Assembly: GCA_030602705.1 (NCBI GenBank)
Contig: JAUVZF010000019.1
Coordinates: forward strand, 1-56,375
Direction: 5' to 3'
DNA: 56,375 bases
Origin: Planctomycetota bacterium
GTDB lineage: Bacteria > Planctomycetota > Phycisphaerae > FEN-1346
Positions 1 through 56,375 of this stretch are shown in pieces. A program made the position numbers and the translations under genes. The notes beneath the pieces are model-generated. The model ran no database searches, was not told the DNA's origin, and worked only from the letters and a program-made list of their open reading frames with translations. Every line of letters starts with the position of its first letter. The stretch's first letter is position 1.

Positions 1-59
1 CCCCGCCAAACTGCACACCACGCGCTGCAGGTTCAGCCCCGCTGCGCGCCAGGGGGAAT

Positions 60-2117
60 CTATTTTCGCTCCCACCCGCTGTACGTCACGTCGATGAAGA
101 GCGGCTCGTCGAGCACGAGGATCTTCTCGAGCCGGAACAACTGCCCGTCGATAGGCAGGTTCACGCGGATGGGCGTGGCGCCGGCGGCCGTCGCACGCGC
201 ATCGGCCTTGGCCTGGGCCGCCATCTGAAGCACCTTGGCAGCCTTCTCCGCGTGCACCTTGGGCCGGCCCAGCACGCCCACCAGTTGACGAAACTCCTTG
301 ACGACCGTCAGCGGCCCATCGATGGCCGCATCGCTCGACCACGCCTTCGTGTACTTGCCTTCCTTCGGCAGGTACAGGTTGACCATGAAGTGGGTGACGG
401 GTTCGGCTGCGCGCGGCAGTTCGATGTGGAGCGTGCCGCGGGGCGGCGGCTTCTTGGCCGCGTCCGCCTCTTTTTCAACGTACACGAGTTCCACCGGGAA
501 CGCCGAGAGGCCGCTGGCGGCGCCCTCGGAGCGGACCAGCGGAATCAGAACGCGGCCCTCGTCGTCCTTGGCCGGGCGGATCGACTTGCCGCTTACGCTG
601 GCCGACCAGATCTCCACGCCCTTCGGCATCACCAGCCGCAGGAACTGCTTGCGGTTGTTCCGCACGTTGTAGACGGCCTTGGTGATGCGGCGGCCGTCGA
701 GCGTCTGCATCGTCGTGACGACGGCCGAATCGATGATCGTAACCAGAACGTCCACGTCTTCGTGCTTCTTGATCGCCAGTTGGATGTCGAAGGTGTCGGC
801 CACGTAGCGATAGGCCAGCAGGATGGGCTGGCTGGTCATCGAGAGGAGTTCCGCCGGCAGTTCTCGCACGTCGATGGCGGTAGCGCCCTGGAGTTTGGGC
901 GCCGACAGTTCCACGTTTGCCAGCGCCACGACGCCGATGTGCCCCTTCTCGCGGACCACGTCAACGGCCCGCAGAATCGGCAGCGACGCCGCACCCGCCT
1001 GTTGGGCACCGGTCGCCTTCTCGTAGGTCACGTTCAGGGCATAGGCGCCGAGAACCTCGGAGCTCAGCGCCACGCTCAACTCGTCGTTCGTCACGCGCCA
1101 GTCGCGCACGCGGTCGCCTTTGACCTCCAGGATGCTGGTGTCCTGCGGCAGTTTGAGTTTCAGGACTCGGACGCCCGTGTGCAGGATGTTGAAGTTGACG
1201 CGTTGGCGGCCGATGAGCATACCGTCGCCCACCGCAACGAGGGTCTGTGTTTCGGCGTAGAGTTTCGGCGGCACCTTCTCGGCCTCCGGGATGGCCCGCT
1301 CCCACGACAGTTGCACCGGCGCCGCCGCCGGAAGCGCCGCCGCCACACGCGTCGCCTGGCCTTCCTCCTTCTTGACCACCGACTGGGCGCCCACGACGTC
1401 GATATCCACGCCCGTCTGGGCAACCTTCAGGTCGAGGAGGCAAGAGGCGCTCGGCACCCGGTCGAACCGAAGCGAGAGCGACCCGGCCTCTTCCTTAACG
1501 GCCACCGCGAACGTGATTTTGACTTCGATGTCGCCGGCGGCGACGGTCATGACCTCGTAGAAGTTCTTCTCGAGCCTCAGATGCGCCCCCTGCGGCAGTG
1601 TCACGTCCTGGATGGCCACCGTCGCCGGAAGCAGCGGAATCACCTTCCACTCCTTCTCCTTCAGGATGCTGATCTTGAACGTGGCCGTAAAGACCGCTCC
1701 GTCCTTCGACAGGTCACCGGCGTACTCGGCGCTGGTGATGGCAAAGTCGGTGGGCGGAGGCGGCATCTCTGGCTTCTTCTGCTGGATGCTCCACAGGAGC
1801 AGCGTCTTGAACTCCTGCCACGGAATCCGCAGTTTCGCGTTGCCCACCTTCTCGATCTTGACGCCCAGCAGGTCCTGGACCTCTTCCCACGAGAGGGTGA
1901 ACGTGCCGGCCTCGCGGGCCTTGAGGTCCTCTTCCGAGAGGCCGGTCACCTCCTTGAACTTCTCCCACGACAGGGTGACCTTGTTCTCGCCGTCGGCCCG
2001 TACGGGCGGCGTGGCCGGCGGCTTCGCCTTCGCCTTGGGAGCAGCCGCCTGCGCGGCCGCGCTTACCAGGACCGCCGCCGCCAGTACCACAAGAATCGTC
2101 CAATTCCGCTTTCTCAT
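60..2117 (-). CDS. exported protein of unknown function, paralogue of the gene upstream
   Basis: I do not recognise a named family. The product is 685 aa. It opens with a signal peptide (MRKRNWTILVVLAAAV...), so it is exported. Residues about 45-105 hold three imperfect copies of a motif like LSWEEFxxLLG. The remainder looks beta-rich with no catalytic motif I can name. Around residues 455-600 the landmarks TIIDSAV, YNVRNN and FPVELVYV occur in the same order as TLIDSAL, YEVRNR and FPVELVYV in the upstream gene, so the two are paralogues over this stretch and probably more. The ATG at 2117 overlaps the upstream stop codon as ATGA and has AAGGAG about 8 bases before it. A GTG 18 bases earlier is a weaker alternative. 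Translational coupling suggests the two proteins act together at the envelope; that role is inference. Confidence 0.8.
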   Translation of the reverse strand: MRKRNWTILVVLAAAVLVSAAAQAAAPKAKAKPPATPPVRADGENKVTLSWEKFKEVTGLSEEDLKAREAGTFTLSWEEVQDLLGVKIEKVGNAKLRIPWQEFKTLLLWSIQQKKPEMPPPPTDFAITSAEYAGDLSKDGAVFTATFKISILKEKEWKVIPLLPATVAIQDVTLPQGAHLRLEKNFYEVMTVAAGDIEVKITFAVAVKEEAGSLSLRFDRVPSASCLLDLKVAQTGVDIDVVGAQSVVKKEEGQATRVAAALPAAAPVQLSWERAIPEAEKVPPKLYAETQTLVAVGDGMLIGRQRVNFNILHTGVRVLKLKLPQDTSILEVKGDRVRDWRVTNDELSVALSSEVLGAYALNVTYEKATGAQQAGAASLPILRAVDVVREKGHIGVVALANVELSAPKLQGATAIDVRELPAELLSMTSQPILLAYRYVADTFDIQLAIKKHEDVDVLVTIIDSAVVTTMQTLDGRRITKAVYNVRNNRKQFLRLVMPKGVEIWSASVSGKSIRPAKDDEGRVLIPLVRSEGAASGLSAFPVELVYVEKEADAAKKPPPRGTLHIELPRAAEPVTHFMVNLYLPKEGKYTKAWSSDAAIDGPLTVVKEFRQLVGVLGRPKVHAEKAAKVLQMAAQAKADARATAAGATPIRVNLPIDGQLFRLEKILVLDEPLFIDVTYSGWERK

Positions 2118-5100
2118 CGCTCGTCTCCTTCCCACGTGTAATCCGCCACCAGTTCCAACGTATCGCTTGCATCGAGAAGCGTCTTCTCGAACTTGACCGT
2201 GTAACCGACCGTCGGCACCACCACCGCCGCCGGAACGCCGGGGAACCGCACCGGCTCGACCTCGACCGACCAGTGCTGCATGCGGCCGGACTTGACGGCC
2301 GTCAGGTACCCCCCGTTATCGACGATCAGGTAATCATCGTGGACCACCTGAAGCGTGTTGCCGTTGTAGATCAGCGTGTTTCGCTCGTCGGCAGCGCGGC
2401 TGATGGAGACCGGCAGGCCGTTGGCCAGCAGCGCGTCGGTGCCGACGACGGCCTCCTGGTAGGCGTCGCGCAGCAGCAGTTGGCCCGAGACAGCCGCGCC
2501 GGCGGCGCGCTGCTCCACGTCCATCACGCCCCGGAGTTGCCCCTCGTTGATGACGGCGTAGCGGACGCCGTTCGCGCCCGTCTTCCACCGGATGCCGGCG
2601 GCCTCCGCGGTGCCGGCGTCCACGAAGAAGTTGCGCGAGGCGACACCCACCCGCTGACCCACGTTCAGCCGCAGACGCTCCAGAACCTTCTCAATGTTCG
2701 CCACCGCCACCGGCCGGTTCGCCACGACGAGGGTGCCGCCGTCCACCTGGATCCCGACCTGGCCCTCGGTCAGGTCGAAGCCGACCTGCTGCCCGCCGAG
2801 AAGGAGCGTCCCGCCGGCGATAGAGAGCATGCCCGTCTCCGACGGGACGGCTCGGACAACGGCGCCGTGCCGGTCGACGATGCCGCTCGTGTCCACCTGG
2901 CCGCCGCGATCCCTGAGCGCCCACGCGTAATTCCGCGCCACGAACTCGGCCAGTTGCCGGTCGCCGTTGGCGTCTACAGTAAGGTCGGCGACGTTGAACT
3001 TCACCTTGTCCTGTTCGCGTGCTTCCTTCTCGAGCGCCTCCCGTGCCTTGCCGACGTCTTCCAGGGCGCCCCGCACGTCTCGCAGTCCGTCCGTGAAGAA
3101 GTGCGCGACCGCGTGCCGCCGCGCATCACTTGGCCGCAAGGGCGCCCGGGCGCTGTCCGGTTGGACCGCAACAGTTCCTTCCGGCTCACCGGCCGGCGCG
3201 GGCCGCCTGGCCACGATGGACGGCTTGGGCCCCTTGCGCGTGGGAACCTTCGCGACCAGGTCATCAACAGCCACGCGACCACTTCTTCTCGTGAGGGTCA
3301 TGGCAGCGCCGGCGGTGACCTGCGCCCGTTTCTCGAGCCGATCGATGAGTTTCCCGGCCTCGGCGATGCGGCCCGCGCGGGCGAGTTCGGTGGCCTTACG
3401 GGCCTCGGCCTTCAGGGCCTCGGCCTTCTCGGCAACCTGGCGGCCGAAATCCCGCCGCACCGCATCTCGCCTCTTGTCCTCCCACGTGACGCCGGCCGCA
3501 CCGAACAGGTCGCCTCCCGGCTTGCCCCGGCCTGGTCGGGTTACCTCCGTCGCGTCGCCGACTTCGAACCGCGGCGCCGCGTCAGCGAAATCCGGTTTCC
3601 GGGCCGTCAGTTGGCCGTGGATGGATTTCAGTTGCTCGACCTGCTTCTTGAGATGCTCGATCTCGTCGCGGGAAGCCGCAACCCCGTAGGCGTAGCCTCC
3701 GCCGCCAACACCGACCTGGCGGCGGCCGCGCGCGCCCGTCGCGCGCAGCGTCACCTGCTGCTCGGCCAGGGCCTCACCCATCTCAACCTGGGGTGCGGCC
3801 TGACCAGCCTCACCGGGTGGAGGAGGCCCCCTCACCACGTCGCGACCCGGGGTCAAGGTGACGCCCAAGGCGGGAATGTCCGCCGGGACCAGGGCCTCGC
3901 TGATGTAGGACCGCTGGCCGCTATACAGCGTGATGCGCGGGGCCGGGAGCAGGAGGGCCTCCACAACCTGCTCCATCTCCTGGCCGCCCGTCTGCGCGAT
4001 GTCGCGCTGGAGGGCCGCCACCTGCTGCTGGAGTGCAGCAACCTTCTTGCCCTCTTCCTCGCGGAGCCAGCCGCGCTCGGCCAAATACTTCTGGGCCTTT
4101 CGCACCACGGCCTTCTGCTCCTGGGCCTCCTCGCCGCGCGCTTCGAGTTGCCTGGCCAGATTGACGGCCACCCGGTAGGCCGCTTCGGCCTGGTCCTCGT
4201 CTCCCCGCCGCACGGCCAGGTCGGCCTGCGTGAGCAGGCGTTTCTGCCGCTCGCGGATGTCGATATTGCCCCACTGCTGGGCCTTCTGGACGGCCTTGGC
4301 CGTGGCTCGCAGACCGCGCTGCTCCTTCTCGCCCTTCCTCTCCTTGCCGAGCGCGATGGCCACGTTGGCCAGATACTGCCCGGCCTTGTTGGCTTCGAGC
4401 GACTTCGGTGCGGCGTCGATAACCCCTTTGAACAGTTCGGCGGCCTTGGCGTAGTTCTTCCCGCGGTAGGAATCGACCCCCGCGCGAAAGAGGTTCTTGC
4501 CCTGAAGAATGCGTGCCTGGGCCCGTGCCCGTTCATCGAACTCGGTCCCGCGCGCCCGCTCTTCCTCACGCAGCCGCTCCATCTCGCGGTTCCTCAGCAG
4601 TGCCGCGTTGTACTTGGTTTCGGATCGCACAAACAGACGCCCGATCGCCTCGAGCAGGCCCGGGGCTTTCGGCTTCTGCGGCTCCCTTTCCGGCGTCGGC
4701 GTCTCCGGCGCCTCCTCGGGCTTTGGCTGAAGCCCCTCCGCGAGGTGCCCGCGGCCGTATTCGAACTCGAGTTCCGCCGTCTCGCTCGACCAGGCATCGG
4801 CCCGCCGGAGTACACCGTGCCACTCGCCGGCCTTCATCCCGTCCGGCAGCATCAGCGCGCACCGCGCATACGCCACCGGCAAATCGGCCCGTGGAAGCGG
4901 CAGGCGGAACGTGCCCTCGCGAGCGAGCCCTTCGGCACGCATCACGTAGACCAGTTCGACGGGGAAACTCACCAGGCCCGCCGTCGTCAGGACGCTCTTT
5001 TCGAGCGGCACGTACACCGTGCGGCCGGGACCGCGGGCAAGGTTCTTCTGCACCTCCGACACGCGGGCGACGACCAGTTCCGCGCCCGGCGGCAGGGCCA

Positions 5101-6415
5101 CCGCCATGTACTGTTGGGCCCGGTTGCGGACCTCGTAAATCACCTTCACCATCACCCGGCCGTCCGGACGGTAAAGCACGGTGTACAGGGCGCTGTCGAT
5201 AAGCGTCTCGCGGACGGGAAACTCCGACATGCTCACCAGGTCGACCCGCGCCTCCCACGCCCCCGTCAGCCGGTACGCGTACACGGGCGGCGCCGCCAGG
5301 AGCCCGCGCGTCCGGGCCGGCAGATCGTGAAGCGCCATCGCCGCAAGCCCCGGCGAGGCCATCTCCAGCAGGACCGCGCCGGCGCCGCCCGCGACGGCCA
5401 GCGTTCCCCCGCGGTGGCTCGAACCCTGGACGCCGAACGCCGGCAGCGCCATGCGCCCCGTCGTGGGGCGCGGCGACTCGAACTCGATCGCCAGCCGCGA
5501 CCGCTGCGAAATGGCACCACGCAGAAACACGCGTGCCGACACGCCCGCCGTCCGGACCTCCCGGACATCGGGCCCGCTGATGCGGACACGGTCGGCGCCG
5601 GGCGGCAGGTTGACCGTCAGTTCCGACGTCTCGCCGCCCCACAGACGCAGGTTCAGGATCGCCCGAACCTGGTGCACGCCGTCGGCCAGCGTCCAGCCGA
5701 CGTGCGCTTCGGTGGCGATCTGAGCCGCCCGATGCACGGGCGGCCGGGGCGGCTGCCATCGGACCTCCAGGCGATCTCCGGCGGCGAGGCCCACCGTGCC
5801 GTGCGTGCCGGCGTCGGTTCCCTTGACCGACAACGGTGCCCGCGAGAACCGCACGTCCCAGGCGGCGTCGGAATCGACGGCGCCGCTCGTCCAGCCGGCA
5901 GGCGGCGTGCCGAATTCGATTCGGCGTACGTCGCCCGCGGTTTTCGGTTTCACCGTTGTGGTCGCCACGACGCGGTAACGGCCGGGTTCCGGCGCGTCGA
6001 AATGGAACCAGCCGTCCTCGGCGCGGCGGAGTTCGGTCTTGCGACCGTCAACCGTCGCGTCGCGCCACGCGAGATCGGCCGGTAGAAGCCGCACCGACGT
6101 GCCGCCCTTGCCCGGCAGGCGGACCACGTTGAAGGCGGCCGTCAGTTCGACTTCCTTCTCGCCGATGCGAAGGCCATAGGCCGCCCGCTCGATCCACGCG
6201 ACGACGGGCGGCTGCGGCGGGGCCGGACCCTCAGCCAGTTCGCGGACGCACTGCTCGTAGACGGAAATGGGGATTTCGACCTCCGTACCGGGCCACTCAG
6301 GGACACGGCGGAGGATCTCGCCCACCAGGTCGCTGCGCGGACCGGCCACGGCGGCCGGCGCCGCCGCGCACAGGGCGAGCAATACGAGCAGAAAAGCGTT
6401 CCGACTCACGTGCAT
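2114..6415 (-). CDS. giant exported protein with TPR-like and coiled-coil segments, unknown function
   Basis: The product is 1433 aa with an N-terminal signal peptide (MHVSRNAFLLVLLALCAAAP...). Its first 560 residues are beta-rich and carry the same landmarks as the downstream paralogue (TLIDSAL near residue 405, FPVELVYV near 500). Residues about 645-760 look like tetratricopeptide-type helices (FRAGVDSYRGKNYAKAAELF). They are followed by charged, coiled-coil-prone segments near 780-830, 915-945 and 990-1050. The last 350 residues hold another beta-rich part with long stretches of short hydrophobic strands. No enzyme motif is visible. It is the first gene of a two-gene unit, ending in an ATGA overlap. 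The ATG at 6415 has no strong ribosome binding site. Large size, export and helical middle suggest a scaffold in the cell envelope, but the function is unknown. Confidence 0.8.
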   Translation of the reverse strand: MHVSRNAFLLVLLALCAAAPAAVAGPRSDLVGEILRRVPEWPGTEVEIPISVYEQCVRELAEGPAPPQPPVVAWIERAAYGLRIGEKEVELTAAFNVVRLPGKGGTSVRLLPADLAWRDATVDGRKTELRRAEDGWFHFDAPEPGRYRVVATTTVKPKTAGDVRRIEFGTPPAGWTSGAVDSDAAWDVRFSRAPLSVKGTDAGTHGTVGLAAGDRLEVRWQPPRPPVHRAAQIATEAHVGWTLADGVHQVRAILNLRLWGGETSELTVNLPPGADRVRISGPDVREVRTAGVSARVFLRGAISQRSRLAIEFESPRPTTGRMALPAFGVQGSSHRGGTLAVAGGAGAVLLEMASPGLAAMALHDLPARTRGLLAAPPVYAYRLTGAWEARVDLVSMSEFPVRETLIDSALYTVLYRPDGRVMVKVIYEVRNRAQQYMAVALPPGAELVVARVSEVQKNLARGPGRTVYVPLEKSVLTTAGLVSFPVELVYVMRAEGLAREGTFRLPLPRADLPVAYARCALMLPDGMKAGEWHGVLRRADAWSSETAELEFEYGRGHLAEGLQPKPEEAPETPTPEREPQKPKAPGLLEAIGRLFVRSETKYNAALLRNREMERLREEERARGTEFDERARAQARILQGKNLFRAGVDSYRGKNYAKAAELFKGVIDAAPKSLEANKAGQYLANVAIALGKERKGEKEQRGLRATAKAVQKAQQWGNIDIRERQKRLLTQADLAVRRGDEDQAEAAYRVAVNLARQLEARGEEAQEQKAVVRKAQKYLAERGWLREEEGKKVAALQQQVAALQRDIAQTGGQEMEQVVEALLLPAPRITLYSGQRSYISEALVPADIPALGVTLTPGRDVVRGPPPPGEAGQAAPQVEMGEALAEQQVTLRATGARGRRQVGVGGGGYAYGVAASRDEIEHLKKQVEQLKSIHGQLTARKPDFADAAPRFEVGDATEVTRPGRGKPGGDLFGAAGVTWEDKRRDAVRRDFGRQVAEKAEALKAEARKATELARAGRIAEAGKLIDRLEKRAQVTAGAAMTLTRRSGRVAVDDLVAKVPTRKGPKPSIVARRPAPAGEPEGTVAVQPDSARAPLRPSDARRHAVAHFFTDGLRDVRGALEDVGKAREALEKEAREQDKVKFNVADLTVDANGDRQLAEFVARNYAWALRDRGGQVDTSGIVDRHGAVVRAVPSETGMLSIAGGTLLLGGQQVGFDLTEGQVGIQVDGGTLVVANRPVAVANIEKVLERLRLNVGQRVGVASRNFFVDAGTAEAAGIRWKTGANGVRYAVINEGQLRGVMDVEQRAAGAAVSGQLLLRDAYQEAVVGTDALLANGLPVSISRAADERNTLIYNGNTLQVVHDDYLIVDNGGYLTAVKSGRMQHWSVEVEPVRFPGVPAAVVVPTVGYTVKFEKTLLDASDTLELVADYTWEGDER

Positions 6416-6550
6416 CTCGCTAGGTTGACCCGGACCGTGGGTATAACTGCCGTACGATTATCATATCAGACCGCCGCCGCGACGAAAAGTTCCAGAAAAA
6501 ACCCCCGCGACGGCGTATACTCGGCCAGAGGGAACCGTAGGAGGCACATC

Positions 6551-7180
6551 ATGCCGGTTTTCGACGTAACCGTTCCGATGCATTCCGAGATGCCGCTCTG
6601 GCCCGGCGACCCGCCGTTCGAGTTGGAGTTCGTCCGCACCCTCGCCGAAAGCGGCGTGACAAACAACTCGCGGATGGCCTTCAGCAGCCACACGGGCACG
6701 CACATCGACGCACCGCTGCACTTCATCGACGGCGGGGCCACCGTGGACGAAATCCCGCCTCAGGCCCTCGTGGGGCCGTGTGTGCTGGTGGACGTCGGCG
6801 ACGTGGACCTGATTACCCGCCGCGTTTTGGAGGACCTCAACCTAGCCGGCCGCCGGCGCATCCTGTTTCGGACCAAGAACTCGGCCTGGATCGCCGAGCG
6901 GTTCGACGAGGGGTTTGTGGCGTTTTCGGCCGATGCGGCGGCGTATCTCGTGGAGTTGGGGCCCATGCTCATCGGCATCGACTCCCCGTCGCTGGACCCG
7001 CGCGGGACGCCGGGGCACCCCGCCCACATGGCGATTCTGGGCAGCGGCACGATCAAGGGGGCCATCGAGTGGCTGGCCCTGGCGGGTCTGGAAACCGGCC
7101 AATACGACCTGTTCTGCGGACCGCTGCGGGCCGTCGGGGCCGAAGGGACCCCTTGCCGCGTGTTGCTCGTGCGGCCGTGA
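6551..7180 (+). CDS. cyclase-family metal-dependent hydrolase (kynurenine formamidase-like)
   Basis: The 209-aa product has the family signature HTGTHIDAPLHF near residues 40-51, whose His and Asp residues bind the divalent metal, and the opening DVTVPMHSEMPLWPGDPP, typical of the cyclase superfamily (Pfam PF04199). Members hydrolyse N-formylkynurenine or related amides and lactones; the substrate here cannot be read from sequence. The length matches the family. The ATG at 6551 has TAGGAGG seven bases upstream. An in-frame upstream extension is possible but has no such site. A TATACT hexamer at 6516-6521 could be the -10 box, but no good -35 box is visible. It is transcribed away from the giant exported gene pair with 135 bp between them. 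No tryptophan-catabolism genes are nearby. Confidence 0.85.
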   Translation: MPVFDVTVPMHSEMPLWPGDPPFELEFVRTLAESGVTNNSRMAFSSHTGTHIDAPLHFIDGGATVDEIPPQALVGPCVLVDVGDVDLITRRVLEDLNLAGRRRILFRTKNSAWIAERFDEGFVAFSADAAAYLVELGPMLIGIDSPSLDPRGTPGHPAHMAILGSGTIKGAIEWLALAGLETGQYDLFCGPLRAVGAEGTPCRVLLVRP

Positions 7181-7267
7181 TCCGTGGCGTAATGCGCCCC
7201 GCAAAGCAAGACGTTTTGACGCGGCGGCGCGTGTGAAGCGCGCGGCGGCGACTTTGCACGGGTCTGC

Positions 7268-7624
7268 GCTGCCGAAACATGCGTCCTGCTCTATAACACT
7301 TACGTCAATTTTGACCTTGCCGAAACGGGCAAATGCGCGCTTTTTTTGCCTCGGAACCCCGTTTCTGGGCCGTGAGGGGCGATTTGGGCCCAAATGTTAA
7401 GATAGGTAAGGCAAAACGCGCTGGTTTTTGTTCCGTTTTTGCGATTTATGTGTCCGTTTTTGTCCGTTTTTGTTCCGTTTTGTTCCGTTTTTGAGGGGTT
7501 TTTGAGGGGGCAAAATTGATGTAAGTCACCAAAGCCGAAACGCAACCGGCGAGCGCGACGCCGCAGAGGCCGAAAAGTTGTTAGAGTTCTAACAAAATGG
7601 AGGGAGGGGCGAGGATTTTGTTAG
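7268..7624. repeat. 357-bp dispersed repeat, copy 1
   Basis: This stretch is repeated at 55932-56289 in the same orientation with roughly 93 percent identity by eye. It is AT-richer than its surroundings. It contains a run of short GTTCCGTTTT-type units (about 7438-7500) and ends with TGTTAGA-GT-TCTAACA, a 7-bp inverted repeat. In this copy a second example of that inverted repeat follows at once (7619-7637). Both copies keep the same length through the unit-rich part. The 81-codon frame they share on the minus strand does not look selected. I read this as a non-coding mobile or regulatory repeat of unknown type. Confidence 0.8.
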
Positions 7625-8024
7625 AGTTCTAACAAAACGGCAGGGAATGGGGAATAGGGGATGGGGCAAAGGTAATTCCCGAGCCGCGAGCGCAAGGGAG
7701 CGGAACGCCGAGAACGGCCTGAATCCGGGTAACGGCCAACGGCCCTTTTAGCCGCGACCCGGCCTGTCCGGCGTAGCCTTGGCGAAGACGGAAAGGGGAG
7801 CGCGTACTCGCAGGGCCAATGCCGAATGCCGAATGACAAATGCCGAATGCCCGCCTGCGGCGGGGAACGGGGCGAAGCCATTGCGCATTGAACGGCAAAC
7901 GGCCTCACGCAAAGCCGCCAAGGCGCAAAGAACGGCGGTTACTGGGGCAAGCGGCCAACGGCAACGGCGGGAGCCGTTCGACCTCAACGGTTTGACGTCG
8001 CTATGGGTGGTCTTGTGATGTGAA
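7625..8024. other. gene-free stretch with short dispersed repeats
   Basis: No convincing gene. It holds fragments typical of multi-copy intergenic debris: repeated CCGAATGCC units around 7818-7850, and a segment around 7876-7940 (CATTGAACGGCAAACGGC then CTCACGCAAAGCCGC). That segment recurs in diverged form at 14337-14400 and around 34985-35012. Confidence 0.5.
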
Positions 8025-8082
8025 TTCGCCCCCTTGGCACGAGGGCGGTTATGGGTGTCGCCGGAATATGTCCCGGAATATC
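8025..8082. repeat. REP-like sequence, left arm of an inverted pair
   Basis: The core CACGAGGGCGGTTATGGGTG (8039-8058) and its flanks read as the reverse complement of 11264-11316, with about 85 percent match over some 50 bases by eye. The pair encloses the interrupted OLD-type gene and nothing else. The right-hand arm carries TTCCGGGGACA phrases, a wording common in REP sequences tied to REP-associated tyrosine transposases; that link is inference. Confidence 0.65.
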
Positions 8083-8100
8083 CATCGCGTTCCCTCTCTG

Positions 8101-9012
8101 TCATGCGTCCGACAGGATCTTCTGCATGATGTTGTCAAGGTCGGCTGGAGGACTCCCCATCTTGGCAATAATGCTGTTGCGGAAATGCTGGTACTTCAGT
8201 TCATGCCGGGCGCAGTAGCCCTTGAGCAGGTCGCGCGCTTTGCATTTTGCTTGCCATGACCCGTCTTGGGCGGCTTCTCCCATGAGGCGCCGGGCTTCCC
8301 CCTCGACCTCATCAAAGGTTGGTCTCGGAGGCATACTTTGCTGTTCTGGTGTGCGGCGAAACACAGCGTCATACGCCTCTTTTGCCGCCTTGGCGACGCG
8401 CGCGTCCAGCAATGCTGCTGTGTAGGGCCTCATGTGAACATCCTCAAGCAGAATCTGCTTAAGAGCCGTCTCGACATCACGAGCGTCACCATAGGGACAC
8501 GACGCCCCAAGCATGTCGCGGGTCACTTCAAGGATGAGGTCCGGGTCGAGTAGAAAGTTCTCTACATGATAGACCGGGAGTCGGAATAGACGGCCGCCCG
8601 TGGGAGCAGGGGAGGCCCGGTCAATGTCTCCGTCCACGATAGAGTAATACTGCTGAAACTGGACGCCAGCGGAGAGGAGTTCGTTAACCCTGTCGGCAAT
8701 TCGACGTACTGTTGCTGAATTGCCAGCCGGCACAAAACTGACATTGTACCTGCCTGGTGGATAGAGGCATTCGTAGACTTGCCTGTCGGCCGATGCGTCG
8801 TCTCCCTCGATGAAGATGATGCGCTGGTTGAAACTGACCAGTCCACGCGAACCCATCACCTCTGAAAGCGCTTCATGCAACTCCTCGCTGTCGGTAACGC
8901 GCTGGAACTGGTTGCCGTCTACGGCTATCGGCTCCTTCAACACCGTGTACAGTGATTCGGTTCCGGCTGCAATCATCATCTCCGGAGAGTGGGTCGTAAG
9001 CCAGAGTTGGTT
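8101..9012 (-). pseudogene. OLD-type ATP-dependent endonuclease, C-terminal half (TOPRIM), cut off by an insertion sequence
   Basis: This half begins, after the insertion point, with LWLTTHSPEM, which contains the H-loop of an ABC-type ATPase. It continues into a TOPRIM-like nuclease domain with the acidic residues of FIEGDDASADR and VDGDIDR. Joined to 10318-11232 across the element it restores an open frame of 606 codons including stop, with GNQ running directly into LWLTTHSPE. The intact protein would be a 605-aa OLD-family ATPase/TOPRIM nuclease, a class used in phage defence and DNA repair. As it stands this half has no start of its own in the right frame, and the H-loop is severed from the Walker motifs. 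The gene is therefore inactive unless the element excises. Confidence 0.85.
9004..9012. repeat. target-site duplication, left copy (partner 10318-10326)
   Basis: GAGTTGGTT occurs on both sides of the insertion sequence. Removing one copy and the element rebuilds the host reading frame exactly, which fixes the duplication at nine bases. Confidence 0.85.
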
Positions 9013-10317
9013 GGTACTGTCAAGTATTGTGTGTAATTTCTGGTACGAGGTGCCAGCGGAGGAGTTGTCCGAAGACGGCGCGTTCGGCTGCGGGCTTGTT
9101 TGCGAAGGCATCCATGGGCCGCAGTCGTCGCCTCAGTTTTCGGATCAGCCGCTCCGTCAGGCTTGTGGTACGGGTCCTTCGCCACCAGGGTTCAGGCATA
9201 TGATAGAACGTTAACGAGTCGTCCAGGCCTTCGAGGAACCAAGCCACCGTCTCCTCGGCCCGTCCGGCCCATCGGGACGCCCATCGCCGGGTCTCCTCCA
9301 CGGCCACCTCCAGGCTCACGCACCGGAAGATTCGCCCCGCCTCTCGCACCATCCGCCCCCGCCACGGCACCTGCCCCAGCCGCGTCCACAACGCCACCAA
9401 GCGGTGCCACACGCACGACTGCCACGGGACCTCGGGGTACACCTCGCGGACCGCCGCCTTGATCGACCCGGAGTCGTCCGTGACGAACAGATCGACGCCT
9501 TCCAGCCCACGACGCCGCAGGTCCCACAAGAGGTCCCGGCACGATTCGCCCCTCTCGACCGAGAAGCCCAGCACCGCCTTCGAGCCGTCCTCACGAAGCC
9601 CCACCACCAGCATCACCACCCGCTTGCGCCCCTCGACCGTCACGTACATCCCGTCGATCTGGACCACAGGATAGACGGGCTCGATGGGCTGCCGGCGGTA
9701 CGCCGCCAGCCGTTCGTCGAGCCATCGCATCAGCATCGCCACCGTCTGGTGGCTCAGGCTCTCGCCCCAGAGTTGCTCGGCCAACTCCGCCGCGTCCCGC
9801 AGGCTCACGCCCATCAGGAACGCCCGCCGCAGGACCCGATCCACGTCGCGGCACCGCCGCTGGTACCGGTCGAAGACGACCCGGCAATCGAGACGGACCC
9901 CGCGGATCCGCGGCACCGTCACCACCACCGCCCCGCACGGCGAGACCAGCCGGCGCCGGTAATAGCCGTGGCGGTAACCCGTGCGACCGCCGGTCCGCTC
10001 GTGCCAGTCCGCTCCCAACGCCAGACGCTGCTCGTGACGCAGGACCTTCTCCACCACGTCCTTCACCAGGCGGCGAACGACCCCGTCCACCCAGGTCCAG
10101 AACGCCTCTTGCCGCCCGGCCACGTCTTCCGCTACGATAGGCTGTCGCATGAAGGTACGCCTCCTTTCTGTCTGTGGTGACGAAAAGGACTAGCGTACCT
10201 TCTTTTTGGCCCGTGTCATGCCCCTACGCTTCGGCCTCGCTCCGCTCGGCCTCCGCTCCGGGGCATGACCTCCTCAACAGCACCTCCACCAAATTACACA
10301 CAACTCGTTACACTACT
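9013..10317. mobile_element. IS256-family insertion sequence, complete, 1305 bp
   Basis: The ends are imperfect inverted repeats of about 27 bp. The left end starts GGTACTGTCAAGTATTGTG and the right end, read inward, starts AGTAGTGTAACGAGTTGTG; the inner 13 bases are identical. Nine-base direct repeats flank the element. It carries one transposase gene whose stop codon lies inside the left terminal repeat. Between the transposase start and the right end is a hairpin-capable stretch with arms GTCATGCCCC and GGGGCATGAC (about 10217-10268). Length, terminal repeats and 8-9 bp duplication fit the IS256 family. Intact termini and frame-true duplication suggest a recent insertion. Confidence 0.9.
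9020..10150 (-). CDS. IS256-family transposase (mutator type)
   Basis: The 376-aa product shows the DDE triad expected for this family: Asp166 in VVQIDGMYV, Asp225 in LFVTDDSGS and Glu333 in TTSLTERLIRKLRR. It also has the conserved QSCVWHR box between the second Asp and the Glu. The length is near the usual 390-400 aa. It has an AGGAGG ribosome binding site ten bases before the ATG at 10150. It moves the surrounding element by cut-and-paste through a circular intermediate, as known for the family. The frame is intact, so the element may still be active. Confidence 0.93.
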   Translation of the reverse strand: MRQPIVAEDVAGRQEAFWTWVDGVVRRLVKDVVEKVLRHEQRLALGADWHERTGGRTGYRHGYYRRRLVSPCGAVVVTVPRIRGVRLDCRVVFDRYQRRCRDVDRVLRRAFLMGVSLRDAAELAEQLWGESLSHQTVAMLMRWLDERLAAYRRQPIEPVYPVVQIDGMYVTVEGRKRVVMLVVGLREDGSKAVLGFSVERGESCRDLLWDLRRRGLEGVDLFVTDDSGSIKAAVREVYPEVPWQSCVWHRLVALWTRLGQVPWRGRMVREAGRIFRCVSLEVAVEETRRWASRWAGRAEETVAWFLEGLDDSLTFYHMPEPWWRRTRTTSLTERLIRKLRRRLRPMDAFANKPAAERAVFGQLLRWHLVPEITHNT

Positions 10318-11232
10318 GAGTTGGTTGCCCTTACTGACCTGCCTCAGAACTTCGAGATAGCGGCGTTCGAGATCAGGATGCAGGTGAGCATCTGCTTCGT
10401 CCATGAGAATCACAGAGCCCTTTGGCTGAAGTTGGTGGAACCGGATGAAAGTGCTCAGAATCTCTTTCTCCCCAGAAGACAGGTCGTCGATGTCGATCTC
10501 GCCGCGCGGCGTCTTGATGACGAATCTGAACGGAGACTCATGGATCAGGACCTCAACGAACTCCATGGGGGCGAAGAAGTCATTGAAGAAGTCGCGAATT
10601 GGGCCCAAGGAATCTTGGAAGACGGGATTTCCCGCGCGTTGGGATGCGGCAAGTTCCTGGGTGTCTCGCATGACCAAGCCCGCGAGGTACTGCTTTGTGA
10701 ACCGGAACTTCTGCGCGCCTGGTGCCCCGAGTGTCTCCTTGGTACGATCATCGCTGAGAAAACTCGAATCCCACGTCGATAAGTCGATCTTGGGGGTCAC
10801 TCTGTACGGATCGAAGTAGTCGAAGAACCCCGGCGAGTGAAGCACTGACCGAGAGTAGGAACTGAGGAGCTGGCCGGTAGGCGATGATCGCCTGACGACT
10901 CGTCCTCGACCGCCCTCCTCGATCTCGATGATGATGTCGTCCCGTTCAGGGCACGTATGGGTGGACCGCTTCTGAACGAACTCGCGTTCATTGTCGGAGA
11001 AGGCCAACGTCATTGAAATGCGGCTGAGATCTGAGTCCGCTGACACTGCACGAGGATCCAACGGAAAGCGCCCATAGGCTCCAGCGTGCTCCTTGGCAGT
11101 CATCAAGGCTTGCAGGAGCGCGCTCTTCCCGCAACCGTTGCCTCCACAGATCACCATGAAGTCCGGTGGGTTCTCGCACTCCGCCAAGCGGAGGTTGCGG
11201 AAGTTCTCGATACGGAATCGCTCGATTCGCAT
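10318..11232 (-). pseudogene. OLD-type ATP-dependent endonuclease, N-terminal half (ATPase)
   Basis: The N-terminal half of the interrupted gene encodes an SMC/RecF-like ATPase: a start typical of the class (MRIERFRIENFRNL), Walker A GGNGCGKS at residues 30-37, the ABC signature LSSGE, and Walker B VILMDEADAHLHP. After VSKGNQ the frame runs into the insertion sequence and stops after a few foreign residues. The ATG at 11232 has AGGAG five bases upstream. In intact relatives this ATPase controls the TOPRIM nuclease encoded by 8101-9003. Transcription would read through the element leftward. The truncated protein lacks the H-loop and the nuclease and should be inert. Confidence 0.88.
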
Positions 11233-11263
11233 TCGTCTCCTGCTCCTTCCCGACGTGTCTAAG

Positions 11264-11316
11264 GATTCCGGGGCGTTCCGGGGACACCCATAACCGCCCT
11301 CGTGTCAAGGGCGATC
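11264..11316. repeat. REP-like sequence, right arm of an inverted pair
   Basis: Reverse-complement partner of 8025-8082, with the core CACCCATAACCGCCCTCGTG (11285-11304). It lies directly upstream of the start region of the OLD-type gene, and further TTCCGGGGACA-like phrases follow to about 11352. Confidence 0.65.
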
Positions 11317-11373
11317 TTGCCCCGGCAGTTCCGGGGACAGGCAGTTTCGGGGGCAGCGCGTCGCGGATGGCGG

Positions 11374-11583
11374 CTAGCGAACCTTCATCATCTGTACGAA
11401 CTCATTCCAGGACATCCTCTTACCATTCTCCCTGGCAGTCCGGCCCTTGCACCAGATAAGGCCGGTCTTGGTCAAGTACAGGTCGCCAAGTTGCCTCCTG
11501 TTGTTCGGGCTACGGACCTCGAACTCGATACCCTTCGATTTCACCTCCATGCTGACTCCCAAGTCTTTAATCCAAACCCTCAT
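11374..11583 (-). CDS. small conserved-looking hypothetical protein
   Basis: A 69-aa product starting MRVWIKDLGVSMEV. I do not recognise a named family. It has a short beta-rich centre (KGIEFEVRSPNNRRQLGDLY), an aromatic/basic patch (LIWCKGRT) and a helical end (MSWNEFVQMMKV), so it looks like a small folded cytoplasmic protein rather than chance translation. The ATG at 11583 has AAAGGGGAAGAG just upstream. A longer frame continues upstream into repeat DNA and was rejected as the start. No operon partners. I am fairly sure it is a gene, not sure what it does. Confidence 0.6.
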   Translation of the reverse strand: MRVWIKDLGVSMEVKSKGIEFEVRSPNNRRQLGDLYLTKTGLIWCKGRTARENGKRMSWNEFVQMMKVR

Positions 11584-11689
11584 TCTCTTCCCCTTTCCTA
11601 TTGCATTGGGCCCCAACGAATGTAACCGCGTTTTTAACCCGGGCAGTTCCGGGGAGGCAATGCCCAACTCGGCCAGGCTGCCTGCCCTC

Positions 11690-11866
11690 AGCATGATTGC
11701 CGGGGCGCGCCCCGGCCTACGGCTGTCAATGGTATACAGCATGATTGCCGGGGCGCGCCCCGGCCTACGGCTGTCATGGGTTTAGAGTAATACGAGATGT
11801 TGTGTTCGTCAAGTTGAATCACCGGCGGCAGCGGCGGGGGATGAACGGCAACGGCCTTCAACGCAG
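11690..11866. repeat. 177-bp direct repeat, copy 1 (island boundary)
   Basis: It begins with two tandem copies of a unit centred on GCCGGGGCGCGCCCCGGC (a self-complementary core) followed by CTACGGCTGTCA. It ends CGGCCTTCAACGCAG, one base before the stop codon of the LEPR-XLL gene. The second copy lies at 17284-17462. The two differ at only a few positions and by a two-base length difference. Confidence 0.85.
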
Positions 11867-11867
11867 A

Positions 11868-13568
11868 TCACAGCCGCACGTTAAGGGCAGGCAGGTCGAG
11901 CGGGTCGAGCAGGCTGCCGGTTGCGGCCAGGTCGATGTCGGTCGCAGACTCTCCAAAGGAGTCTGCGACCTTCGGAGAGGCGGCCGTCTCGGACGCCGCC
12001 GGCGACCAGGCGGGGGACTGCGGCGCGGCCGCCGCGACCGAGGCGACAAGCGCCCCGGCAGTGAAATCGTCGTCGGCCGCCGTTGCGGCCGGAGCCGTCT
12101 CGCCCGGAAGCGCCGCCGGCGCTTCGGTCTCGGCGGCGTGGGCCGGTTCTTCGGCCAGCAGCGCCGCCTCAGGCGAATCCGTCAACGCCGCCGGCTCGGC
12201 CGCCAGGGGCGGCAGCGGAGAGGTGGCGCCCACGGCCATGCCTCCACCGATCAAGGTCGGAAGGTTTCCCAGATGGGCGTTGGTTGCCAGCGCCGTCGAG
12301 AACCGCGACGTGAAACCGTTGATGTCCCACGAGTCGACCACCCCGTTCGGATCCTCTGCCGCGCCGAAGCCGTGGAAGTCCGCGTCCAGGTCCCGCGCCA
12401 GGTACTTCTGTGTGAAGCCGTTGATGTCCCAGGAGTCCACCGTCCCGTTCGGCTCCTCGTCCGCGCCGAAGCCGCGCAGGCTGTCGACGTAGAAGACCGC
12501 ATCGCCGCCGGCCGCGCCCGGCAGCCACATGAGGTCCATGGTCGAGCCGGCAACATCGACGTCGCCGGCACTGTCCGCCAGGTCCGTGACGCTGCCGGAT
12601 TTGGTGATCGCGTATTCAGGCGGCGCGATCCTGCGAACGCCCTCCACGGCGGCGGCGAGGTCCAGATGCGTATGGGGCAGCCAGCCCTGAACCACACTCA
12701 TGCGCGCGTTGCTCGTCTCCACGCGAAGGCCCGCGCCCTCCAGGGCGCGGATGATGCTGGCGTCGACGGCCTCGACGTGGACGTAGACCTGGAGTTCGCC
12801 CGCGTCGTTCGCGCGCAGGACGATCCCAAGCGATCCCACGTCCCCGCCGGACTCCAGGACGGCGTGGGCGTGTCGGAGGCGAGGCGAAACGACGTCGTCG
12901 GCCGGTTTGTCGGGTAACTCGATGTCGATGGACGCAGCCTCCGGCGCTTCGGTCTCGGCGGCGGGGGCCGGTTCTTCGGCCGGCAGCGCCGCCTCCGACG
13001 CTTCGGTCTCAGCGGCGGGGGCCGGTTCTTCGGCCGGCAGCGCCGACGCCGGCGCTTCGGTCTCGGCGGCGGGGGCCGGTTCTTCGGCCGGCAGCGCCGC
13101 CTCCGGCGAATCCGTCAACGCCGTCGCCGGCTCGGGAACCAACGTGACAAGCCCCTCTGTTGTGTCCCCACCGGCCGGCGTGTAGGAGAAGTAAATGTCC
13201 GACGCCGTCAGGCCGATAGGCAGGCAGATGCCCACGCTGTTCTCACCCTCCGTCAGGGAGGGGACGCTGAAGTAGGCCAGCGTGTCACCGTCGTTCTGCA
13301 CCGGACCGTGGGTAAAGAACGCCCCCACGCTCCCCGTCGCGATCCAACCTGGCGGCTGGGTGCTGGAACCGATGCCGATTACCATTACATCCGCACCCAC
13401 GTCAAAGAAGAGCTCACCGGTGGTGAAGTCGTAGATGCATTCGGCCTCTCCGCTGCTGACGTCATGGCCGACGTCGAGGCTCGAGCCGAAGTTGTTGCTC
13501 AGGAGCAGGCGTGCCTCCAGGGGTTCAAAGCAGCATGCGGCCTTCGCTCTTGCATAGGTAGATTCCAT
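11868..13568 (-). CDS. LEPR-XLL surface protein with dockerin-like repeats
   Basis: The 566-aa product starts with the planctomycete LEPR-XLL type signal (CFEPLEARLLLS at residues 13-24), associated with export of large surface proteins. It is followed by a beta-rich domain to about residue 145. Then come low-complexity Ala/Pro/Glu repeats of the type LPAEEPAPAAETEA, about three copies, with a degenerate copy near the C-terminus. Residues about 225-320 resemble a prodomain-like region seen in exported serine proteases (VVQGWLPHTHLDL), but no catalytic triad follows. Two copies of NGTVDSWDINGF-type sequence near 365-420 resemble dockerin type I calcium-binding repeats. The ATG at 13568 has AGGGGGATGAGCG upstream. 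It probably shares the promoter at 13927-13954 with the broken gene upstream. Anchoring or matrix assembly is the likely role, by inference. Confidence 0.8.
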   Translation of the reverse strand: MESTYARAKAACCFEPLEARLLLSNNFGSSLDVGHDVSSGEAECIYDFTTGELFFDVGADVMVIGIGSSTQPPGWIATGSVGAFFTHGPVQNDGDTLAYFSVPSLTEGENSVGICLPIGLTASDIYFSYTPAGGDTTEGLVTLVPEPATALTDSPEAALPAEEPAPAAETEAPASALPAEEPAPAAETEASEAALPAEEPAPAAETEAPEAASIDIELPDKPADDVVSPRLRHAHAVLESGGDVGSLGIVLRANDAGELQVYVHVEAVDASIIRALEGAGLRVETSNARMSVVQGWLPHTHLDLAAAVEGVRRIAPPEYAITKSGSVTDLADSAGDVDVAGSTMDLMWLPGAAGGDAVFYVDSLRGFGADEEPNGTVDSWDINGFTQKYLARDLDADFHGFGAAEDPNGVVDSWDINGFTSRFSTALATNAHLGNLPTLIGGGMAVGATSPLPPLAAEPAALTDSPEAALLAEEPAHAAETEAPAALPGETAPAATAADDDFTAGALVASVAAAAPQSPAWSPAASETAASPKVADSFGESATDIDLAATGSLLDPLDLPALNVRL

Positions 13569-13637
13569 CGCTCATCCCCCTACCTCAGGTCCCATGATTC
13601 CTGTTTGGCCTGATCGCCCTGCGTCGGCAACGCGCCT

Positions 13638-13887
13638 TCAAGTCCAACGGGCTGAGCCCCGCGCTCTTCGCCGGAGAGCCAAAACCCAACACCCCGCCAG
13701 CACAAGGCCGACGGTGGCGGGTTCCGGAAGGATCGTTATCTGTGTGCTGACATCGGTGTCGCCGTAAATCACACCGGAGAGTTCATACTGGCCCGGCGTC
13801 CGCCACTGCGGCAACAGCCCCCACGAGGCCGGCCACCACCGCCGCAACCGCGACCCGTGACAGGAAAGACTCCCTTGAAGGTTTCAT
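13638..13887 (-). pseudogene. frameshifted mini PEP-CTERM protein
   Basis: The ATG at 13887 opens a signal peptide (MKPSRESFLSRVAVAAVVAG...) that stops at 13783-13785 after 34 codons. In a different frame the same stretch continues from PGQYELSGVIYGDTDV to a standard PEP-CTERM tail, ILPEPATVGLVLAG, then a hydrophobic stretch and RRRAR. A single base change near 13790-13800 would join them into an 80-90 residue exported protein with little between signal peptide and sorting signal. The gap could be a true mutation or a sequencing error. The protein would be unusually short for a PEP-CTERM substrate. It has its own promoter just upstream and sits before the LEPR-XLL gene. Confidence 0.65.
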
Positions 13888-13926
13888 TGGACGTGCCCCC
13901 CATCCCTCCCTGCGCATTCCGATACA

Positions 13927-13954
13927 ATTATACCACAGAATCGCAGGGAGTCAA
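13927..13954 (-). promoter_or_regulatory. sigma-70-type promoter for the mini PEP-CTERM / LEPR-XLL unit
   Basis: On the minus strand TTGACT (13954-13949) and TATAAT (13932-13927) are separated by 16 bp. Transcription would start near 13920, about 33 bases before the ATG at 13887. Confidence 0.75.
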
Positions 13955-13957
13955 ATA

Positions 13958-13981
13958 GAAGCGCTCGCTTGCAAGCGCTTC
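13958..13981. promoter_or_regulatory. inverted repeat next to the -35 box, possible operator
   Basis: A 24-base near-perfect palindrome with arms GAAGCGCT and AGCGCTTC lies four bases upstream of the TTGACT box. Its position suits an activator or repressor site, but no regulator gene is nearby and it could equally be a stray palindrome. Confidence 0.4.
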
Positions 13982-14130
13982 ACGAAAGGACCTCCTTGCC
14001 ATGCGATCCCGCACGCGGCACCGGAGAACGCCTCCGGGACACCAGCACGCCAACACATCCTAGGATGCCCGTCCGTAGAGATCCTGTCAACAGAAAAGTC
14101 GGAAAATCTATGAGTTCCGGTGACATAGAC

Positions 14131-14273
14131 CAATGGCGGTGAATTAAGGGCCTTCTTGTGGTCAGGCGCGAGGCTGGCGAGCAGCACACCCTCGTTTTCC
14201 ACGCGAAATCGGCATTCCCACGACCCGCGAACAGGCCACTTGTGCCCGTCTCGGGCTTATTTCACCGCCATTG
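14131..14273. mobile_element. MITE-like element, 143 bp, with 18-bp terminal inverted repeats
   Basis: The ends CAATGGCGGTGAATTAAG (14131-14148) and its near-exact reverse complement (14256-14273, one mismatch) are flanked on both outer sides by the direct repeat GTGACATAGAC (14120-14130 and 14274-14284). Terminal inverted repeats plus a flanking duplication, with no transposase inside, is the layout of a miniature inverted-repeat transposable element. An 11-bp duplication is long for most DDE elements, so the mobilising family is unknown. Confidence 0.7.
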
Positions 14274-14336
14274 GTGACATAGACCTTATCTCCCTTTGCC
14301 CTTCGGCTTCGGGCGGGCAGTTCTGCGTTGACACCT

Positions 14337-14400
14337 TCTGCATTGCGGATTGAACGGCGCAACGGCCTCACGCAAAGCCGCAAAGGCGCAACGAACAACA
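14337..14400. repeat. short dispersed repeat downstream of the PEP-CTERM gene
   Basis: Contains GCGGATTGAACGGC and CTCACGCAAAGCCGCAAAGG. Diverged copies lie around 7876-7940 and 34985-35012, the last one also directly downstream of a PEP-CTERM gene. Confidence 0.55.
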
Positions 14401-14485
14401 GGCCGGCGGGGGCTGGGAAAACGGCGTCCCCGACCGGGCGGGCCGGGGACGTGTATCGGGCAATGGGGTTGCATGGTTTTTCGCG

Positions 14486-17083
14486 TCAGGCCGTCCGGCG
14501 CCGGCGGGCGAGCAGCCCCAGAGCGCCGAGCGAGAGCAGCACGAGCGTCGCCGGCTCGGGGAACCAGATGAGCAGTTCGGGATGGTCGATCAGGACGTCC
14601 TCCCCCATAGTCAGGTTGAGGTAGTAGAGCGGGTAGTCGAGGTTGAGGGCCGAGTCGTCACTAAGGATGAGCGTCTTGACGTACTGGGCGTAGTCACCTT
14701 CCGGCCAGTGGGGGACCTTGACGACGTCGAGCGTGCCGCCGTCTTCCAGCAGGATCGTGCCGATGCAGACGTTGTCTTCCTCGCCGGCCCCGGCGATGCT
14801 GCCGGCCCAGATCTCGTGCTCATGCCCCAGGCCGTAGAAGTGGAGCGTCGTCTCGGTCATGTCGATGCCACTGCGATCGTCGCACATCGAGCGGAACTGA
14901 CCGTTCAGGTAGAAATGGGTGTTGGCGTCGGCGTAGAAGGTGGTCAGGGGGTCCCCGGGTCGGTGGCCGACGGCCAGGCCGGCCGCGTACACGTCCACGC
15001 CGTAGAGTTCCATGGAGCCGCCGTCGTACACGCCCACGAAGTCGACGGAGTGTATTTCGCCGCCCGTCATGGTCATCGTGCCGTAGACGGCGAGGTCCCA
15101 GCCCAGGATGTCGATCCGGCTGTCGCCGGTGACGGTCAGCGTGCCGCTGTCGCCAACGGCAAGCCGGTTGTGGGCCTCAATGTTACTATCGGTCAGCCGC
15201 AAGAGGCCGTCGACCGCGAAGTGCTCGTCCATGGCGACGAGGCTGCTCTGTGCCATGGCGTTGAGTTCGGCGCCGGCGTTGACGCGGAAGCGGCTGGCTT
15301 GGATGGTGGTGTTGCGCGTCACGCCTTGGCCGATCATGTAGAACGTGCCGCCCACGACGATCTCCTTCGGGTCGCCCGGCGTGCCGCTGGCATCGAGCGT
15401 GACGCCCGCGCGGAAGGACAGGCTGCCGCCGGCGATGATCTTTGCGCCGGGTTCGAGGAACCACTCGCCGGCGTGGATGTCGAAGTAGTCGTAGACGGTA
15501 AGGGTCTGGTCGCGCCCGATCGTGAAGTCGGTGGGGCGGTCGTAGCGCAGGGACTGGACGGTGCGGCTGTCGCTGAGGATGATGGCGCCCAAGGCGCCAG
15601 GGTCGCCCCCGGGGTCGGGGAAATACAGGGCGTAGAGCGTGTCGTAGGCCGTGTGGCCGGCATTCCAGATGTTGTCCGGCACGCCGACGGGGTCCCAGTT
15701 GGCGGCGTCGTGCCAGTTGCCGCCGGTGTCGGAATCCCAGTCCACGGACTGGGTTGCCACCGGCACGCTGCCGTCGATGTGGCAGTAGTCGATCCAGAGG
15801 TCAACCGAATCGAGGTTGGGAAATACGCCGTCCAGCCACCATTCCTCGTCCATGACCTGGAACATCAGAATCACCGTGCGGCCGCGCTCTTCGTCGGTGA
15901 CGGGGATGTCGAACCGGACCCAAGCGCCCTCCGTATCGTCGAGGATCGTGTCGGCCCACCAGCCGGGGTCGAGGCCGGCGCGGGCCTCGGTGGGGCCGCC
16001 GATGCCGTCGACGATCTGGGTCAGGTACATGAAGGAGACCTGGGTGGCATCGAGCGGGATGTAGAGGTCATTGTGAATGCGGTATTCGCCGCGCATGTAC
16101 TCCTCCGCGCCCGGGTCGCCGACCCACTCGCCCTGGGCGCGGAGATGTGCGGCGTAGTCGTCGGGGGCGCCTCCGGCGGCGAGGTTGACGGCCTCGGCCA
16201 GGCTGTTGGCGCTCTCGCCGTAGTTGTCGTGCCACCAATCGGTGAGGTGGTCGCCCTCCCAGTCCGCGTCCTCGAAGCGGGGGTTGCAAAAGGTGCCGCC
16301 GCCGGGCGCGTACGCCGGCGGTGGACACTGCGGCGGCAGCCCCGGCCCTGGTCCGCCGGGGCCGAAGAAGTTCTTGTCAGAGACGGCGCCGGGCCAACCG
16401 TTATCGCCGGGGCCCATCTCGTCGGACCACATGTGGTCGTTGCCCCAGATGGCGGGGGCCCCTTCCTCCATACCCAAGGCGTCGAACCCGTGGACATCGT
16501 AGAAGAGAGAGTCCGGTTCGCCCTCGGGCGGGACGGCGAACGCTGCATGGACATCCACCTCGTACGGCATGCCGCCGCCGTAGTCGTCGTGGTAGGTCCC
16601 GGGCCCCCAGTAGTCGGCGATGCCCTCCTCCTCATCCTCCCAGTCCCAGTGAAGTTCGATGGTGAGGCGCCCGATGTGGGCCAGCGAGAAGTTGCGCTCC
16701 GCCATGTCCGTGCCCTCGCCCTCGTCGAAGAGATATTCCTCGTAGAACCAGGGGAAGAACGGTTCGGGCAGACCGGGAAGGATGAGAGGACCCATGTTGG
16801 GCACGATGGCGTAGACCGGCAGTTCGGTGAACGTGAACGTGTCCGGGGCGTCGGAGTCGCCCGTGTAGGTGCCGGACGTGTTGACGAGGCCCGACGTGTA
16901 GAGTTCGGTGTAATCCGGGTTGATGACCGCCGGGAAGGACATGCCCTCGTTGATGCTTCCGACCTCGATCTCGACGTCCAGTGTCAGGACGCCGCCGGTG
17001 CCGTCGGCCAGGGCGTCACCGGGAGCGACGACTGCCGCCACGAGACTTGCGCAGGCGGCGAGAAGGTGTGTCGGGTTACGCAT
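14486..17083 (-). CDS. large PEP-CTERM sorting-domain protein
   Basis: The 865-aa product has a signal peptide (MRNPTHLLAACASLVAAVVA...) and a C-terminal exosortase signal: FPEPATLVLLSLGALGLL followed by ARRRR. Such proteins are cleaved at the PEP motif and released to, or anchored in, the envelope or biofilm matrix. The first half is rich in acidic, aromatic and Gly/Pro residues. Residues about 480-830 look like a right-handed beta-helix or autotransporter-like array of short strands (GDSGTLTVTGDSR, YGTMTMTGGE). No catalytic residues are evident. The ATG at 17083 has AAAGGGAAAC upstream; a longer frame starting at 17218 runs through the leader hairpin and is not the likely start. The gene sits behind a promoter and an intrinsic terminator, so its expression is probably attenuated. 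Confidence 0.88.
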   Translation of the reverse strand: MRNPTHLLAACASLVAAVVAPGDALADGTGGVLTLDVEIEVGSINEGMSFPAVINPDYTELYTSGLVNTSGTYTGDSDAPDTFTFTELPVYAIVPNMGPLILPGLPEPFFPWFYEEYLFDEGEGTDMAERNFSLAHIGRLTIELHWDWEDEEEGIADYWGPGTYHDDYGGGMPYEVDVHAAFAVPPEGEPDSLFYDVHGFDALGMEEGAPAIWGNDHMWSDEMGPGDNGWPGAVSDKNFFGPGGPGPGLPPQCPPPAYAPGGGTFCNPRFEDADWEGDHLTDWWHDNYGESANSLAEAVNLAAGGAPDDYAAHLRAQGEWVGDPGAEEYMRGEYRIHNDLYIPLDATQVSFMYLTQIVDGIGGPTEARAGLDPGWWADTILDDTEGAWVRFDIPVTDEERGRTVILMFQVMDEEWWLDGVFPNLDSVDLWIDYCHIDGSVPVATQSVDWDSDTGGNWHDAANWDPVGVPDNIWNAGHTAYDTLYALYFPDPGGDPGALGAIILSDSRTVQSLRYDRPTDFTIGRDQTLTVYDYFDIHAGEWFLEPGAKIIAGGSLSFRAGVTLDASGTPGDPKEIVVGGTFYMIGQGVTRNTTIQASRFRVNAGAELNAMAQSSLVAMDEHFAVDGLLRLTDSNIEAHNRLAVGDSGTLTVTGDSRIDILGWDLAVYGTMTMTGGEIHSVDFVGVYDGGSMELYGVDVYAAGLAVGHRPGDPLTTFYADANTHFYLNGQFRSMCDDRSGIDMTETTLHFYGLGHEHEIWAGSIAGAGEEDNVCIGTILLEDGGTLDVVKVPHWPEGDYAQYVKTLILSDDSALNLDYPLYYLNLTMGEDVLIDHPELLIWFPEPATLVLLSLGALGLLARRRRTA

Positions 17084-17169
17084 GGCTGTTTCCCTTTGAG
17101 AATGGGCGGCGCCCGCGCCGTCTCGAATCTCTCCGGGGCGGACCCGCAATACGTTGTGTACGCGCGCGC

Positions 17170-17208
17170 ACAAAAAAAGGGGGCCGCCTGCCTTCCGGCA
17201 GACTGCCC
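17170..17208 (-). terminator. intrinsic terminator inside the 5' leader of the PEP-CTERM gene
   Basis: On the minus strand GGGGGC pairs with GCCCCC and CTGCC with GGCAG around a GGAA loop, followed directly by seven T residues. It lies about 25 bases after the predicted start point and about 87 bases before the ATG. A smaller hairpin, GAGTG/CACTC (17209-17230), sits just before it. Transcripts stopping here would be about 60-65 nt long. Confidence 0.8.
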
Positions 17209-17239
17209 CCGAGTGCATAAGCCCTCACTCTTCAGCACC

Positions 17240-17267
17240 ATTATACACAAAAAACGCGGCGTGTCAA
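17240..17267 (-). promoter_or_regulatory. consensus sigma-70-type promoter of the PEP-CTERM gene
   Basis: Perfect hexamers on the minus strand: TTGACA (17267-17262) and TATAAT (17245-17240) with a 16-bp spacer. No gene other than the PEP-CTERM one lies downstream. Confidence 0.85.
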
Positions 17268-17283
17268 GCCCGGCGAGGCTCTT

Positions 17284-17462
17284 AGCATGATTGCCGGGGC
17301 ACGCCCCGGCCTACGGCTGTCAATCGTATACAGCACGATTGCCGGGGCATGCCCCGGCCTACGGCTGTCATGGGTTTTTAGAGTAATACGAGATGTTGTG
17401 TCGGTCAAGTTGAATCACCGGCGGCAGCGGCGGGGGATGAACGGCAACGGCCTTCAACGCAG
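17284..17462. repeat. 179-bp direct repeat, copy 2 (island boundary)
   Basis: Matches 11690-11866 in the same orientation. It starts 17 bases upstream of the -35 box of the PEP-CTERM promoter. It includes the same tandem pair of GCCGGGGC...GCCCCGGC palindromes, with changes at the palindrome centre (GCAC and GCAT in place of GCGC). The remaining 170 bp before rhaB hold no clear feature. Confidence 0.85.
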
Positions 17463-17634
17463 CTGGCCACCGCGCACAACCGCACGGCTTCGCGGCCCGT
17501 CCATACGGACCCGTACCGGCTACGGGCCGCGCACCAATCTCAGGAGACTTGCGCCCGCGCCCGGCGAATGGGGTGGACTCAGGCGGACACGAAACTTTAG
17601 AATCTACGCCGCACCATGACGCGGGAGGAGAACG

Positions 17635-19008
17635 ATGAGATTCCTGGCAGTGGACATAGGCGCATCGAGCGGCCGCACCATCGTCGGAACGGTCGAGGAG
17701 GGGGCGATACATCTCGAAGAGACCTACCGCTTCGCAAACGGCATGAAAGACGTCGGCGGCGGCAAACACTGGGACATCGCGAAACTCCTGGAGGAGGTCA
17801 AGAACGGGATTCGCGCTTCGGGCCGCCTCGACGGCATCGGCATCGACACGTGGGGCGTGGACTACGGCCTGATCGACGCCGCCGGCCGCCTGGTGGACCT
17901 GCCGTTCGCCTACCGCGATTCGCGCCACCAGGAGGCCATGCCCGAAGTCTACAAACTCGTGCCCAAGGAGCGCCTTTACGCAACCGCCGGCATGCAGGAG
18001 ATGCCGTTCAACACCATCTTTCAGTTGGTGGCCGAGAAGATGAAACGCCCGCAGGTGCTGGAGCGGGCGGCACGCATGTTGATGATGCCGGAACTCATCA
18101 CCTTTCTCCTGACGGGCGAAGCCGTCAGCGAGTACAGCGCGTGCAGCACCACCGGCCTGCTCAGCGCGAGAGACCGCGACTGGGACATGGATCTGGTGCG
18201 CACGCTCGGCCTGCCGCAGGACATCTTCGGCCCCGTCACCATGCCGGGCGCCCGGGCGGGAACCTTCGACGGTACGCCCGTGTACCTGCCCGCCATGCAC
18301 GACACCGGCAGCGCCGTCGCCGCCGTCCCTGCCGTCGAGGGCGGCGAGTGGGCCTACCTGAGCAGCGGCACCTGGTCGCTCGTCGGGGCGGAACTCGACG
18401 AGCCGGTCCTGACGCAGGAGGCTCTGGCGGCCAACTTCACCAACGAAGGCGGCGTGGACGGCAAAATCCGCTTCCTGAAAAACATCAACGGCCTCTGGCT
18501 CATCCAGGAATGCCGCCGCATCTGGGCCGGGCAGGGCAAGGTGATGCAGTTCTCCGAGATCGCCGCCGCCGCCGAGGCATCCGGCTTCAGCGCCACCATC
18601 GATCCCGACGACCCGCGCTACCTCGCGCCGGCCAACATGGTCGAAGAGATCATCGCCGACCTGACGGAGCGCGGCCGGCCCCTGCCGCACACCGAAGGCG
18701 ACCTCGCACGCTGCTGCTACCTCAGCCTCGCCAAGACCTACAAGCGCGAACTGGACCGCCTCCAGCGGATCACGGGCAAACGTTTCGAGCGCCTTCACGT
18801 GGTGGGCGGCGGGGCACGCGCCGAGTTGCTGAACCAGATGGCCGCCGATGCGGTGGGCATTCCCGTGCACGCCGGACCGGCCGAGGCCACGGCCCTCGGC
18901 AACCTCTGTGTCCAGGCACAGGCCTGCGGTCTGTTCGCCAGCCTTCACGAGGCCCGCCAGGCCATCGCCGATGCGCTGCCGGTCACCGTTTACGAGCCGT
19001 CCGGCTGA
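17635..19008 (+). CDS. rhaB: rhamnulokinase (FGGY-family sugar kinase)
   Basis: The 457-aa product phosphorylates L-rhamnulose to L-rhamnulose 1-phosphate. The N-terminus has the phosphate-1 loop DIGASSGRTIVG, and the C-terminus has VVGGGARAELLNQMAADAVG with the family ending AEATALGN. WGVDYGLID and the SSGTWSLVG segment also match rhamnulokinases. It is slightly shorter than the enterobacterial enzyme (about 490 aa). GGGAGGAG precedes the ATG at 17635. No isomerase or aldolase partner lies in the window, so the rest of the rhamnose pathway must be elsewhere. A TAGAAT box at 17599-17604 could be the -10 element, but its -35 is poor. The gene is followed by a field of palindromic repeats. Confidence 0.9.
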   Translation: MRFLAVDIGASSGRTIVGTVEEGAIHLEETYRFANGMKDVGGGKHWDIAKLLEEVKNGIRASGRLDGIGIDTWGVDYGLIDAAGRLVDLPFAYRDSRHQEAMPEVYKLVPKERLYATAGMQEMPFNTIFQLVAEKMKRPQVLERAARMLMMPELITFLLTGEAVSEYSACSTTGLLSARDRDWDMDLVRTLGLPQDIFGPVTMPGARAGTFDGTPVYLPAMHDTGSAVAAVPAVEGGEWAYLSSGTWSLVGAELDEPVLTQEALAANFTNEGGVDGKIRFLKNINGLWLIQECRRIWAGQGKVMQFSEIAAAAEASGFSATIDPDDPRYLAPANMVEEIIADLTERGRPLPHTEGDLARCCYLSLAKTYKRELDRLQRITGKRFERLHVVGGGARAELLNQMAADAVGIPVHAGPAEATALGNLCVQAQACGLFASLHEARQAIADALPVTVYEPSG

Positions 19009-19040
19009 CGGCGGCCGGTAAGCGGTCCGACATAAGGTAT

Positions 19041-19111
19041 GCGCGCTGGGCCTCCGGACGCGCTGCGCAAAGCGCGAAGGTATGCGCGGTGGGTCTCCGG
19101 ACCCACCGCGC
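19041..19111. repeat. two REP-like palindromes after rhaB
   Basis: The clearer one, 19084-19111, is a perfect 12-bp stem (GCGCGGTGGGTC, loop TCCG). The first, around 19041-19068, keeps GCGC ends but pairs poorly. They belong to a family also present at 19275-19300, 19362-19383, 22857-22913 and 41949-42026. Confidence 0.75.
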
Positions 19112-19135
19112 AAAGTGCGTCTCATAATAGAAAAA

Positions 19136-19205
19136 CCCGCAGTTGCAGTGCAACCGCGGGGTGGTGATTTACCCAGGGCTGCTACGCAGACCTGGGGTGG
19201 TGATT
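19136..19205. repeat. two tandem hairpins each followed by GTGGTGATT
   Basis: Hairpin one (19136-19160) pairs CCCGC/GCGGG and GTTGC/GCAAC. Hairpin two (19172-19196) pairs CCCAGG/CCTGGG and CTGC/GCAG. Both are followed at once by GTGGTGATT, so the unit of hairpin plus tail is duplicated while the stem sequence differs. On the minus strand the first hairpin is followed by five T residues and could terminate leftward transcription. Confidence 0.6.
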
Positions 19206-19274
19206 CCATTACCGAAGTATACTATGTATCGGCAGACTGTCAAGTAGAATTTCGCCGTTTTCGCCTTGACTGTG

Positions 19275-19300
19275 CGCGGTGGGCAGTCTTGCCCACCGCG
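19275..19300. repeat. REP-like palindrome
   Basis: Stem CGCGGTGGGCA with loop GTCT and the perfect complement on the other side. It belongs to the GCGCGG/CCGCGC palindrome family. Confidence 0.7.
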
Positions 19301-19361
19301 TCCCCAGTCCTGCTCACCGCGCGGCGGGTCAGGAGACACGCCGAGCAAAGTGCGAAGGTAT

Positions 19362-19383
19362 GCGCGGCCCGTACGGGCCGCGC
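19362..19383. repeat. REP-like perfect palindrome
   Basis: GCGCGGCCCGT and its exact complement, centred on GTAC, 22 bases. A related partial copy follows near 19418. Confidence 0.7.
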
Positions 19384-19457
19384 AAAAACGGAGACCGCCA
19401 CGCTCCTCTGGGCGCGACCCGTACGGGCCTCATCGGGCCTGAAAACCGTCCGCACCG

Positions 19458-19552
19458 CCAAGAGGGTGGCACGGTCACGCGGCAGTATGCGTGGCCGTGA
19501 TCAAGACCGCGCCGAGGAGCACACGGTCACGCTGCGCGTGGCCGTGCCACCC
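19458..19552. repeat. 95-bp repeat with inverted ends, copy A
   Basis: Nearly identical to the reverse complement of 31945-32039. The outer parts GGGTGGCACGG and CCGTGCCACCC are inverted repeats of each other, and a second inner pair (GTCACGC / GCGTGGC) extends the match. No reading frame of note inside. It has MITE-like form but no obvious flanking duplication. About 85 bp downstream lies the GTG start of the next gene. Confidence 0.7.
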
Positions 19553-19639
19553 TGCTAAATACGTACTGCCAAAACGCCTAATCCGTCTGCCGCCAATGGT
19601 CGATAAACGCTCCTAGGATCCCCTATCGGAGGGAAGGCC

Positions 19640-20032
19640 GTGGCTGAGGACGAACTGATTCAGACGCTCGAAGAGACCGTCCAGGAGGAGCGGCACGCGA
19701 CCGGCCGGCGCCGGGGCGCGGACCGCCGAACCGGAAAACCGGCGAACTACGGCGGCCCCGAACGCCGAAAACGCGACCGACGCGTCATGACCGACCGCCG
19801 TAGCGGCGCCGACCGACGCAGTACCGCCGACCGCCGGTATACCCTCCGCCGCAAGGCCGACCAGGAGGCGTTTCAGAAACGCGTCGAGGAAGGGGACCTC
19901 ACACTCGAAGAGATCGAGTTCGTCCGGGCCGTGGACCGTTACAAGAGAAAGTTCAATCGCCCCTTCCCCACCTGGAGTGAAATACTGGCAATCGTCAAGG
20001 AACTTGGGTACACTAAGGACAGTTTGATCTAG
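19640..20032 (+). CDS. small basic protein with repeated DRR motifs, unknown function
   Basis: The 130-aa product has a short acidic start, then residues 23-72 packed with Arg-rich units (GADRRTG, RDRRVMTDRRSGADRR, TADRRYTLRRK). The C-terminal 45 residues form a separate helical domain (LEEIEFVRAVDRYKRKFNRPFPTWSEILAIVKELGY) of a kind I associate with small proteins in planctomycetes and proteobacteria without a known role. It may bind nucleic acid through the basic tract, which is a guess. It starts at GTG 19640 with GGAGGGAAGGCC upstream. It is followed 78 bases later by another hypothetical on the same strand. Confidence 0.7.
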   Translation: MAEDELIQTLEETVQEERHATGRRRGADRRTGKPANYGGPERRKRDRRVMTDRRSGADRRSTADRRYTLRRKADQEAFQKRVEEGDLTLEEIEFVRAVDRYKRKFNRPFPTWSEILAIVKELGYTKDSLI

Positions 20033-20110
20033 CGACGGGCGGCTGCCCGCGGGGAATGTCCTTGCCGACGCGCCCCTCACCCGGGACTCCGGTTTCGAGA
20101 CGGGAATCCC

Positions 20111-20596
20111 ATGGAACGCGTTGCCATCCTTGTTTCCACAGCGCCTCTGCGAAAGACCACCACACGCCACGGTGTCACAAAGCAGCGGCTGAACATGGAA
20201 ACCTGCCTCGAACTGGCGAGGCGATTCGACCTGGTCATCATCGGCAGCCTGTCGGCCGACGAAGTCTTCAAGTACATCGAAGACCACCTGCCGCCGGAGG
20301 TCCGGCCCAGGTTCCGACTCTACGCGCGATCGTTCTTCCACGGTTTCCGCACCGACGAGATCATGCGGACCACCGACGACCCGCGCAACCCGGGTTGGCA
20401 GCAGATCCTCTCGGAAAACGGCGTCGAGTTCGAGGTCCTGCGCAGCCGCATCGGACACAACCAGCGCCATCAGCAGGAGCGGTTCGCCTGGGACCGCCTG
20501 ACCCATTTCGTTATCGACGAGAGGGTTACGCTCGTCACCGGGGGCGAGGGACAACTCCTCTACGACCAGCCTCAGGCCGCCAGTCGCAAAAGGTAG
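20111..20596 (+). CDS. hypothetical cytoplasmic protein
   Basis: The 161-aa product is unrecognised. It has a mixed alpha/beta pattern with two hydrophobic strands (VAILVSTAPL near the start, FDLVIIGSLSADEV near residue 40), an Arg/Phe-rich middle (RLYARSFFHGFRTDEIMR) and His-rich GHNQRHQQERFAWDRLTHF. No signal peptide or membrane segment. The ATG at 20111 lacks a clear ribosome binding site. It may share a transcript with the DRR protein upstream, and two terminator-like palindromes follow the stop. Codon use matches its neighbours, so I accept it as a gene. Confidence 0.6.
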   Translation: MERVAILVSTAPLRKTTTRHGVTKQRLNMETCLELARRFDLVIIGSLSADEVFKYIEDHLPPEVRPRFRLYARSFFHGFRTDEIMRTTDDPRNPGWQQILSENGVEFEVLRSRIGHNQRHQQERFAWDRLTHFVIDERVTLVTGGEGQLLYDQPQAASRKR

Positions 20597-20627
20597 CCGC
20601 GAACCAGCGCTCCGTTGGCGCCAAGGC

Positions 20628-20649
20628 AAAAAGGTTCCAGGAACCTTTT
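20628..20649. terminator. AAAAGGTTCC palindrome, terminator-like
   Basis: AAAAAGGTTCC followed by AGGAACCTTTT gives a perfect stem with an A tract on one side and T tract on the other, 31 bases after the stop codon at 20596. It could work on either strand. Confidence 0.6.
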
Positions 20650-20678
20650 CCCTGAAGGGCCCGGAGGGTGCTACGCAG

Positions 20679-20700
20679 AAAAGGTTCCTGGAACCTTTTT
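20679..20700. terminator. second AAAAGGTTCC palindrome, terminator-like
   Basis: A second copy of the same palindrome with T in place of A at the centre and five T residues at its end, which makes it the better rightward terminator of the pair. It may have arisen by duplication with the sequence between them. Confidence 0.65.
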
Positions 20701-20864
20701 GCCTGACGGCGCGACACCTGCCATAATCCGTGGTCACACCCCCTGCCGCCTGAGTTCGCCGATTTGCTGCAATAATCGGACTCGTCAGCCGTTTGCGCTG
20801 ATGCACGTCGGGGGCGTGCAGTGGTGGGTTCCTTTGCCCCGGCAGACAGAATTGGAGGACGGTT

Positions 20865-22823
20865 ATGAAAGGCTATGTTCGGATAGGGATTGTGGCTGCG
20901 CTCGTCATCGCGGCCCTGGTGATCGCTCCGGCCATGACTGCGGCCCAGCACCCGCGGGAAGGTCGCGGTGGTCCGCCGATGATGGGTCGTGGCGGTCATG
21001 GTTGGCAGCGCGGTCGCCCGATGATGATGGATCGTGGCGGCCGCGGGCCGCAGCGCGGTGGTCCGCCGATGATGATGGGCCGTGGCGGTCATGGTTGGCA
21101 GCGCGGTCGCCCGCCGATGATGGGTCGTGGCGGTCGAGGGCCGCAGCGCGGTCGCTCGCCGATGATGGGTCGTGGCGGTCGAGGTCCGTGGGGCGGCCGG
21201 TGCCCGATGATGATGGGCCGTGGCGGTCGTGGGCCGCAGCGCGGCGATCCGCCGATGATGATGCGTCGTGGCGGTCGAGGGCCGCAGCGCGGTCGCTCGC
21301 CGATGATGGGTCGTGGCGGTCGCGGTCGGCGACCCGAGGGTCCGCCGCCGCACGCGGCGCGCGACGCGCGCGGCCAGCGGCATGGACCTCCGCCGCCACG
21401 CGAACGGCGCAGCGAAGGCGGTACCCCCGGACACGAGGAGCACCAGCGCATGTTCCGCCGCAAGATGGAGGAATTCGAGAACCAGCAGCGGCGGCTCCGG
21501 GAGGAACTCCAGGACCACGAGCGCCGGGTGCACCAGCAACTCAAGCAGATCGAACAACACAAACGCCGCCTGGCCGAAGACCTCCAGCGCCACGTGCACC
21601 AGGCACGCCCGGACCACGAGCGCCGAATGCATGAAGAGCGCGAGCGTCAAGAGCGCGGCAAGCACGAGCGCGAGCGGTACGAGCGCGGCCGCCGTCACCC
21701 CGAGCCGCCGCCTGCTCAACGGCCGCCCGAAAAGCCCAAACGGCCGAAGCCGCAAGATCACCCGCGGCGACAACCTAAGAAGACGCATCACCCCGCCGTC
21801 GAGAAGGTGGCGGCCGAGTTTCGGCTCATCCAGGACGTGGTCGTGATCGGAAGCGGCGCGGCGAAAGTCGAAGTGCGGGCGGCACCCCGTCCGGCGCCCT
21901 CTCGCGTCATCCAGGTCGCCCAGGGCGGAGGCGGGCGCGGTTCGAGCGGCCGCCGGGGCGGGGGTGCCAGCCGGTGGCGCGGGATGAACGAAACCCAGCG
22001 CCAGGAAATGGTCAGCCGGTTCCGCAACCAGTACGCCTTCCGCATGCTCGGCGACGAGGATATACGGGCCGAACTCGACCTGACGGACGCCCAGGAGGCA
22101 AAAATCGTCGCCCTCATCGAGAAGTCCCAGAAGCAGCGTGACCGCATCCAGGACGACGTGCGGATGCGGTTCGGCTCCAACGACGCCTCCGGGCCCGACG
22201 CCGGCGACCCCGCAGGCCACGAACGCCAGATGCGACGCGAAACCCGGCAGGCCCTGCGCGACGCACAGCCCACCTTCGATAAGATCATGCAGGAAACCAT
22301 CGACACACTTACCGAGGAACAAAAAACCAAACTCCAGGAGGTCATCCGCGAGCGGGCCCGACTGATGCAGGCGTGCGGCAACCTCTGGATCCTGACCACG
22401 GCCAGCGTCAAGGAGCAACTCGGCCTCGACGACCTGGAGTCCAAGAAGATCAAGAAGACGCTCCTGGAGGCGGCCGACCGCTTCGACGAGCAGCGCAAAG
22501 TCCTCGACGAAAAACGTAAGGCCATCCAGGCGGCCAACCCGGACACGGGCTCCGACCAGCGCCGCCAGGCCTACCGCGCCATGTTCGAGGGTCTGCGCAC
22601 GTTCCGCGAGGAGGCCATCAAGAAAACCCGCGAGCGCGTCTTCAAACTCCTGACGGACGAGCAGAAACCGAAGGCCGAGAAACTCCTGGCCGAAACCGAC
22701 GCCAACCCGCGGTCCATGTTCAGGGGCGGCGCCATGTTCGGCGGAGGCGCCATGTTCGGCGGCCGGAGCCGGGCACCCGACCCCCTGCCTGCCGCCACAA
22801 AAGGCTACGGCCGCACCGCCTGA
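20865..22823 (+). CDS. exported Gly/Arg/Met-repeat protein with LTxxQ-like C-terminal domain
   Basis: The 652-aa product has a signal peptide (MKGYVRIGIVAALVIAALVI...). Residues about 30-160 contain around nine copies of a 13-14 residue unit of the type MMGRGGRGPQRGRSP, encoded by near-identical 40-bp tandem DNA units (about 20965-21345). A charged His/Arg/Glu-rich coiled coil follows (about 185-290), then a Pro/Lys linker. The C-terminal half repeats a helical pattern with LTDAQEAKI, LTEEQKTKL and LTDEQKPKA, like the LTxxQ motif of periplasmic Spy/CpxP-type proteins. The very end has GGAMFGGGAMFGG. GGAGGACGGTT precedes the ATG. A periplasmic stress-sensing or chaperone-like role is an inference from LTxxQ. 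The Met/Gly/Arg tract could bind metal or nucleic acid. Confidence 0.8.
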   Translation: MKGYVRIGIVAALVIAALVIAPAMTAAQHPREGRGGPPMMGRGGHGWQRGRPMMMDRGGRGPQRGGPPMMMGRGGHGWQRGRPPMMGRGGRGPQRGRSPMMGRGGRGPWGGRCPMMMGRGGRGPQRGDPPMMMRRGGRGPQRGRSPMMGRGGRGRRPEGPPPHAARDARGQRHGPPPPRERRSEGGTPGHEEHQRMFRRKMEEFENQQRRLREELQDHERRVHQQLKQIEQHKRRLAEDLQRHVHQARPDHERRMHEERERQERGKHERERYERGRRHPEPPPAQRPPEKPKRPKPQDHPRRQPKKTHHPAVEKVAAEFRLIQDVVVIGSGAAKVEVRAAPRPAPSRVIQVAQGGGGRGSSGRRGGGASRWRGMNETQRQEMVSRFRNQYAFRMLGDEDIRAELDLTDAQEAKIVALIEKSQKQRDRIQDDVRMRFGSNDASGPDAGDPAGHERQMRRETRQALRDAQPTFDKIMQETIDTLTEEQKTKLQEVIRERARLMQACGNLWILTTASVKEQLGLDDLESKKIKKTLLEAADRFDEQRKVLDEKRKAIQAANPDTGSDQRRQAYRAMFEGLRTFREEAIKKTRERVFKLLTDEQKPKAEKLLAETDANPRSMFRGGAMFGGGAMFGGRSRAPDPLPAATKGYGRTA

Positions 22824-22856
22824 AGCAACGCGGCACACTGGCACGGGGCCGCCCTG

Positions 22857-22913
22857 CGCGGCCCGTACGGGCCGCGTCTTGTCACGACCTGGCGCGGTCC
22901 GTACGGACCGCGC
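22857..22913. repeat. two REP-like palindromes between convergent genes
   Basis: 22857-22876 (arm CGCGGCCCGT) and 22892-22913 (arm GCGCGGTCCGT) are both perfect palindromes centred on GTAC. They fill the 109-bp gap between two convergent genes, so they may act as a bidirectional terminator or mRNA end. Confidence 0.7.
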
Positions 22914-22932
22914 AGAACTTACCTTACCCCGC

Positions 22933-24279
<1,347 letters not shown>

Positions 24280-24357
24280 TCACCTCCCGCTGAGCGCTCC
24301 GGCTGCCTGTGCCCCTGTGTCGGTTCCACTACTTCCCGCACTTCGCACAACAGACTG

Positions 24358-24385
24358 ATTATACGACACAAGGCGGCAATTGCAA
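24358..24385 (-). promoter_or_regulatory. promoter of gdhA
   Basis: On the minus strand TTGCAA (24385-24380) and TATAAT (24363-24358) with a 16-bp spacer, giving a leader of about 78 nt. Confidence 0.75.
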
Positions 24386-24715
24386 CCATAATTTCCGTAA
24401 TTTTTTTGGAATGTGGCCAAATCGCCGGCAGTAAAGTGCGCTATTCCGCAAACCGTCGCAGACGCGACCGTGAGCCGTGCCACACGGACAGGAGGGTGGC
24501 ACGGCAGCGGCGAAGACGCGGCCGTGAGCCGTCCCGCCCCGCCCGCCCTCAGCCAACCGAAACGGTACCCGCCGCGCACCCTTGTGGAAACCAGAATCCG
24601 CACCCGGGGGGTACGATGTCCGGGGCCCTTCCCACGCCAAGAGGCTCTGCGGGGTTGACGAGGCGCGTGGCGTCGCATAGACTCCACGCTCCTTGATGCC
24701 ATGGGCGGGGGCGGC
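24386..24715. other. divergent intergenic region with one strong hairpin
   Basis: No gene seen. A perfect 10-bp stem, GCCGTGCCAC with GTGGCACGGC, spans 24474-24505. It uses the same GTGGCACGG wording as the 95-bp repeats at 19458 and 31945, so it is likely a fragment of that repeat family. I found no clear promoter for the rightward genes. Confidence 0.5.
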
Positions 24716-25564
24716 ATGAACGAGATTCTCAAAAAGGAGGTCATCGCGCCCGACGTGGTGCGCCTGGTCGTTGCGCACCGCAAACTGGCCTGCAAGGCGC
24801 AGCCAGGCCACTTCGTCATCCTCCGGGTCAGCGAAGACGGCGAGCGGTTCCCCCTGACGATCGCCGACAGCAACACGCCGCAAGGAACCATCACGCTCAT
24901 CTTCCAGGTCGTGGGAAAGTCCACGGCCCTGTTGGCCGAACTGGCCGAGGGCGACACGATCCTCGACGTGGTCGGACCGCTCGGCCGGGCCACCGAGATC
25001 CAGCGGTACGGCCGCGTCCTCTGCGCGGGAGGCGGCATCGGCGCCGCGCCGCTGTATCCGATTGCCAAGGCCCTGAAGGAAGCGGGCAACCAGGTCGTCG
25101 CCGTCATCGGGGCGCGGTCGAAGAATCTTGTGATTCTCGAGTCTGCGTTCCGCGCGATCGCCGATGAGGTCCGCGTGGCAACCGACGACGGCACCTACGG
25201 CCGCCGGGGCTTCGTGACCGACGTTATCGCCGACCTGTTTGCGGAGGGCCGCACGCTGGCTAGGTGCTGGGCCATCGGCCCCGTACCGATGATGCGGGCC
25301 GTGTGCGACCTGACGCGCGCTGCGGGCCTGCCGACCACCGTCAGCCTCAACCCGATCATGGTGGACGGGACGGGGATGTGCGGCGGCTGCCGCGTGATCG
25401 TCGGGGGCGAGGTCAAGTTCGCCTGCGTGGACGGGCCGGAGTTCGACGGCCACCAGGTGGATTTCGATTCGCTGGCCCGCCGCCTGGCCACCTACCACGA
25501 CAGTGAGCAGCGGGACCACGAGGCCTGCCGCATCGCACTCACTCGCCCCGAGACGAAGGATTAG
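24716..25564 (+). CDS. nfnA: NfnA-like ferredoxin:NADP oxidoreductase small subunit
   Basis: The 282-aa product belongs to the FAD/NAD-binding family that includes dihydroorotate dehydrogenase electron-transfer subunits and NfnA. It has an FAD-binding beta barrel (QPGHFVILRV, ERFPLTIAD), an NAD-binding fold (LCAGGGIGAAPLYPIAK) and a C-terminal [2Fe-2S] cysteine cluster (GTGMCGGCRV then KFACVDGPEFDGH). Next to the large subunit this fits the NfnAB complex, which couples NADH, NADPH and ferredoxin by electron bifurcation. The start at 24716 (MNEILKKEV) matches the family; an ATG 15 bases earlier is possible. A GGCGGGGGCGGC tract precedes it. The intergap to nfnB is 66 bp. Confidence 0.85.
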   Translation: MNEILKKEVIAPDVVRLVVAHRKLACKAQPGHFVILRVSEDGERFPLTIADSNTPQGTITLIFQVVGKSTALLAELAEGDTILDVVGPLGRATEIQRYGRVLCAGGGIGAAPLYPIAKALKEAGNQVVAVIGARSKNLVILESAFRAIADEVRVATDDGTYGRRGFVTDVIADLFAEGRTLARCWAIGPVPMMRAVCDLTRAAGLPTTVSLNPIMVDGTGMCGGCRVIVGGEVKFACVDGPEFDGHQVDFDSLARRLATYHDSEQRDHEACRIALTRPETKD

Positions 25565-25630
25565 TACTCGGGCGCCACTTGGCTCTTTGCACCTGCTTGG
25601 CGGCCTGCCCGGCAGAAGGACCGGTTCTGC

Positions 25631-27094
25631 ATGACCGCGCCGAACAGCGAGAAGAAGATTGGCAGCCCGCGCGAGCCGATGTCGGAGCGGCCGGCGGCCG
25701 AGCGGGTCCGCGACTTCGCCGAAGTGCCTGTCGGCTATACGCCGGACCAGGCCCGGGCGGAGGCCTCTCGCTGCCTCCTGTGCAAGAAACCCCAGTGCCT
25801 CGCCGGCTGCCCCGTGGGGATCGACATCCCGGGTTTCGTGAACTCGATCGCCGAGGGACGGTTCGAAGAGGCCGCCGACCGCATCCTGCTCGTCAACGCC
25901 CTTCCGGCCGTCTGCGGACGCGTGTGTCCGCAGGAGACACAGTGCGAGATCAAGTGCGTACTCGGCAAGAAGGGCGAGCCGCTCGCCATCGGTAACCTTG
26001 AACGATTCGCCGCCGATTGGAAACGCGAGCACGGCGGGCGCACCCTGCCGCCCGTGCCGCAGCCCACCGGCAGACGCATCGCGATCGTCGGCTCGGGGCC
26101 CGCCGGGCTGACGTGCGCCGGCGAACTGATCGGCCAAGGTCATGCCGTCACCATCTTCGAGGCCCTTCACAAAACGGGCGGCGTACTGGTTTACGGCATC
26201 CCGGAGTTCCGTCTGCCGAAGGCGATCGTTCAGGACGAGGTGGACCGTCTGGCGGCGCGCGGCGCGGGTGTGGTCACCGACACTGTTATCGGCAAACTCG
26301 AGACCGTAGATGAGTTGCTCGGCCAGTACGACGCCGTCTTCATCGGCGTCGGGGCCGGGGCGCCGATGTTTCTGAACATCCCGGGCGAGAACCTCGTCGG
26401 CGTGTACAGTGCCAACGAGTACCTGACGCGGACAAACCTGATGAGGGCTTACGACCGCGAGCACGCCGACACGCCGATCCTGCAATCGAGCCGCGTCGCA
26501 GTAGTCGGCGGCGGAAACGTGGCGATGGATTCCGCCCGCACGGCGCTGCGATTGGGCGCCGATGTCGTCTACCTCCTCTATCGCCGCAGCCGCGCGGAGA
26601 TGCCCGCACGCAACGCCGAGATACATCACGCCGAACAGGAAGGCATACGCTTCAACTTCCTGACGAACCCCACGCGCATCCTGGGCAACGACACCGGATG
26701 GGTCGCCGGCATCGAGTGCCTGCGCATGAAACTCGGCGAGCCGGATGAGTCCGGACGACGCAGGCCGCTGCCGATTGAGGGGACCGAGTTCGTCCTCGAC
26801 GTCGATGCCGCCGTCATCGCCATCGGCAACCGCCCCAACCCCATTGTGCCGCAGACCACACCCGACCTCCAGACCACCAGGTGGGGCACGATCGTCGCCG
26901 ACGAGGCCACCGGCCGCACGACCAAGGAGCGCGTCTGGTCGGGAGGCGATATCGTGACGGGCGCCGCCACCGTCATCAGCGCCATGGGCGCCGGCCAGGC
27001 CGCCGCACGCGACATCGACGCTTACCTGGCCGCACCCGAACCCCGCCCCTGGCGCCCCGAACCGCGCGAGTCGCCCGGCGACGGCCAGGCCTAG
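25631..27094 (+). CDS. nfnB: NfnB-like / glutamate synthase small-chain-type oxidoreductase
   Basis: The 487-aa product has an N-terminal domain with two [4Fe-4S] cysteine sets (CLLCKKPQCLAGCP and CGRVCPQETQCEIKC), an FAD-binding GSGPAGLTCAGEL loop near residue 155, an NADPH-binding VGGGNVAMDSARTALRLG loop near 300, and the closing GGDIVTGAATVISAMGAG. Proteins of this build are often called homotetrameric glutamate synthase. Paired with the NfnA-type small subunit it is better read as the large subunit of NADH-dependent reduced ferredoxin:NADP oxidoreductase. The complex would supply NADPH, for example to the divergently encoded glutamate dehydrogenase. The pairing, not the single gene, supports this call. 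Confidence 0.87.
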   Translation: MTAPNSEKKIGSPREPMSERPAAERVRDFAEVPVGYTPDQARAEASRCLLCKKPQCLAGCPVGIDIPGFVNSIAEGRFEEAADRILLVNALPAVCGRVCPQETQCEIKCVLGKKGEPLAIGNLERFAADWKREHGGRTLPPVPQPTGRRIAIVGSGPAGLTCAGELIGQGHAVTIFEALHKTGGVLVYGIPEFRLPKAIVQDEVDRLAARGAGVVTDTVIGKLETVDELLGQYDAVFIGVGAGAPMFLNIPGENLVGVYSANEYLTRTNLMRAYDREHADTPILQSSRVAVVGGGNVAMDSARTALRLGADVVYLLYRRSRAEMPARNAEIHHAEQEGIRFNFLTNPTRILGNDTGWVAGIECLRMKLGEPDESGRRRPLPIEGTEFVLDVDAAVIAIGNRPNPIVPQTTPDLQTTRWGTIVADEATGRTTKERVWSGGDIVTGAATVISAMGAGQAAARDIDAYLAAPEPRPWRPEPRESPGDGQA

Positions 27095-27170
27095 CAGGCC
27101 GTTGCCGCTCATTTGACCGGTGCCACCAGCTGCTCCTGCGCGTTTAGCGCCGGGTGGCATCCGCGAGTTC

Positions 27171-28616
27171 TCACCCCGGCGGCAATGACGTCGGCTCGTC
27201 GGTGATGGGGATGGCCGGCGGCGGTTCGACGATTTGCATCGAGCGCCATTTGCCGCGGAGGAAGCGGCCCCACATCACCAGGCCCAGGACCGCGATGTAG
27301 ACGGTCACGGCGCCCCACGGGCCGAAACTGCCCCACTCAGGCCTCAGGGAAGCCACCAGCCACGAGCCACCCAGTCCCAGACCGTAGCACAGCGCCAGTT
27401 GGACGGCGCCGGGCCAAAGGGTGTCGCCCGCCCCGCGCAAACTCCCGATAAAGATGACGTTCATGGCGTCGAACGCCTGGCAGACGAGGATAACGAGCAT
27501 CGCCCGTGTGGCGATCGATTGGACCAGCGGGTCACCCGCCTCGTTGAAGACGCCGACGAGGGGATCGCGCGCCAGCCAGATCGCAAGGCCCATCCCAACC
27601 ATGTAGACCTCTACCAGGATGAAACCGGCATGGGCCCGCCGCCACGCCAGGTGCGGCCGCCCTGCCCCGCAGTATCGGCCCACGATCGCCGTGACGGCGG
27701 CGCTGACGCCGATAGCCGGCATGAAACACAGGTGCCAGTACCGGTTCAGGATGGCGGCCGCCGCCAGATGGGCCGTCCCGAAACCGCCGAGGATGCGGCC
27801 CATGAAGATGGTCCACATAAGGATGTCGCCGCTGAACATGAGGCCGGCGGGGGTGCCGATCCGGAGCAGGTCGCGCACGACCGACCACCGGAAACAGCAC
27901 TGGCGGCGCACCTGGAACTGCCGCCCCGCAAGGCCCGCCACGAAGACCGCCCCGAAGATGGCGGCCTCGACCGCGAAGCCGATGACCGTCGCAATGCCGG
28001 CGCCCACGAGCCCGAGTTCGGGAAAACCGAACTTGCCGAAGATCAGCACGTAGTTGCCCACGACGTTGACGACGTTCGCGATGACGCCGGCCACCAGGTT
28101 GATGCCCGGCCGATGGACGCCCACGAACCACGCTCCAAGCGCCCGGGACGACAGGCAGAACAGGGCGCCGCTCAAGAGAATCCGGAAGTACTTCGTCTCC
28201 AGCGCCGTGACGTGCGCGTCGTGGCCGAACAGGGCCATGACCTGCGGTGCGGGCACGATGAGCAGGGCGAGCAGCCCCGCCGCCGCCCACGCCACCCACA
28301 GGCCGTGCCAGCCGTACACCGACGACCGCTCCGGCCGCCCGGCGCCCAGGTTCTGCGACGCGAACGTGCTGACGCACGAGAGCAGGCCCATGAAGAAACA
28401 GACCGGCACGAACGCCGAGATGCCGCCGATGAACTGGGCCGACAACGCCTCTTTGCTGACCGTCGAGACCATCCAGCCGTCCACGAACTGCATGACCGTG
28501 ACGCTGATGGTGCTCAGGACCGTGGGGACGGCCAGGCGCACGACTTCCCCGACGCCCCACCAGCGGGCAGGGTCGTGGTCGGCCTCCGTCAGGCGCAGTG
28601 GTTCGTCACTGGTCAT
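27171..28616 (-). CDS. MATE-family multidrug/metabolite exporter
   Basis: The 481-aa membrane protein has about 12 hydrophobic segments in two similar halves, each opening with the family pattern: LAVPTVLSTISVTVMQFVDG in the first and LLRIGTPAGLMFSGDILMWT in the second. Substrates are exported by Na+ or H+ antiport; which ones cannot be read from sequence. It is the last gene of a leftward run after bioB and the ketoacyl synthase with a 60-bp gap. That gap holds one GCCGGGGCGCGCCCCGGC palindrome, like those in the 177-bp repeats, so a common transcript is uncertain. A TGCCACC/GGTGGCA stem lies in the convergent gap after its stop. Confidence 0.9.
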   Translation of the reverse strand: MTSDEPLRLTEADHDPARWWGVGEVVRLAVPTVLSTISVTVMQFVDGWMVSTVSKEALSAQFIGGISAFVPVCFFMGLLSCVSTFASQNLGAGRPERSSVYGWHGLWVAWAAAGLLALLIVPAPQVMALFGHDAHVTALETKYFRILLSGALFCLSSRALGAWFVGVHRPGINLVAGVIANVVNVVGNYVLIFGKFGFPELGLVGAGIATVIGFAVEAAIFGAVFVAGLAGRQFQVRRQCCFRWSVVRDLLRIGTPAGLMFSGDILMWTIFMGRILGGFGTAHLAAAAILNRYWHLCFMPAIGVSAAVTAIVGRYCGAGRPHLAWRRAHAGFILVEVYMVGMGLAIWLARDPLVGVFNEAGDPLVQSIATRAMLVILVCQAFDAMNVIFIGSLRGAGDTLWPGAVQLALCYGLGLGGSWLVASLRPEWGSFGPWGAVTVYIAVLGLVMWGRFLRGKWRSMQIVEPPPAIPITDEPTSLPPG

Positions 28617-28676
28617 CGGCCAACTCTCATTATAAAGCCGGGGCGCGCCCCGGCCTACGCCGGCCGCGCGGGGTCA

Positions 28677-29888
28677 TCACCGACGTGCTTCAGGTGCAGC
28701 CAACACGACGGCCAGCATCTGGCCGCCGAATCCGCTGGCCATCTTCAACGCCCGGCGGATGGGCCGACGACGGGCCGTCAGCGGCGTGCAGTCCAGGCCG
28801 ATCTGCGGATCGGGATCCGTCAGGTTCGCCGTAGGCGGGACGATGCCTCGCTGGATCGCCAGGACCGTCAGGACCAACTCCACGGCGGTTGCGGCCCCGA
28901 GCAGGTGGCCGTGCGACCCTTTCGTGGACGAGACGCTGACGCGGTCGGCCTCCTCGCCCAGGGCCATGCGGATGGCCCGCGCCTCAGCCGCATCGCCCTT
29001 CACCGTTGCCGTTCCGTGCGCATGGACGTAGTCCACGCCCTCGGGCGGCGTGCCCGCCCGTCGGAGGGTCAGGCGCAGAAGGTGTGCGAGCGTCTCGCCG
29101 CCCGGCTCCATGTCAATCAGGCCGGTCGTCTGACATCCGCTGGCCCACCCTCGCACGAGCGCGATGTGCTGCGCCCCGCGCCGCTCGGCCGATGCAGTCG
29201 ATTCCAGAACGAGGACGCCCGCGCCTTCTCCGATCGCGAACCCGCGCCGCGATGCCGAGAACGGACGCACCGACGTCACAGGGTCGGCTCCGGCATCGGC
29301 CAGGACGCCCATCCGCCGGTACGACCCCAGGATCATCGGGTGCAGCGACGCCTCCGCCGCCCCGACCAGCGCCGCATCCACCGCGCCCCGCCGGATCAAC
29401 CCCGCTCCCAGCACCAGCGCATGTCCGCCCGACGCGCACGCCGTGACGGGCGCTGCAATCGGACCGGTGAGACCCAGCCGCGCGGCAACGGTCCGGGCGG
29501 CGGCGTCGGGCGTGACGTCCAGCAGCGCGTCGGACCCAGCGCCGCCGCACCGTGCTCGGTGCGCGAGTGCAAAGATCGCGCCTTTGCTCAGGCTCAAGAT
29601 GGTTGCCACGCGGTCGGGCGCCGGCGCTGCGTCGGCCAGGCCCGCGTGGTTCCATGCCTCGTCGGCGGCGGCGACGGCAAACTGTATGGCGCGGTCGCAA
29701 TCAGCGGTTCCGGAGGGCGGAACGAAATCCAGAACCGCCGCCCCGGTGGCACCGGGCACGTCGGCGAACTCAGGCAGGTACCGGACGGCGCTTCGGCCGG
29801 CGAAGACATCCTCAGCCGCCGCGAGCCCGACCCCCTGTGGCAGGACCAGACCCAGGCCTGTGATGGCGACGCCCCGCTCTTCAGGCAT
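28677..29888 (-). CDS. beta-ketoacyl-ACP synthase II-like condensing enzyme
   Basis: The 403-aa thiolase-fold protein has the complete KAS catalytic set: Cys151 in VTACASGGHA, His291 in HAHGTAT and His328 in STKGSHGHLLGA. It should condense an acyl-thioester with malonyl-ACP. It overlaps the end of bioB by 8 bp and is therefore translated with it. This pairing suggests a role in making the pimeloyl chain for biotin or another specialised acyl chain, which is inference. A general fatty-acid or polyketide role is the alternative. No ACP or ketoreductase gene is nearby. It carries more Ala and Arg than housekeeping FabF. Confidence 0.85.
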   Translation of the reverse strand: MPEERGVAITGLGLVLPQGVGLAAAEDVFAGRSAVRYLPEFADVPGATGAAVLDFVPPSGTADCDRAIQFAVAAADEAWNHAGLADAAPAPDRVATILSLSKGAIFALAHRARCGGAGSDALLDVTPDAAARTVAARLGLTGPIAAPVTACASGGHALVLGAGLIRRGAVDAALVGAAEASLHPMILGSYRRMGVLADAGADPVTSVRPFSASRRGFAIGEGAGVLVLESTASAERRGAQHIALVRGWASGCQTTGLIDMEPGGETLAHLLRLTLRRAGTPPEGVDYVHAHGTATVKGDAAEARAIRMALGEEADRVSVSSTKGSHGHLLGAATAVELVLTVLAIQRGIVPPTANLTDPDPQIGLDCTPLTARRRPIRRALKMASGFGGQMLAVVLAAPEARR

Positions 29889-30906
29889 GGTCGCCCCCCC
29901 TACGGGCCGTATGGCCGGCAGGGGCCCCTGCCCCGGCGGGTTCGAGGCCGAGGTCGCGGATCATGGCCAGGTCTTCCTCGGGCGGCCGGCCCTTGGTCGT
30001 GAGGTAGTTGCCGACGAGGCAGGAGTCGGCGCCGGCCAGGAACATCAGGCACTGCAGGTCGCGCAGGTTTTTCTCGCGCCCGCCGGCCAACGTGATGGTC
30101 TGCCGAGGCAGGACCAGACGGAACATGGCCACGATCGAGAGAATCTTCGCAGGCGAGAGCGGTTCGGCGTCCGCGAGCGGCGTGCCGGGCATCGGGTGAA
30201 GGAAGTTCAGCGGCACGACGGTGGCGCCCAGGTCGCGGACGGCCAGGGCCAGGTCCACGCGGTCCTCGTCGGTCTCGCCGATGCCGAACAGCCCGCCGCA
30301 GCATAGTTCCAGGCCCGCCTCGACGACCGCCTGCGCACTTCGCCGGCGGTCCTGCCAGGTGTGCGTCGTGCAGACGCGGGGAAAGTGACGGGCCGAGGTC
30401 TCCAGGTTGTGGTTGTAGCGTGCGAACCCCGCTTCGATGAGCCGCCGGCCACGCTCAACCGTCAGGGCGCCGAGACTCGCACAGACGTCCAGACCGGTCC
30501 TGCGGCGGACGGCGCGGCCGGCAGCGAGGACGGCGTCGAATTCGGCATCCGAGAGGCGGCCGCCGCTCGAAACCAAGCCGAGGTGCCCTGCCCCGACCGC
30601 CTCGGCCGACTCAGCCGCGCGCACCACGTCCTCGGTGGAAAGGAGATCCTGGGGGGTAACGCCCGTTTGCCAATGGGCGCTCTGGGCGCACCAGCGGCAG
30701 TCCTCGCCGCAGCGTCCGACCTTGACCGCGGCGATGCTGCAGAGGCGGACGGTTCGACCGCGAAACCGGCGGCGGACACGGTCGGCGGCAAGCCAGACGG
30801 GCCAAGGGTCGCGCTGGGCGGCGGCCAGCAAATCGAACGCTTCGTCGCGGCCGATTCGCCGGCCCGCCTCGGCGCGCCGCACGCACGATTCGACGGACCA
30901 AGTCAT
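29881..30906 (-). CDS. bioB: biotin synthase (radical SAM)
   Basis: The 341-aa product inserts sulfur into dethiobiotin. The radical-SAM cluster is CxxxCxxC at Cys66, Cys70 and Cys73 (RCGEDCRWC). The cysteines that hold the second [2Fe-2S] cluster are visible in DVCASLG, RVCTTH and ELCCGGLFG, followed by GETDEDRVDLA and the ITLAGGREKNL segment typical of BioB. The length is near the E. coli enzyme (346). The start at ATG 30906 was chosen because conserved sequence begins there; the ribosome binding site is poor and a longer N-terminus is possible. It lies 34 bp after a small membrane protein gene and overlaps the ketoacyl synthase. No bioA, bioD or bioF is in the window. Confidence 0.92.
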   Translation of the reverse strand: MTWSVESCVRRAEAGRRIGRDEAFDLLAAAQRDPWPVWLAADRVRRRFRGRTVRLCSIAAVKVGRCGEDCRWCAQSAHWQTGVTPQDLLSTEDVVRAAESAEAVGAGHLGLVSSGGRLSDAEFDAVLAAGRAVRRRTGLDVCASLGALTVERGRRLIEAGFARYNHNLETSARHFPRVCTTHTWQDRRRSAQAVVEAGLELCCGGLFGIGETDEDRVDLALAVRDLGATVVPLNFLHPMPGTPLADAEPLSPAKILSIVAMFRLVLPRQTITLAGGREKNLRDLQCLMFLAGADSCLVGNYLTTKGRPPEEDLAMIRDLGLEPAGAGAPAGHTARRGGDHA

Positions 30907-30940
30907 GCTGATACCCGAAAGACGCGCGGGCGCCCGTGCA

Positions 30941-31255
30941 CTATGGCGGTGGTGCGACACCGGCGAAGTCGGTCGCCAGGCTGCGGCTGCTGGTGAGTTT
31001 GAACTGCGTGCCGGCGGAGGTTGTTCCCGCCTCCGGGACATACAGATTGGCACGCTTGGCGACGATGTCGATAACCAGCAGCGCCTCGCGGTGCGTGTCA
31101 ACCTTGCCGGTGACCAGGAGGTAGTCGCCGGCGCGGGTGGACGTACTGGCCATGGCAGCGGGCTCGGACCGGCCGACGTACAGGGCCAGCGCCACCGCCG
31201 CGAGAGTTACGTTCGCACATACCAGTGCTATCAGAATCAGGTCTTTGGTTTTCAT
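30941..31255 (-). CDS. small single-pass membrane protein, paralogue of the gene upstream
   Basis: The 104-aa product has one N-terminal hydrophobic segment (LILIALVCANVTLAAVALALYVG) that may be an uncleaved anchor, and a 75-residue outside part with a strand-rich core (GDYLLVTGKVDTHREALLVID then RANLYVPE). The pattern matches the upstream 96-aa protein (YLAAAVEVRDDFVNFVILD then RRLVFYDM), so the two look like diverged paralogues. GGAGAACG precedes the ATG. Function unknown. The tight spacing in front of bioB suggests one transcript. Confidence 0.7.
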   Translation of the reverse strand: MKTKDLILIALVCANVTLAAVALALYVGRSEPAAMASTSTRAGDYLLVTGKVDTHREALLVIDIVAKRANLYVPEAGTTSAGTQFKLTSSRSLATDFAGVAPPP

Positions 31256-31292
31256 AAATCGTTCTCCGTTTCGCTCGGGGGCCGTGCGGCGG

Positions 31293-31583
31293 TCAGGGCA
31301 TCCTGCGCAAGGGGAAATCCTTGGTCAACATGACGCCGGACGTCGGCCGCAGTTCGAGTCTCGGCGGCGACATGTCGTAGAACACGAGCCGGCGAGACCC
31401 GGTGTCGAGGATGACGAAGTTGACAAAGTCATCGCGGACCTCGACCGCCGCGGCCAGGTACGTGTCGTACACGCTCCCCCGCGCGTAGGCTGCGTGCTCC
31501 CGCTGGAGGCCGTTGGCCACCAGACCGCCCAACAGCACGGTGAGCACGACAAGTACACCAATTGCGACTTTCTTGCCATCCAT
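31293..31583 (-). CDS. small single-pass membrane protein
   Basis: The 96-aa product has an N-terminal membrane segment (VAIGVLVVLTVLLGGLVANG) and a short beta-rich outer domain (DFVNFVILDTGSRRLVFYD). It resembles the 104-aa downstream neighbour in layout and in several positions. A strong GGGAGG site sits seven bases before the ATG at 31583, so the longer upstream frame is not needed. Function unknown. It is the second of three small membrane proteins in a row. Confidence 0.7.
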   Translation of the reverse strand: MDGKKVAIGVLVVLTVLLGGLVANGLQREHAAYARGSVYDTYLAAAVEVRDDFVNFVILDTGSRRLVFYDMSPPRLELRPTSGVMLTKDFPLRRMP

Positions 31584-31629
31584 TGAAACCTCCCTTTCCT
31601 GGGTGCCCGGATCGGCACCGCCCCTGGAG

Positions 31630-31857
31630 TTACGATCTGCGAAAACGCTTGCAGGCCGTCGCAAGAATCGCCAGGCACATCCCGCCGGCGACGATGTTCG
31701 GAACAACGTACGACGGAACCGGTGGAGTCTTCCTCGCCGAGATTGTGGAACGCCCGGCGCTCGCCGCCGGCACAGCGAGCACGGCGAGGACCAGAACGGT
31801 CGCCGCCGGCGCGATGGCCGTCCGCGCCAAGCGCGAGCAGATGGCAGGCCGTTTCAC
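31630..31857 (-). CDS. small exported protein with C-terminal membrane anchor
   Basis: The 75-aa product has a signal-peptide-like start (ARTAIAPAATVLVLAVLAVPAASAG cut by short linkers), about 15 polar residues, then SYVVPNIVAGGMCLAILATA followed by the basic tail CKRFRRS. A hydrophobic helix with a basic end resembles the shape of sorting signals, but there is no PEP motif. It starts at GTG 31857 with GGAGGAG ten bases upstream. It appears to be the first gene of the small-protein/bioB run. Confidence 0.6.
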   Translation of the reverse strand: MKRPAICSRLARTAIAPAATVLVLAVLAVPAASAGRSTISARKTPPVPSYVVPNIVAGGMCLAILATACKRFRRS

Positions 31858-31944
31858 CGGCGCTTTCTCCTCCGGTTGCGTCAGACGTACGTGTTTAGCG
31901 GGGTGGCACGGCCCTTGGGCCGTGCAGCCACACTCGGCACGCCG

Positions 31945-32039
31945 GGTGGCACGGCCACGCGCAGCGTGACCGTGTGCTCCTCGGCGCGGTCTCGATCACG
32001 GCCACGCATACTGCCGCGTGACCGTGCCACCCTCTTGGT
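31945..32039. repeat. 95-bp repeat with inverted ends, copy B
   Basis: Reverse-complement copy of 19458-19552. It ends one base before the stop codon of the HYExAFE gene (32040), so it may act as part of that mRNA's 3' end. Another GGGTGGCACGG start lies just upstream (about 31900). Confidence 0.7.
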
Positions 32040-32540
32040 TCAGACGAACGAGGCGAAGGGCCTGACAAGCCTTCGGAACTCGGCCGTCGGCACGCTTACA
32101 GTGCCCCACGCGGGGCTTCGTGTCCGGCAGGCGTCGGCGTAGACGCTGCGATAGACGCCGACGAGGCCGTAGTATTCGCCGCGAAAGTGATGCACGACCT
32201 CGAACTTCGCCGCCTCCTGCACCTGGGTCAGATGATAACAAAAGACGAGCAGTCCTGCAAATCCGGAACCGAAAACTTCTTCCCAGCGTGCGAGGCATTC
32301 GAGGTCTTCGCGGGTGGTCCAGTTCTCCCACCGGCGGCCGCCGCGGTACGGAAACTGCCTCCCTTTCACGTCCACGAGCAGGTTCGGCCCTGCCTTGGCG
32401 TAGACGACGAAGTCGAAACTCTTGAGTTGGACGCCGGCAAAGATGGCCTTCTTCGCCTCATCGACCGCCACGTACGGGATACCGGCCGACCGAAGATAAT
32501 CCTCGAAGGAGGCCTCGTAGATAACCTTCCGGTTGGCCAT
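32040..32540 (-). CDS. HYExAFE family protein
   Basis: The 166-aa product carries the name-giving N-terminal motif in variant form (IYEASFEDYLRSAGIPYVAV) and a core FDFVVYAKAGPNLLVDVKGRQF. That core has the D...xVK layout of a PD-(D/E)xK nuclease fold, so nuclease ancestry is possible; this is inference. The family is, as far as I know, found mostly in planctomycetes and has no assigned function. No signal peptide. It lies 9 bp downstream of hisS and is probably co-transcribed with it. Confidence 0.8.
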   Translation of the reverse strand: MANRKVIYEASFEDYLRSAGIPYVAVDEAKKAIFAGVQLKSFDFVVYAKAGPNLLVDVKGRQFPYRGGRRWENWTTREDLECLARWEEVFGSGFAGLLVFCYHLTQVQEAAKFEVVHHFRGEYYGLVGVYRSVYADACRTRSPAWGTVSVPTAEFRRLVRPFASFV

Positions 32541-32549
32541 GGCATCGGT

Positions 32550-33815
32550 CTAGGCGCCCAGTTCCTCCAGGGCCACGTCGCGCTGCTCGCCGGAGTCCAT
32601 GTCGCGGAGCGTAACGCGCCGGCTCTCTGCGAATTCCGCCGTCACGATGGCGACAAACTGCGCGCCGGCGTCGGCCGCCTTTTTCATTTGACGTTTCAGG
32701 CTCCCGCCCTTGAGGTCAAACTGCGTTGCCCGGTTGCGCCGTCGCAGATGGCGCACCACCAGGAGAACGTCGGACCGTTTACCTTCCTGGGCCGAGGCCA
32801 CGAAATACTGAGCCGCCCTTTGCGCCGCCGGCCCCAGGCCGCGCGCTTTCAGCAGGAGACCCAAGACGGCGTCGCCGCAGGCGAATCCGCAGGCGGGCAT
32901 CGGCCGGCCGCCCACGTCGGCCAGGAGGCGGTCGTACCGGCCGCCCCCGAAGATGGCCCGAAACTCTGACTTCCGGTCATAGACCTCCCAGACCGGCCCC
33001 GTGTAATACGCCAGGCCGCGCACGACGCCGATGTCGAATCGGCACCAGTCGGCGATGCCGTAATCGGCGAGCAGGTCGAACAGATGTTTGAGCGTGTCGG
33101 CGGGTTCTCGAACCACGCCGATGGAGTCGAAGTCGCTGAGATTCTCAAACGCAAGAATGCGCTCCAATCGCTGTCTCTCTTCGTTCTTGAGTCCTGCATC
33201 ATTCAGCATGGCGGCCAGTGTATCGGTCGCGACCTTATCACGCTTGTCAAGAATGGCAAAGACCCTCGGAATAAGTTTCTCGGCGACGCCAACGTACTTG
33301 TGCACGAGTGCGCCGAGCAGTCGGCGGTCGCTGATGCGGACTTCCACATCGTCGGGTGTGAGCCCCATGTCTTGTATCGCGTCGACTGCCACGGAAATAC
33401 ATTCTGCGTCGGCATAGAACTCGTCGAGTCCAATCAGGTCCACGTTCCATTGGTAGAACTCGCGGAGGCGGCCCTTCTGCGCACGCTCGTAGCGGAAACA
33501 CCGCGAGATGTTGAACCATCGGATAGGCGTCGGCAGCGCGGCCTGGCGCGCTGCAATCATGCGGGCGAGCGTCGGCGTAAACTCAGGGCGCAGTGCGAGG
33601 CGGCGGCCGCCCTTGTCCTCGAGCCAGTAGAGTTGCTCGGCAATCTCCGGACCGCTTTTCTCGATATACAGGTCGAGCGGTTCGAGGACCGGGCCGTCCA
33701 CCTCGACGAACCCCGCGCGGCGGCTGGCCGCACGCCACCGCTCGAAGAGCCAGTTGCGCAGCGCCATGTCGTTGGGGTAGAAGTCGCGTGTTCCCCTGAC
33801 CGATTGGGTCTTCAT
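32550..33815 (-). CDS. hisS: histidyl-tRNA synthetase
   Basis: The 421-aa class II synthetase charges tRNA-His. The N-terminus GTRDFYP, motif 2 (FNISRCFRYERAQKGRLREF), the histidine-specific GLAYYTGPVWEVYD block and motif 3 region IFGGGRYDRL are all present, followed by a C-terminal anticodon-binding domain (SDVLLVVRHLRRR...). Length is normal for bacterial HisS. The ATG at 33815 overlaps the TGA of the upstream lipoprotein gene as ATGA, so translation is coupled. Housekeeping gene. Confidence 0.96.
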   Translation of the reverse strand: MKTQSVRGTRDFYPNDMALRNWLFERWRAASRRAGFVEVDGPVLEPLDLYIEKSGPEIAEQLYWLEDKGGRRLALRPEFTPTLARMIAARQAALPTPIRWFNISRCFRYERAQKGRLREFYQWNVDLIGLDEFYADAECISVAVDAIQDMGLTPDDVEVRISDRRLLGALVHKYVGVAEKLIPRVFAILDKRDKVATDTLAAMLNDAGLKNEERQRLERILAFENLSDFDSIGVVREPADTLKHLFDLLADYGIADWCRFDIGVVRGLAYYTGPVWEVYDRKSEFRAIFGGGRYDRLLADVGGRPMPACGFACGDAVLGLLLKARGLGPAAQRAAQYFVASAQEGKRSDVLLVVRHLRRRNRATQFDLKGGSLKRQMKKAADAGAQFVAIVTAEFAESRRVTLRDMDSGEQRDVALEELGA

Positions 33816-34579
33816 GGCGTGTCGATGTCCTTCACGATGCGTTCGAGTGATTCGTCGGCGTGTTGGACAGTGAGTTCGACGCGGGTCCGTCCGCCGCGTG
33901 CGACCTCCGTGTGCTTGGGCGTGTAGATGACCTCGCAGGCGCCTTTTGCGTCCGGACCGACCACGAGGAACCCGCCGGCCTCGGTTTTTTTGCCGTCGCG
34001 GCGGGGGATGCTCGTTCGCTCGCCGGTCATTGTTGTGAGCGCAAGTTCGATGCGTTTGGGTGGTCCGCCTCGCGGTTTGACCGGCAGGCGGATTTCCGTG
34101 CGATAGCAGGTGATCCGCATCCTCTGTTCCTTGGCCGACGGAATGTCCGGGTGATCGGCACTGCCGGGATAGAAGAACCAGGCGCCCTTCCTCTTGTCGT
34201 AGAGCCAGTCGCACTTGCCGCGCATCAGAAACGTCTGCGCGTAGACCTCGTACTGGCGCGTCTCCAGGCCGGCGTGAAACGTGCGTGTCCATCGGTAGCG
34301 TCCGGCCACGTCGCCGCTTTCGACGACGGTCTCGTCGCCGTCGATGCCGAAGACGACGAAGTTGACGCCGCCGAGGTCGGTCTCGAGTTCAAACGTCACC
34401 GGCTCACCATCGTATGCCCACTGGTGCCGCTGAATCGAGAACTTGCCGCCGTCCAGCGCCGTGTCGGCCCACATCCGCGCATAGACGAGGCGCCGGCATC
34501 CCGCAAGGGGAGCGCACGCCAAGGCAACAAGGCCGATGGCGACGGCGATGCTTGGCCTGTGATGGCTGTTGATTTCCAT
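33812..34579 (-). CDS. lipoprotein of unknown function
   Basis: The 255-aa product has a signal sequence ending in the lipobox LAGC (VALACAPLAGCRRL), so it should be lipid-anchored. The mature part is beta-rich, with recognisable strands such as PVTFELETDLGGVNFVVFGIDG and RYRWTRTFHAGLETRQYEVYAQ. It suggests an immunoglobulin-like or C2-like fold, but I cannot name a family. It precedes hisS with a 4-bp overlap, an odd partner for an envelope protein. Repeat DNA lies immediately upstream. Confidence 0.75.
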   Translation of the reverse strand: MEINSHHRPSIAVAIGLVALACAPLAGCRRLVYARMWADTALDGGKFSIQRHQWAYDGEPVTFELETDLGGVNFVVFGIDGDETVVESGDVAGRYRWTRTFHAGLETRQYEVYAQTFLMRGKCDWLYDKRKGAWFFYPGSADHPDIPSAKEQRMRITCYRTEIRLPVKPRGGPPKRIELALTTMTGERTSIPRRDGKKTEAGGFLVVGPDAKGACEVIYTPKHTEVARGGRTRVELTVQHADESLERIVKDIDTP

Positions 34580-34606
34580 TCGATGGCCCGCCTGTTCCTG
34601 TGTACG

Positions 34607-34749
34607 TGTTTAGCGTGTCATTCCGAGCGAGCGAAGAAAAGTCGAGGAATCTCGCCGTTATGCGTGTCCGGACGACGAGATTTCTCCGCTCGCCCTCGCC
34701 TTTGGCGAGGGCTCGGTCGAATTGTCTCGCTTCGAGAGCACGCTAAACA
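34607..34749. repeat. 143-bp palindromic element with 11-bp inverted ends
   Basis: The ends TGTTTAGCGTG (34607-34617) and CACGCTAAACA (34739-34749) are exact inverted repeats, and GTACG stands on both outer sides. The inside carries a CCCTCGCC/GGCGAGGG hairpin and ATTCCGAGCGAGCGAAG-type wording common in dispersed intergenic repeats. A related start, GTACGTGTTTAGCG, occurs alone near 31888. Confidence 0.6.
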
Positions 34750-34793
34750 GGTACGTTCCGGTGAAACGGCGCTCGCACACCGTGCAGCGCTTT

Positions 34794-34844
34794 AGCGGAT
34801 GGTATGGCGGCGGGGAAGGAGTGTCAAGAATCTTGGGCGTCGCG
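34794..34844. repeat. 51-bp direct repeat, copy 1 (contains a duplicated pssA 3' end)
   Basis: Matches 37200-37250 at 49 of 51 positions in the same orientation. The right-hand 21 bases equal the last six codons plus stop of pssA, whose real end is in the other copy. Confidence 0.85.
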
Positions 34845-35040
34845 AAAACCCCGAACGACCAACGGCAACGGCCTTAACCGCAAAGGACGCAAAGAACGGC
34901 GTCAATCAGGGTAACGACAAACGGCAGCGCCGTGTTTAGCCGCAATCCCGAAGGGATGCGGCGCGGCGTGGTGAAGTCACTGCGGTGCGGATTTCGGATT
35001 GCGGATTGAACGACAAACGGCAACCGCTCTCGCCCGGCGG
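34845..35040. other. gene-free stretch with dispersed repeat fragments
   Basis: Holds AACGGCAACGGCCTTAACCG (about 34861-34880) and GCGGATTGAACGACAAACGG (34992-35011). They are variants of the fragments at 7876-7940, 11840-11866 and 14337-14400. No gene or terminator seen. Confidence 0.5.
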
Positions 35041-36864
35041 CTACCGCCTGCGACGGCGCGCGGCCAGGCCCACGATGCCTGCGGCCATCAGTGCCAGCGT
35101 CGCCGGTTCGGGCATGACGGTCAGCAGCGTGTAGTCATTCAGGTCGACGCCGGAAACCACGTGCTCCGAATCGAAGTACTCGAGCGTGTAATCGGTTCCT
35201 TCGGTGGCGCCCGTGATGGCCGCCCAGTCGCTCGCCGCCTTGTCCCAGTAGCGGATCGCGTCTGTGCTGTCGACGAGGTCCAGGAACTCGGCCAGGGTAA
35301 CGCCGTCCGTGAAGTCGCCCACCTTGGCATCCGGCACCTTCAGGGCGAGCATGCCGCCGATGTCGCCATACATATTGATGAAACCGTAGCCCTTCAGCAT
35401 GCCGGCCACACTCACCAGGCCGCCATCTTTGATCGTCAGCGAGCCTGTGCCCCAGTGGCCGACGCGGAGGCCGCTTGTCACCCACCTCGACCCGGTGCCC
35501 GTCACAGTCGCCGTGCCCGTCGAGCCGGACGAGGGGCCGAGATAGCCGTAGTCACTTTTGAGCATGCCGCCGGTTTTGATGGTGAGCGATCCCGTGCACT
35601 TGTAGTGGCCAACGCTGACGTCGCCGCCTTCGACCACGCCGCCGTCTGAGATCGTCAGCGTGCCTGTTCCCCTGTAGCCGACGCGGAGAAGGCCCTCCAC
35701 AAATGGCCTCATCTCCGTCACATCCCACACCGACCCGGCGCCCGTCACAGTCGCCGTGCCCACAGAGCCGGGCCAGTAGCCGAGATCGCCGTGCTCGCAT
35801 TTGACCACGCCGCCGTCTGAGATGGTCAGCGAGCCTGTGCCCCTGTAGCCGGCGCCGACTCTGATATTATTAACGGAACCGGTCTGATCGTAGTGGACAG
35901 TGAGCGTGTGGTCGCTGCCGCCGTCGAGTCCGAATGTGCCCTTGCCCGTGGCCGATGTGACCTTTACGTCGGCGTCCAGGACCCAGCCGCTTGTCTCGAT
36001 CGTGCCGTCGCCATACAGGTCCTTTTCCGAAGCGTAGAGGGTTTGGCCGACCTTCACCTTGCCACCGTCTGAGATGGTCAGCGAGACTGTGCCCTTCCCG
36101 CCGACGTGGAGGTTGGCATAACTAAGGTCCCACAGAGACCCGGCGCCCGTCACAGTCGCCGTGCCGTTAGAGCCGGGGTCGCGGCCGAGAATGCCCAACC
36201 TATTTTTGACCACGCCGCCGTCTGCGATCGTAAGTGTGCCGGTGCCACTGTAGCCGACGAAGAGAGGGTAAATCCCAAGGTGCCACTTTGACCCCACACC
36301 CGTCACAGTTGCTTTCCCCACAGAGCCGGAGTAGCGGCCGAGATAGCCGTCGTCGCATCTGCTGATCGCACCGCCGTCTGAGACCGTCAGCGTGCCGGCG
36401 CCGTAGCGGCCGACGGTGAGGAAGTCCGTCATCCCCCACGACCCGGCGCCCGTCACAGTCACCGTGCCGTTAGAGCCAGACTCGCAGCCGAGAGTGCCGT
36501 CGTAGGATACGACCCAGCCGCCGTCCGAGATTGTCAGCGAGCCTGTGCCCTCGTAGCCGACGTAGAGAGCGAGAGCCGCATCCCACCTCGACCCCGCGCC
36601 CGTCACAGTGGCTGCTCCCGTCGAGCCGGACTCGTCGCCGAGGGTGCCAGACCCGCTTCTGATCTCGTCTCCGCCGTCGACCTTGATCCAGCCGCTCTTG
36701 CCGTTGTCCTTGCCGACGGTGGCGTAGGTGTGAGTTGTCCAGGTCGCCGGGTCGGCCGGGACGACCTGGCCGCCTGTGGTCACGTCGGCTCTCGCCTGGG
36801 CGCACCAGGCGCCGGCAAGAACCAGTGCGGCCAGAAAAACGGATTGGTGTGTTCGGTGTCTCAT
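35041..36864 (-). CDS. PEP-CTERM protein with T5SS/PEP-CTERM-associated repeats
   Basis: The 607-aa product has a signal peptide (MRHRTHQSVFLAALVLAGAW...). It is built mostly of about nine repeats of roughly 45 residues with the pattern GSxGTATVTGAGSxW...LxVGYxGTGSLTISDGG, the repeat class shared by type V autotransporters and PEP-CTERM proteins; they form a beta-helix. The C-terminus has MPEPATLALMAAGIVGLA followed by RRRRR, the exosortase signal. It is expected on the cell surface or in the matrix. The ATG at 36864 has AAAGGGGAGAG just upstream; the frame extends further but through the leader terminator. It stands alone between 51-bp direct repeats. Confidence 0.9.
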   Translation of the reverse strand: MRHRTHQSVFLAALVLAGAWCAQARADVTTGGQVVPADPATWTTHTYATVGKDNGKSGWIKVDGGDEIRSGSGTLGDESGSTGAATVTGAGSRWDAALALYVGYEGTGSLTISDGGWVVSYDGTLGCESGSNGTVTVTGAGSWGMTDFLTVGRYGAGTLTVSDGGAISRCDDGYLGRYSGSVGKATVTGVGSKWHLGIYPLFVGYSGTGTLTIADGGVVKNRLGILGRDPGSNGTATVTGAGSLWDLSYANLHVGGKGTVSLTISDGGKVKVGQTLYASEKDLYGDGTIETSGWVLDADVKVTSATGKGTFGLDGGSDHTLTVHYDQTGSVNNIRVGAGYRGTGSLTISDGGVVKCEHGDLGYWPGSVGTATVTGAGSVWDVTEMRPFVEGLLRVGYRGTGTLTISDGGVVEGGDVSVGHYKCTGSLTIKTGGMLKSDYGYLGPSSGSTGTATVTGTGSRWVTSGLRVGHWGTGSLTIKDGGLVSVAGMLKGYGFINMYGDIGGMLALKVPDAKVGDFTDGVTLAEFLDLVDSTDAIRYWDKAASDWAAITGATEGTDYTLEYFDSEHVVSGVDLNDYTLLTVMPEPATLALMAAGIVGLAARRRRR

Positions 36865-36910
36865 GGCTCTCCCCTTTGTTTCCGGTGTCGTTTTCTCACC
36901 TCGTCCAGGC

Positions 36911-36950
36911 AAAAAAGAGGGGGAAACGGTCTCCTGGAACCGTTTCCCCC
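36911..36950 (-). terminator. intrinsic terminator inside the 5' leader of the second PEP-CTERM gene
   Basis: On the minus strand GGGGGAAACGGT, loop TCCAGGAG, ACCGTTTCCCCC: a perfect 12-bp stem followed by TC and six T residues. It lies about 190 bases after the predicted start point and 47 bases before the ATG, so it must be read through or prevented for expression. Confidence 0.85.
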
Positions 36951-37147
36951 GTTGCGACGATGTTAACGCTAACGCACGCGCGGCCTGAACGCTACGAAAG
37001 GAGAAAGCCCCCCGGAACTGGAAAGGACCCCCCTTCCGCCACACAGCGGCACAGCCATCCCGCCCATCCCGCCGCGCCCGGCCCCTACGGCGGGCCGGCG
37101 GTAAAAACGTGGACCGGCAGAGTCACGCTCCCCCGATCCATAACATT
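36951..37147 (-). promoter_or_regulatory. long 5' leader upstream of the terminator
   Basis: About 190 nt of untranslated leader between promoter and terminator. It is G-rich in its middle (CCGGGCGCGGCGGGATGGGC region) and has a palindromic GCGTTAGCGTTAACATCG part close to the terminator. I do not recognise a known riboswitch core. It could hold an antiterminator or ligand-binding structure. Confidence 0.45.
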
Positions 37148-37175
37148 AGTATAACACAAGTTCCGGTTATGTCAA
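37148..37175 (-). promoter_or_regulatory. promoter of the second PEP-CTERM gene
   Basis: On the minus strand TTGACA (37175-37170) and TATACT (37153-37148) with a 16-bp spacer. Confidence 0.75.
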
Positions 37176-37199
37176 ACGGATTCTTGAAGCAGGCGTTTC

Positions 37200-37250
37200 A
37201 GCGGATGGTATGGCAGCGGGGAAGTAGTGTCAAGAATCTTGGGCGTCGCG
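37200..37250. repeat. 51-bp direct repeat, copy 2 (spans the pssA stop codon)
   Basis: Partner of 34794-34844. It starts 24 bases upstream of the PEP-CTERM -35 box and covers the last codons of pssA. Confidence 0.85.
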
Positions 37251-38144
37251 GCCGGAGGCGAAGGCGTCGTGCGGCGGTGGGTCGGCCTGGGAAGCATCAT
37301 CCAATGTCTCCCCGCGCGCTTCGTCCGAGGCCGGCTCAGCCGGCTTCGGCCGCCGCCGACCCCGAATGCGCCGATAGAGTCCTGCCGCCGGCCCGCTCAG
37401 CGCGTACGCGCCGAAGCCGAGGGGCAGGACCACTTCCTTCAGGACCGCAGCCAGCGCAATGCCCAGAACCACCATCACCAGGTGGCTGACCGGCCGGCGG
37501 CCGCGCACAAACTGGTTCAGCAGGTGCGAGTACCGGAAACTCGACACCATCAGCAGCCCCAGCAGGGCGGCGATAATCGGCATGCTCCACAGCAGGACGC
37601 GGACGGCGCCTTCGTAGGCGTCTTCTTGCATGAAATCGGCCAGCACGATGATGAGCGAGACGAGCGCCCCGGCGGCGGCAGGCGACGGCAGACCCTTGAA
37701 ACTCATGTGGGCCTCTTCCTCGTGAATGTTCTCAACGTTGAACCGCGCAAGGCGAATCAACGTGCACCCGAGATACACGGCCGCACACACCCACGCAAAG
37801 CGCAGCATGCCAACCAGCCCTTCCGGCACGGCGCTGCCGAGGCACTCGACCACGACGCGGTTCATGAGAAACGCCGGGGCCACTCCGAAACTGACCACGT
37901 CCGCCACGCTGTCGAGTTGGCCGCCGAAGTCGCTCGTGGCTCGTGCGAAGCGTGCGAGCCGGCCGTCCAGCGCATCAAACACCATCGCCAGAATGATGAG
38001 GTAGCCGGCCCACTTCACGGTCTCGGGGAAGTCATCGGGCGCCCCCACGAGGGCCTTGGTGGCCAGCGTGATGGCCCCGAATCCGCAGAACGCGTTGGCC
38101 AGCGTGCAGAGCGACGGCAGAATCAGGACGCGCGGTATTCTCAT
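37230..38144 (-). CDS. pssA: CDP-diacylglycerol--serine O-phosphatidyltransferase
   Basis: The 304-aa membrane enzyme makes phosphatidylserine from CDP-diacylglycerol and L-serine. The CDP-alcohol phosphotransferase signature is complete (DALDGRLARFARATSDFG then QLDSVADVVSFGVAP), with about eight hydrophobic segments around it. After residue 255 it carries a hydrophilic tail (RRRPKPAEPASDEARGE...) not needed for the fold. It overlaps psd as ATGA, so the two steps to phosphatidylethanolamine are translated together. Its final codons lie in a 51-bp repeat that is duplicated 2.4 kb away, so the exact C-terminus may have been reset by recombination. Confidence 0.93.
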   Translation of the reverse strand: MRIPRVLILPSLCTLANAFCGFGAITLATKALVGAPDDFPETVKWAGYLIILAMVFDALDGRLARFARATSDFGGQLDSVADVVSFGVAPAFLMNRVVVECLGSAVPEGLVGMLRFAWVCAAVYLGCTLIRLARFNVENIHEEEAHMSFKGLPSPAAAGALVSLIIVLADFMQEDAYEGAVRVLLWSMPIIAALLGLLMVSSFRYSHLLNQFVRGRRPVSHLVMVVLGIALAAVLKEVVLPLGFGAYALSGPAAGLYRRIRGRRRPKPAEPASDEARGETLDDASQADPPPHDAFASGRDAQDS

Positions 38145-38794
38145 CGAAATCGTCCCAGGATGGTCTCGCCGGCCCTGACGGTTTGCCCAAGACGAACCTC
38201 AACCTCGAAACCGCTCTCGACCGGCACGTAAACCTCGGCGCGCGAGCCGAACTTGACCATACCGTACCGGTCGCCGCGTTCCAGGTGCTGGCCTACGGCT
38301 GCCGCGCAGACGATGCGGCGGGCCATCGCCCCGGCCACCTGGCGGACGAGGATCCGCGTGTTTCCGTCCACGTGCGCGAGGGTCATGGCATTGGCCTCGT
38401 TGTGGGCCGACGCATCCGCAATCGAAGCGTTAAAGTAGCGGCCGGGCTGGTGCACGAGGGTCTCGACCTGGCCGTCGCACGGCGCCCGGTTCACGTGGAC
38501 GTCGAGCGGCGACATGAAGATGGCGATCTTGTGTGTGAGCGACTTGAGGAACCTGGGTTCCTCGACCTCGGCGACCTCCACCACCTTGCCATCGGCCGGC
38601 GAGACGAGAATGCGCGGCTCGCCGGGTGTCCGACGCGACGGATCGCGGAAGAAATACAGCACGAAGGCCACCGCCACGACAAACAGGGGCGTCAGGTACC
38701 ACAGGAAGACCGCCGAAAGGGCCGCGCCCAGCAGCGAGATTCCACCGAACAGGAGTACCTCGCGAACCCCGTACTTAGCCAGGGGAATTCGCAC
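38141..38794 (-). CDS. psd: phosphatidylserine decarboxylase (short form)
   Basis: The 217-aa product decarboxylates phosphatidylserine to phosphatidylethanolamine using a pyruvoyl group made by self-cleavage. The cleavage site is Gly-Ser in MVKFGSRAEVYVP near the C-terminus. ILVSPADGKVVEV and FMSPLDVHVNRAPCDGQV are the other family blocks. Two hydrophobic segments at the N-terminus anchor it. The short length fits the non-proteobacterial class. I chose GTG 38794 because GGAGGACG stands nine bases upstream; a longer start at 38842 would overlap the upstream gene more. It is between a cysteine-cluster gene and pssA. Confidence 0.92.
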   Translation of the reverse strand: MRIPLAKYGVREVLLFGGISLLGAALSAVFLWYLTPLFVVAVAFVLYFFRDPSRRTPGEPRILVSPADGKVVEVAEVEEPRFLKSLTHKIAIFMSPLDVHVNRAPCDGQVETLVHQPGRYFNASIADASAHNEANAMTLAHVDGNTRILVRQVAGAMARRIVCAAAVGQHLERGDRYGMVKFGSRAEVYVPVESGFEVEVRLGQTVRAGETILGRFR

Positions 38795-39170
38795 GATCCA
38801 CGTCCTCCGGTTCGGAGACGAAGTAATGGCCGCACGGAACACGCGTCAGCCTGAGGTCCGTCGCATCGATCGGGAAGTCGCGGCAGGTGACGAAGCGTCG
38901 CTGGTAAATCTTGCAGCGTTTCTCGGGCGTCAGGAACGGACAGTGAAAGGTCAGGTCGCAGCAGGAGCCGCAGTCGCGGCAGGTTCCGCGGCGCAAACGT
39001 CTCGCGCGAGCCACGTAACCCGGGCGAAATCGGCTCAGAAACTGGCGCCGGACCTGGCTCACCAGCCGCAGCACCCACAGCCACGTGCGTGCCACGGCGC
39101 CGGCGGGGGTTTCCGCATGCTCCCTGTTGACGGCCGCGATGCCGCTCAAGTCGTAGGTTGCTTCGGTCAT
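38775..39170 (-). CDS. YkgJ-family cysteine cluster protein
   Basis: The 131-aa product has the family cysteine pattern CRDCGSCCDLTFHCPFL, then RCKIYQRRFVTCRDFP and a final PCGHYF, thought to bind zinc or an iron-sulfur cluster. The role of the family (Pfam PF03692) is unclear. The first 60 residues are less conserved and basic. It is the first gene before psd and pssA with a 20-bp overlap to psd, so it may be tied to phospholipid synthesis. The start at 39170 is the likeliest; a frame extension upstream is possible. Confidence 0.8.
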   Translation of the reverse strand: MTEATYDLSGIAAVNREHAETPAGAVARTWLWVLRLVSQVRRQFLSRFRPGYVARARRLRRGTCRDCGSCCDLTFHCPFLTPEKRCKIYQRRFVTCRDFPIDATDLRLTRVPCGHYFVSEPEDVDRANSPG

Positions 39171-39227
39171 AGTACTCTTGAGTCTAGGCGGTGCCGTGCG
39201 GTCTGTCAACCGCCGTGTGTGCAGGTT

Positions 39228-39812
39228 CTATTCGAGGTTGGCGTGTCTGGAGTCAAGTTCCTGCGGGGGCGTTCCGAGCCGCCGGCCGATCTCGGCGCTG
39301 ACGGCGTCGAGCAGTACCAACAGCGCCTGCTCGAACAGAGAGCCTCCATACTGCGCCGAGTCGCCTGCCTCGGGGCTCGTGACCTTCGAGGGGGCGGGGA
39401 TGATGATCGTCTCGTCGGCCTGTCTGGCCATCGGCGAATCGGGCATCGCCGTGACGGCAAAGACCCGGGCGCCGGCTTCGCGGGCCACCTGCGACACGAG
39501 GACCGTCACGTGGGTTTCGCCGCTGGCGGAACACGCCAGCAGAAGGTCGCCGCTCTGGATGGCGGGCGTTGTCGTCTCGCCGACGACGTAGGTCACGAGG
39601 CCCAGGTGCATAAGGCGCGTGGCCAGCGCGCGTGCCATGAGGCCGGACCGCCCGCCGCCCGCCACGTAGATGCGGCCGGCCTTGAGGATCTGTTCCGTAA
39701 GACGTTCAGGACCCTCGGGCAACACGCGGGCAAGGGTGCCCTGCACCTCGGCCAGGATGTCGTTGATGGCCCGTCGGATCGGCATTGCAGCGATCCCGGC
39801 TTGCAAACCCAT
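39228..39812 (-). CDS. hxlB: 6-phospho-3-hexuloisomerase (SIS domain)
   Basis: The roughly 194-aa SIS-domain protein interconverts hexulose 6-phosphate and fructose 6-phosphate, the second step of formaldehyde fixation by the ribulose monophosphate route. It has the sugar-phosphate loop VAGGGRSGLMARALATRLMH, the VVGETTTPAI segment typical of HxlB, SASGETHVTV, and the C-terminal SLFEQALLVLLDA. The promoter -10 box (39817-39822) is so close that ATG 39812 would be leaderless. ATG 39785 (MPIRRAIND) is an alternative start and closer to family N-termini. No hxlA is in the window. Confidence 0.85.
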   Translation of the reverse strand: MGLQAGIAAMPIRRAINDILAEVQGTLARVLPEGPERLTEQILKAGRIYVAGGGRSGLMARALATRLMHLGLVTYVVGETTTPAIQSGDLLLACSASGETHVTVLVSQVAREAGARVFAVTAMPDSPMARQADETIIIPAPSKVTSPEAGDSAQYGGSLFEQALLVLLDAVSAEIGRRLGTPPQELDSRHANLE

Positions 39813-39816
39813 TTTC

Positions 39817-39844
39817 ACTATACCGTCGTCAGGCTTCCCGTCAA
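39817..39844 (-). promoter_or_regulatory. promoter of hxlB
   Basis: On the minus strand TTGACG (39844-39839) and TATAGT (39822-39817) with a 16-bp spacer. The start point would fall at about 39810. Confidence 0.65.
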
Positions 39845-39859
39845 CGGATTTGCTCCGGC

Positions 39860-39888
39860 TTGACAGTGGCAGCGTGGGCGACTACTGT
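39860..39888 (+). promoter_or_regulatory. possible promoter of the kinase/nucleotidyltransferase fusion
   Basis: TTGACA (39860-39865), a 17-bp spacer and TACTGT (39883-39888). The leader would be about 85 nt. Confidence 0.5.
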
Positions 39889-39979
39889 GACTGTACGCTG
39901 GCGAAGGCCGCCAAGCGGCTGAGCATGCCGGCAAGAACCCCGGAAGGAAAGCACACGTGCTGCGGGGGAGAGACCAGGG

Positions 39980-41929
39980 ATGCGAATCTTCGTTCCCGGG
40001 CGCATCTGTCTGTTCGGCGAACACTCCGACTGGGCCGGCGGATACCGCCGCACCAACGCCCGCATCGAGAAGGGCTACTGTATCATCACGGGGACGAACC
40101 AGGGAATCTACGCCAACGTCGAGCCGCATCCGAGTCACCTGGTCATCACGGCCGACCTGGGCGGGTCCGAGAGGGAAGGCCCGCGAGAGATCCCGATGGA
40201 CCCCGAGGCCCTGCTCGAAGAGGCTCAGGCCGGTGGGCCGTTTTCGTATGTCGCGGGGGTCGCCTACCAGATCCTGATGCACCACCACGTCCGCGGCCTG
40301 GCGATCGACAACGACAAGACGGATCTGCCGGTCGGGAAGGGCCTGTCGTCATCGGCGGCGGCATGCGTTCTGGCCGCCCGCGCTTTCAACCGCGTCTATG
40401 ACCTCAAGATGACCGTCCGCGGCGAGATGGAAGCGGCCTACCGCGGCGAACTAACCACACCGTCGCGCTGTGGCCGCATGGACCAGGGCTGCGCGTTCGG
40501 CGGGCGGCCGATCCTCATGACGTTCGACGCCGACCTCGTCGACGCCCGGCCCATCCGCACCGGCGGTGACCTGTACCTGCTCATCGTGGATCTGAAGCGC
40601 GGTAAGGACACGCAGAAGATCCTGGCCGACCTGAACCACTGTTACCCGTTCGCCACGAGCGACCTGGAGCGCGAGGTGCACGAGTACCTCGGCCCCGTCA
40701 ACAAACGGATCATCGAACGGGCCATCCGGGCGATCGAAGAGGGCGATGCCGAAGGGCTTGGGTCGCTGATGACCGAGGCCCAGGCCCTGTTCGACCGCTA
40801 CCTTCAGCCGGCGTGTCCCAAGGAACTGACCGCGCTGCGGCTGCACGAGGTGCTGGCCTATCCGCCGATCCGGGACCTTATCTGGGGCGGCAAGGGCGTG
40901 GGAAGTCAGGGCGACGGCTGCGCCCAACTCGTCGCCCGCGACCCCGATGCGCGTGACCGGGCGGCCGAGATTCTGGAGCGAGGTCTCGGCGTCGAGTGCC
41001 TGCCGCTGGACATCACGCGGCCGAAACGGATCCGCAAGGCCGTCATTCCGGCGGCCGGCTTCGGTACGCGAATGTTCCCCGCATCGAAGGCGGTCAAGAA
41101 AGAACTTGCCCCGATCGTCGACCGCGACGGTCTGGCCAAGCCCGTCATCCAGGTGATTATTGAGGAGGCGTTTCGTTCGGGCATCGAGGAGGCAGCCCTG
41201 ATCGTTCAGCCGCAGGACCGCGCCCTCTTCGAGGCGTACTTTAAGGCGCCGCTGACACCGCAGCACCTGAACAGCCTGCCGACGGCCCTTCAGGAACACG
41301 CCGCGCACCTGCTGTCGCTCGGCCGGCGGGTCACGTTTATCGAGCAGGAGCGTCAGGAGGGCCTGGGCCACGCCGTCCTCTGCGCGGGCGAGTGGGTCGG
41401 GAATGAGCCGTTCCTGCTGATGCTCGGCGACCACGTCTTCCGAAGCGATACCGACACACCGTGCGCCGCCCAGGTCATTGCCGCCTACGACGCGAGCGGC
41501 GAGAGCGTGGTGGGCCTGGCGGTAACGCCGCCGGAGGAGGTCTCGAATTTCGGGACGGTCGGCGGCACGTGGGTCGAGGACGGGGCGCTGCTGGCAATTG
41601 CGGAATTCGCCGAGAAACCCTCCCTCGACTACGCCCAGGCCAATCTCCACGTCGAAGGCGTTGAGGACGGGTTCCTCTGTCTGTTTGGCCTGTATGCGCT
41701 TGGCCCGAGCGTTTTCGGCCACCTCCAGCACCTCTGCGATCAGAACCTGCGCAAGGGCGGTGAGTTCCAGTTGACCGACGCCCTCGCGCTCCTGCGGCAA
41801 CAGGAGCGATGCTTCGGCTGCCTTGTCAAAGGGCGGCGCTACGACACCGGCCGGCCGGACCAGTACCTGAAGACGCTGGCCGAGTTTGCGCCACCCCAAC
41901 TGCCGGGGCAGACGCCGCGCTCACGCTAA
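39980..41929 (+). CDS. bifunctional GHMP sugar kinase / sugar-1-phosphate nucleotidyltransferase
   Basis: The 649-aa product is a fusion. Residues 1 to about 345 are a GHMP kinase: MRIFVPGRICLFGEHSDW at the start, the ATP loop VGKGLSSSAAACV near 118-130, and a C-terminal GGKGVGSQGDG motif. Residues about 350 to 640 are a GalU-like UTP-sugar pyrophosphorylase: KAVIPAAGFGTRMFPASK with KELAPIVDRD, then LLMLGDHVF and a closing KGRRYDTGRPDQYLKT. It probably phosphorylates a free sugar or uronic acid at C1 and then activates it to an NDP-sugar, a salvage route. The known bacterial FKP (fucose) fusion has these two activities in the opposite order and with a different nucleotidyltransferase. The substrate is unknown; glucuronate or galactose are candidates because of the uronate-isomerase-like neighbour. 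Confidence 0.85.
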   Translation: MRIFVPGRICLFGEHSDWAGGYRRTNARIEKGYCIITGTNQGIYANVEPHPSHLVITADLGGSEREGPREIPMDPEALLEEAQAGGPFSYVAGVAYQILMHHHVRGLAIDNDKTDLPVGKGLSSSAAACVLAARAFNRVYDLKMTVRGEMEAAYRGELTTPSRCGRMDQGCAFGGRPILMTFDADLVDARPIRTGGDLYLLIVDLKRGKDTQKILADLNHCYPFATSDLEREVHEYLGPVNKRIIERAIRAIEEGDAEGLGSLMTEAQALFDRYLQPACPKELTALRLHEVLAYPPIRDLIWGGKGVGSQGDGCAQLVARDPDARDRAAEILERGLGVECLPLDITRPKRIRKAVIPAAGFGTRMFPASKAVKKELAPIVDRDGLAKPVIQVIIEEAFRSGIEEAALIVQPQDRALFEAYFKAPLTPQHLNSLPTALQEHAAHLLSLGRRVTFIEQERQEGLGHAVLCAGEWVGNEPFLLMLGDHVFRSDTDTPCAAQVIAAYDASGESVVGLAVTPPEEVSNFGTVGGTWVEDGALLAIAEFAEKPSLDYAQANLHVEGVEDGFLCLFGLYALGPSVFGHLQHLCDQNLRKGGEFQLTDALALLRQQERCFGCLVKGRRYDTGRPDQYLKTLAEFAPPQLPGQTPRSR

Positions 41930-41948
41930 TACTACAGCGCCACTTCCT

Positions 41949-42026
41949 GCGCGGCGGGTCTCCCGACCCGCCGCGCAACGGCGAAAATGGGCTTTCGAGC
42001 GCGGTGGGTCCGGAGACCCACCGCGC
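41949..42026. repeat. two REP-like palindromes between convergent genes
   Basis: 41949-41976 has the 12-bp arm GCGCGGCGGGTC with loop TCCC. 41999-42026 has GCGCGGTGGGTC with loop CGGA. Both are perfectly paired and lie in the 176-bp gap between convergent genes, again a terminator-like position. Confidence 0.72.
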
Positions 42027-42105
42027 AAGACTTATGTCAGACCGTTTAGACCGTCGAGTCGTCGCGCGGGAGCGGCCAATGAGCCACGCCGGCATCAGCG
42101 ACTGA

Positions 42106-43380
42106 TCAGACGCCGAAGATCCGCTTGGGGTTGTCCCTCAGGAGCAGCGTGGCCGTCTCGACCGCCTGCTGCTCGCTCATCAGGCCCGTCTCCACGAAGT
42201 CGCGCGCCAGTATCCGGGCCAGCACACGCCGGTACATGTTGAACTTCGGCAGGGCGAACTCCACCTTGTACATGTCGCTGTAGTAGCCGATGAGTTTCAC
42301 CTTGGGTACAGCCATCAGCCGCGCGCGGAGTTCCTGCTCGATGTGGACCGGCATGTTCAGGTACCACCAGTGGCCGGAGGGTTTGACGTTTGGGAAGATC
42401 CACGCGAACGTCGCCAGTTCGTGGGCCCATGCCAGCGAGAGGACCGAGATGGTGAAATCAACCTGCGGGTAGCGGCGAAAGAGGTCGGCGTACTGGATGA
42501 GGCTGCCGCGCGTTGACACCAGATCGCGCCCGCCTTCAACGCCCGCCGGATACACGTTGCGGACCGCGCCGATCATCAACTGAAACGGTTTGCGGAACCG
42601 GCGGCACGCGTCGGCAAGAATATCGAACACGAACACTGCCAGGTGCCGGCTTTCATCGTCGGAGAGGTCCTTGCCGCGCAGCACCCGCGCCAGTGCTTTG
42701 CCTGCGGCCGTTTCATCCGGCTCGGCGGGGGTGAAATCGGGCGGCAGACTGATGGCGACCGACGCCGCCCCGTGTTGTGTGAAGTACCGCATCAGCCATC
42801 GGACCGCATCGCGAACGTCGTCAGTCGAGGTGATCTCGATGCCCGTCTTGGCGGCCAGCCGCCCGCGCAGGTCCGGGTCGGCCAATTGGAAGACAAGGTC
42901 GTCGGTCCGAAGGCAGGGAACGAAGACGCCGCGGTCCACCGCCGAAAGGTCTTCGTCAAAGCGATTCGTCAGGAAGACCTTCTCGATATTCGCCTTCGCC
43001 AGAACCGCGCGGTAGCGGTCCTTCTGTTTGGCCGCCTCGACGACCATCTGGCCCAATTCCGCCCAGTTGTTTATCGTCAGCCGCTCAGCCCGAAAGGCAA
43101 ACAGGTCTCGTGCCGCCTCCATCAGCCAACCGTACTGGACGGTGTTGTCGAAGGTGCCGGCGCGCGACACCATCTCGGTAATGAGGTCTGCGTCGCTGAT
43201 GTGGGGATGGACGGCGTTGGCGGGCATACCGGCCGAGTGGGCCAGTTCCGTGTAGTAGTGATAACCCAGCAGGTCGGCAAGCGTCCTGGCGTGGGGCGAC
43301 TCGGCGGGAACGTGGCTGTGGCAATCGATGGCGCGGATGGCGAGAATCTCGTCCAGGAGCCTGGCCTGAAGGTCGCTCAT
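42106..43380 (-). CDS. uronate isomerase-like amidohydrolase
   Basis: The 424-aa product looks like a member of the glucuronate isomerase (UxaC) branch of the amidohydrolase superfamily. It has a metal-binding AIDCHSHVP near residue 20, a long helical middle with SLPPDF and QLMIGAVRNVYPAG, and a C-terminus typical of the branch (KLIGYYSDMYKVEFALPKFNMYRRVLARIL then LLLRDNPKRIFG). Members interconvert uronates such as glucuronate and fructuronate. Length is a little below the usual 470, so the substrate may differ. AAAGGGAACC precedes the ATG at 43380. It is convergent with the sugar kinase fusion. Confidence 0.78.
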   Translation of the reverse strand: MSDLQARLLDEILAIRAIDCHSHVPAESPHARTLADLLGYHYYTELAHSAGMPANAVHPHISDADLITEMVSRAGTFDNTVQYGWLMEAARDLFAFRAERLTINNWAELGQMVVEAAKQKDRYRAVLAKANIEKVFLTNRFDEDLSAVDRGVFVPCLRTDDLVFQLADPDLRGRLAAKTGIEITSTDDVRDAVRWLMRYFTQHGAASVAISLPPDFTPAEPDETAAGKALARVLRGKDLSDDESRHLAVFVFDILADACRRFRKPFQLMIGAVRNVYPAGVEGGRDLVSTRGSLIQYADLFRRYPQVDFTISVLSLAWAHELATFAWIFPNVKPSGHWWYLNMPVHIEQELRARLMAVPKVKLIGYYSDMYKVEFALPKFNMYRRVLARILARDFVETGLMSEQQAVETATLLLRDNPKRIFGV

Positions 43381-43497
43381 CTTAGGTTCCCTTTCCGGTT
43401 GCAGCATCCTTGAGGGGCCATTATACGCCCCTGAAGCGGCAACACAACCGGCCCCGGAATTTTTGCCCCAGCCGCTCGCATTTCGCGTCAAAACAGG

Positions 43498-43503
43498 TAT
43501 AAT
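43498..43503 (+). promoter_or_regulatory. -10 box of the TPR protein gene
   Basis: TATAAT about 27 bases before the ATG at 43531. No convincing -35 hexamer at the right distance. Confidence 0.45.
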
Positions 43504-43530
43504 GTCAGGATGCAAGGAGGACTTCCACGC

Positions 43531-43983
43531 ATGCCGTGGATCGAGCACACGACGGTCAACTGGGGGCACTGGGCGCTTGAGTCCTGGATGCTGCGGCCGC
43601 TTCCCGAAGAGGTCCTCAACCGGTTCAGCCACGACCAGGAAGACTACGACATCCGTTTCCTCGAGGACCTTCTGGCCCGTGTCGGCGAGGCGCCCGACAT
43701 CCTGACCCACCTCGGCTACCTCTACACGCAGGCCCGCCGGCACCGCGACGCCCTGGCCGTGGACCAGCGGCTGGTGGCGCTGCGGCCGCGCGACCCGATT
43801 GCGTTCTACAACCTGGCCTGCTCCTACGCCATTCTCGGGAAGGTCAACCGGGGCTTCGACGCCCTGAAACGGTCCGTTTCGCTCGGATACCGCGACCTGG
43901 AGCACATGCAGAAAGACACCGACCTGGAAAACCTCCGCAACGACCTGCGCTGGACCAACCTGCTCAGCGTCCTGAAGGCCTGA
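43531..43983 (+). CDS. tetratricopeptide-repeat protein
   Basis: The 150-aa cytoplasmic product opens MPWIEHTTVNWGHWALESWM, then has two TPR-like helix pairs (DILTHLGYLYTQARRHRDALAVDQRLVALRP and DPIAFYNLACSYAILGKVNRGFDALKRSVSLG). It ends in a helix (LRWTNLLSVLKA). Such proteins bind partner proteins; no partner is evident. AGGAGG lies ten bases before the ATG 43531, which decides this start over an ATG 21 bases upstream that would sit at the likely transcription start. Confidence 0.75.
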   Translation: MPWIEHTTVNWGHWALESWMLRPLPEEVLNRFSHDQEDYDIRFLEDLLARVGEAPDILTHLGYLYTQARRHRDALAVDQRLVALRPRDPIAFYNLACSYAILGKVNRGFDALKRSVSLGYRDLEHMQKDTDLENLRNDLRWTNLLSVLKA

Positions 43984-44198
43984 CGCGCTCGCCCGTGCCC
44001 CGCCCTTAGACCAATTCACGATTGGGAGCAATCGCTCACCCCGATACAGGGGCAACCCCCGGCCATCGAGAATGATTGGGACGACATGAACTGCTACATG
44101 CACAGAGAGCAAAAAGGCGACCATCGAAAAGACTGGGGAAACCCGGGAATGAATCACGCAACCGACGACAAGTATGATGATTAGGAGGTTTTAGAGCC

Positions 44199-44957
44199 AT
44201 GAATCGCATCGTTTCCTCATGCATTATGATTCTGGTGTGCGTGACGGCCGCTGAGTCTCTTGCAAAGCCTTTTGACTCAGACGCCGTCGAGCACGCAAAG
44301 CGTTTGAGCGAACTGATCCGTCGGCCGCTCAAGGCCCGGCATGTGCCGGCACAGGAAGCGGTGCGGCTCCTTGCGCTGGTGCGCGAGTCGCATAGCCTGG
44401 ACGTTCAATTATGTGCGATCCTGAGCCTGGCTTGGTCGGACGATGAGGAAAGCCTGGGGGTGGTGCGCGAGATTGCACAAAGGCATAGCGCGCCCGGCCT
44501 TCCTCCGGATCGTCTTGGAGGCGCTGCGGCATACGCTGTTGTCATGCGCGAGCCCCGGCAGAGAGACAGCAAGTCTCTTTTCTCGATTCTCTGTTTTCAC
44601 CTAGGCCGGACGAGTAACGCATGGGAGCGTGTCTTCATCGCTAACCGCCTGTGGGTTGACTTTGGAGCAGACGCCGAGTGGGTCATCCTGGAGGCCGCCA
44701 AACACACGCCGGCGAACGAGCATACGCTTCTTCCCCGCATCGATTTCCTGTACTATCTTGCTCAGACAAACAATCCGGTCCTCGCCCGGGAGGCTCTGCG
44801 ACACGACTGGCCGCGCGTGGTTATAGTGGGAGGGCAAGTGGCGTACCTGATGCATTCGATTACCCCAGGTCGCGCGAAGCAGAACCTTGAGAGTATGGCT
44901 GCGCTCAAGGCCCTGCGAAAGACAGCTGCAAAGGCAACGCAGACGGACCCTCGATAG
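44199..44957 (+). CDS. exported hypothetical protein, HEAT-repeat-like
   Basis: The 252-aa product has a signal peptide (MNRIVSSCIMILVCVTAAES...) and an otherwise helical make-up with recurring helix pairs (EAVRLLALVRESHSLDVQLCAILSLAW, NEHTLLPRIDFLYYLAQTNNPVLAREAL) that suggest HEAT-like repeats. No family recognised. TAGGAGG stands about ten bases before the ATG. Base composition is slightly less GC-rich than that of its neighbours, which may point to transfer. It faces hslU with a 55-bp gap. Confidence 0.65.
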   Translation: MNRIVSSCIMILVCVTAAESLAKPFDSDAVEHAKRLSELIRRPLKARHVPAQEAVRLLALVRESHSLDVQLCAILSLAWSDDEESLGVVREIAQRHSAPGLPPDRLGGAAAYAVVMREPRQRDSKSLFSILCFHLGRTSNAWERVFIANRLWVDFGADAEWVILEAAKHTPANEHTLLPRIDFLYYLAQTNNPVLAREALRHDWPRVVIVGGQVAYLMHSITPGRAKQNLESMAALKALRKTAAKATQTDPR

Positions 44958-45012
44958 GTTGCTGAGCGATGTCCTGCCACTCAGATAACGCAGGATGTCG
45001 TCAAATCGGTTC

Positions 45013-46368
45013 TCACAGGATGTACTTCGCCAGGTCCTCGTCTTCGAGGACGTCTTTGAGTTTTTCGCGGACGTAGGCGGCGTCGATACGAACCTTACGC
45101 TCGTCGGCGGGCAGGTCGGGCGCCTCGAAACTCACGTCCTCCAGCACCTTCTCCATAACCGTGTACAGCCGCCGGGCGCCGATGTTCTGCGTCTGCTGAT
45201 TGACGTGGTAGGAGATTTCGGCGATCTCGCGGACACCGTCGTTGGCGAACTCGATCGTCACGCCTTCGGTTTCGAGCATCGCCGCGTGCTGCTTCACGAG
45301 GGCGTTGTCCGGTTCGGTCAGGATGCGGACGAACTCGTCGGCCGTCAGGTCTTTCAGTTCGACGCGTATCGGGAACCGCCCCTGGAACTCCGGCATGAGG
45401 TCCGACGGTTTCGACTGCGTAAACGCCCCCGCCGCGATGAACAGAACGTGATCCGTCCGCACCAGCCCGTAACGCGTGCCGACGGTGCACCCTTCGACGA
45501 TGGGCAGCAGGTCGCGCTGAACGCCCTGGCGGCTGATGTCCGGGCCGAACTTCGAGTCGGAGCCGGTAACCTTGTCCAGTTCGTCGATGAACACGACACC
45601 GAGGTTCTGCACGCGGTCCAGCGCCTCGGCCGTTACCTGCGACTGGTCGACCAGCCGGTCGGCCTCCTGCTGGATGAGGATCTCGCGTGCCTCTCCCACC
45701 TTGACGCGGCGCGGCTTCGTGCGGACCGGCAGAAAGTGCTCGAACATCGTCTGGATGCCGATCATCTCCTCCTGCTGCGGACCGCCGATGCGCCCGAGGT
45801 CGATCTTCTCTTCCACCTCGACCTGGACCTCGCGGTCCTCGAACAGGCCCGCCCGGAGTTTCTTGCGAAGTTTCTCGCGGCTGGCCCGGCGTTGCTGCTC
45901 CTGCTGCTGGGCATCGGCCTCCGAGGTGTCTCGGGATTCCGTCGCCCACCGGCTCGACGGCAGCAAAACGTCGAGCAGCCGCTCCTCGGCCGCCTCTTCG
46001 GCCTCCGGCCGCACGGCATCGGCCGCCTCCTGCCGGACTATGCTCAGGGCAAGTTCCGTCAGATCGCGGATGATCGACTCCACGTCGCGTCCGACGTAGC
46101 CGACCTCGGTGTATTTGGTGGCCTCGACCTTGATGAACGGCGCGCCGACGAGGGCGGCCATTCGGCGGGCGATCTCGGTCTTGCCGACGCCCGTCGGCCC
46201 GATCATGATGATGTTCTTCGGCGCGACCTCTTCGCGAAGTTCCGGCGTCAGTTGCTGCCGCCGCCACCGGTCGCGCATCGCAATGGCAATCGCCCGCTTC
46301 GCTGCAGATTGGCCGATGATATACCGGTCCAGTTGCCGGACGGTCTCGCGCGGCGTCAGGGGGTTCAT
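45013..46368 (-). CDS. hslU: HslU, ATPase subunit of the HslUV protease
   Basis: The 451-aa AAA+ unfoldase feeds proteins into HslV. It has Walker A GPTGVGKT at 57-64, the pore region [18 protein letters not shown], an intermediate I domain with a Gln/Arg-rich stretch, Walker [11 protein letters not shown] and the arginine finger region [10 protein letters not shown]. The C-terminus DEDLAKYIL matches the tail that docks into HslV. Normal length. It starts inside the hslV stop as ATGA. Housekeeping protein quality control. Confidence 0.96.
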
Positions 46369-46904
46369 GCCTCCAGCACCTCCACCGTGATGCGGTCATT
46401 CGTATAGATGCAGACGTCGGCGGCGATGGCGAGCGCCTCGCGAACGGTCTCTTCGGCCGCCATCTCCGTGTGCTTCACCAGGGCCGCCGCCGCACTTCGG
46501 GCGTACGCGCCGCCGGATCCGATCCCGATGAGTCCGTCGGCCGGCTCGATGACGTCGCCGGAGCCGGAGATGATGAGGCTCGTTTCGGCATCGACGACGA
46601 CGAGCAAACTCTCCAGCCGCCGCAGCATCTTGTCGGTCCGCCAGGCCTTGGCCAGTTCGACGGCGGCCCGGCGGATGTTGCCGGACGAGTCCTTCAGTTT
46701 GCCCTCGAACCGCTCCATCAGGGCGAAGGCGTCGGCCGCGCCGCCGGCGAAACCGCAGATGACCTGCCCCTGGTCGCCGAGGCGGCGGATCTTCTTCGCA
46801 TCCGCCTTGACGACCGTCTCGTTCATCGTCACCTGTCCGTCGCCGCCGACCGCCACCTGGCCGCCGCGACGCACCGACAGGATCGTCGTTGAGCGTACGT
46901 TCAT
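46365..46904 (-). CDS. hslV: HslV, peptidase subunit of the HslUV protease
   Basis: The 179-aa proteasome-like peptidase. The mature N-terminal threonine lies in [12 protein letters not shown], after a five-residue leader longer than the single Met of E. coli. [17 protein letters not shown] and [17 protein letters not shown] are the family blocks, and [13 protein letters not shown] completes the active-site pocket. AGGAGAG precedes the ATG at 46904. It lies downstream of the nitroreductase gene (50 bp) and overlaps hslU. Confidence 0.95.
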
Positions 46905-46954
46905 CGGTTTCTCTCCTGACGGCTGGCCTGCTCGGCAAAATCCCCGGCGCCGGA

Positions 46955-47455
46955 TTACCGGCTGCCGTACGTCTCGCGCCACAGGATCTCCTCGAGCGGT
47001 TTCCTGTCGGCTTGCGGCGTCTCCTGCGAGGCCTTGCCGATGGGCAGCAGGATGATCAGCCGTTTCGAGTCCGGCACGCCCAGCAGTTCCTTGGCGAAAT
47101 CCTCTTCCTTGATGAGCGTCCCTTCGACCCAGACCGACGCGTACCCGAGGGCCGCAATGGCCAGCAGCATGTTCTCTGCGGCCGCCGATGCGTCTTCGAG
47201 CCACCACCGCGACACCTGCGGGTCCGCCACGATGCCGATGGCCGCCGACGCCGTCGCGAACGACGCCTGCAGGCGGTCCAGGGCCTTCAGCGTCTCGGCA
47301 CGGGTGATGATGATGAACTGAAGCGGCTGGCGGTTCGCGCCCGACGGCGCCCGCCGCCCGGCATCTGCGATCTTCAGAAGGTCCGCCTCCGGCACGTCGA
47401 CCGCGTCGTAGGTCCGGACGCTTGCCCGTTTTTCAATTGCCTCAAACAGGTCCAT
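46955..47455 (-). CDS. nitroreductase-family FMN protein
   Basis: The 166-aa product has the family start [17 protein letters not shown], the flavin-contacting [18 protein letters not shown], and the second-half [17 protein letters not shown]. Members reduce nitroaromatics, quinones or act as flavin destructases; the substrate is unknown. It is short but complete. AAAGGAG sits seven bases before the ATG at 47455. It is upstream of hslVU in the same direction, an arrangement that may only be local. Confidence 0.88.
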
Positions 47456-47577
47456 AGCGGCTCCTTTCCTGTGTGCTCGCTTGCTCCCTTCCAATTCTAT
47501 GGGCAACACCAGCCTGACGGAACTCCCGGCCATGATAAGCCGACGCGGCCGGGAGGCAAGCCGAATCGCACAAACTC

Positions 47578-47606
47578 TTGCACGTCGTCGTCGGCCGACC
47601 TACGAT
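47578..47606 (+). promoter_or_regulatory. possible promoter giving a leaderless transcript
   Basis: TTGCAC (47578-47583), a 17-bp spacer and TACGAT (47601-47606). The start point would coincide with the ATG at 47613. Confidence 0.45.
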
Positions 47607-47612
47607 TCGGGT

Positions 47613-49994
47613 ATGTCGCGGCACCGGCCGGTCTTGCTTGCGTATTTCGTGCTTGGGGGCTACGCCGTTTGGGCCCAGGCAACGCTGCTGCGCGAGATGC
47701 AGGTGTTGGTGTTCGGGTCGGAACTCTCGTGGGGACTGGTGCTGGCGTTCTGGCTGGCCGGCGTAGCCGCCGGCGCCATGGCGGCGGGGCGACTCATCGC
47801 CAGGTCCGGCCGGCCGTGGCTGATGTTTGCGGCGGCAGGCGTTGCGATGCCGGCGGCGCTCGTTGGCAAAATCGTGCTCCTGCGCGTCGCACGGTCGATA
47901 GCCGGCGTGGAGCCCGGAGAGTACGTCGGCCCGGGCATGACCGTCCTTCTGACCCTGGCCGCCACCGTTCCGGTCAGCCTGTGGGTGGGACTGGCGTTTC
48001 CGTCGGCAAGCGCGCTAGTCGCTCGCGGGCGAGTCGCGTCCAGCGAGAAGGCACGAGCGGTGGGGCGGGTCTACCTGGCCGAGTCGGCGGGAGCACTCCT
48101 CGGCGGCGCTGCATTCTCTTTTCTGCTTGTGGGCCGCGTCGGGGCCGTTCCGCTGGCCCTCGGCGGCGGAGCCGTCCTGGCTCTGTTCATACACCTGCTG
48201 GTTCGGCACTACACCGAGACCGGATGGGCGCGGTTCATTCCGCTCGCCCTCGCGGTGGCCCAGGGGATGCTCGTCACGGAGGGCGTGGCCCGCCGCCTCG
48301 ACGAGGCAACGGTCCGCTGGCGCTGGGCAAGTTTCGCCAAAGCGCTCCAACTGGTTCGGTCCAAGGATACACGGTACCAGAACGTTGCCCTCGGGCACCT
48401 GGGCGAACAGTTCACCCTTTACACCAACGGCCTTGTCGATGCCACGTGGCCGAACCACGGGCAACTTGCCATCGACGCACACCTGGCCGCCTGTCAGCAC
48501 CCCGACCCCAAGCGGATGCTCGTTCTGGGCGGCGGGGCGGAAGGAATGCTCAAGGAACTGCTGTGCCACGAGCCCCAGCGCCTCGATTACGTGACGCTCG
48601 ACAGAGACCTCCTTCTGATGATCCGCGAGCATCTGGACGACGCCGACCGCAACGCACTGGACTCGCTCGACGGTCTGGGGCAGGTCCACTTCGCCGATGC
48701 GCGGCGTTTCGTCAAGCATGCCGCTGCACGCGGCGACCGGTACGACCTTGTCATTCTGGCAGCGCCGGAACCCGCCTCAACGCTTCAGGCGCGGCTCTAC
48801 ACGGAGGAGTTCTTCGGCGAACTCTTTCGTGCCATGGCCGACGACGGCGTCCTTGTCTTCACGCTCACGACGCCCGTGGGCTACTGGAGCGAAGAGCCGG
48901 CCGCCTACGCCGGCAGCATCGTGGTTCCACTGAAGCGGGTCTTTCCGGACGTTCTTCTGACGTTCGGGAGGCCGATGCGATGCTTCGCGGCCAAGCGCGA
49001 GGGCATCCTTGTCGAAACGGGCGAGGAACTGGCAAAACGCTACTGGGACCGCGGGGTGGAGCCACACCATTTCGACCCCGACTGGTTCATGGGGGCATCC
49101 GACCTGCTGGATGCTGAGAAACGGGCGGGTGTCCGGCGGGCGCTGGCAGAGCATCCACCGAGATTCACCAACACCGATGAGCGGCCGGCAGCGGCGCTCT
49201 ATCACGTGCGGTACTGGCTTCAGCAGAGCGCCGCCGCTCACGCCACGCCGGACGCCCCGGCCGAACACCGCGCCGACGTTCTTGGCGCGCTCATGCGGCT
49301 GCGATTCGAGTGGGTCATTCTCTGCGTCGTTGTCCTGACGGCGCTGGCGGCGGTGGTTGGCCTGGCGCGCGGCAGGCGGGGCATACGCCGGACGGCCCTG
49401 CTCTGGTCGGTCGGCACGACGGGGTTCGCCTCAATGGCCCTGGAGATCGTTCTGCTGCACACCTTCCAGACGCTTTACGGCTACGTGTACAGCATGGTGG
49501 GGCTGGTGATAGGCGTGTTCATGTTCGGCCTGGTCATCGGCAGTTACCTGATGAACCGGCGTCTTCGCCGCGCATCGGCGGACCCATCCCGGGGGCCGGG
49601 CCTGCGAACCGTTGTAGCGCTGGACGTGGCGCTGACCGTCTTTGCGGCCGGCCTGGTGCTAGGCCTCGCGCTGCTGAGGCGTTCGGCGGCCGACTGGCCG
49701 GTGCAGGTTACCACGTTCGCGCTGGTAGGGATATCGGGCATCCTCGGCGGACTCGTGTTCCCGCTGGCCGCTGCCGTTGCGCTCAAGGAGCGGGGCACCA
49801 CTACCGGCCGCACCGCCGGCGCCATCGACGCGGCGGACCACGTGGGAGCGTGCCTGGGAGCCCTCGCGACGGGCACGCTGCTGGTGCCCATCCTCGGCGT
49901 CAGCGGCGCGTGCCTGGCCGTGGTGGCTATCAAGGCGCTGAGTGCCGTCCAAGTAGGACTGGCGGCTACGATGCGAGCCAAGTCACCACGATGA
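47613..49994 (+). CDS. membrane-embedded spermidine synthase-like protein
   Basis: The 793-aa product has about six N-terminal membrane segments (residues 1-225). A soluble SAM-dependent aminopropyltransferase-like domain follows (about 250-520; YQNVALGHLGEQFTLYTNG, MLVLGGGAEGMLKELL, DYVTLDRDL, DLVILAAPEPASTLQARLYT), and then about six more membrane segments (570-790). In classical spermidine synthase the motif after the substrate loop is GGGDG; here it is GGGAEG, and the catalytic Asp region reads LAAPEPAS, so true polyamine synthesis is doubtful. Such fused proteins are widespread and uncharacterised. It lacks a good ribosome binding site and may be leaderless. It is divergent from the nitroreductase. 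Confidence 0.85.
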   Translation: MSRHRPVLLAYFVLGGYAVWAQATLLREMQVLVFGSELSWGLVLAFWLAGVAAGAMAAGRLIARSGRPWLMFAAAGVAMPAALVGKIVLLRVARSIAGVEPGEYVGPGMTVLLTLAATVPVSLWVGLAFPSASALVARGRVASSEKARAVGRVYLAESAGALLGGAAFSFLLVGRVGAVPLALGGGAVLALFIHLLVRHYTETGWARFIPLALAVAQGMLVTEGVARRLDEATVRWRWASFAKALQLVRSKDTRYQNVALGHLGEQFTLYTNGLVDATWPNHGQLAIDAHLAACQHPDPKRMLVLGGGAEGMLKELLCHEPQRLDYVTLDRDLLLMIREHLDDADRNALDSLDGLGQVHFADARRFVKHAAARGDRYDLVILAAPEPASTLQARLYTEEFFGELFRAMADDGVLVFTLTTPVGYWSEEPAAYAGSIVVPLKRVFPDVLLTFGRPMRCFAAKREGILVETGEELAKRYWDRGVEPHHFDPDWFMGASDLLDAEKRAGVRRALAEHPPRFTNTDERPAAALYHVRYWLQQSAAAHATPDAPAEHRADVLGALMRLRFEWVILCVVVLTALAAVVGLARGRRGIRRTALLWSVGTTGFASMALEIVLLHTFQTLYGYVYSMVGLVIGVFMFGLVIGSYLMNRRLRRASADPSRGPGLRTVVALDVALTVFAAGLVLGLALLRRSAADWPVQVTTFALVGISGILGGLVFPLAAAVALKERGTTTGRTAGAIDAADHVGACLGALATGTLLVPILGVSGACLAVVAIKALSAVQVGLAATMRAKSPR

Positions 49995-50085
49995 GGCCTG
50001 CCCGGCAAGGTTGGGACTCCCGGCCGGGACGACACACATCCTGATTCATCTTGACGCGAAACGGCCGGGGCGATAGCGTGGCCAC

Positions 50086-50214
50086 ATGAGCCGCATCGCA
50101 CGAGTCGCCCTGCCGGGCGTGCCGCATCGTATCCCGCGGTGCGGCAAGCGAGAGATAGAGTGTGTGACCGGAACTCGCCGATTATTATCAAGCTCGCAGG
50201 ACGAAGGCGGCTAA
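50086..50214 (+). pseudogene. remnant of a REP-associated tyrosine transposase (N-terminus)
   Basis: The 42-codon frame opens MSRIARVALPGVPHRI, which matches the opening of IS200-like REP-associated (RAYT) transposases, usually followed by a His-rich catalytic part. Here it runs into PRCGKREIECVTGTRR and stops, so only the first 16-20 residues remain. It supports past RAYT activity next to the inverted REP-like pair at 50840 and 51738. Confidence 0.65.
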
Positions 50215-50215
50215 G

Positions 50216-50776
50216 ATGACAATAGCGCTGACGATTCTGGGGTGGGTTGCTTGGGCATTTTGTGTTTTTCTTGCGCTGAGTTTCGTTACAGGCTTACGAA
50301 AATACACTCGGCTGGCTGCCCCTATAGATTGGATTACTATAGTACAGGCTTTATTCTGGTGGATCATTGCTATCCTGTTTTTATTTGCTCCGCTCAGTAA
50401 ACTGCACATTATCTGGCTTTTGCCCCTAGCGTTCTTCGCAGCTCGCTTCGTCGTGCTGCTGCCCATCATCCGCATCATTGTCCTGCTTGCTGCCGGTATT
50501 TTCATGAAAGCCGCCCTTCTTGGGGTGGATACGGCCAGGGCGAAGGCCATGGCGGAGCTTGCCCAGAGAACCCGAGAAAAGCGGGCCTTGGAGTGCCAGG
50601 CCAGGACCATCATGGACAAGGCCGCTGCCCACGGGCGCGAACTCACGGAGGAATCAAAGCGCGAGGTTGACCAACTAATGCTAGATGTTCACGATCTTGA
50701 CCGGGCCATTAAGGAACTTCATGCGATGATATCGTCGGAGGAAACAGCGCACGGCGAACAAAACGACGAGACGTGA
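50216..50776 (+). CDS. membrane protein with C-terminal coiled coil, unknown
   Basis: The 186-aa product has four hydrophobic segments in its first 100 residues (ALTILGWVAWAFCVFLALSF, ITIVQALFWWIIAILFLF, IIWLLPLAFFAARFVVLLPI, IIVLLAAGIFMKAALLG). The rest is a charged helical stretch (AKAMAELAQRTREKRALECQ to IKELHAMISS) likely to form a coiled coil. No family recognised. The DNA is clearly richer in A and T than the surroundings, which suggests transfer. It begins two bases after the transposase remnant ends and has only AAGGCGG-like purines as binding site. Confidence 0.65.
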   Translation: MTIALTILGWVAWAFCVFLALSFVTGLRKYTRLAAPIDWITIVQALFWWIIAILFLFAPLSKLHIIWLLPLAFFAARFVVLLPIIRIIVLLAAGIFMKAALLGVDTARAKAMAELAQRTREKRALECQARTIMDKAAAHGRELTEESKREVDQLMLDVHDLDRAIKELHAMISSEETAHGEQNDET

Positions 50777-50839
50777 ACGAACCGAATTAAGTATCTTATC
50801 CCCGGAACATACGCCAATGCGCGGCAACCGAAGAGATAA

Positions 50840-50882
50840 GGTGTGTGTCACCGAAACTGGGAACTCGAGGGAACTCGAATGG
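50840..50882. repeat. REP-like sequence, left arm of an inverted pair
   Basis: GTGTGTGTCACCGAAACTGG followed by two spaced GGGAACTCGA-like units. It matches the reverse complement of 51738-51780 over about 42 bases with few differences. A shorter relative (GTGTGACCGGAACTCGCC) is inside the transposase remnant. Confidence 0.65.
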
Positions 50883-51694
50883 CCATGATCAAACTCACTG
50901 ACCTGATCAGACTCGCGGGCGTGGAGCTTCACGATTTCAAGATCCACTGTGCCACGGGATCGAATCCTACGCCGCTCGAAGCGTTCTTCGATGGGGCGTT
51001 TCAGGAATGGCAGGAAGACCAGAACCAAGAAAACTTTAAGTGCCAGCAGATCATCTCCCTGATCCACCTCCATGGTCACCGTTGGCTCTTTGTCGGCGTC
51101 TACGAGGTCCTTGGTGTGAAGCCCGGCCGGTGGAAGGAAAGGTGCTTCACGTACGAGACACGGCCTTTGCCAGGGCTCGACGACCTCATTGGCCGCGCCA
51201 TCATCTGGTTCGAAAAAACCTTCCGGGCCTCGTACCTACGCGGGCCCAAGTACGCGGACAGGCTCCACGTCCTGGCCATTCTTGACCGAAGGATGACCAT
51301 TGGAGACTTTCCAGGTTTCAATCAAGTCCTTCTTTCGTACCGTTTCCTGAGAACCGTGGTCAACCAAGCCAACCCATCATGGAAGACGGCCCTCTCCAAC
51401 GTCTCCGGGGTGTATCTGGTCACCGACACGAAAACGGGCAAGCATTACGTCGGTAGCGCGTATGGCGGTGAAGGGATCTGGCAGCGCTGGTGCTCCTATG
51501 TGAAGTCCGGCCACGGGGGCAACAAGGAACTGAGGGAACTATTTCAGACGAAGGGCAAGGACCACGTCATGCACCTGCAATTCTCGCTGCTTGAGGTCTG
51601 CGACCTGAACTCCGCAAAGGACTACGTGATCGACAGGGAGACCCACTGGAAGGAGGTACTCATGTCGCGGGAGTTCGGCCTGAACGACAACTGA
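50879..51694 (+). CDS. GIY-YIG nuclease-domain protein
   Basis: The 271-aa product has an unassigned N-terminal domain (about 1-165) with LHGHRWLFVGVYEVLGV and LPGLDDLIGRAIIWFEK. It is followed by a GIY-YIG nuclease domain: GVYLVTDTKTGKHYVGSAYG supplies the two strands and a variant of the GIY...YIG motif, and GIWQRWCSYVKSGHGGN has the catalytic Arg, with a Glu in the last helix (DRETHWKEVL). It may be a restriction-type or homing-type nuclease. The start ATG 50879 has GAGGGAACTCGA upstream, drawn from the left REP-like arm itself. Inverted REP-like arms enclose the gene. Confidence 0.78.
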   Translation: MAMIKLTDLIRLAGVELHDFKIHCATGSNPTPLEAFFDGAFQEWQEDQNQENFKCQQIISLIHLHGHRWLFVGVYEVLGVKPGRWKERCFTYETRPLPGLDDLIGRAIIWFEKTFRASYLRGPKYADRLHVLAILDRRMTIGDFPGFNQVLLSYRFLRTVVNQANPSWKTALSNVSGVYLVTDTKTGKHYVGSAYGGEGIWQRWCSYVKSGHGGNKELRELFQTKGKDHVMHLQFSLLEVCDLNSAKDYVIDRETHWKEVLMSREFGLNDN

Positions 51695-51737
51695 CCCCCG
51701 CTGGTACCGTTGCCCGACCGCCGCCCGGTCCTGCAGA

Positions 51738-51780
51738 CGATTCGAGTTCCAGCGAGTTCCCGAGTTCCAGTGACACATAC
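51738..51780. repeat. REP-like sequence, right arm of an inverted pair
   Basis: CGAGTTCCAGCGAGTTCCCG and TGACACATAC, the reverse complement of the left arm at 50840-50882. It ends 12 bases before the stop codon of the convergent radical SAM gene. Confidence 0.65.
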
Positions 51781-51791
51781 CTTGATTCGTG

Positions 51792-53021
51792 CTAAGACGA
51801 AGCAGCGTCGGCGGGCGCAGGGCTCGTCTTCGGCCCCTTCGCCGGTTTCGGCTTGAAGGCCAGGGCCTGCTCCCGCGTCCAGACGCCGGGAATCTTCTGG
51901 CCGCACGAGGCGCAGCCGCCGTCGCGCAGGCCGGAGGCGTCGGTGTTGTACCCGACCCGCTTGATGACCACTTTTCCGCATTTCGGGCAGTAGGTGTTGC
52001 TGCCTTCGTGAAACGCCACGTTGCCGACGTAGACGTAGCGCAGACCGGCGTCCATCGCGATCTTGCGGGCGCGGTCGAGCGTCGCAATGGGCGTGGGCGG
52101 CAGGTTCTTCACGCGATAGGTGGGGTGGAACCGTGAGAAATGGAGCGGTACGTCCCGGCCCATGTGCGAGACGAGCCACTTGGCCATCTGCGCGGTCTCG
52201 GCCGGAGAATCGTTCAGCGTCGGGATCAGCAGGACCACGACCTCCGTGTGGATGCCGATGTCCGTAAGCACCTCGAGCGCTTCAAGCACCGGCTTCAGGT
52301 GGGCGGCACACTGCTGCGTGTAAAACTTCTCGGTGAAGGCCTTCAGGTCCACCTTGACGCCGGTCAGATGCTTACACAGTTGCCGGAGGGCGGGCTCGCG
52401 GATATAGCCGTTCGAGATCATGACGCTGCCGACGCCGCGGGCGCGTCCGGCGGCGGCCGCATCGTGCATGTATTCGTAGAAGACCACCGGCTCGCTGTAG
52501 GTGAAGGCCATCGTGGGCGCTGCTCGCGTCCGGGCGATGCGGACGAGGTTCTCGGGCGGAATCAGGAGGCTCTCAACCTGTTCGGGCCGGTACTGGCTGA
52601 TCCGCCAGTTCTGGCAGAACTTGCATTCCATGTTGCAGCCGGCGGTCGCGACGCTCAGGGCCGTCGTCCGCGGCAGGTAATGATACAGGGGCTTCTTCTC
52701 GATCGGGTCGATGTTGATGCTGCACAGGTTGCCGTAGACGAGGGTCTTGTAGTCGCCGCCCTGGTTTTCGCGGACACCGCAGTACCCGCGTTCGACCTCG
52801 GCCACGACGCACTCGCGCGGGCACAGGGTGCAGCGGACCGCCTTATCGGGCAGCCGCTCGAACCACATGGCGTCGCGGACGGCGGCCTGCGGATGGGCGC
52901 CGTCGGTCACGCCGCTGCCGGCGACGTCCTCGGCGAGCACCCGCGCGGCGCACAGTGCGCAGGCCCCCGCCCCGGCGGCTCGCAGGAACTCGCGGCGGGT
53001 TGTGGAGGGCTCCGTATTCAT
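51792..53021 (-). CDS. AmmeMemoRadiSam system radical SAM enzyme with Tat-type signal
   Basis: The 409-aa product starts with a twin-arginine signal (TTRREFLRAAGAG then a hydrophobic stretch). It has the radical SAM cluster CxxxCxxC in TAGCNMECKFCQNWR and flanking family blocks (CTLCPRECVVAEVERGYCGV before it, MAFTYSEPVVFYEYM and HFSRFHPTYRVKNLPPTP after it). The C-terminus adds a four-cysteine zinc-ribbon-like part (CPKCGKVV, CASCGQ). It is the radical SAM member of the AMMECR1/Memo/radical SAM set, whose chemistry is unknown. The ATG overlaps the stop of the DUF362 gene as ATGA. A longer start at GTG 53036 is possible but would weaken the Tat layout only slightly. Confidence 0.9.
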   Translation of the reverse strand: MNTEPSTTRREFLRAAGAGACALCAARVLAEDVAGSGVTDGAHPQAAVRDAMWFERLPDKAVRCTLCPRECVVAEVERGYCGVRENQGGDYKTLVYGNLCSINIDPIEKKPLYHYLPRTTALSVATAGCNMECKFCQNWRISQYRPEQVESLLIPPENLVRIARTRAAPTMAFTYSEPVVFYEYMHDAAAAGRARGVGSVMISNGYIREPALRQLCKHLTGVKVDLKAFTEKFYTQQCAAHLKPVLEALEVLTDIGIHTEVVVLLIPTLNDSPAETAQMAKWLVSHMGRDVPLHFSRFHPTYRVKNLPPTPIATLDRARKIAMDAGLRYVYVGNVAFHEGSNTYCPKCGKVVIKRVGYNTDASGLRDGGCASCGQKIPGVWTREQALAFKPKPAKGPKTSPAPADAASS

Positions 53022-54064
53022 CCCACGTCCAACCACACTCTACCGATACTAACGACTTCGATGCGTTCGAGTTTTGCCGTTCCCAGGCCGCGCGCCTCGC
53101 CGCTTGCGATGTGCCGGGCGGGCCGCTTCTCGGCCTCGAAGGGTTTCATCCCCACGGCGGCGCGCTTTCGCTCCAGAATCTCGCACCCCACGCGGTCGGC
53201 CGCAACGGGGTCGGTGCTCAGGATCAGGCCGCCGTACGGCCACTGCCACTGGCGTCGCGGGGCCGGACCGCCGTGATACTGCGGCCGGGTGGCGTCGGAG
53301 AGGACCAGTCGAAGGCGGTCGCGGATGGGTTTCTGCGCGCAGGCATCCGCGATGAACGGATCGCACCCGTCGTCGTGGTACTTGTTCGGGTTGTGGATGG
53401 CGCCGTAGAAGTTTTTCATCACCCCCGTGATGCCGGCCAGGTTGTGGTCTTTGAGGATCGCCGCGCTCGCCAGCGCCGTGCACTCGTCGAGAACGATGCG
53501 GCTGATGAGGCTGCCGGTCGCGCCGCTCGTGTACACGTCGGCCGAGTACCCGCCGCCCGGGCGGGAACTCAGCGCGTCGGTGCCGAAACACCGGACGCCG
53601 TCGCCGGTTCCCTTGAGCGTGTAGCCGGCAGCCCTGAGTTCGCGGCTGGTCCGGTCCCACAGCGTGACGCGCTCGGGGGGCAGGCCGATGGCGCCCACCG
53701 CTGCGGCCAACCCCAACGCGACCGCGGGCTTCGTCGGCAGTCCCAGACAGTTCACCTTGACGGCGAGACGGTCCTCGGGCTTGAACCACCGGGCCCAGGC
53801 ATCGGCCGCCTTCGCGTCGCCCGCCAGGGCGCGGGCGGCCTCGTCGAGCAGTTCGCGGACACGCTTCGGCGCAGGGCCCTGCCCGTCGGCCGCCAGGGCA
53901 TCGTGACGGATAATGACGACGCGCGACCTGTTCGGCGAGGGCGGCGGCGACTCGGCGCACGACGCCAACGGGAGCGCCGACGCGGCGCTTGCCGCGACCG
54001 TCGAGGTGGCTGCCGCGCGGGCCAGAAAGGTGCGCCGCGTCATCCTGTCGGAACAGCGGGTCAT
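53018..54064 (-). CDS. DUF362-domain protein with Tat signal and lipobox
   Basis: The 348-aa product opens with a twin-arginine motif (MTRRTFLARAAATS), a hydrophobic stretch and LASC, which fits a Tat-exported lipoprotein. The body is a DUF362 domain: LAVKVNCLG near the start, ILKDHNLAGITGVMKNFYGAIHNPNKYH in the middle, and PVAADRVGCEIL near the end. The domain is known from iron-sulfur-linked proteins and from genes near radical SAM enzymes. GGAAGAGG precedes the ATG at 54064. It sits between the AMMECR1-Memo fusion (51 bp upstream) and the radical SAM gene (ATGA overlap). Confidence 0.87.
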   Translation of the reverse strand: MTRCSDRMTRRTFLARAAATSTVAASAASALPLASCAESPPPSPNRSRVVIIRHDALAADGQGPAPKRVRELLDEAARALAGDAKAADAWARWFKPEDRLAVKVNCLGLPTKPAVALGLAAAVGAIGLPPERVTLWDRTSRELRAAGYTLKGTGDGVRCFGTDALSSRPGGGYSADVYTSGATGSLISRIVLDECTALASAAILKDHNLAGITGVMKNFYGAIHNPNKYHDDGCDPFIADACAQKPIRDRLRLVLSDATRPQYHGGPAPRRQWQWPYGGLILSTDPVAADRVGCEILERKRAAVGMKPFEAEKRPARHIASGEARGLGTAKLERIEVVSIGRVWLDVG

Positions 54065-54115
54065 CGTCGCCTCTTCCTTCCGGCCGGGCACGAGCGCCCG
54101 CGACCGGCCGGCAAC

Positions 54116-55780
54116 TCATTTTTTCGGCTTTTCCTCGTGAAAGACCTGAGCGGTAAACCGGGAGACCTCCGTCTGCGGATCCTTCCAGGCGTCGCTCGGC
54201 AGCCCCGCTTTGCCGCACAGGTGTGTGAGGTACTGCGTGCGGTCCCACCCCTGTTCGCCGGGGACCTGCGGCAGGAAGACGCCCCGGTTGCGGCCGCGCG
54301 CCATGATGAGGCCGTCGCGCCCGACGACGATCGTCTCGAGATCGTGCACACGGCGCGTCGGCGAGAGGACGGAGATCTCGACCGTCAGGGCCGGCGCTTC
54401 GGCTTCCGTAATCGGATTGCCCACAAACCGATGGTCCTTACAGGCCTGGCAGGTGTTCTGGATGATCGACTCGTACAGCGGCCCGACGGCCACGATGTGG
54501 CCGATGCATCCGCGGAGTCGTCCGGCGTTCTTCAGCGTGACGAATGCGGCGCCGCGTGCTTTCAGGGCCGCCGTCAGTTGGTACTTGGCCGGATCCACCT
54601 TGGGTTTCTCGCCCGTTTTGAGGAAGTGCGAGACGGCCTCGCGTGCCAGGCGCAGGAGCGTCTGTTTCTCTGCGTCCGTCAGGCCCTCCCCTGCCCGCCA
54701 GAAGGCGATCGACGTGTAGGTCACGGAGTTCGTCCAGTCGCCGGTCTGCCGGCCGCTGGTGTCCATTGCCACGGGAGCGGCACGGACGTCTTGCCACGGC
54801 TCAACGATCTTAAGGAGCAGGCAGATGGGGTTGCGGCCGCAGATCGTGTCCCTGGTGCGAGTCAGGTGCTGTTTGAAACCGGGAAGGTCGATCTGGGTGA
54901 TGCGGTAGACGGCCACGTTGTTGAGCGCCTGGAGGTTCTTTGCGATGTTGTCGTGAAACGGCACGTAGCCGAAGTTCGGCCCGTAATGCGTGAAATCGCT
55001 GCTGACGACGAGTAGAGTCCCGTCTGCGGTCAGGGGGCGAACGGCATCGGCAAGGGTCGAGCGCTGCTCGTCCGTCAGGTCGCCCACGAGCAGTTCGACC
55101 ATGCGGAAGTCCTTGATGGCACGCTGGAGAAACGGCAGTTGGTTCTCGCACGACCACTCCGTCTTATGGGGGGCGGGCTGCTCTGTTACCACCGGACACC
55201 GCAGCAGGGCGTCCCTTGCCTCGATATCCACCGGGATGCTGCCGAGCGGCGTCTCGTAGGCGTCCACGCGCAAGACGGTGGCGCCGCGGATGCGCATCTG
55301 GTGGCTGAGGCCGATTAGAATGACCCGCTTGTACGCGCCCCCTTTGACCGTCACGTACGCCTTCCCCGCGACGGAGCCGGAGTACTGGTAGCCGGCATGC
55401 GGCACAATGAGTGCGACCGGCGGCGCCCCCAGATCGGGCGGCTGAACCGACAGATAAGCGTCCACGAGGCGGCCGAGCCGGTCCGGGTCGGCCGGGAACC
55501 ACCGCCCTGCCCCGGCGCAAGCGTGGACCTTGCCGCCGGGCGCAGAGGCATTGGCCTCGGCGACCTTCGGCTCTGAGGGCCTGGCCGCCGCGGGCTCAGG
55601 CGGCGCCGGTTCGGCAGACATGGCATGCTCCTTCACGTTGGCGTCGGGGGGGGCTTCGGCGGCAGCGGTTGAGCCGGGTGTGGCCTCCTCGGCCGAACAG
55701 GAAGCGACCAGGCACATGCTGGCGGCGGCTAACGCCGGCAGGACAGCCCAGGTGAAACGATGACGGCAAGGCGTGATCAT
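54116..55780 (-). CDS. AmmeMemoRadiSam system protein B/A fusion (Memo + AMMECR1), lipoprotein
   Basis: The 554-aa product has a lipoprotein signal ending LVASC at Cys28 and an Ala/Pro-rich spacer to about residue 95. It then has a Memo domain (ALIVPHAGYQYSGSVAGKAY, LIGLSHQMRIRGA, VVSSDFTHYG, with conserved His residues) to about 345. After a linker comes an AMMECR1 domain (about 365-550: GAAFVTLKNAGRLRGCIGHI, ALTVEISVLSPTRRV, GVFLPQVPGEQGWD). The two domains often occur as partner genes; here they are one protein directed to the envelope. GGAGG stands eight bases before the ATG at 55780. It heads a three-gene operon behind the promoter at 55835-55863. Confidence 0.9.
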   Translation of the reverse strand: MITPCRHRFTWAVLPALAAASMCLVASCSAEEATPGSTAAAEAPPDANVKEHAMSAEPAPPEPAAARPSEPKVAEANASAPGGKVHACAGAGRWFPADPDRLGRLVDAYLSVQPPDLGAPPVALIVPHAGYQYSGSVAGKAYVTVKGGAYKRVILIGLSHQMRIRGATVLRVDAYETPLGSIPVDIEARDALLRCPVVTEQPAPHKTEWSCENQLPFLQRAIKDFRMVELLVGDLTDEQRSTLADAVRPLTADGTLLVVSSDFTHYGPNFGYVPFHDNIAKNLQALNNVAVYRITQIDLPGFKQHLTRTRDTICGRNPICLLLKIVEPWQDVRAAPVAMDTSGRQTGDWTNSVTYTSIAFWRAGEGLTDAEKQTLLRLAREAVSHFLKTGEKPKVDPAKYQLTAALKARGAAFVTLKNAGRLRGCIGHIVAVGPLYESIIQNTCQACKDHRFVGNPITEAEAPALTVEISVLSPTRRVHDLETIVVGRDGLIMARGRNRGVFLPQVPGEQGWDRTQYLTHLCGKAGLPSDAWKDPQTEVSRFTAQVFHEEKPKK

Positions 55781-55834
55781 GGCCGGCCTCCGGCTAACGG
55801 GAACCGTTGTAGTACAGGCCTCTCGGCTGCTGTG

Positions 55835-55863
55835 ATTATAACCTCGGCAGGACGCCAAGACAA
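55835..55863 (-). promoter_or_regulatory. promoter of the AmmeMemoRadiSam operon
   Basis: On the minus strand TTGTCT (55863-55858) and TATAAT (55840-55835) with a 17-bp spacer, leader about 48 nt. Confidence 0.65.
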
Positions 55864-55931
55864 CACGCGCCGGTCAACGAAGCCGCCCGAAGGCCGTGCG
55901 CCGGCCGCAGGCGCGGCGGCAAGCCTGTCTG

Positions 55932-56289
55932 GCTGGCCCAAACATGCGGCGTGTTGCATAACACTTACGTCAATTTTGACCTTGCCGAAACGGTCAAATG
56001 CGCGTTTTTTTTGGCTCCGAGCCTTGTTTCTGGGCCGTGAGGGGTGATTTGGGCCCAAATGTTAAGATAGGTAAGGCAAAACGCGCTGGTTTTTGATCCG
56101 TTTTTGCGATTTATGTGTCCGTTTTGTTCCGTTTTTGTTCCGTTTTGTTCCGTTTTTGAGGGGTTTTGAAGGGGGCAAAATTGATGTAAGTGCACAAGGC
56201 CGAAACGCAACCGGCGAGCGCGACGCCGCAGGGACCGAAAAGTTGTTAGAGTTCTAACAAAATGGAGGGAGGGGGCCGGAGATTGTTAG
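55932..56289. repeat. 357-bp dispersed repeat, copy 2
   Basis: Same orientation as 7268-7624. It matches copy 1 until GATTGTTAG (56281-56289) and then diverges fully, exactly where copy 1 goes on with its second TGTTAGAGTTCTAACA. Confidence 0.8.
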
Positions 56290-56375
56290 CCCACATTATT
56301 CACGAGATCTGCCGGTCCGCGCATAGCAAAGGCCTCGAAGTCCTTGTAGAATGCGGGTAACAGAAGCCTGCAGTC
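56286..56375 (-). CDS. C-terminal fragment of an unidentified gene running off the window
   Basis: The frame is open from the window edge for 29 codons and ends FAMRGPADLVNNVG, stop at 56286-56288. It contains AFYKDFEAFAMRGPADLV, which looks like protein rather than chance. Because its stop lies at the exact point where the 357-bp repeat breaks off, it may be the end of a transposase in an inserted element. I cannot name the family. Low confidence. Confidence 0.4.
   Translation of the reverse strand, partial: DCRLLLPAFYKDFEAFAMRGPADLVNNVG

Follow-up and report, generated by a model that had tools for sequence, protein, structure and literature searches.

Predicted promoter-proximal terminators in the leaders of PEP-CTERM genes from an order of Planctomycetota

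Introduction

Protein-dependent attenuators, exemplified by the RAT of BglG/LicT and the two-hairpin ANTAR type, and lambda Q-type antitermination at the pR'-tR' late operon are familiar forms of transcriptional control beyond the promoter. The lambda Q system is counted among the processive antitermination systems, as are those of exopolysaccharide and conjugation operons, namely EAR, put, conAn and the NusG paralogues RfaH and LoaP (PMC8955417). Genes for PEP-CTERM proteins, the substrates of exosortases, mostly stand as single-gene units preceded by long upstream regions; in Proteobacteria they are served by sigma-54 promoters under PrsK/PrsR, while their regulation outside Proteobacteria was left open (Haft et al., 2006, PMC1569441). 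In the literature, no link of PEP-CTERM genes to leader terminators or antitermination was found.

A preliminary description of the window, i.e., the whole 56,375-nt stretch of planctomycete DNA analyzed here, drew attention to a promoter followed by a terminator ahead of two full-length PEP-CTERM genes. This observation is real, and the comparisons reported below assign it to a regulatory architecture of exosortase substrates that is specific to the lineage. The closest functional analogues would be transcription units controlled by antitermination.

Materials and methods

The source genome (3.88 Mb, 162 contigs, 93% complete) shows 57 PF07589 matches over the cut-off and two PF09721 exosortases and thus carries a PEP-CTERM/exosortase system; the named records nearest to a protein of the window are Planctomycetota MAGs at 64-72% identity. 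The order was sampled with 8 genomes from 2 families, including G005, which belongs to the same family and another genus. Leaders were compared over ~0.6 Mb of the own genome and ~1 Mb of relatives, a sample enriched in PEP-CTERM neighborhoods, with genes predicted by a simple codon-usage caller. A terminator was called strong at dG <= -15 with at least 6 T in 8, and a leader was called promoter-bearing when its promoter matched at 9/12 or better. Terminator counts were set against dinucleotide shuffles.

Results

Leaders of the two full-length PEP-CTERM genes in the window

The product of the focal gene matches PF07589 at 30.4 bits, and the promoter that had been described ahead of it is present (Table 1). 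Its -35 region, TTTGACAT, is a near variant of the TTTGACTT promoter class treated below; spacer and extended -10 (TGnTATACT) point to a strong promoter of the sigma-70 type. The 59 nt from this promoter (GTTTGACATAACCGGAACTTGTGTTATACT...) show 75% identity to the promoter and leader start of a PEP-CTERM gene in the other genus (L273, G005). The neighboring gene upstream runs in the same direction up to its end at 37230, and the promoter sits between that gene and the terminators.

About 190 nt of leader precede the module W terminator, which is separated from the ATG by ~46 nt. As had been described, the stem is perfect and followed by six T, although it comprises 13 rather than 12 base pairs. 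Stem and tail fold at -25 kcal/mol (z -3.75), and the whole 279-nt leader has a fold z of -3.60. The motif GTCGCAACGGGGR has 6 matches in the whole genome, 5 of them in PEP-CTERM leaders and 1 in a phage coding sequence. Overlooked in the initial anatomy was an extra hairpin at the transcription start, which begins at ~+2 of the predicted transcript and contains the CGGGGGAG motif. Because its T tract is weak, it may be either a terminator or a 5'-end stabilizer.

Table 1. Features of the two window leaders and types of leader module.
Feature	Position	Strand	Description
Promoter of first PEP-CTERM gene	17240..17267	(-)	TTGACA-16-TATAAT, 12/12; consensus match
Type A terminator of first gene	17172..17210	(-)	GGGGGCAGTCTGCCGGAAGGCAGGCGGCCCCC-T7; -29.1 kcal/mol, z -4.9
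First PEP-CTERM protein gene	14486..17083	(-)	865 aa, ATG 17083; gene call
Focal PEP-CTERM protein gene	35041..36864	(-)	607 aa, signal peptide MRHRTHQSVFLAALVLAGAWCAQARA, PEP-CTERM at 35050-35112
Focal sigma-70-type promoter	37148..37175	(-)	TTGACA-16-TATACT, TG upstream of -10; 11/12 consensus
Focal first hairpin	37104..37140 (stem part 37140-37110)	(-)	TGGATCGGGGGAGCGTGACTCTGCCGGTCCA, then CG-TTTTT; -19.9 kcal/mol, z -3.6
Weaker G-rich hairpin	37007..37050	(-)	followed by TTTCTCCT; doubtful terminator; -19.3 kcal/mol
Module W start	36946..36958	(-)	GTCGCAACGGGGG; sequence search
Predicted intrinsic terminator, module W	stem 36950-36919, tail to 36911	(-)	GGGGGAAACGGTTCCAGGAGACCGTTTCCCCC, 13 pairs, loop 6, TC-T6; fold
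Type A	17210-17172; C118_43622, C101_7412		after promoter
Type B			GACGGG-stem-GGAGGGA loop-CCCGTTTT, with GGGATAGA ahead
Type C			GGGCGATTyTCGGAGGGA...GTCGCCC-T
Type D			GGGGGAGGTCGGCC...GGCCGGTCTCC-T
Type W			GTCGCAACGGGGGA...-T6; focal terminator
Type E			CCCGGGGAGG...GGGGATAGCCC

The first PEP-CTERM gene follows the same order of promoter and terminator, as had been noted, and in both leaders the predicted intrinsic terminator (36950-36911 and 17210-17172) combines a G+C-rich, stable stem with a direct T tract (T6 and T7, respectively). The type A terminator begins 29 nt after the -10 and is homologous to those of C118_43622 (84%) and C101_7412 and to that of a decayed leader in L027. In this decayed unit (5020-5100, C131), promoter and type A terminator remain and the downstream gene has apparently been replaced by a transposase-like fragment. 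That no other gene of the window shares the layout is not strictly true, because the gene at 34579 (-) has a promoter-like and a terminator-like element; this pair, however, lies within a dispersed repeat. The repeat is intergenic, ~160-190 nt long (GAGAAATCTCG...CGAGATTCCTC-T tract), and occurs at 34579-34844 (-) of the window and in L030, L041, L043 and L047, where it places a terminator-like hairpin ahead of unrelated genes. Repeats of this kind abound in the genome.

The terminator itself is not common to the two window leaders, which have different hairpin types, W and A. On the leader comparison, both types belong to a module set that is reused in varied combinations.

Terminator enrichment ahead of PEP-CTERM genes

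In the own genome, strong terminators were found in 11/40 PEP-CTERM leaders and in 12/239 leaders of non-PEP-CTERM genes, with 1.4 expected by dinucleotide shuffles for the 11 observed. Over the genomes of the family and order, the corresponding counts are 26/105 and 29/530, and the stratified odds ratio is 4.34 (p 3e-6); the counts are not fully independent, because some of the leaders are paralogous. The enrichment persists where only leaders with a divergent upstream gene are considered (9/34 PEP-CTERM vs 9/220 others), so that the hairpins are not the terminators of the upstream gene. Among promoter-bearing leaders, a terminator-like hairpin lies between promoter and start codon in 23/48 PEP-CTERM cases vs 14/169 others (P=4e-9). 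Within the order, leader terminators were thus neither equally frequent ahead of other genes nor absent from further PEP-CTERM genes, and the enrichment is specific.

The arrangement does not extend to PEP-CTERM genes in general. About one quarter of PEP-CTERM leaders carry a strong terminator and about three quarters lack one, as do most leaders of the own genome, and PEP-CTERM genes without any hairpin follow several of the TTTGACTT promoters. Outside the order, 0/19 PEP-CTERM leaders showed a strong terminator. Among the leaders surveyed, the architecture is confined to this order.

The first hairpin begins 3-47 nt past the -10 in 14 of the 23 hairpin-bearing PEP-CTERM leaders. This short distance, like that in the focal gene, weakens the suggestion that the 190-nt leader serves as a sensor, since it leaves little or no room for an aptamer before that hairpin. 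A classical riboswitch at the first hairpin is therefore unlikely; terminators further along, W for example, do have ~190 nt ahead of them.

A promoter class of PEP-CTERM genes

A k-mer comparison of PEP-CTERM leaders returned TTTGACTT (16, with 0.6 expected) and CCGGGGGAG (12, with 0.6 expected). In the own genome, the pattern TTTGACTTN14-16YAYANT has 13 matches, of which 12 lie before PEP-CTERM genes, compared with 1 for the reversed control; the thirteenth ends 33 nt from a contig end and its promoter is identical to one of the other twelve. The class is thus near-private to PEP-CTERM genes in the own genome. A stricter pattern gave 38 matches in the order (8 genomes) and 31 in 53 other genomes of the class. 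About half of the loci selected by promoter in relatives, where the PEP-CTERM gene is complete, carry a terminator-like hairpin.

Modules shared by unrelated genes

An all-against-all leader comparison revealed that unrelated PEP-CTERM proteins share the modules A, B, C, D, E and W (Table 1), with up to four hairpins in series within one leader. The order A-B-C is kept in five leaders over ~260 nt, at a mean column identity of 79%. A covariance model of module B found 7 copies in the whole genome, 6 before PEP-CTERM genes and 1 before a contig-cut secreted protein; no further intergenic copy was found in the genome, and all other hits read these hairpins on the opposite strand. In module B, 5/17 pairs differ in both partners, a number reached by 5/500 shuffles, whereas the covariation score was reached by 0/500. 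Covariation in module C is weak, because only one two-sided change occurs among 95% paired cells. The T tract of module B in the own genome, T4, is modest, as is the CG-T5 of the focal first hairpin. Type E (CCCGGGGAGGTnGTnTGTGGGGATAGCCCyTCCTGAAGTATCA), a hairpin without T tract, lies just 3' of the promoter in L021, L024 and L012, and at contig ends in L016, L018 and L022.

The CGGGGGAG motif occurs in 11/40 PEP-CTERM leaders vs 5/256 others in the own genome and in 8/42 vs 2/212 in the family f2. A looser G-rich motif was found in 19/89 PEP-CTERM leader hairpins vs 2/39 3'-end terminators (p 0.02); on this count, the idea of a common recognition element does not hold uniformly.

Within the own genome, leaders are similar in 4.7% of PEP-PEP pairs, compared with 1.8% among the other pairs, and no clear excess was seen in G007, G006 and G004. 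Owing to the dispersed repeats, such general similarity is not specific to PEP-CTERM genes, and the argument therefore rests on the specific modules.

Six PEP-CTERM paralogues (L013, L016, L018, L022, L032 and L034, on C144, C148, C20, C99, C77 and C46) share a ~450-nt leader that is 75-92% identical and has no strong terminators. It is possibly a large structured RNA; an Rfam scan of three of these loci (L013, L022, L032) gave no match.

Recurrence in other genomes

In G005, contig C276 shows a promoter, GTACAGGGGTAGACGG, module B with T8, ACAATC, and a C-type hairpin GGCGATCTCCGGGGGAG with T6. The order of promoter, GGGRTAGACGG motif, B and C is that of the own genome, and the leader is followed by the start of a secreted protein that is broken after ~140 aa. 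On C408 of the same genome, a promoter, GGGAATAGACGG, B and C precede a PEP-CTERM gene whose start resembles C101_7412, and on C178 a D hairpin nearly identical to that of the own contig C51 lies ahead of another PEP-CTERM gene. The D stem GGGGGAGGTCGGCC/GGCYGRTCTCC is followed by a T tract throughout and occurs with its second arm first in G001 (C270, L264) and G003 (C67, L267) and with its first arm first in G000 (L011, L026), G004 and G005 (L272).

Several further elements were encountered. The tip CCTGTTGCGGG sits on variable stems of another type of PEP-CTERM leader terminator (L091; L104 in G007; L110 in G006; L129 in G005), and C[CT]GTTGCGGG was counted in 4/109 PEP-CTERM vs 2/582 other leaders. 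About 25 copies of CGGGGGAGGGGATAAAGAGGCTCTGCGG, apparently a dispersed repeat, are present in G043, a planctomycete of the same class (e.g., C9:84170-84197). Orthologous short genes starting with MKDILTTGEVARLCGVAPRTV, which encode a helix-turn-helix and a receiver-like domain, were found in L151 (G005 C20:26083) and L147 (G002 C84); in G005 this regulator gene lies near a PEP-CTERM gene.

Candidates searched for and rejected

At the gathering threshold, Rfam gave no match besides tRNA and rRNA in the window and 29 loci, and only chance-level matches at a relaxed threshold. Only a single PF02357 match, and hence no NusG paralogue, was found in the 93% complete genome, which also has no PF03861 match (ANTAR) at E 0.1. 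The sigma-54 element TGG[CT][AT][CT]-N4-6-TTGC[AT] occurs in 0/109 PEP-CTERM leaders vs 6/582 others, and inspection of the exosortase neighborhoods by eye revealed nothing obviously regulatory.

The pattern CGGGGGAGN{2,20}CTCTNCGG was considered as a class-wide element and rejected: its matches in 198 genomes of the class are mostly in coding or unrelated DNA, and as only 2/11 inspected loci precede PEP-CTERM genes, the exact hairpin is not class-wide. Relaxed covariance-model hits in G002, G003, G007 and G008 resembled chance or coding matches. CAGGGATAGA had also been read as a CsrA-type site, but this was abandoned since the copy in G005 is GGGGTAGA. Leader peptides with ribosome-mediated attenuation were also set aside: GGGGGAGG is Shine-Dalgarno-like, but most D hairpins have no suitable start codon, and an ATG or GTG at a suitable distance was found in C118_29827 and G004 C155.

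Discussion

We propose, at about an even chance, that exosortase substrates of this order are expressed from a strong promoter gated by promoter-proximal terminators and opened by an antitermination factor. The proposal builds on leader anatomy, terminator enrichment, module sharing, recurrence across genera, covariation in the module B stem and promoter exclusivity, as read from the sequences, and supposes in addition that the hairpins terminate in vivo, that they do so conditionally and that one factor serves them all. A large subset of the exosortase substrates would then form a regulon whose members are built alike at the 5' end, with a strong sigma-70-type promoter (TTTGAC[TA]T ... TGnTATACT), 1-4 terminator hairpins of which the first usually lies <50 nt from the -10, a long leader and the gene. 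The promoter would fire largely constitutively, most RNA polymerases would halt at the promoter-proximal terminators, giving RNAs of ~40-80 nt, and gene expression would be switched on when the factor lets polymerase through. The purine-rich 5' arm or loop common to otherwise differing hairpins (CGGGGGAG, GGGGGAGGTCGGCC, GGAGGGA) may be its recognition element, and loading at the promoter or on this arm would fit the observations better than a sensor. The swapped arm order of the D stem would likewise fit recognition of an arm sequence and not of one fixed hairpin. The boldest version, a genome-wide antitermination regulon in which dozens of scattered single-gene units, each with its own promoter and terminators, are opened jointly by one factor through the G-rich element in the terminator 5' arm or loop, is rather unlikely.

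The main competing explanation is that the hairpins are unconditional, acting as fixed brakes or 5'-end protectors that govern the amount or stability of abundant surface-protein mRNAs from very strong promoters, with no regulation involved. Placed at ~+2 and ending in a weak tail, the focal first hairpin looks like a typical 5' stabilizer; moreover, a terminator is missing from many PEP-CTERM genes that carry this promoter, and no antiterminator candidate was found in the genome, which showed one NusG and no ANTAR protein. Yet T tracts directly follow most hairpins, far over shuffle expectation, a series of up to four hairpins is hard to reconcile with a brake, and the conserved loop and flank sequences (GGGRTAGACGG, ACAATC), which recur in another genus, suggest recognition beyond the stem. 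Unconditional attenuation or stabilization is less likely than the proposed gating, but plausible.

A promoter, a hairpin and a T tract within ~60-80 nt also make up the layout of a small-RNA gene, and the leaders might represent an independent family of such genes ahead of PEP-CTERM genes that are served by other promoters. The focal gap between the last terminator and the ATG (54 nt) is too short for a second promoter, however, and the restriction of the promoter class to PEP-CTERM genes would be left unexplained, which makes this origin improbable. The two ideas are not exclusive, as under the antitermination model the terminated leaders would themselves be small RNAs.

Dispersed repeats, or promoter-leader cassettes copied in gene duplication, could have carried the terminators along as passengers; intergenic repeats are scattered all over the genome, some of them placing terminator-like hairpins ahead of other genes, and the six paralogues have their leader in common. 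Such an origin seems quite improbable, given that the modules are almost restricted to PEP-CTERM leaders, that the proteins behind them are largely unrelated, that B-C and D recur at the same position in another genus and that module B covaries. Insulation against read-through from upstream genes, for which the co-directional neighbor of the focal gene might speak, is highly improbable with the terminators downstream of the promoter and an equal enrichment behind divergent genes.

If antitermination is taken as the working model, lambda Q offers a comparable layout: a strong constitutive promoter, a short leader RNA ended by termination, terminators that separate promoter and genes, a read-through switch and a promoter identity conserved with the regulon. 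It differs in that lambda has one operon, whereas many dispersed single-gene units are found here. The Q type also relies on a factor bound to promoter DNA and on a promoter-proximal pause; no pause element was recognized in the present leaders. In the processive systems, several intrinsic terminators in series can likewise be passed by modified polymerases only (PMC8955417), and EAR operates on exopolysaccharide operons, which are close to exosortase systems in function; here, in contrast, the terminators lie in the leader and not between operon genes, and neither a NusG paralogue nor an Rfam match was found. The BglG/LicT RAT and ANTAR attenuators resemble the present leaders in their short length and in a recognized element that overlaps the terminator 5' arm, but the motif differs and the own genome has no ANTAR protein. 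With the PrsK/PrsR genes, the planctomycete genes share a dedicated cis-regulatory architecture across single-gene PEP-CTERM units with long upstream regions; they differ in a sigma-70-type promoter, the lack of sigma-54 motif enrichment and the terminators in the leader.

The leaders described here thus add a lineage outside Proteobacteria with a common and directly testable regulatory architecture for exosortase substrates. The promoter class and the leader modules also provide a route to exosortase substrates that have lost their C-terminus to a contig end. Should the terminators be conditional, this would be an unusual form of antitermination, coordinating a scattered surface-protein regulon and not one operon.
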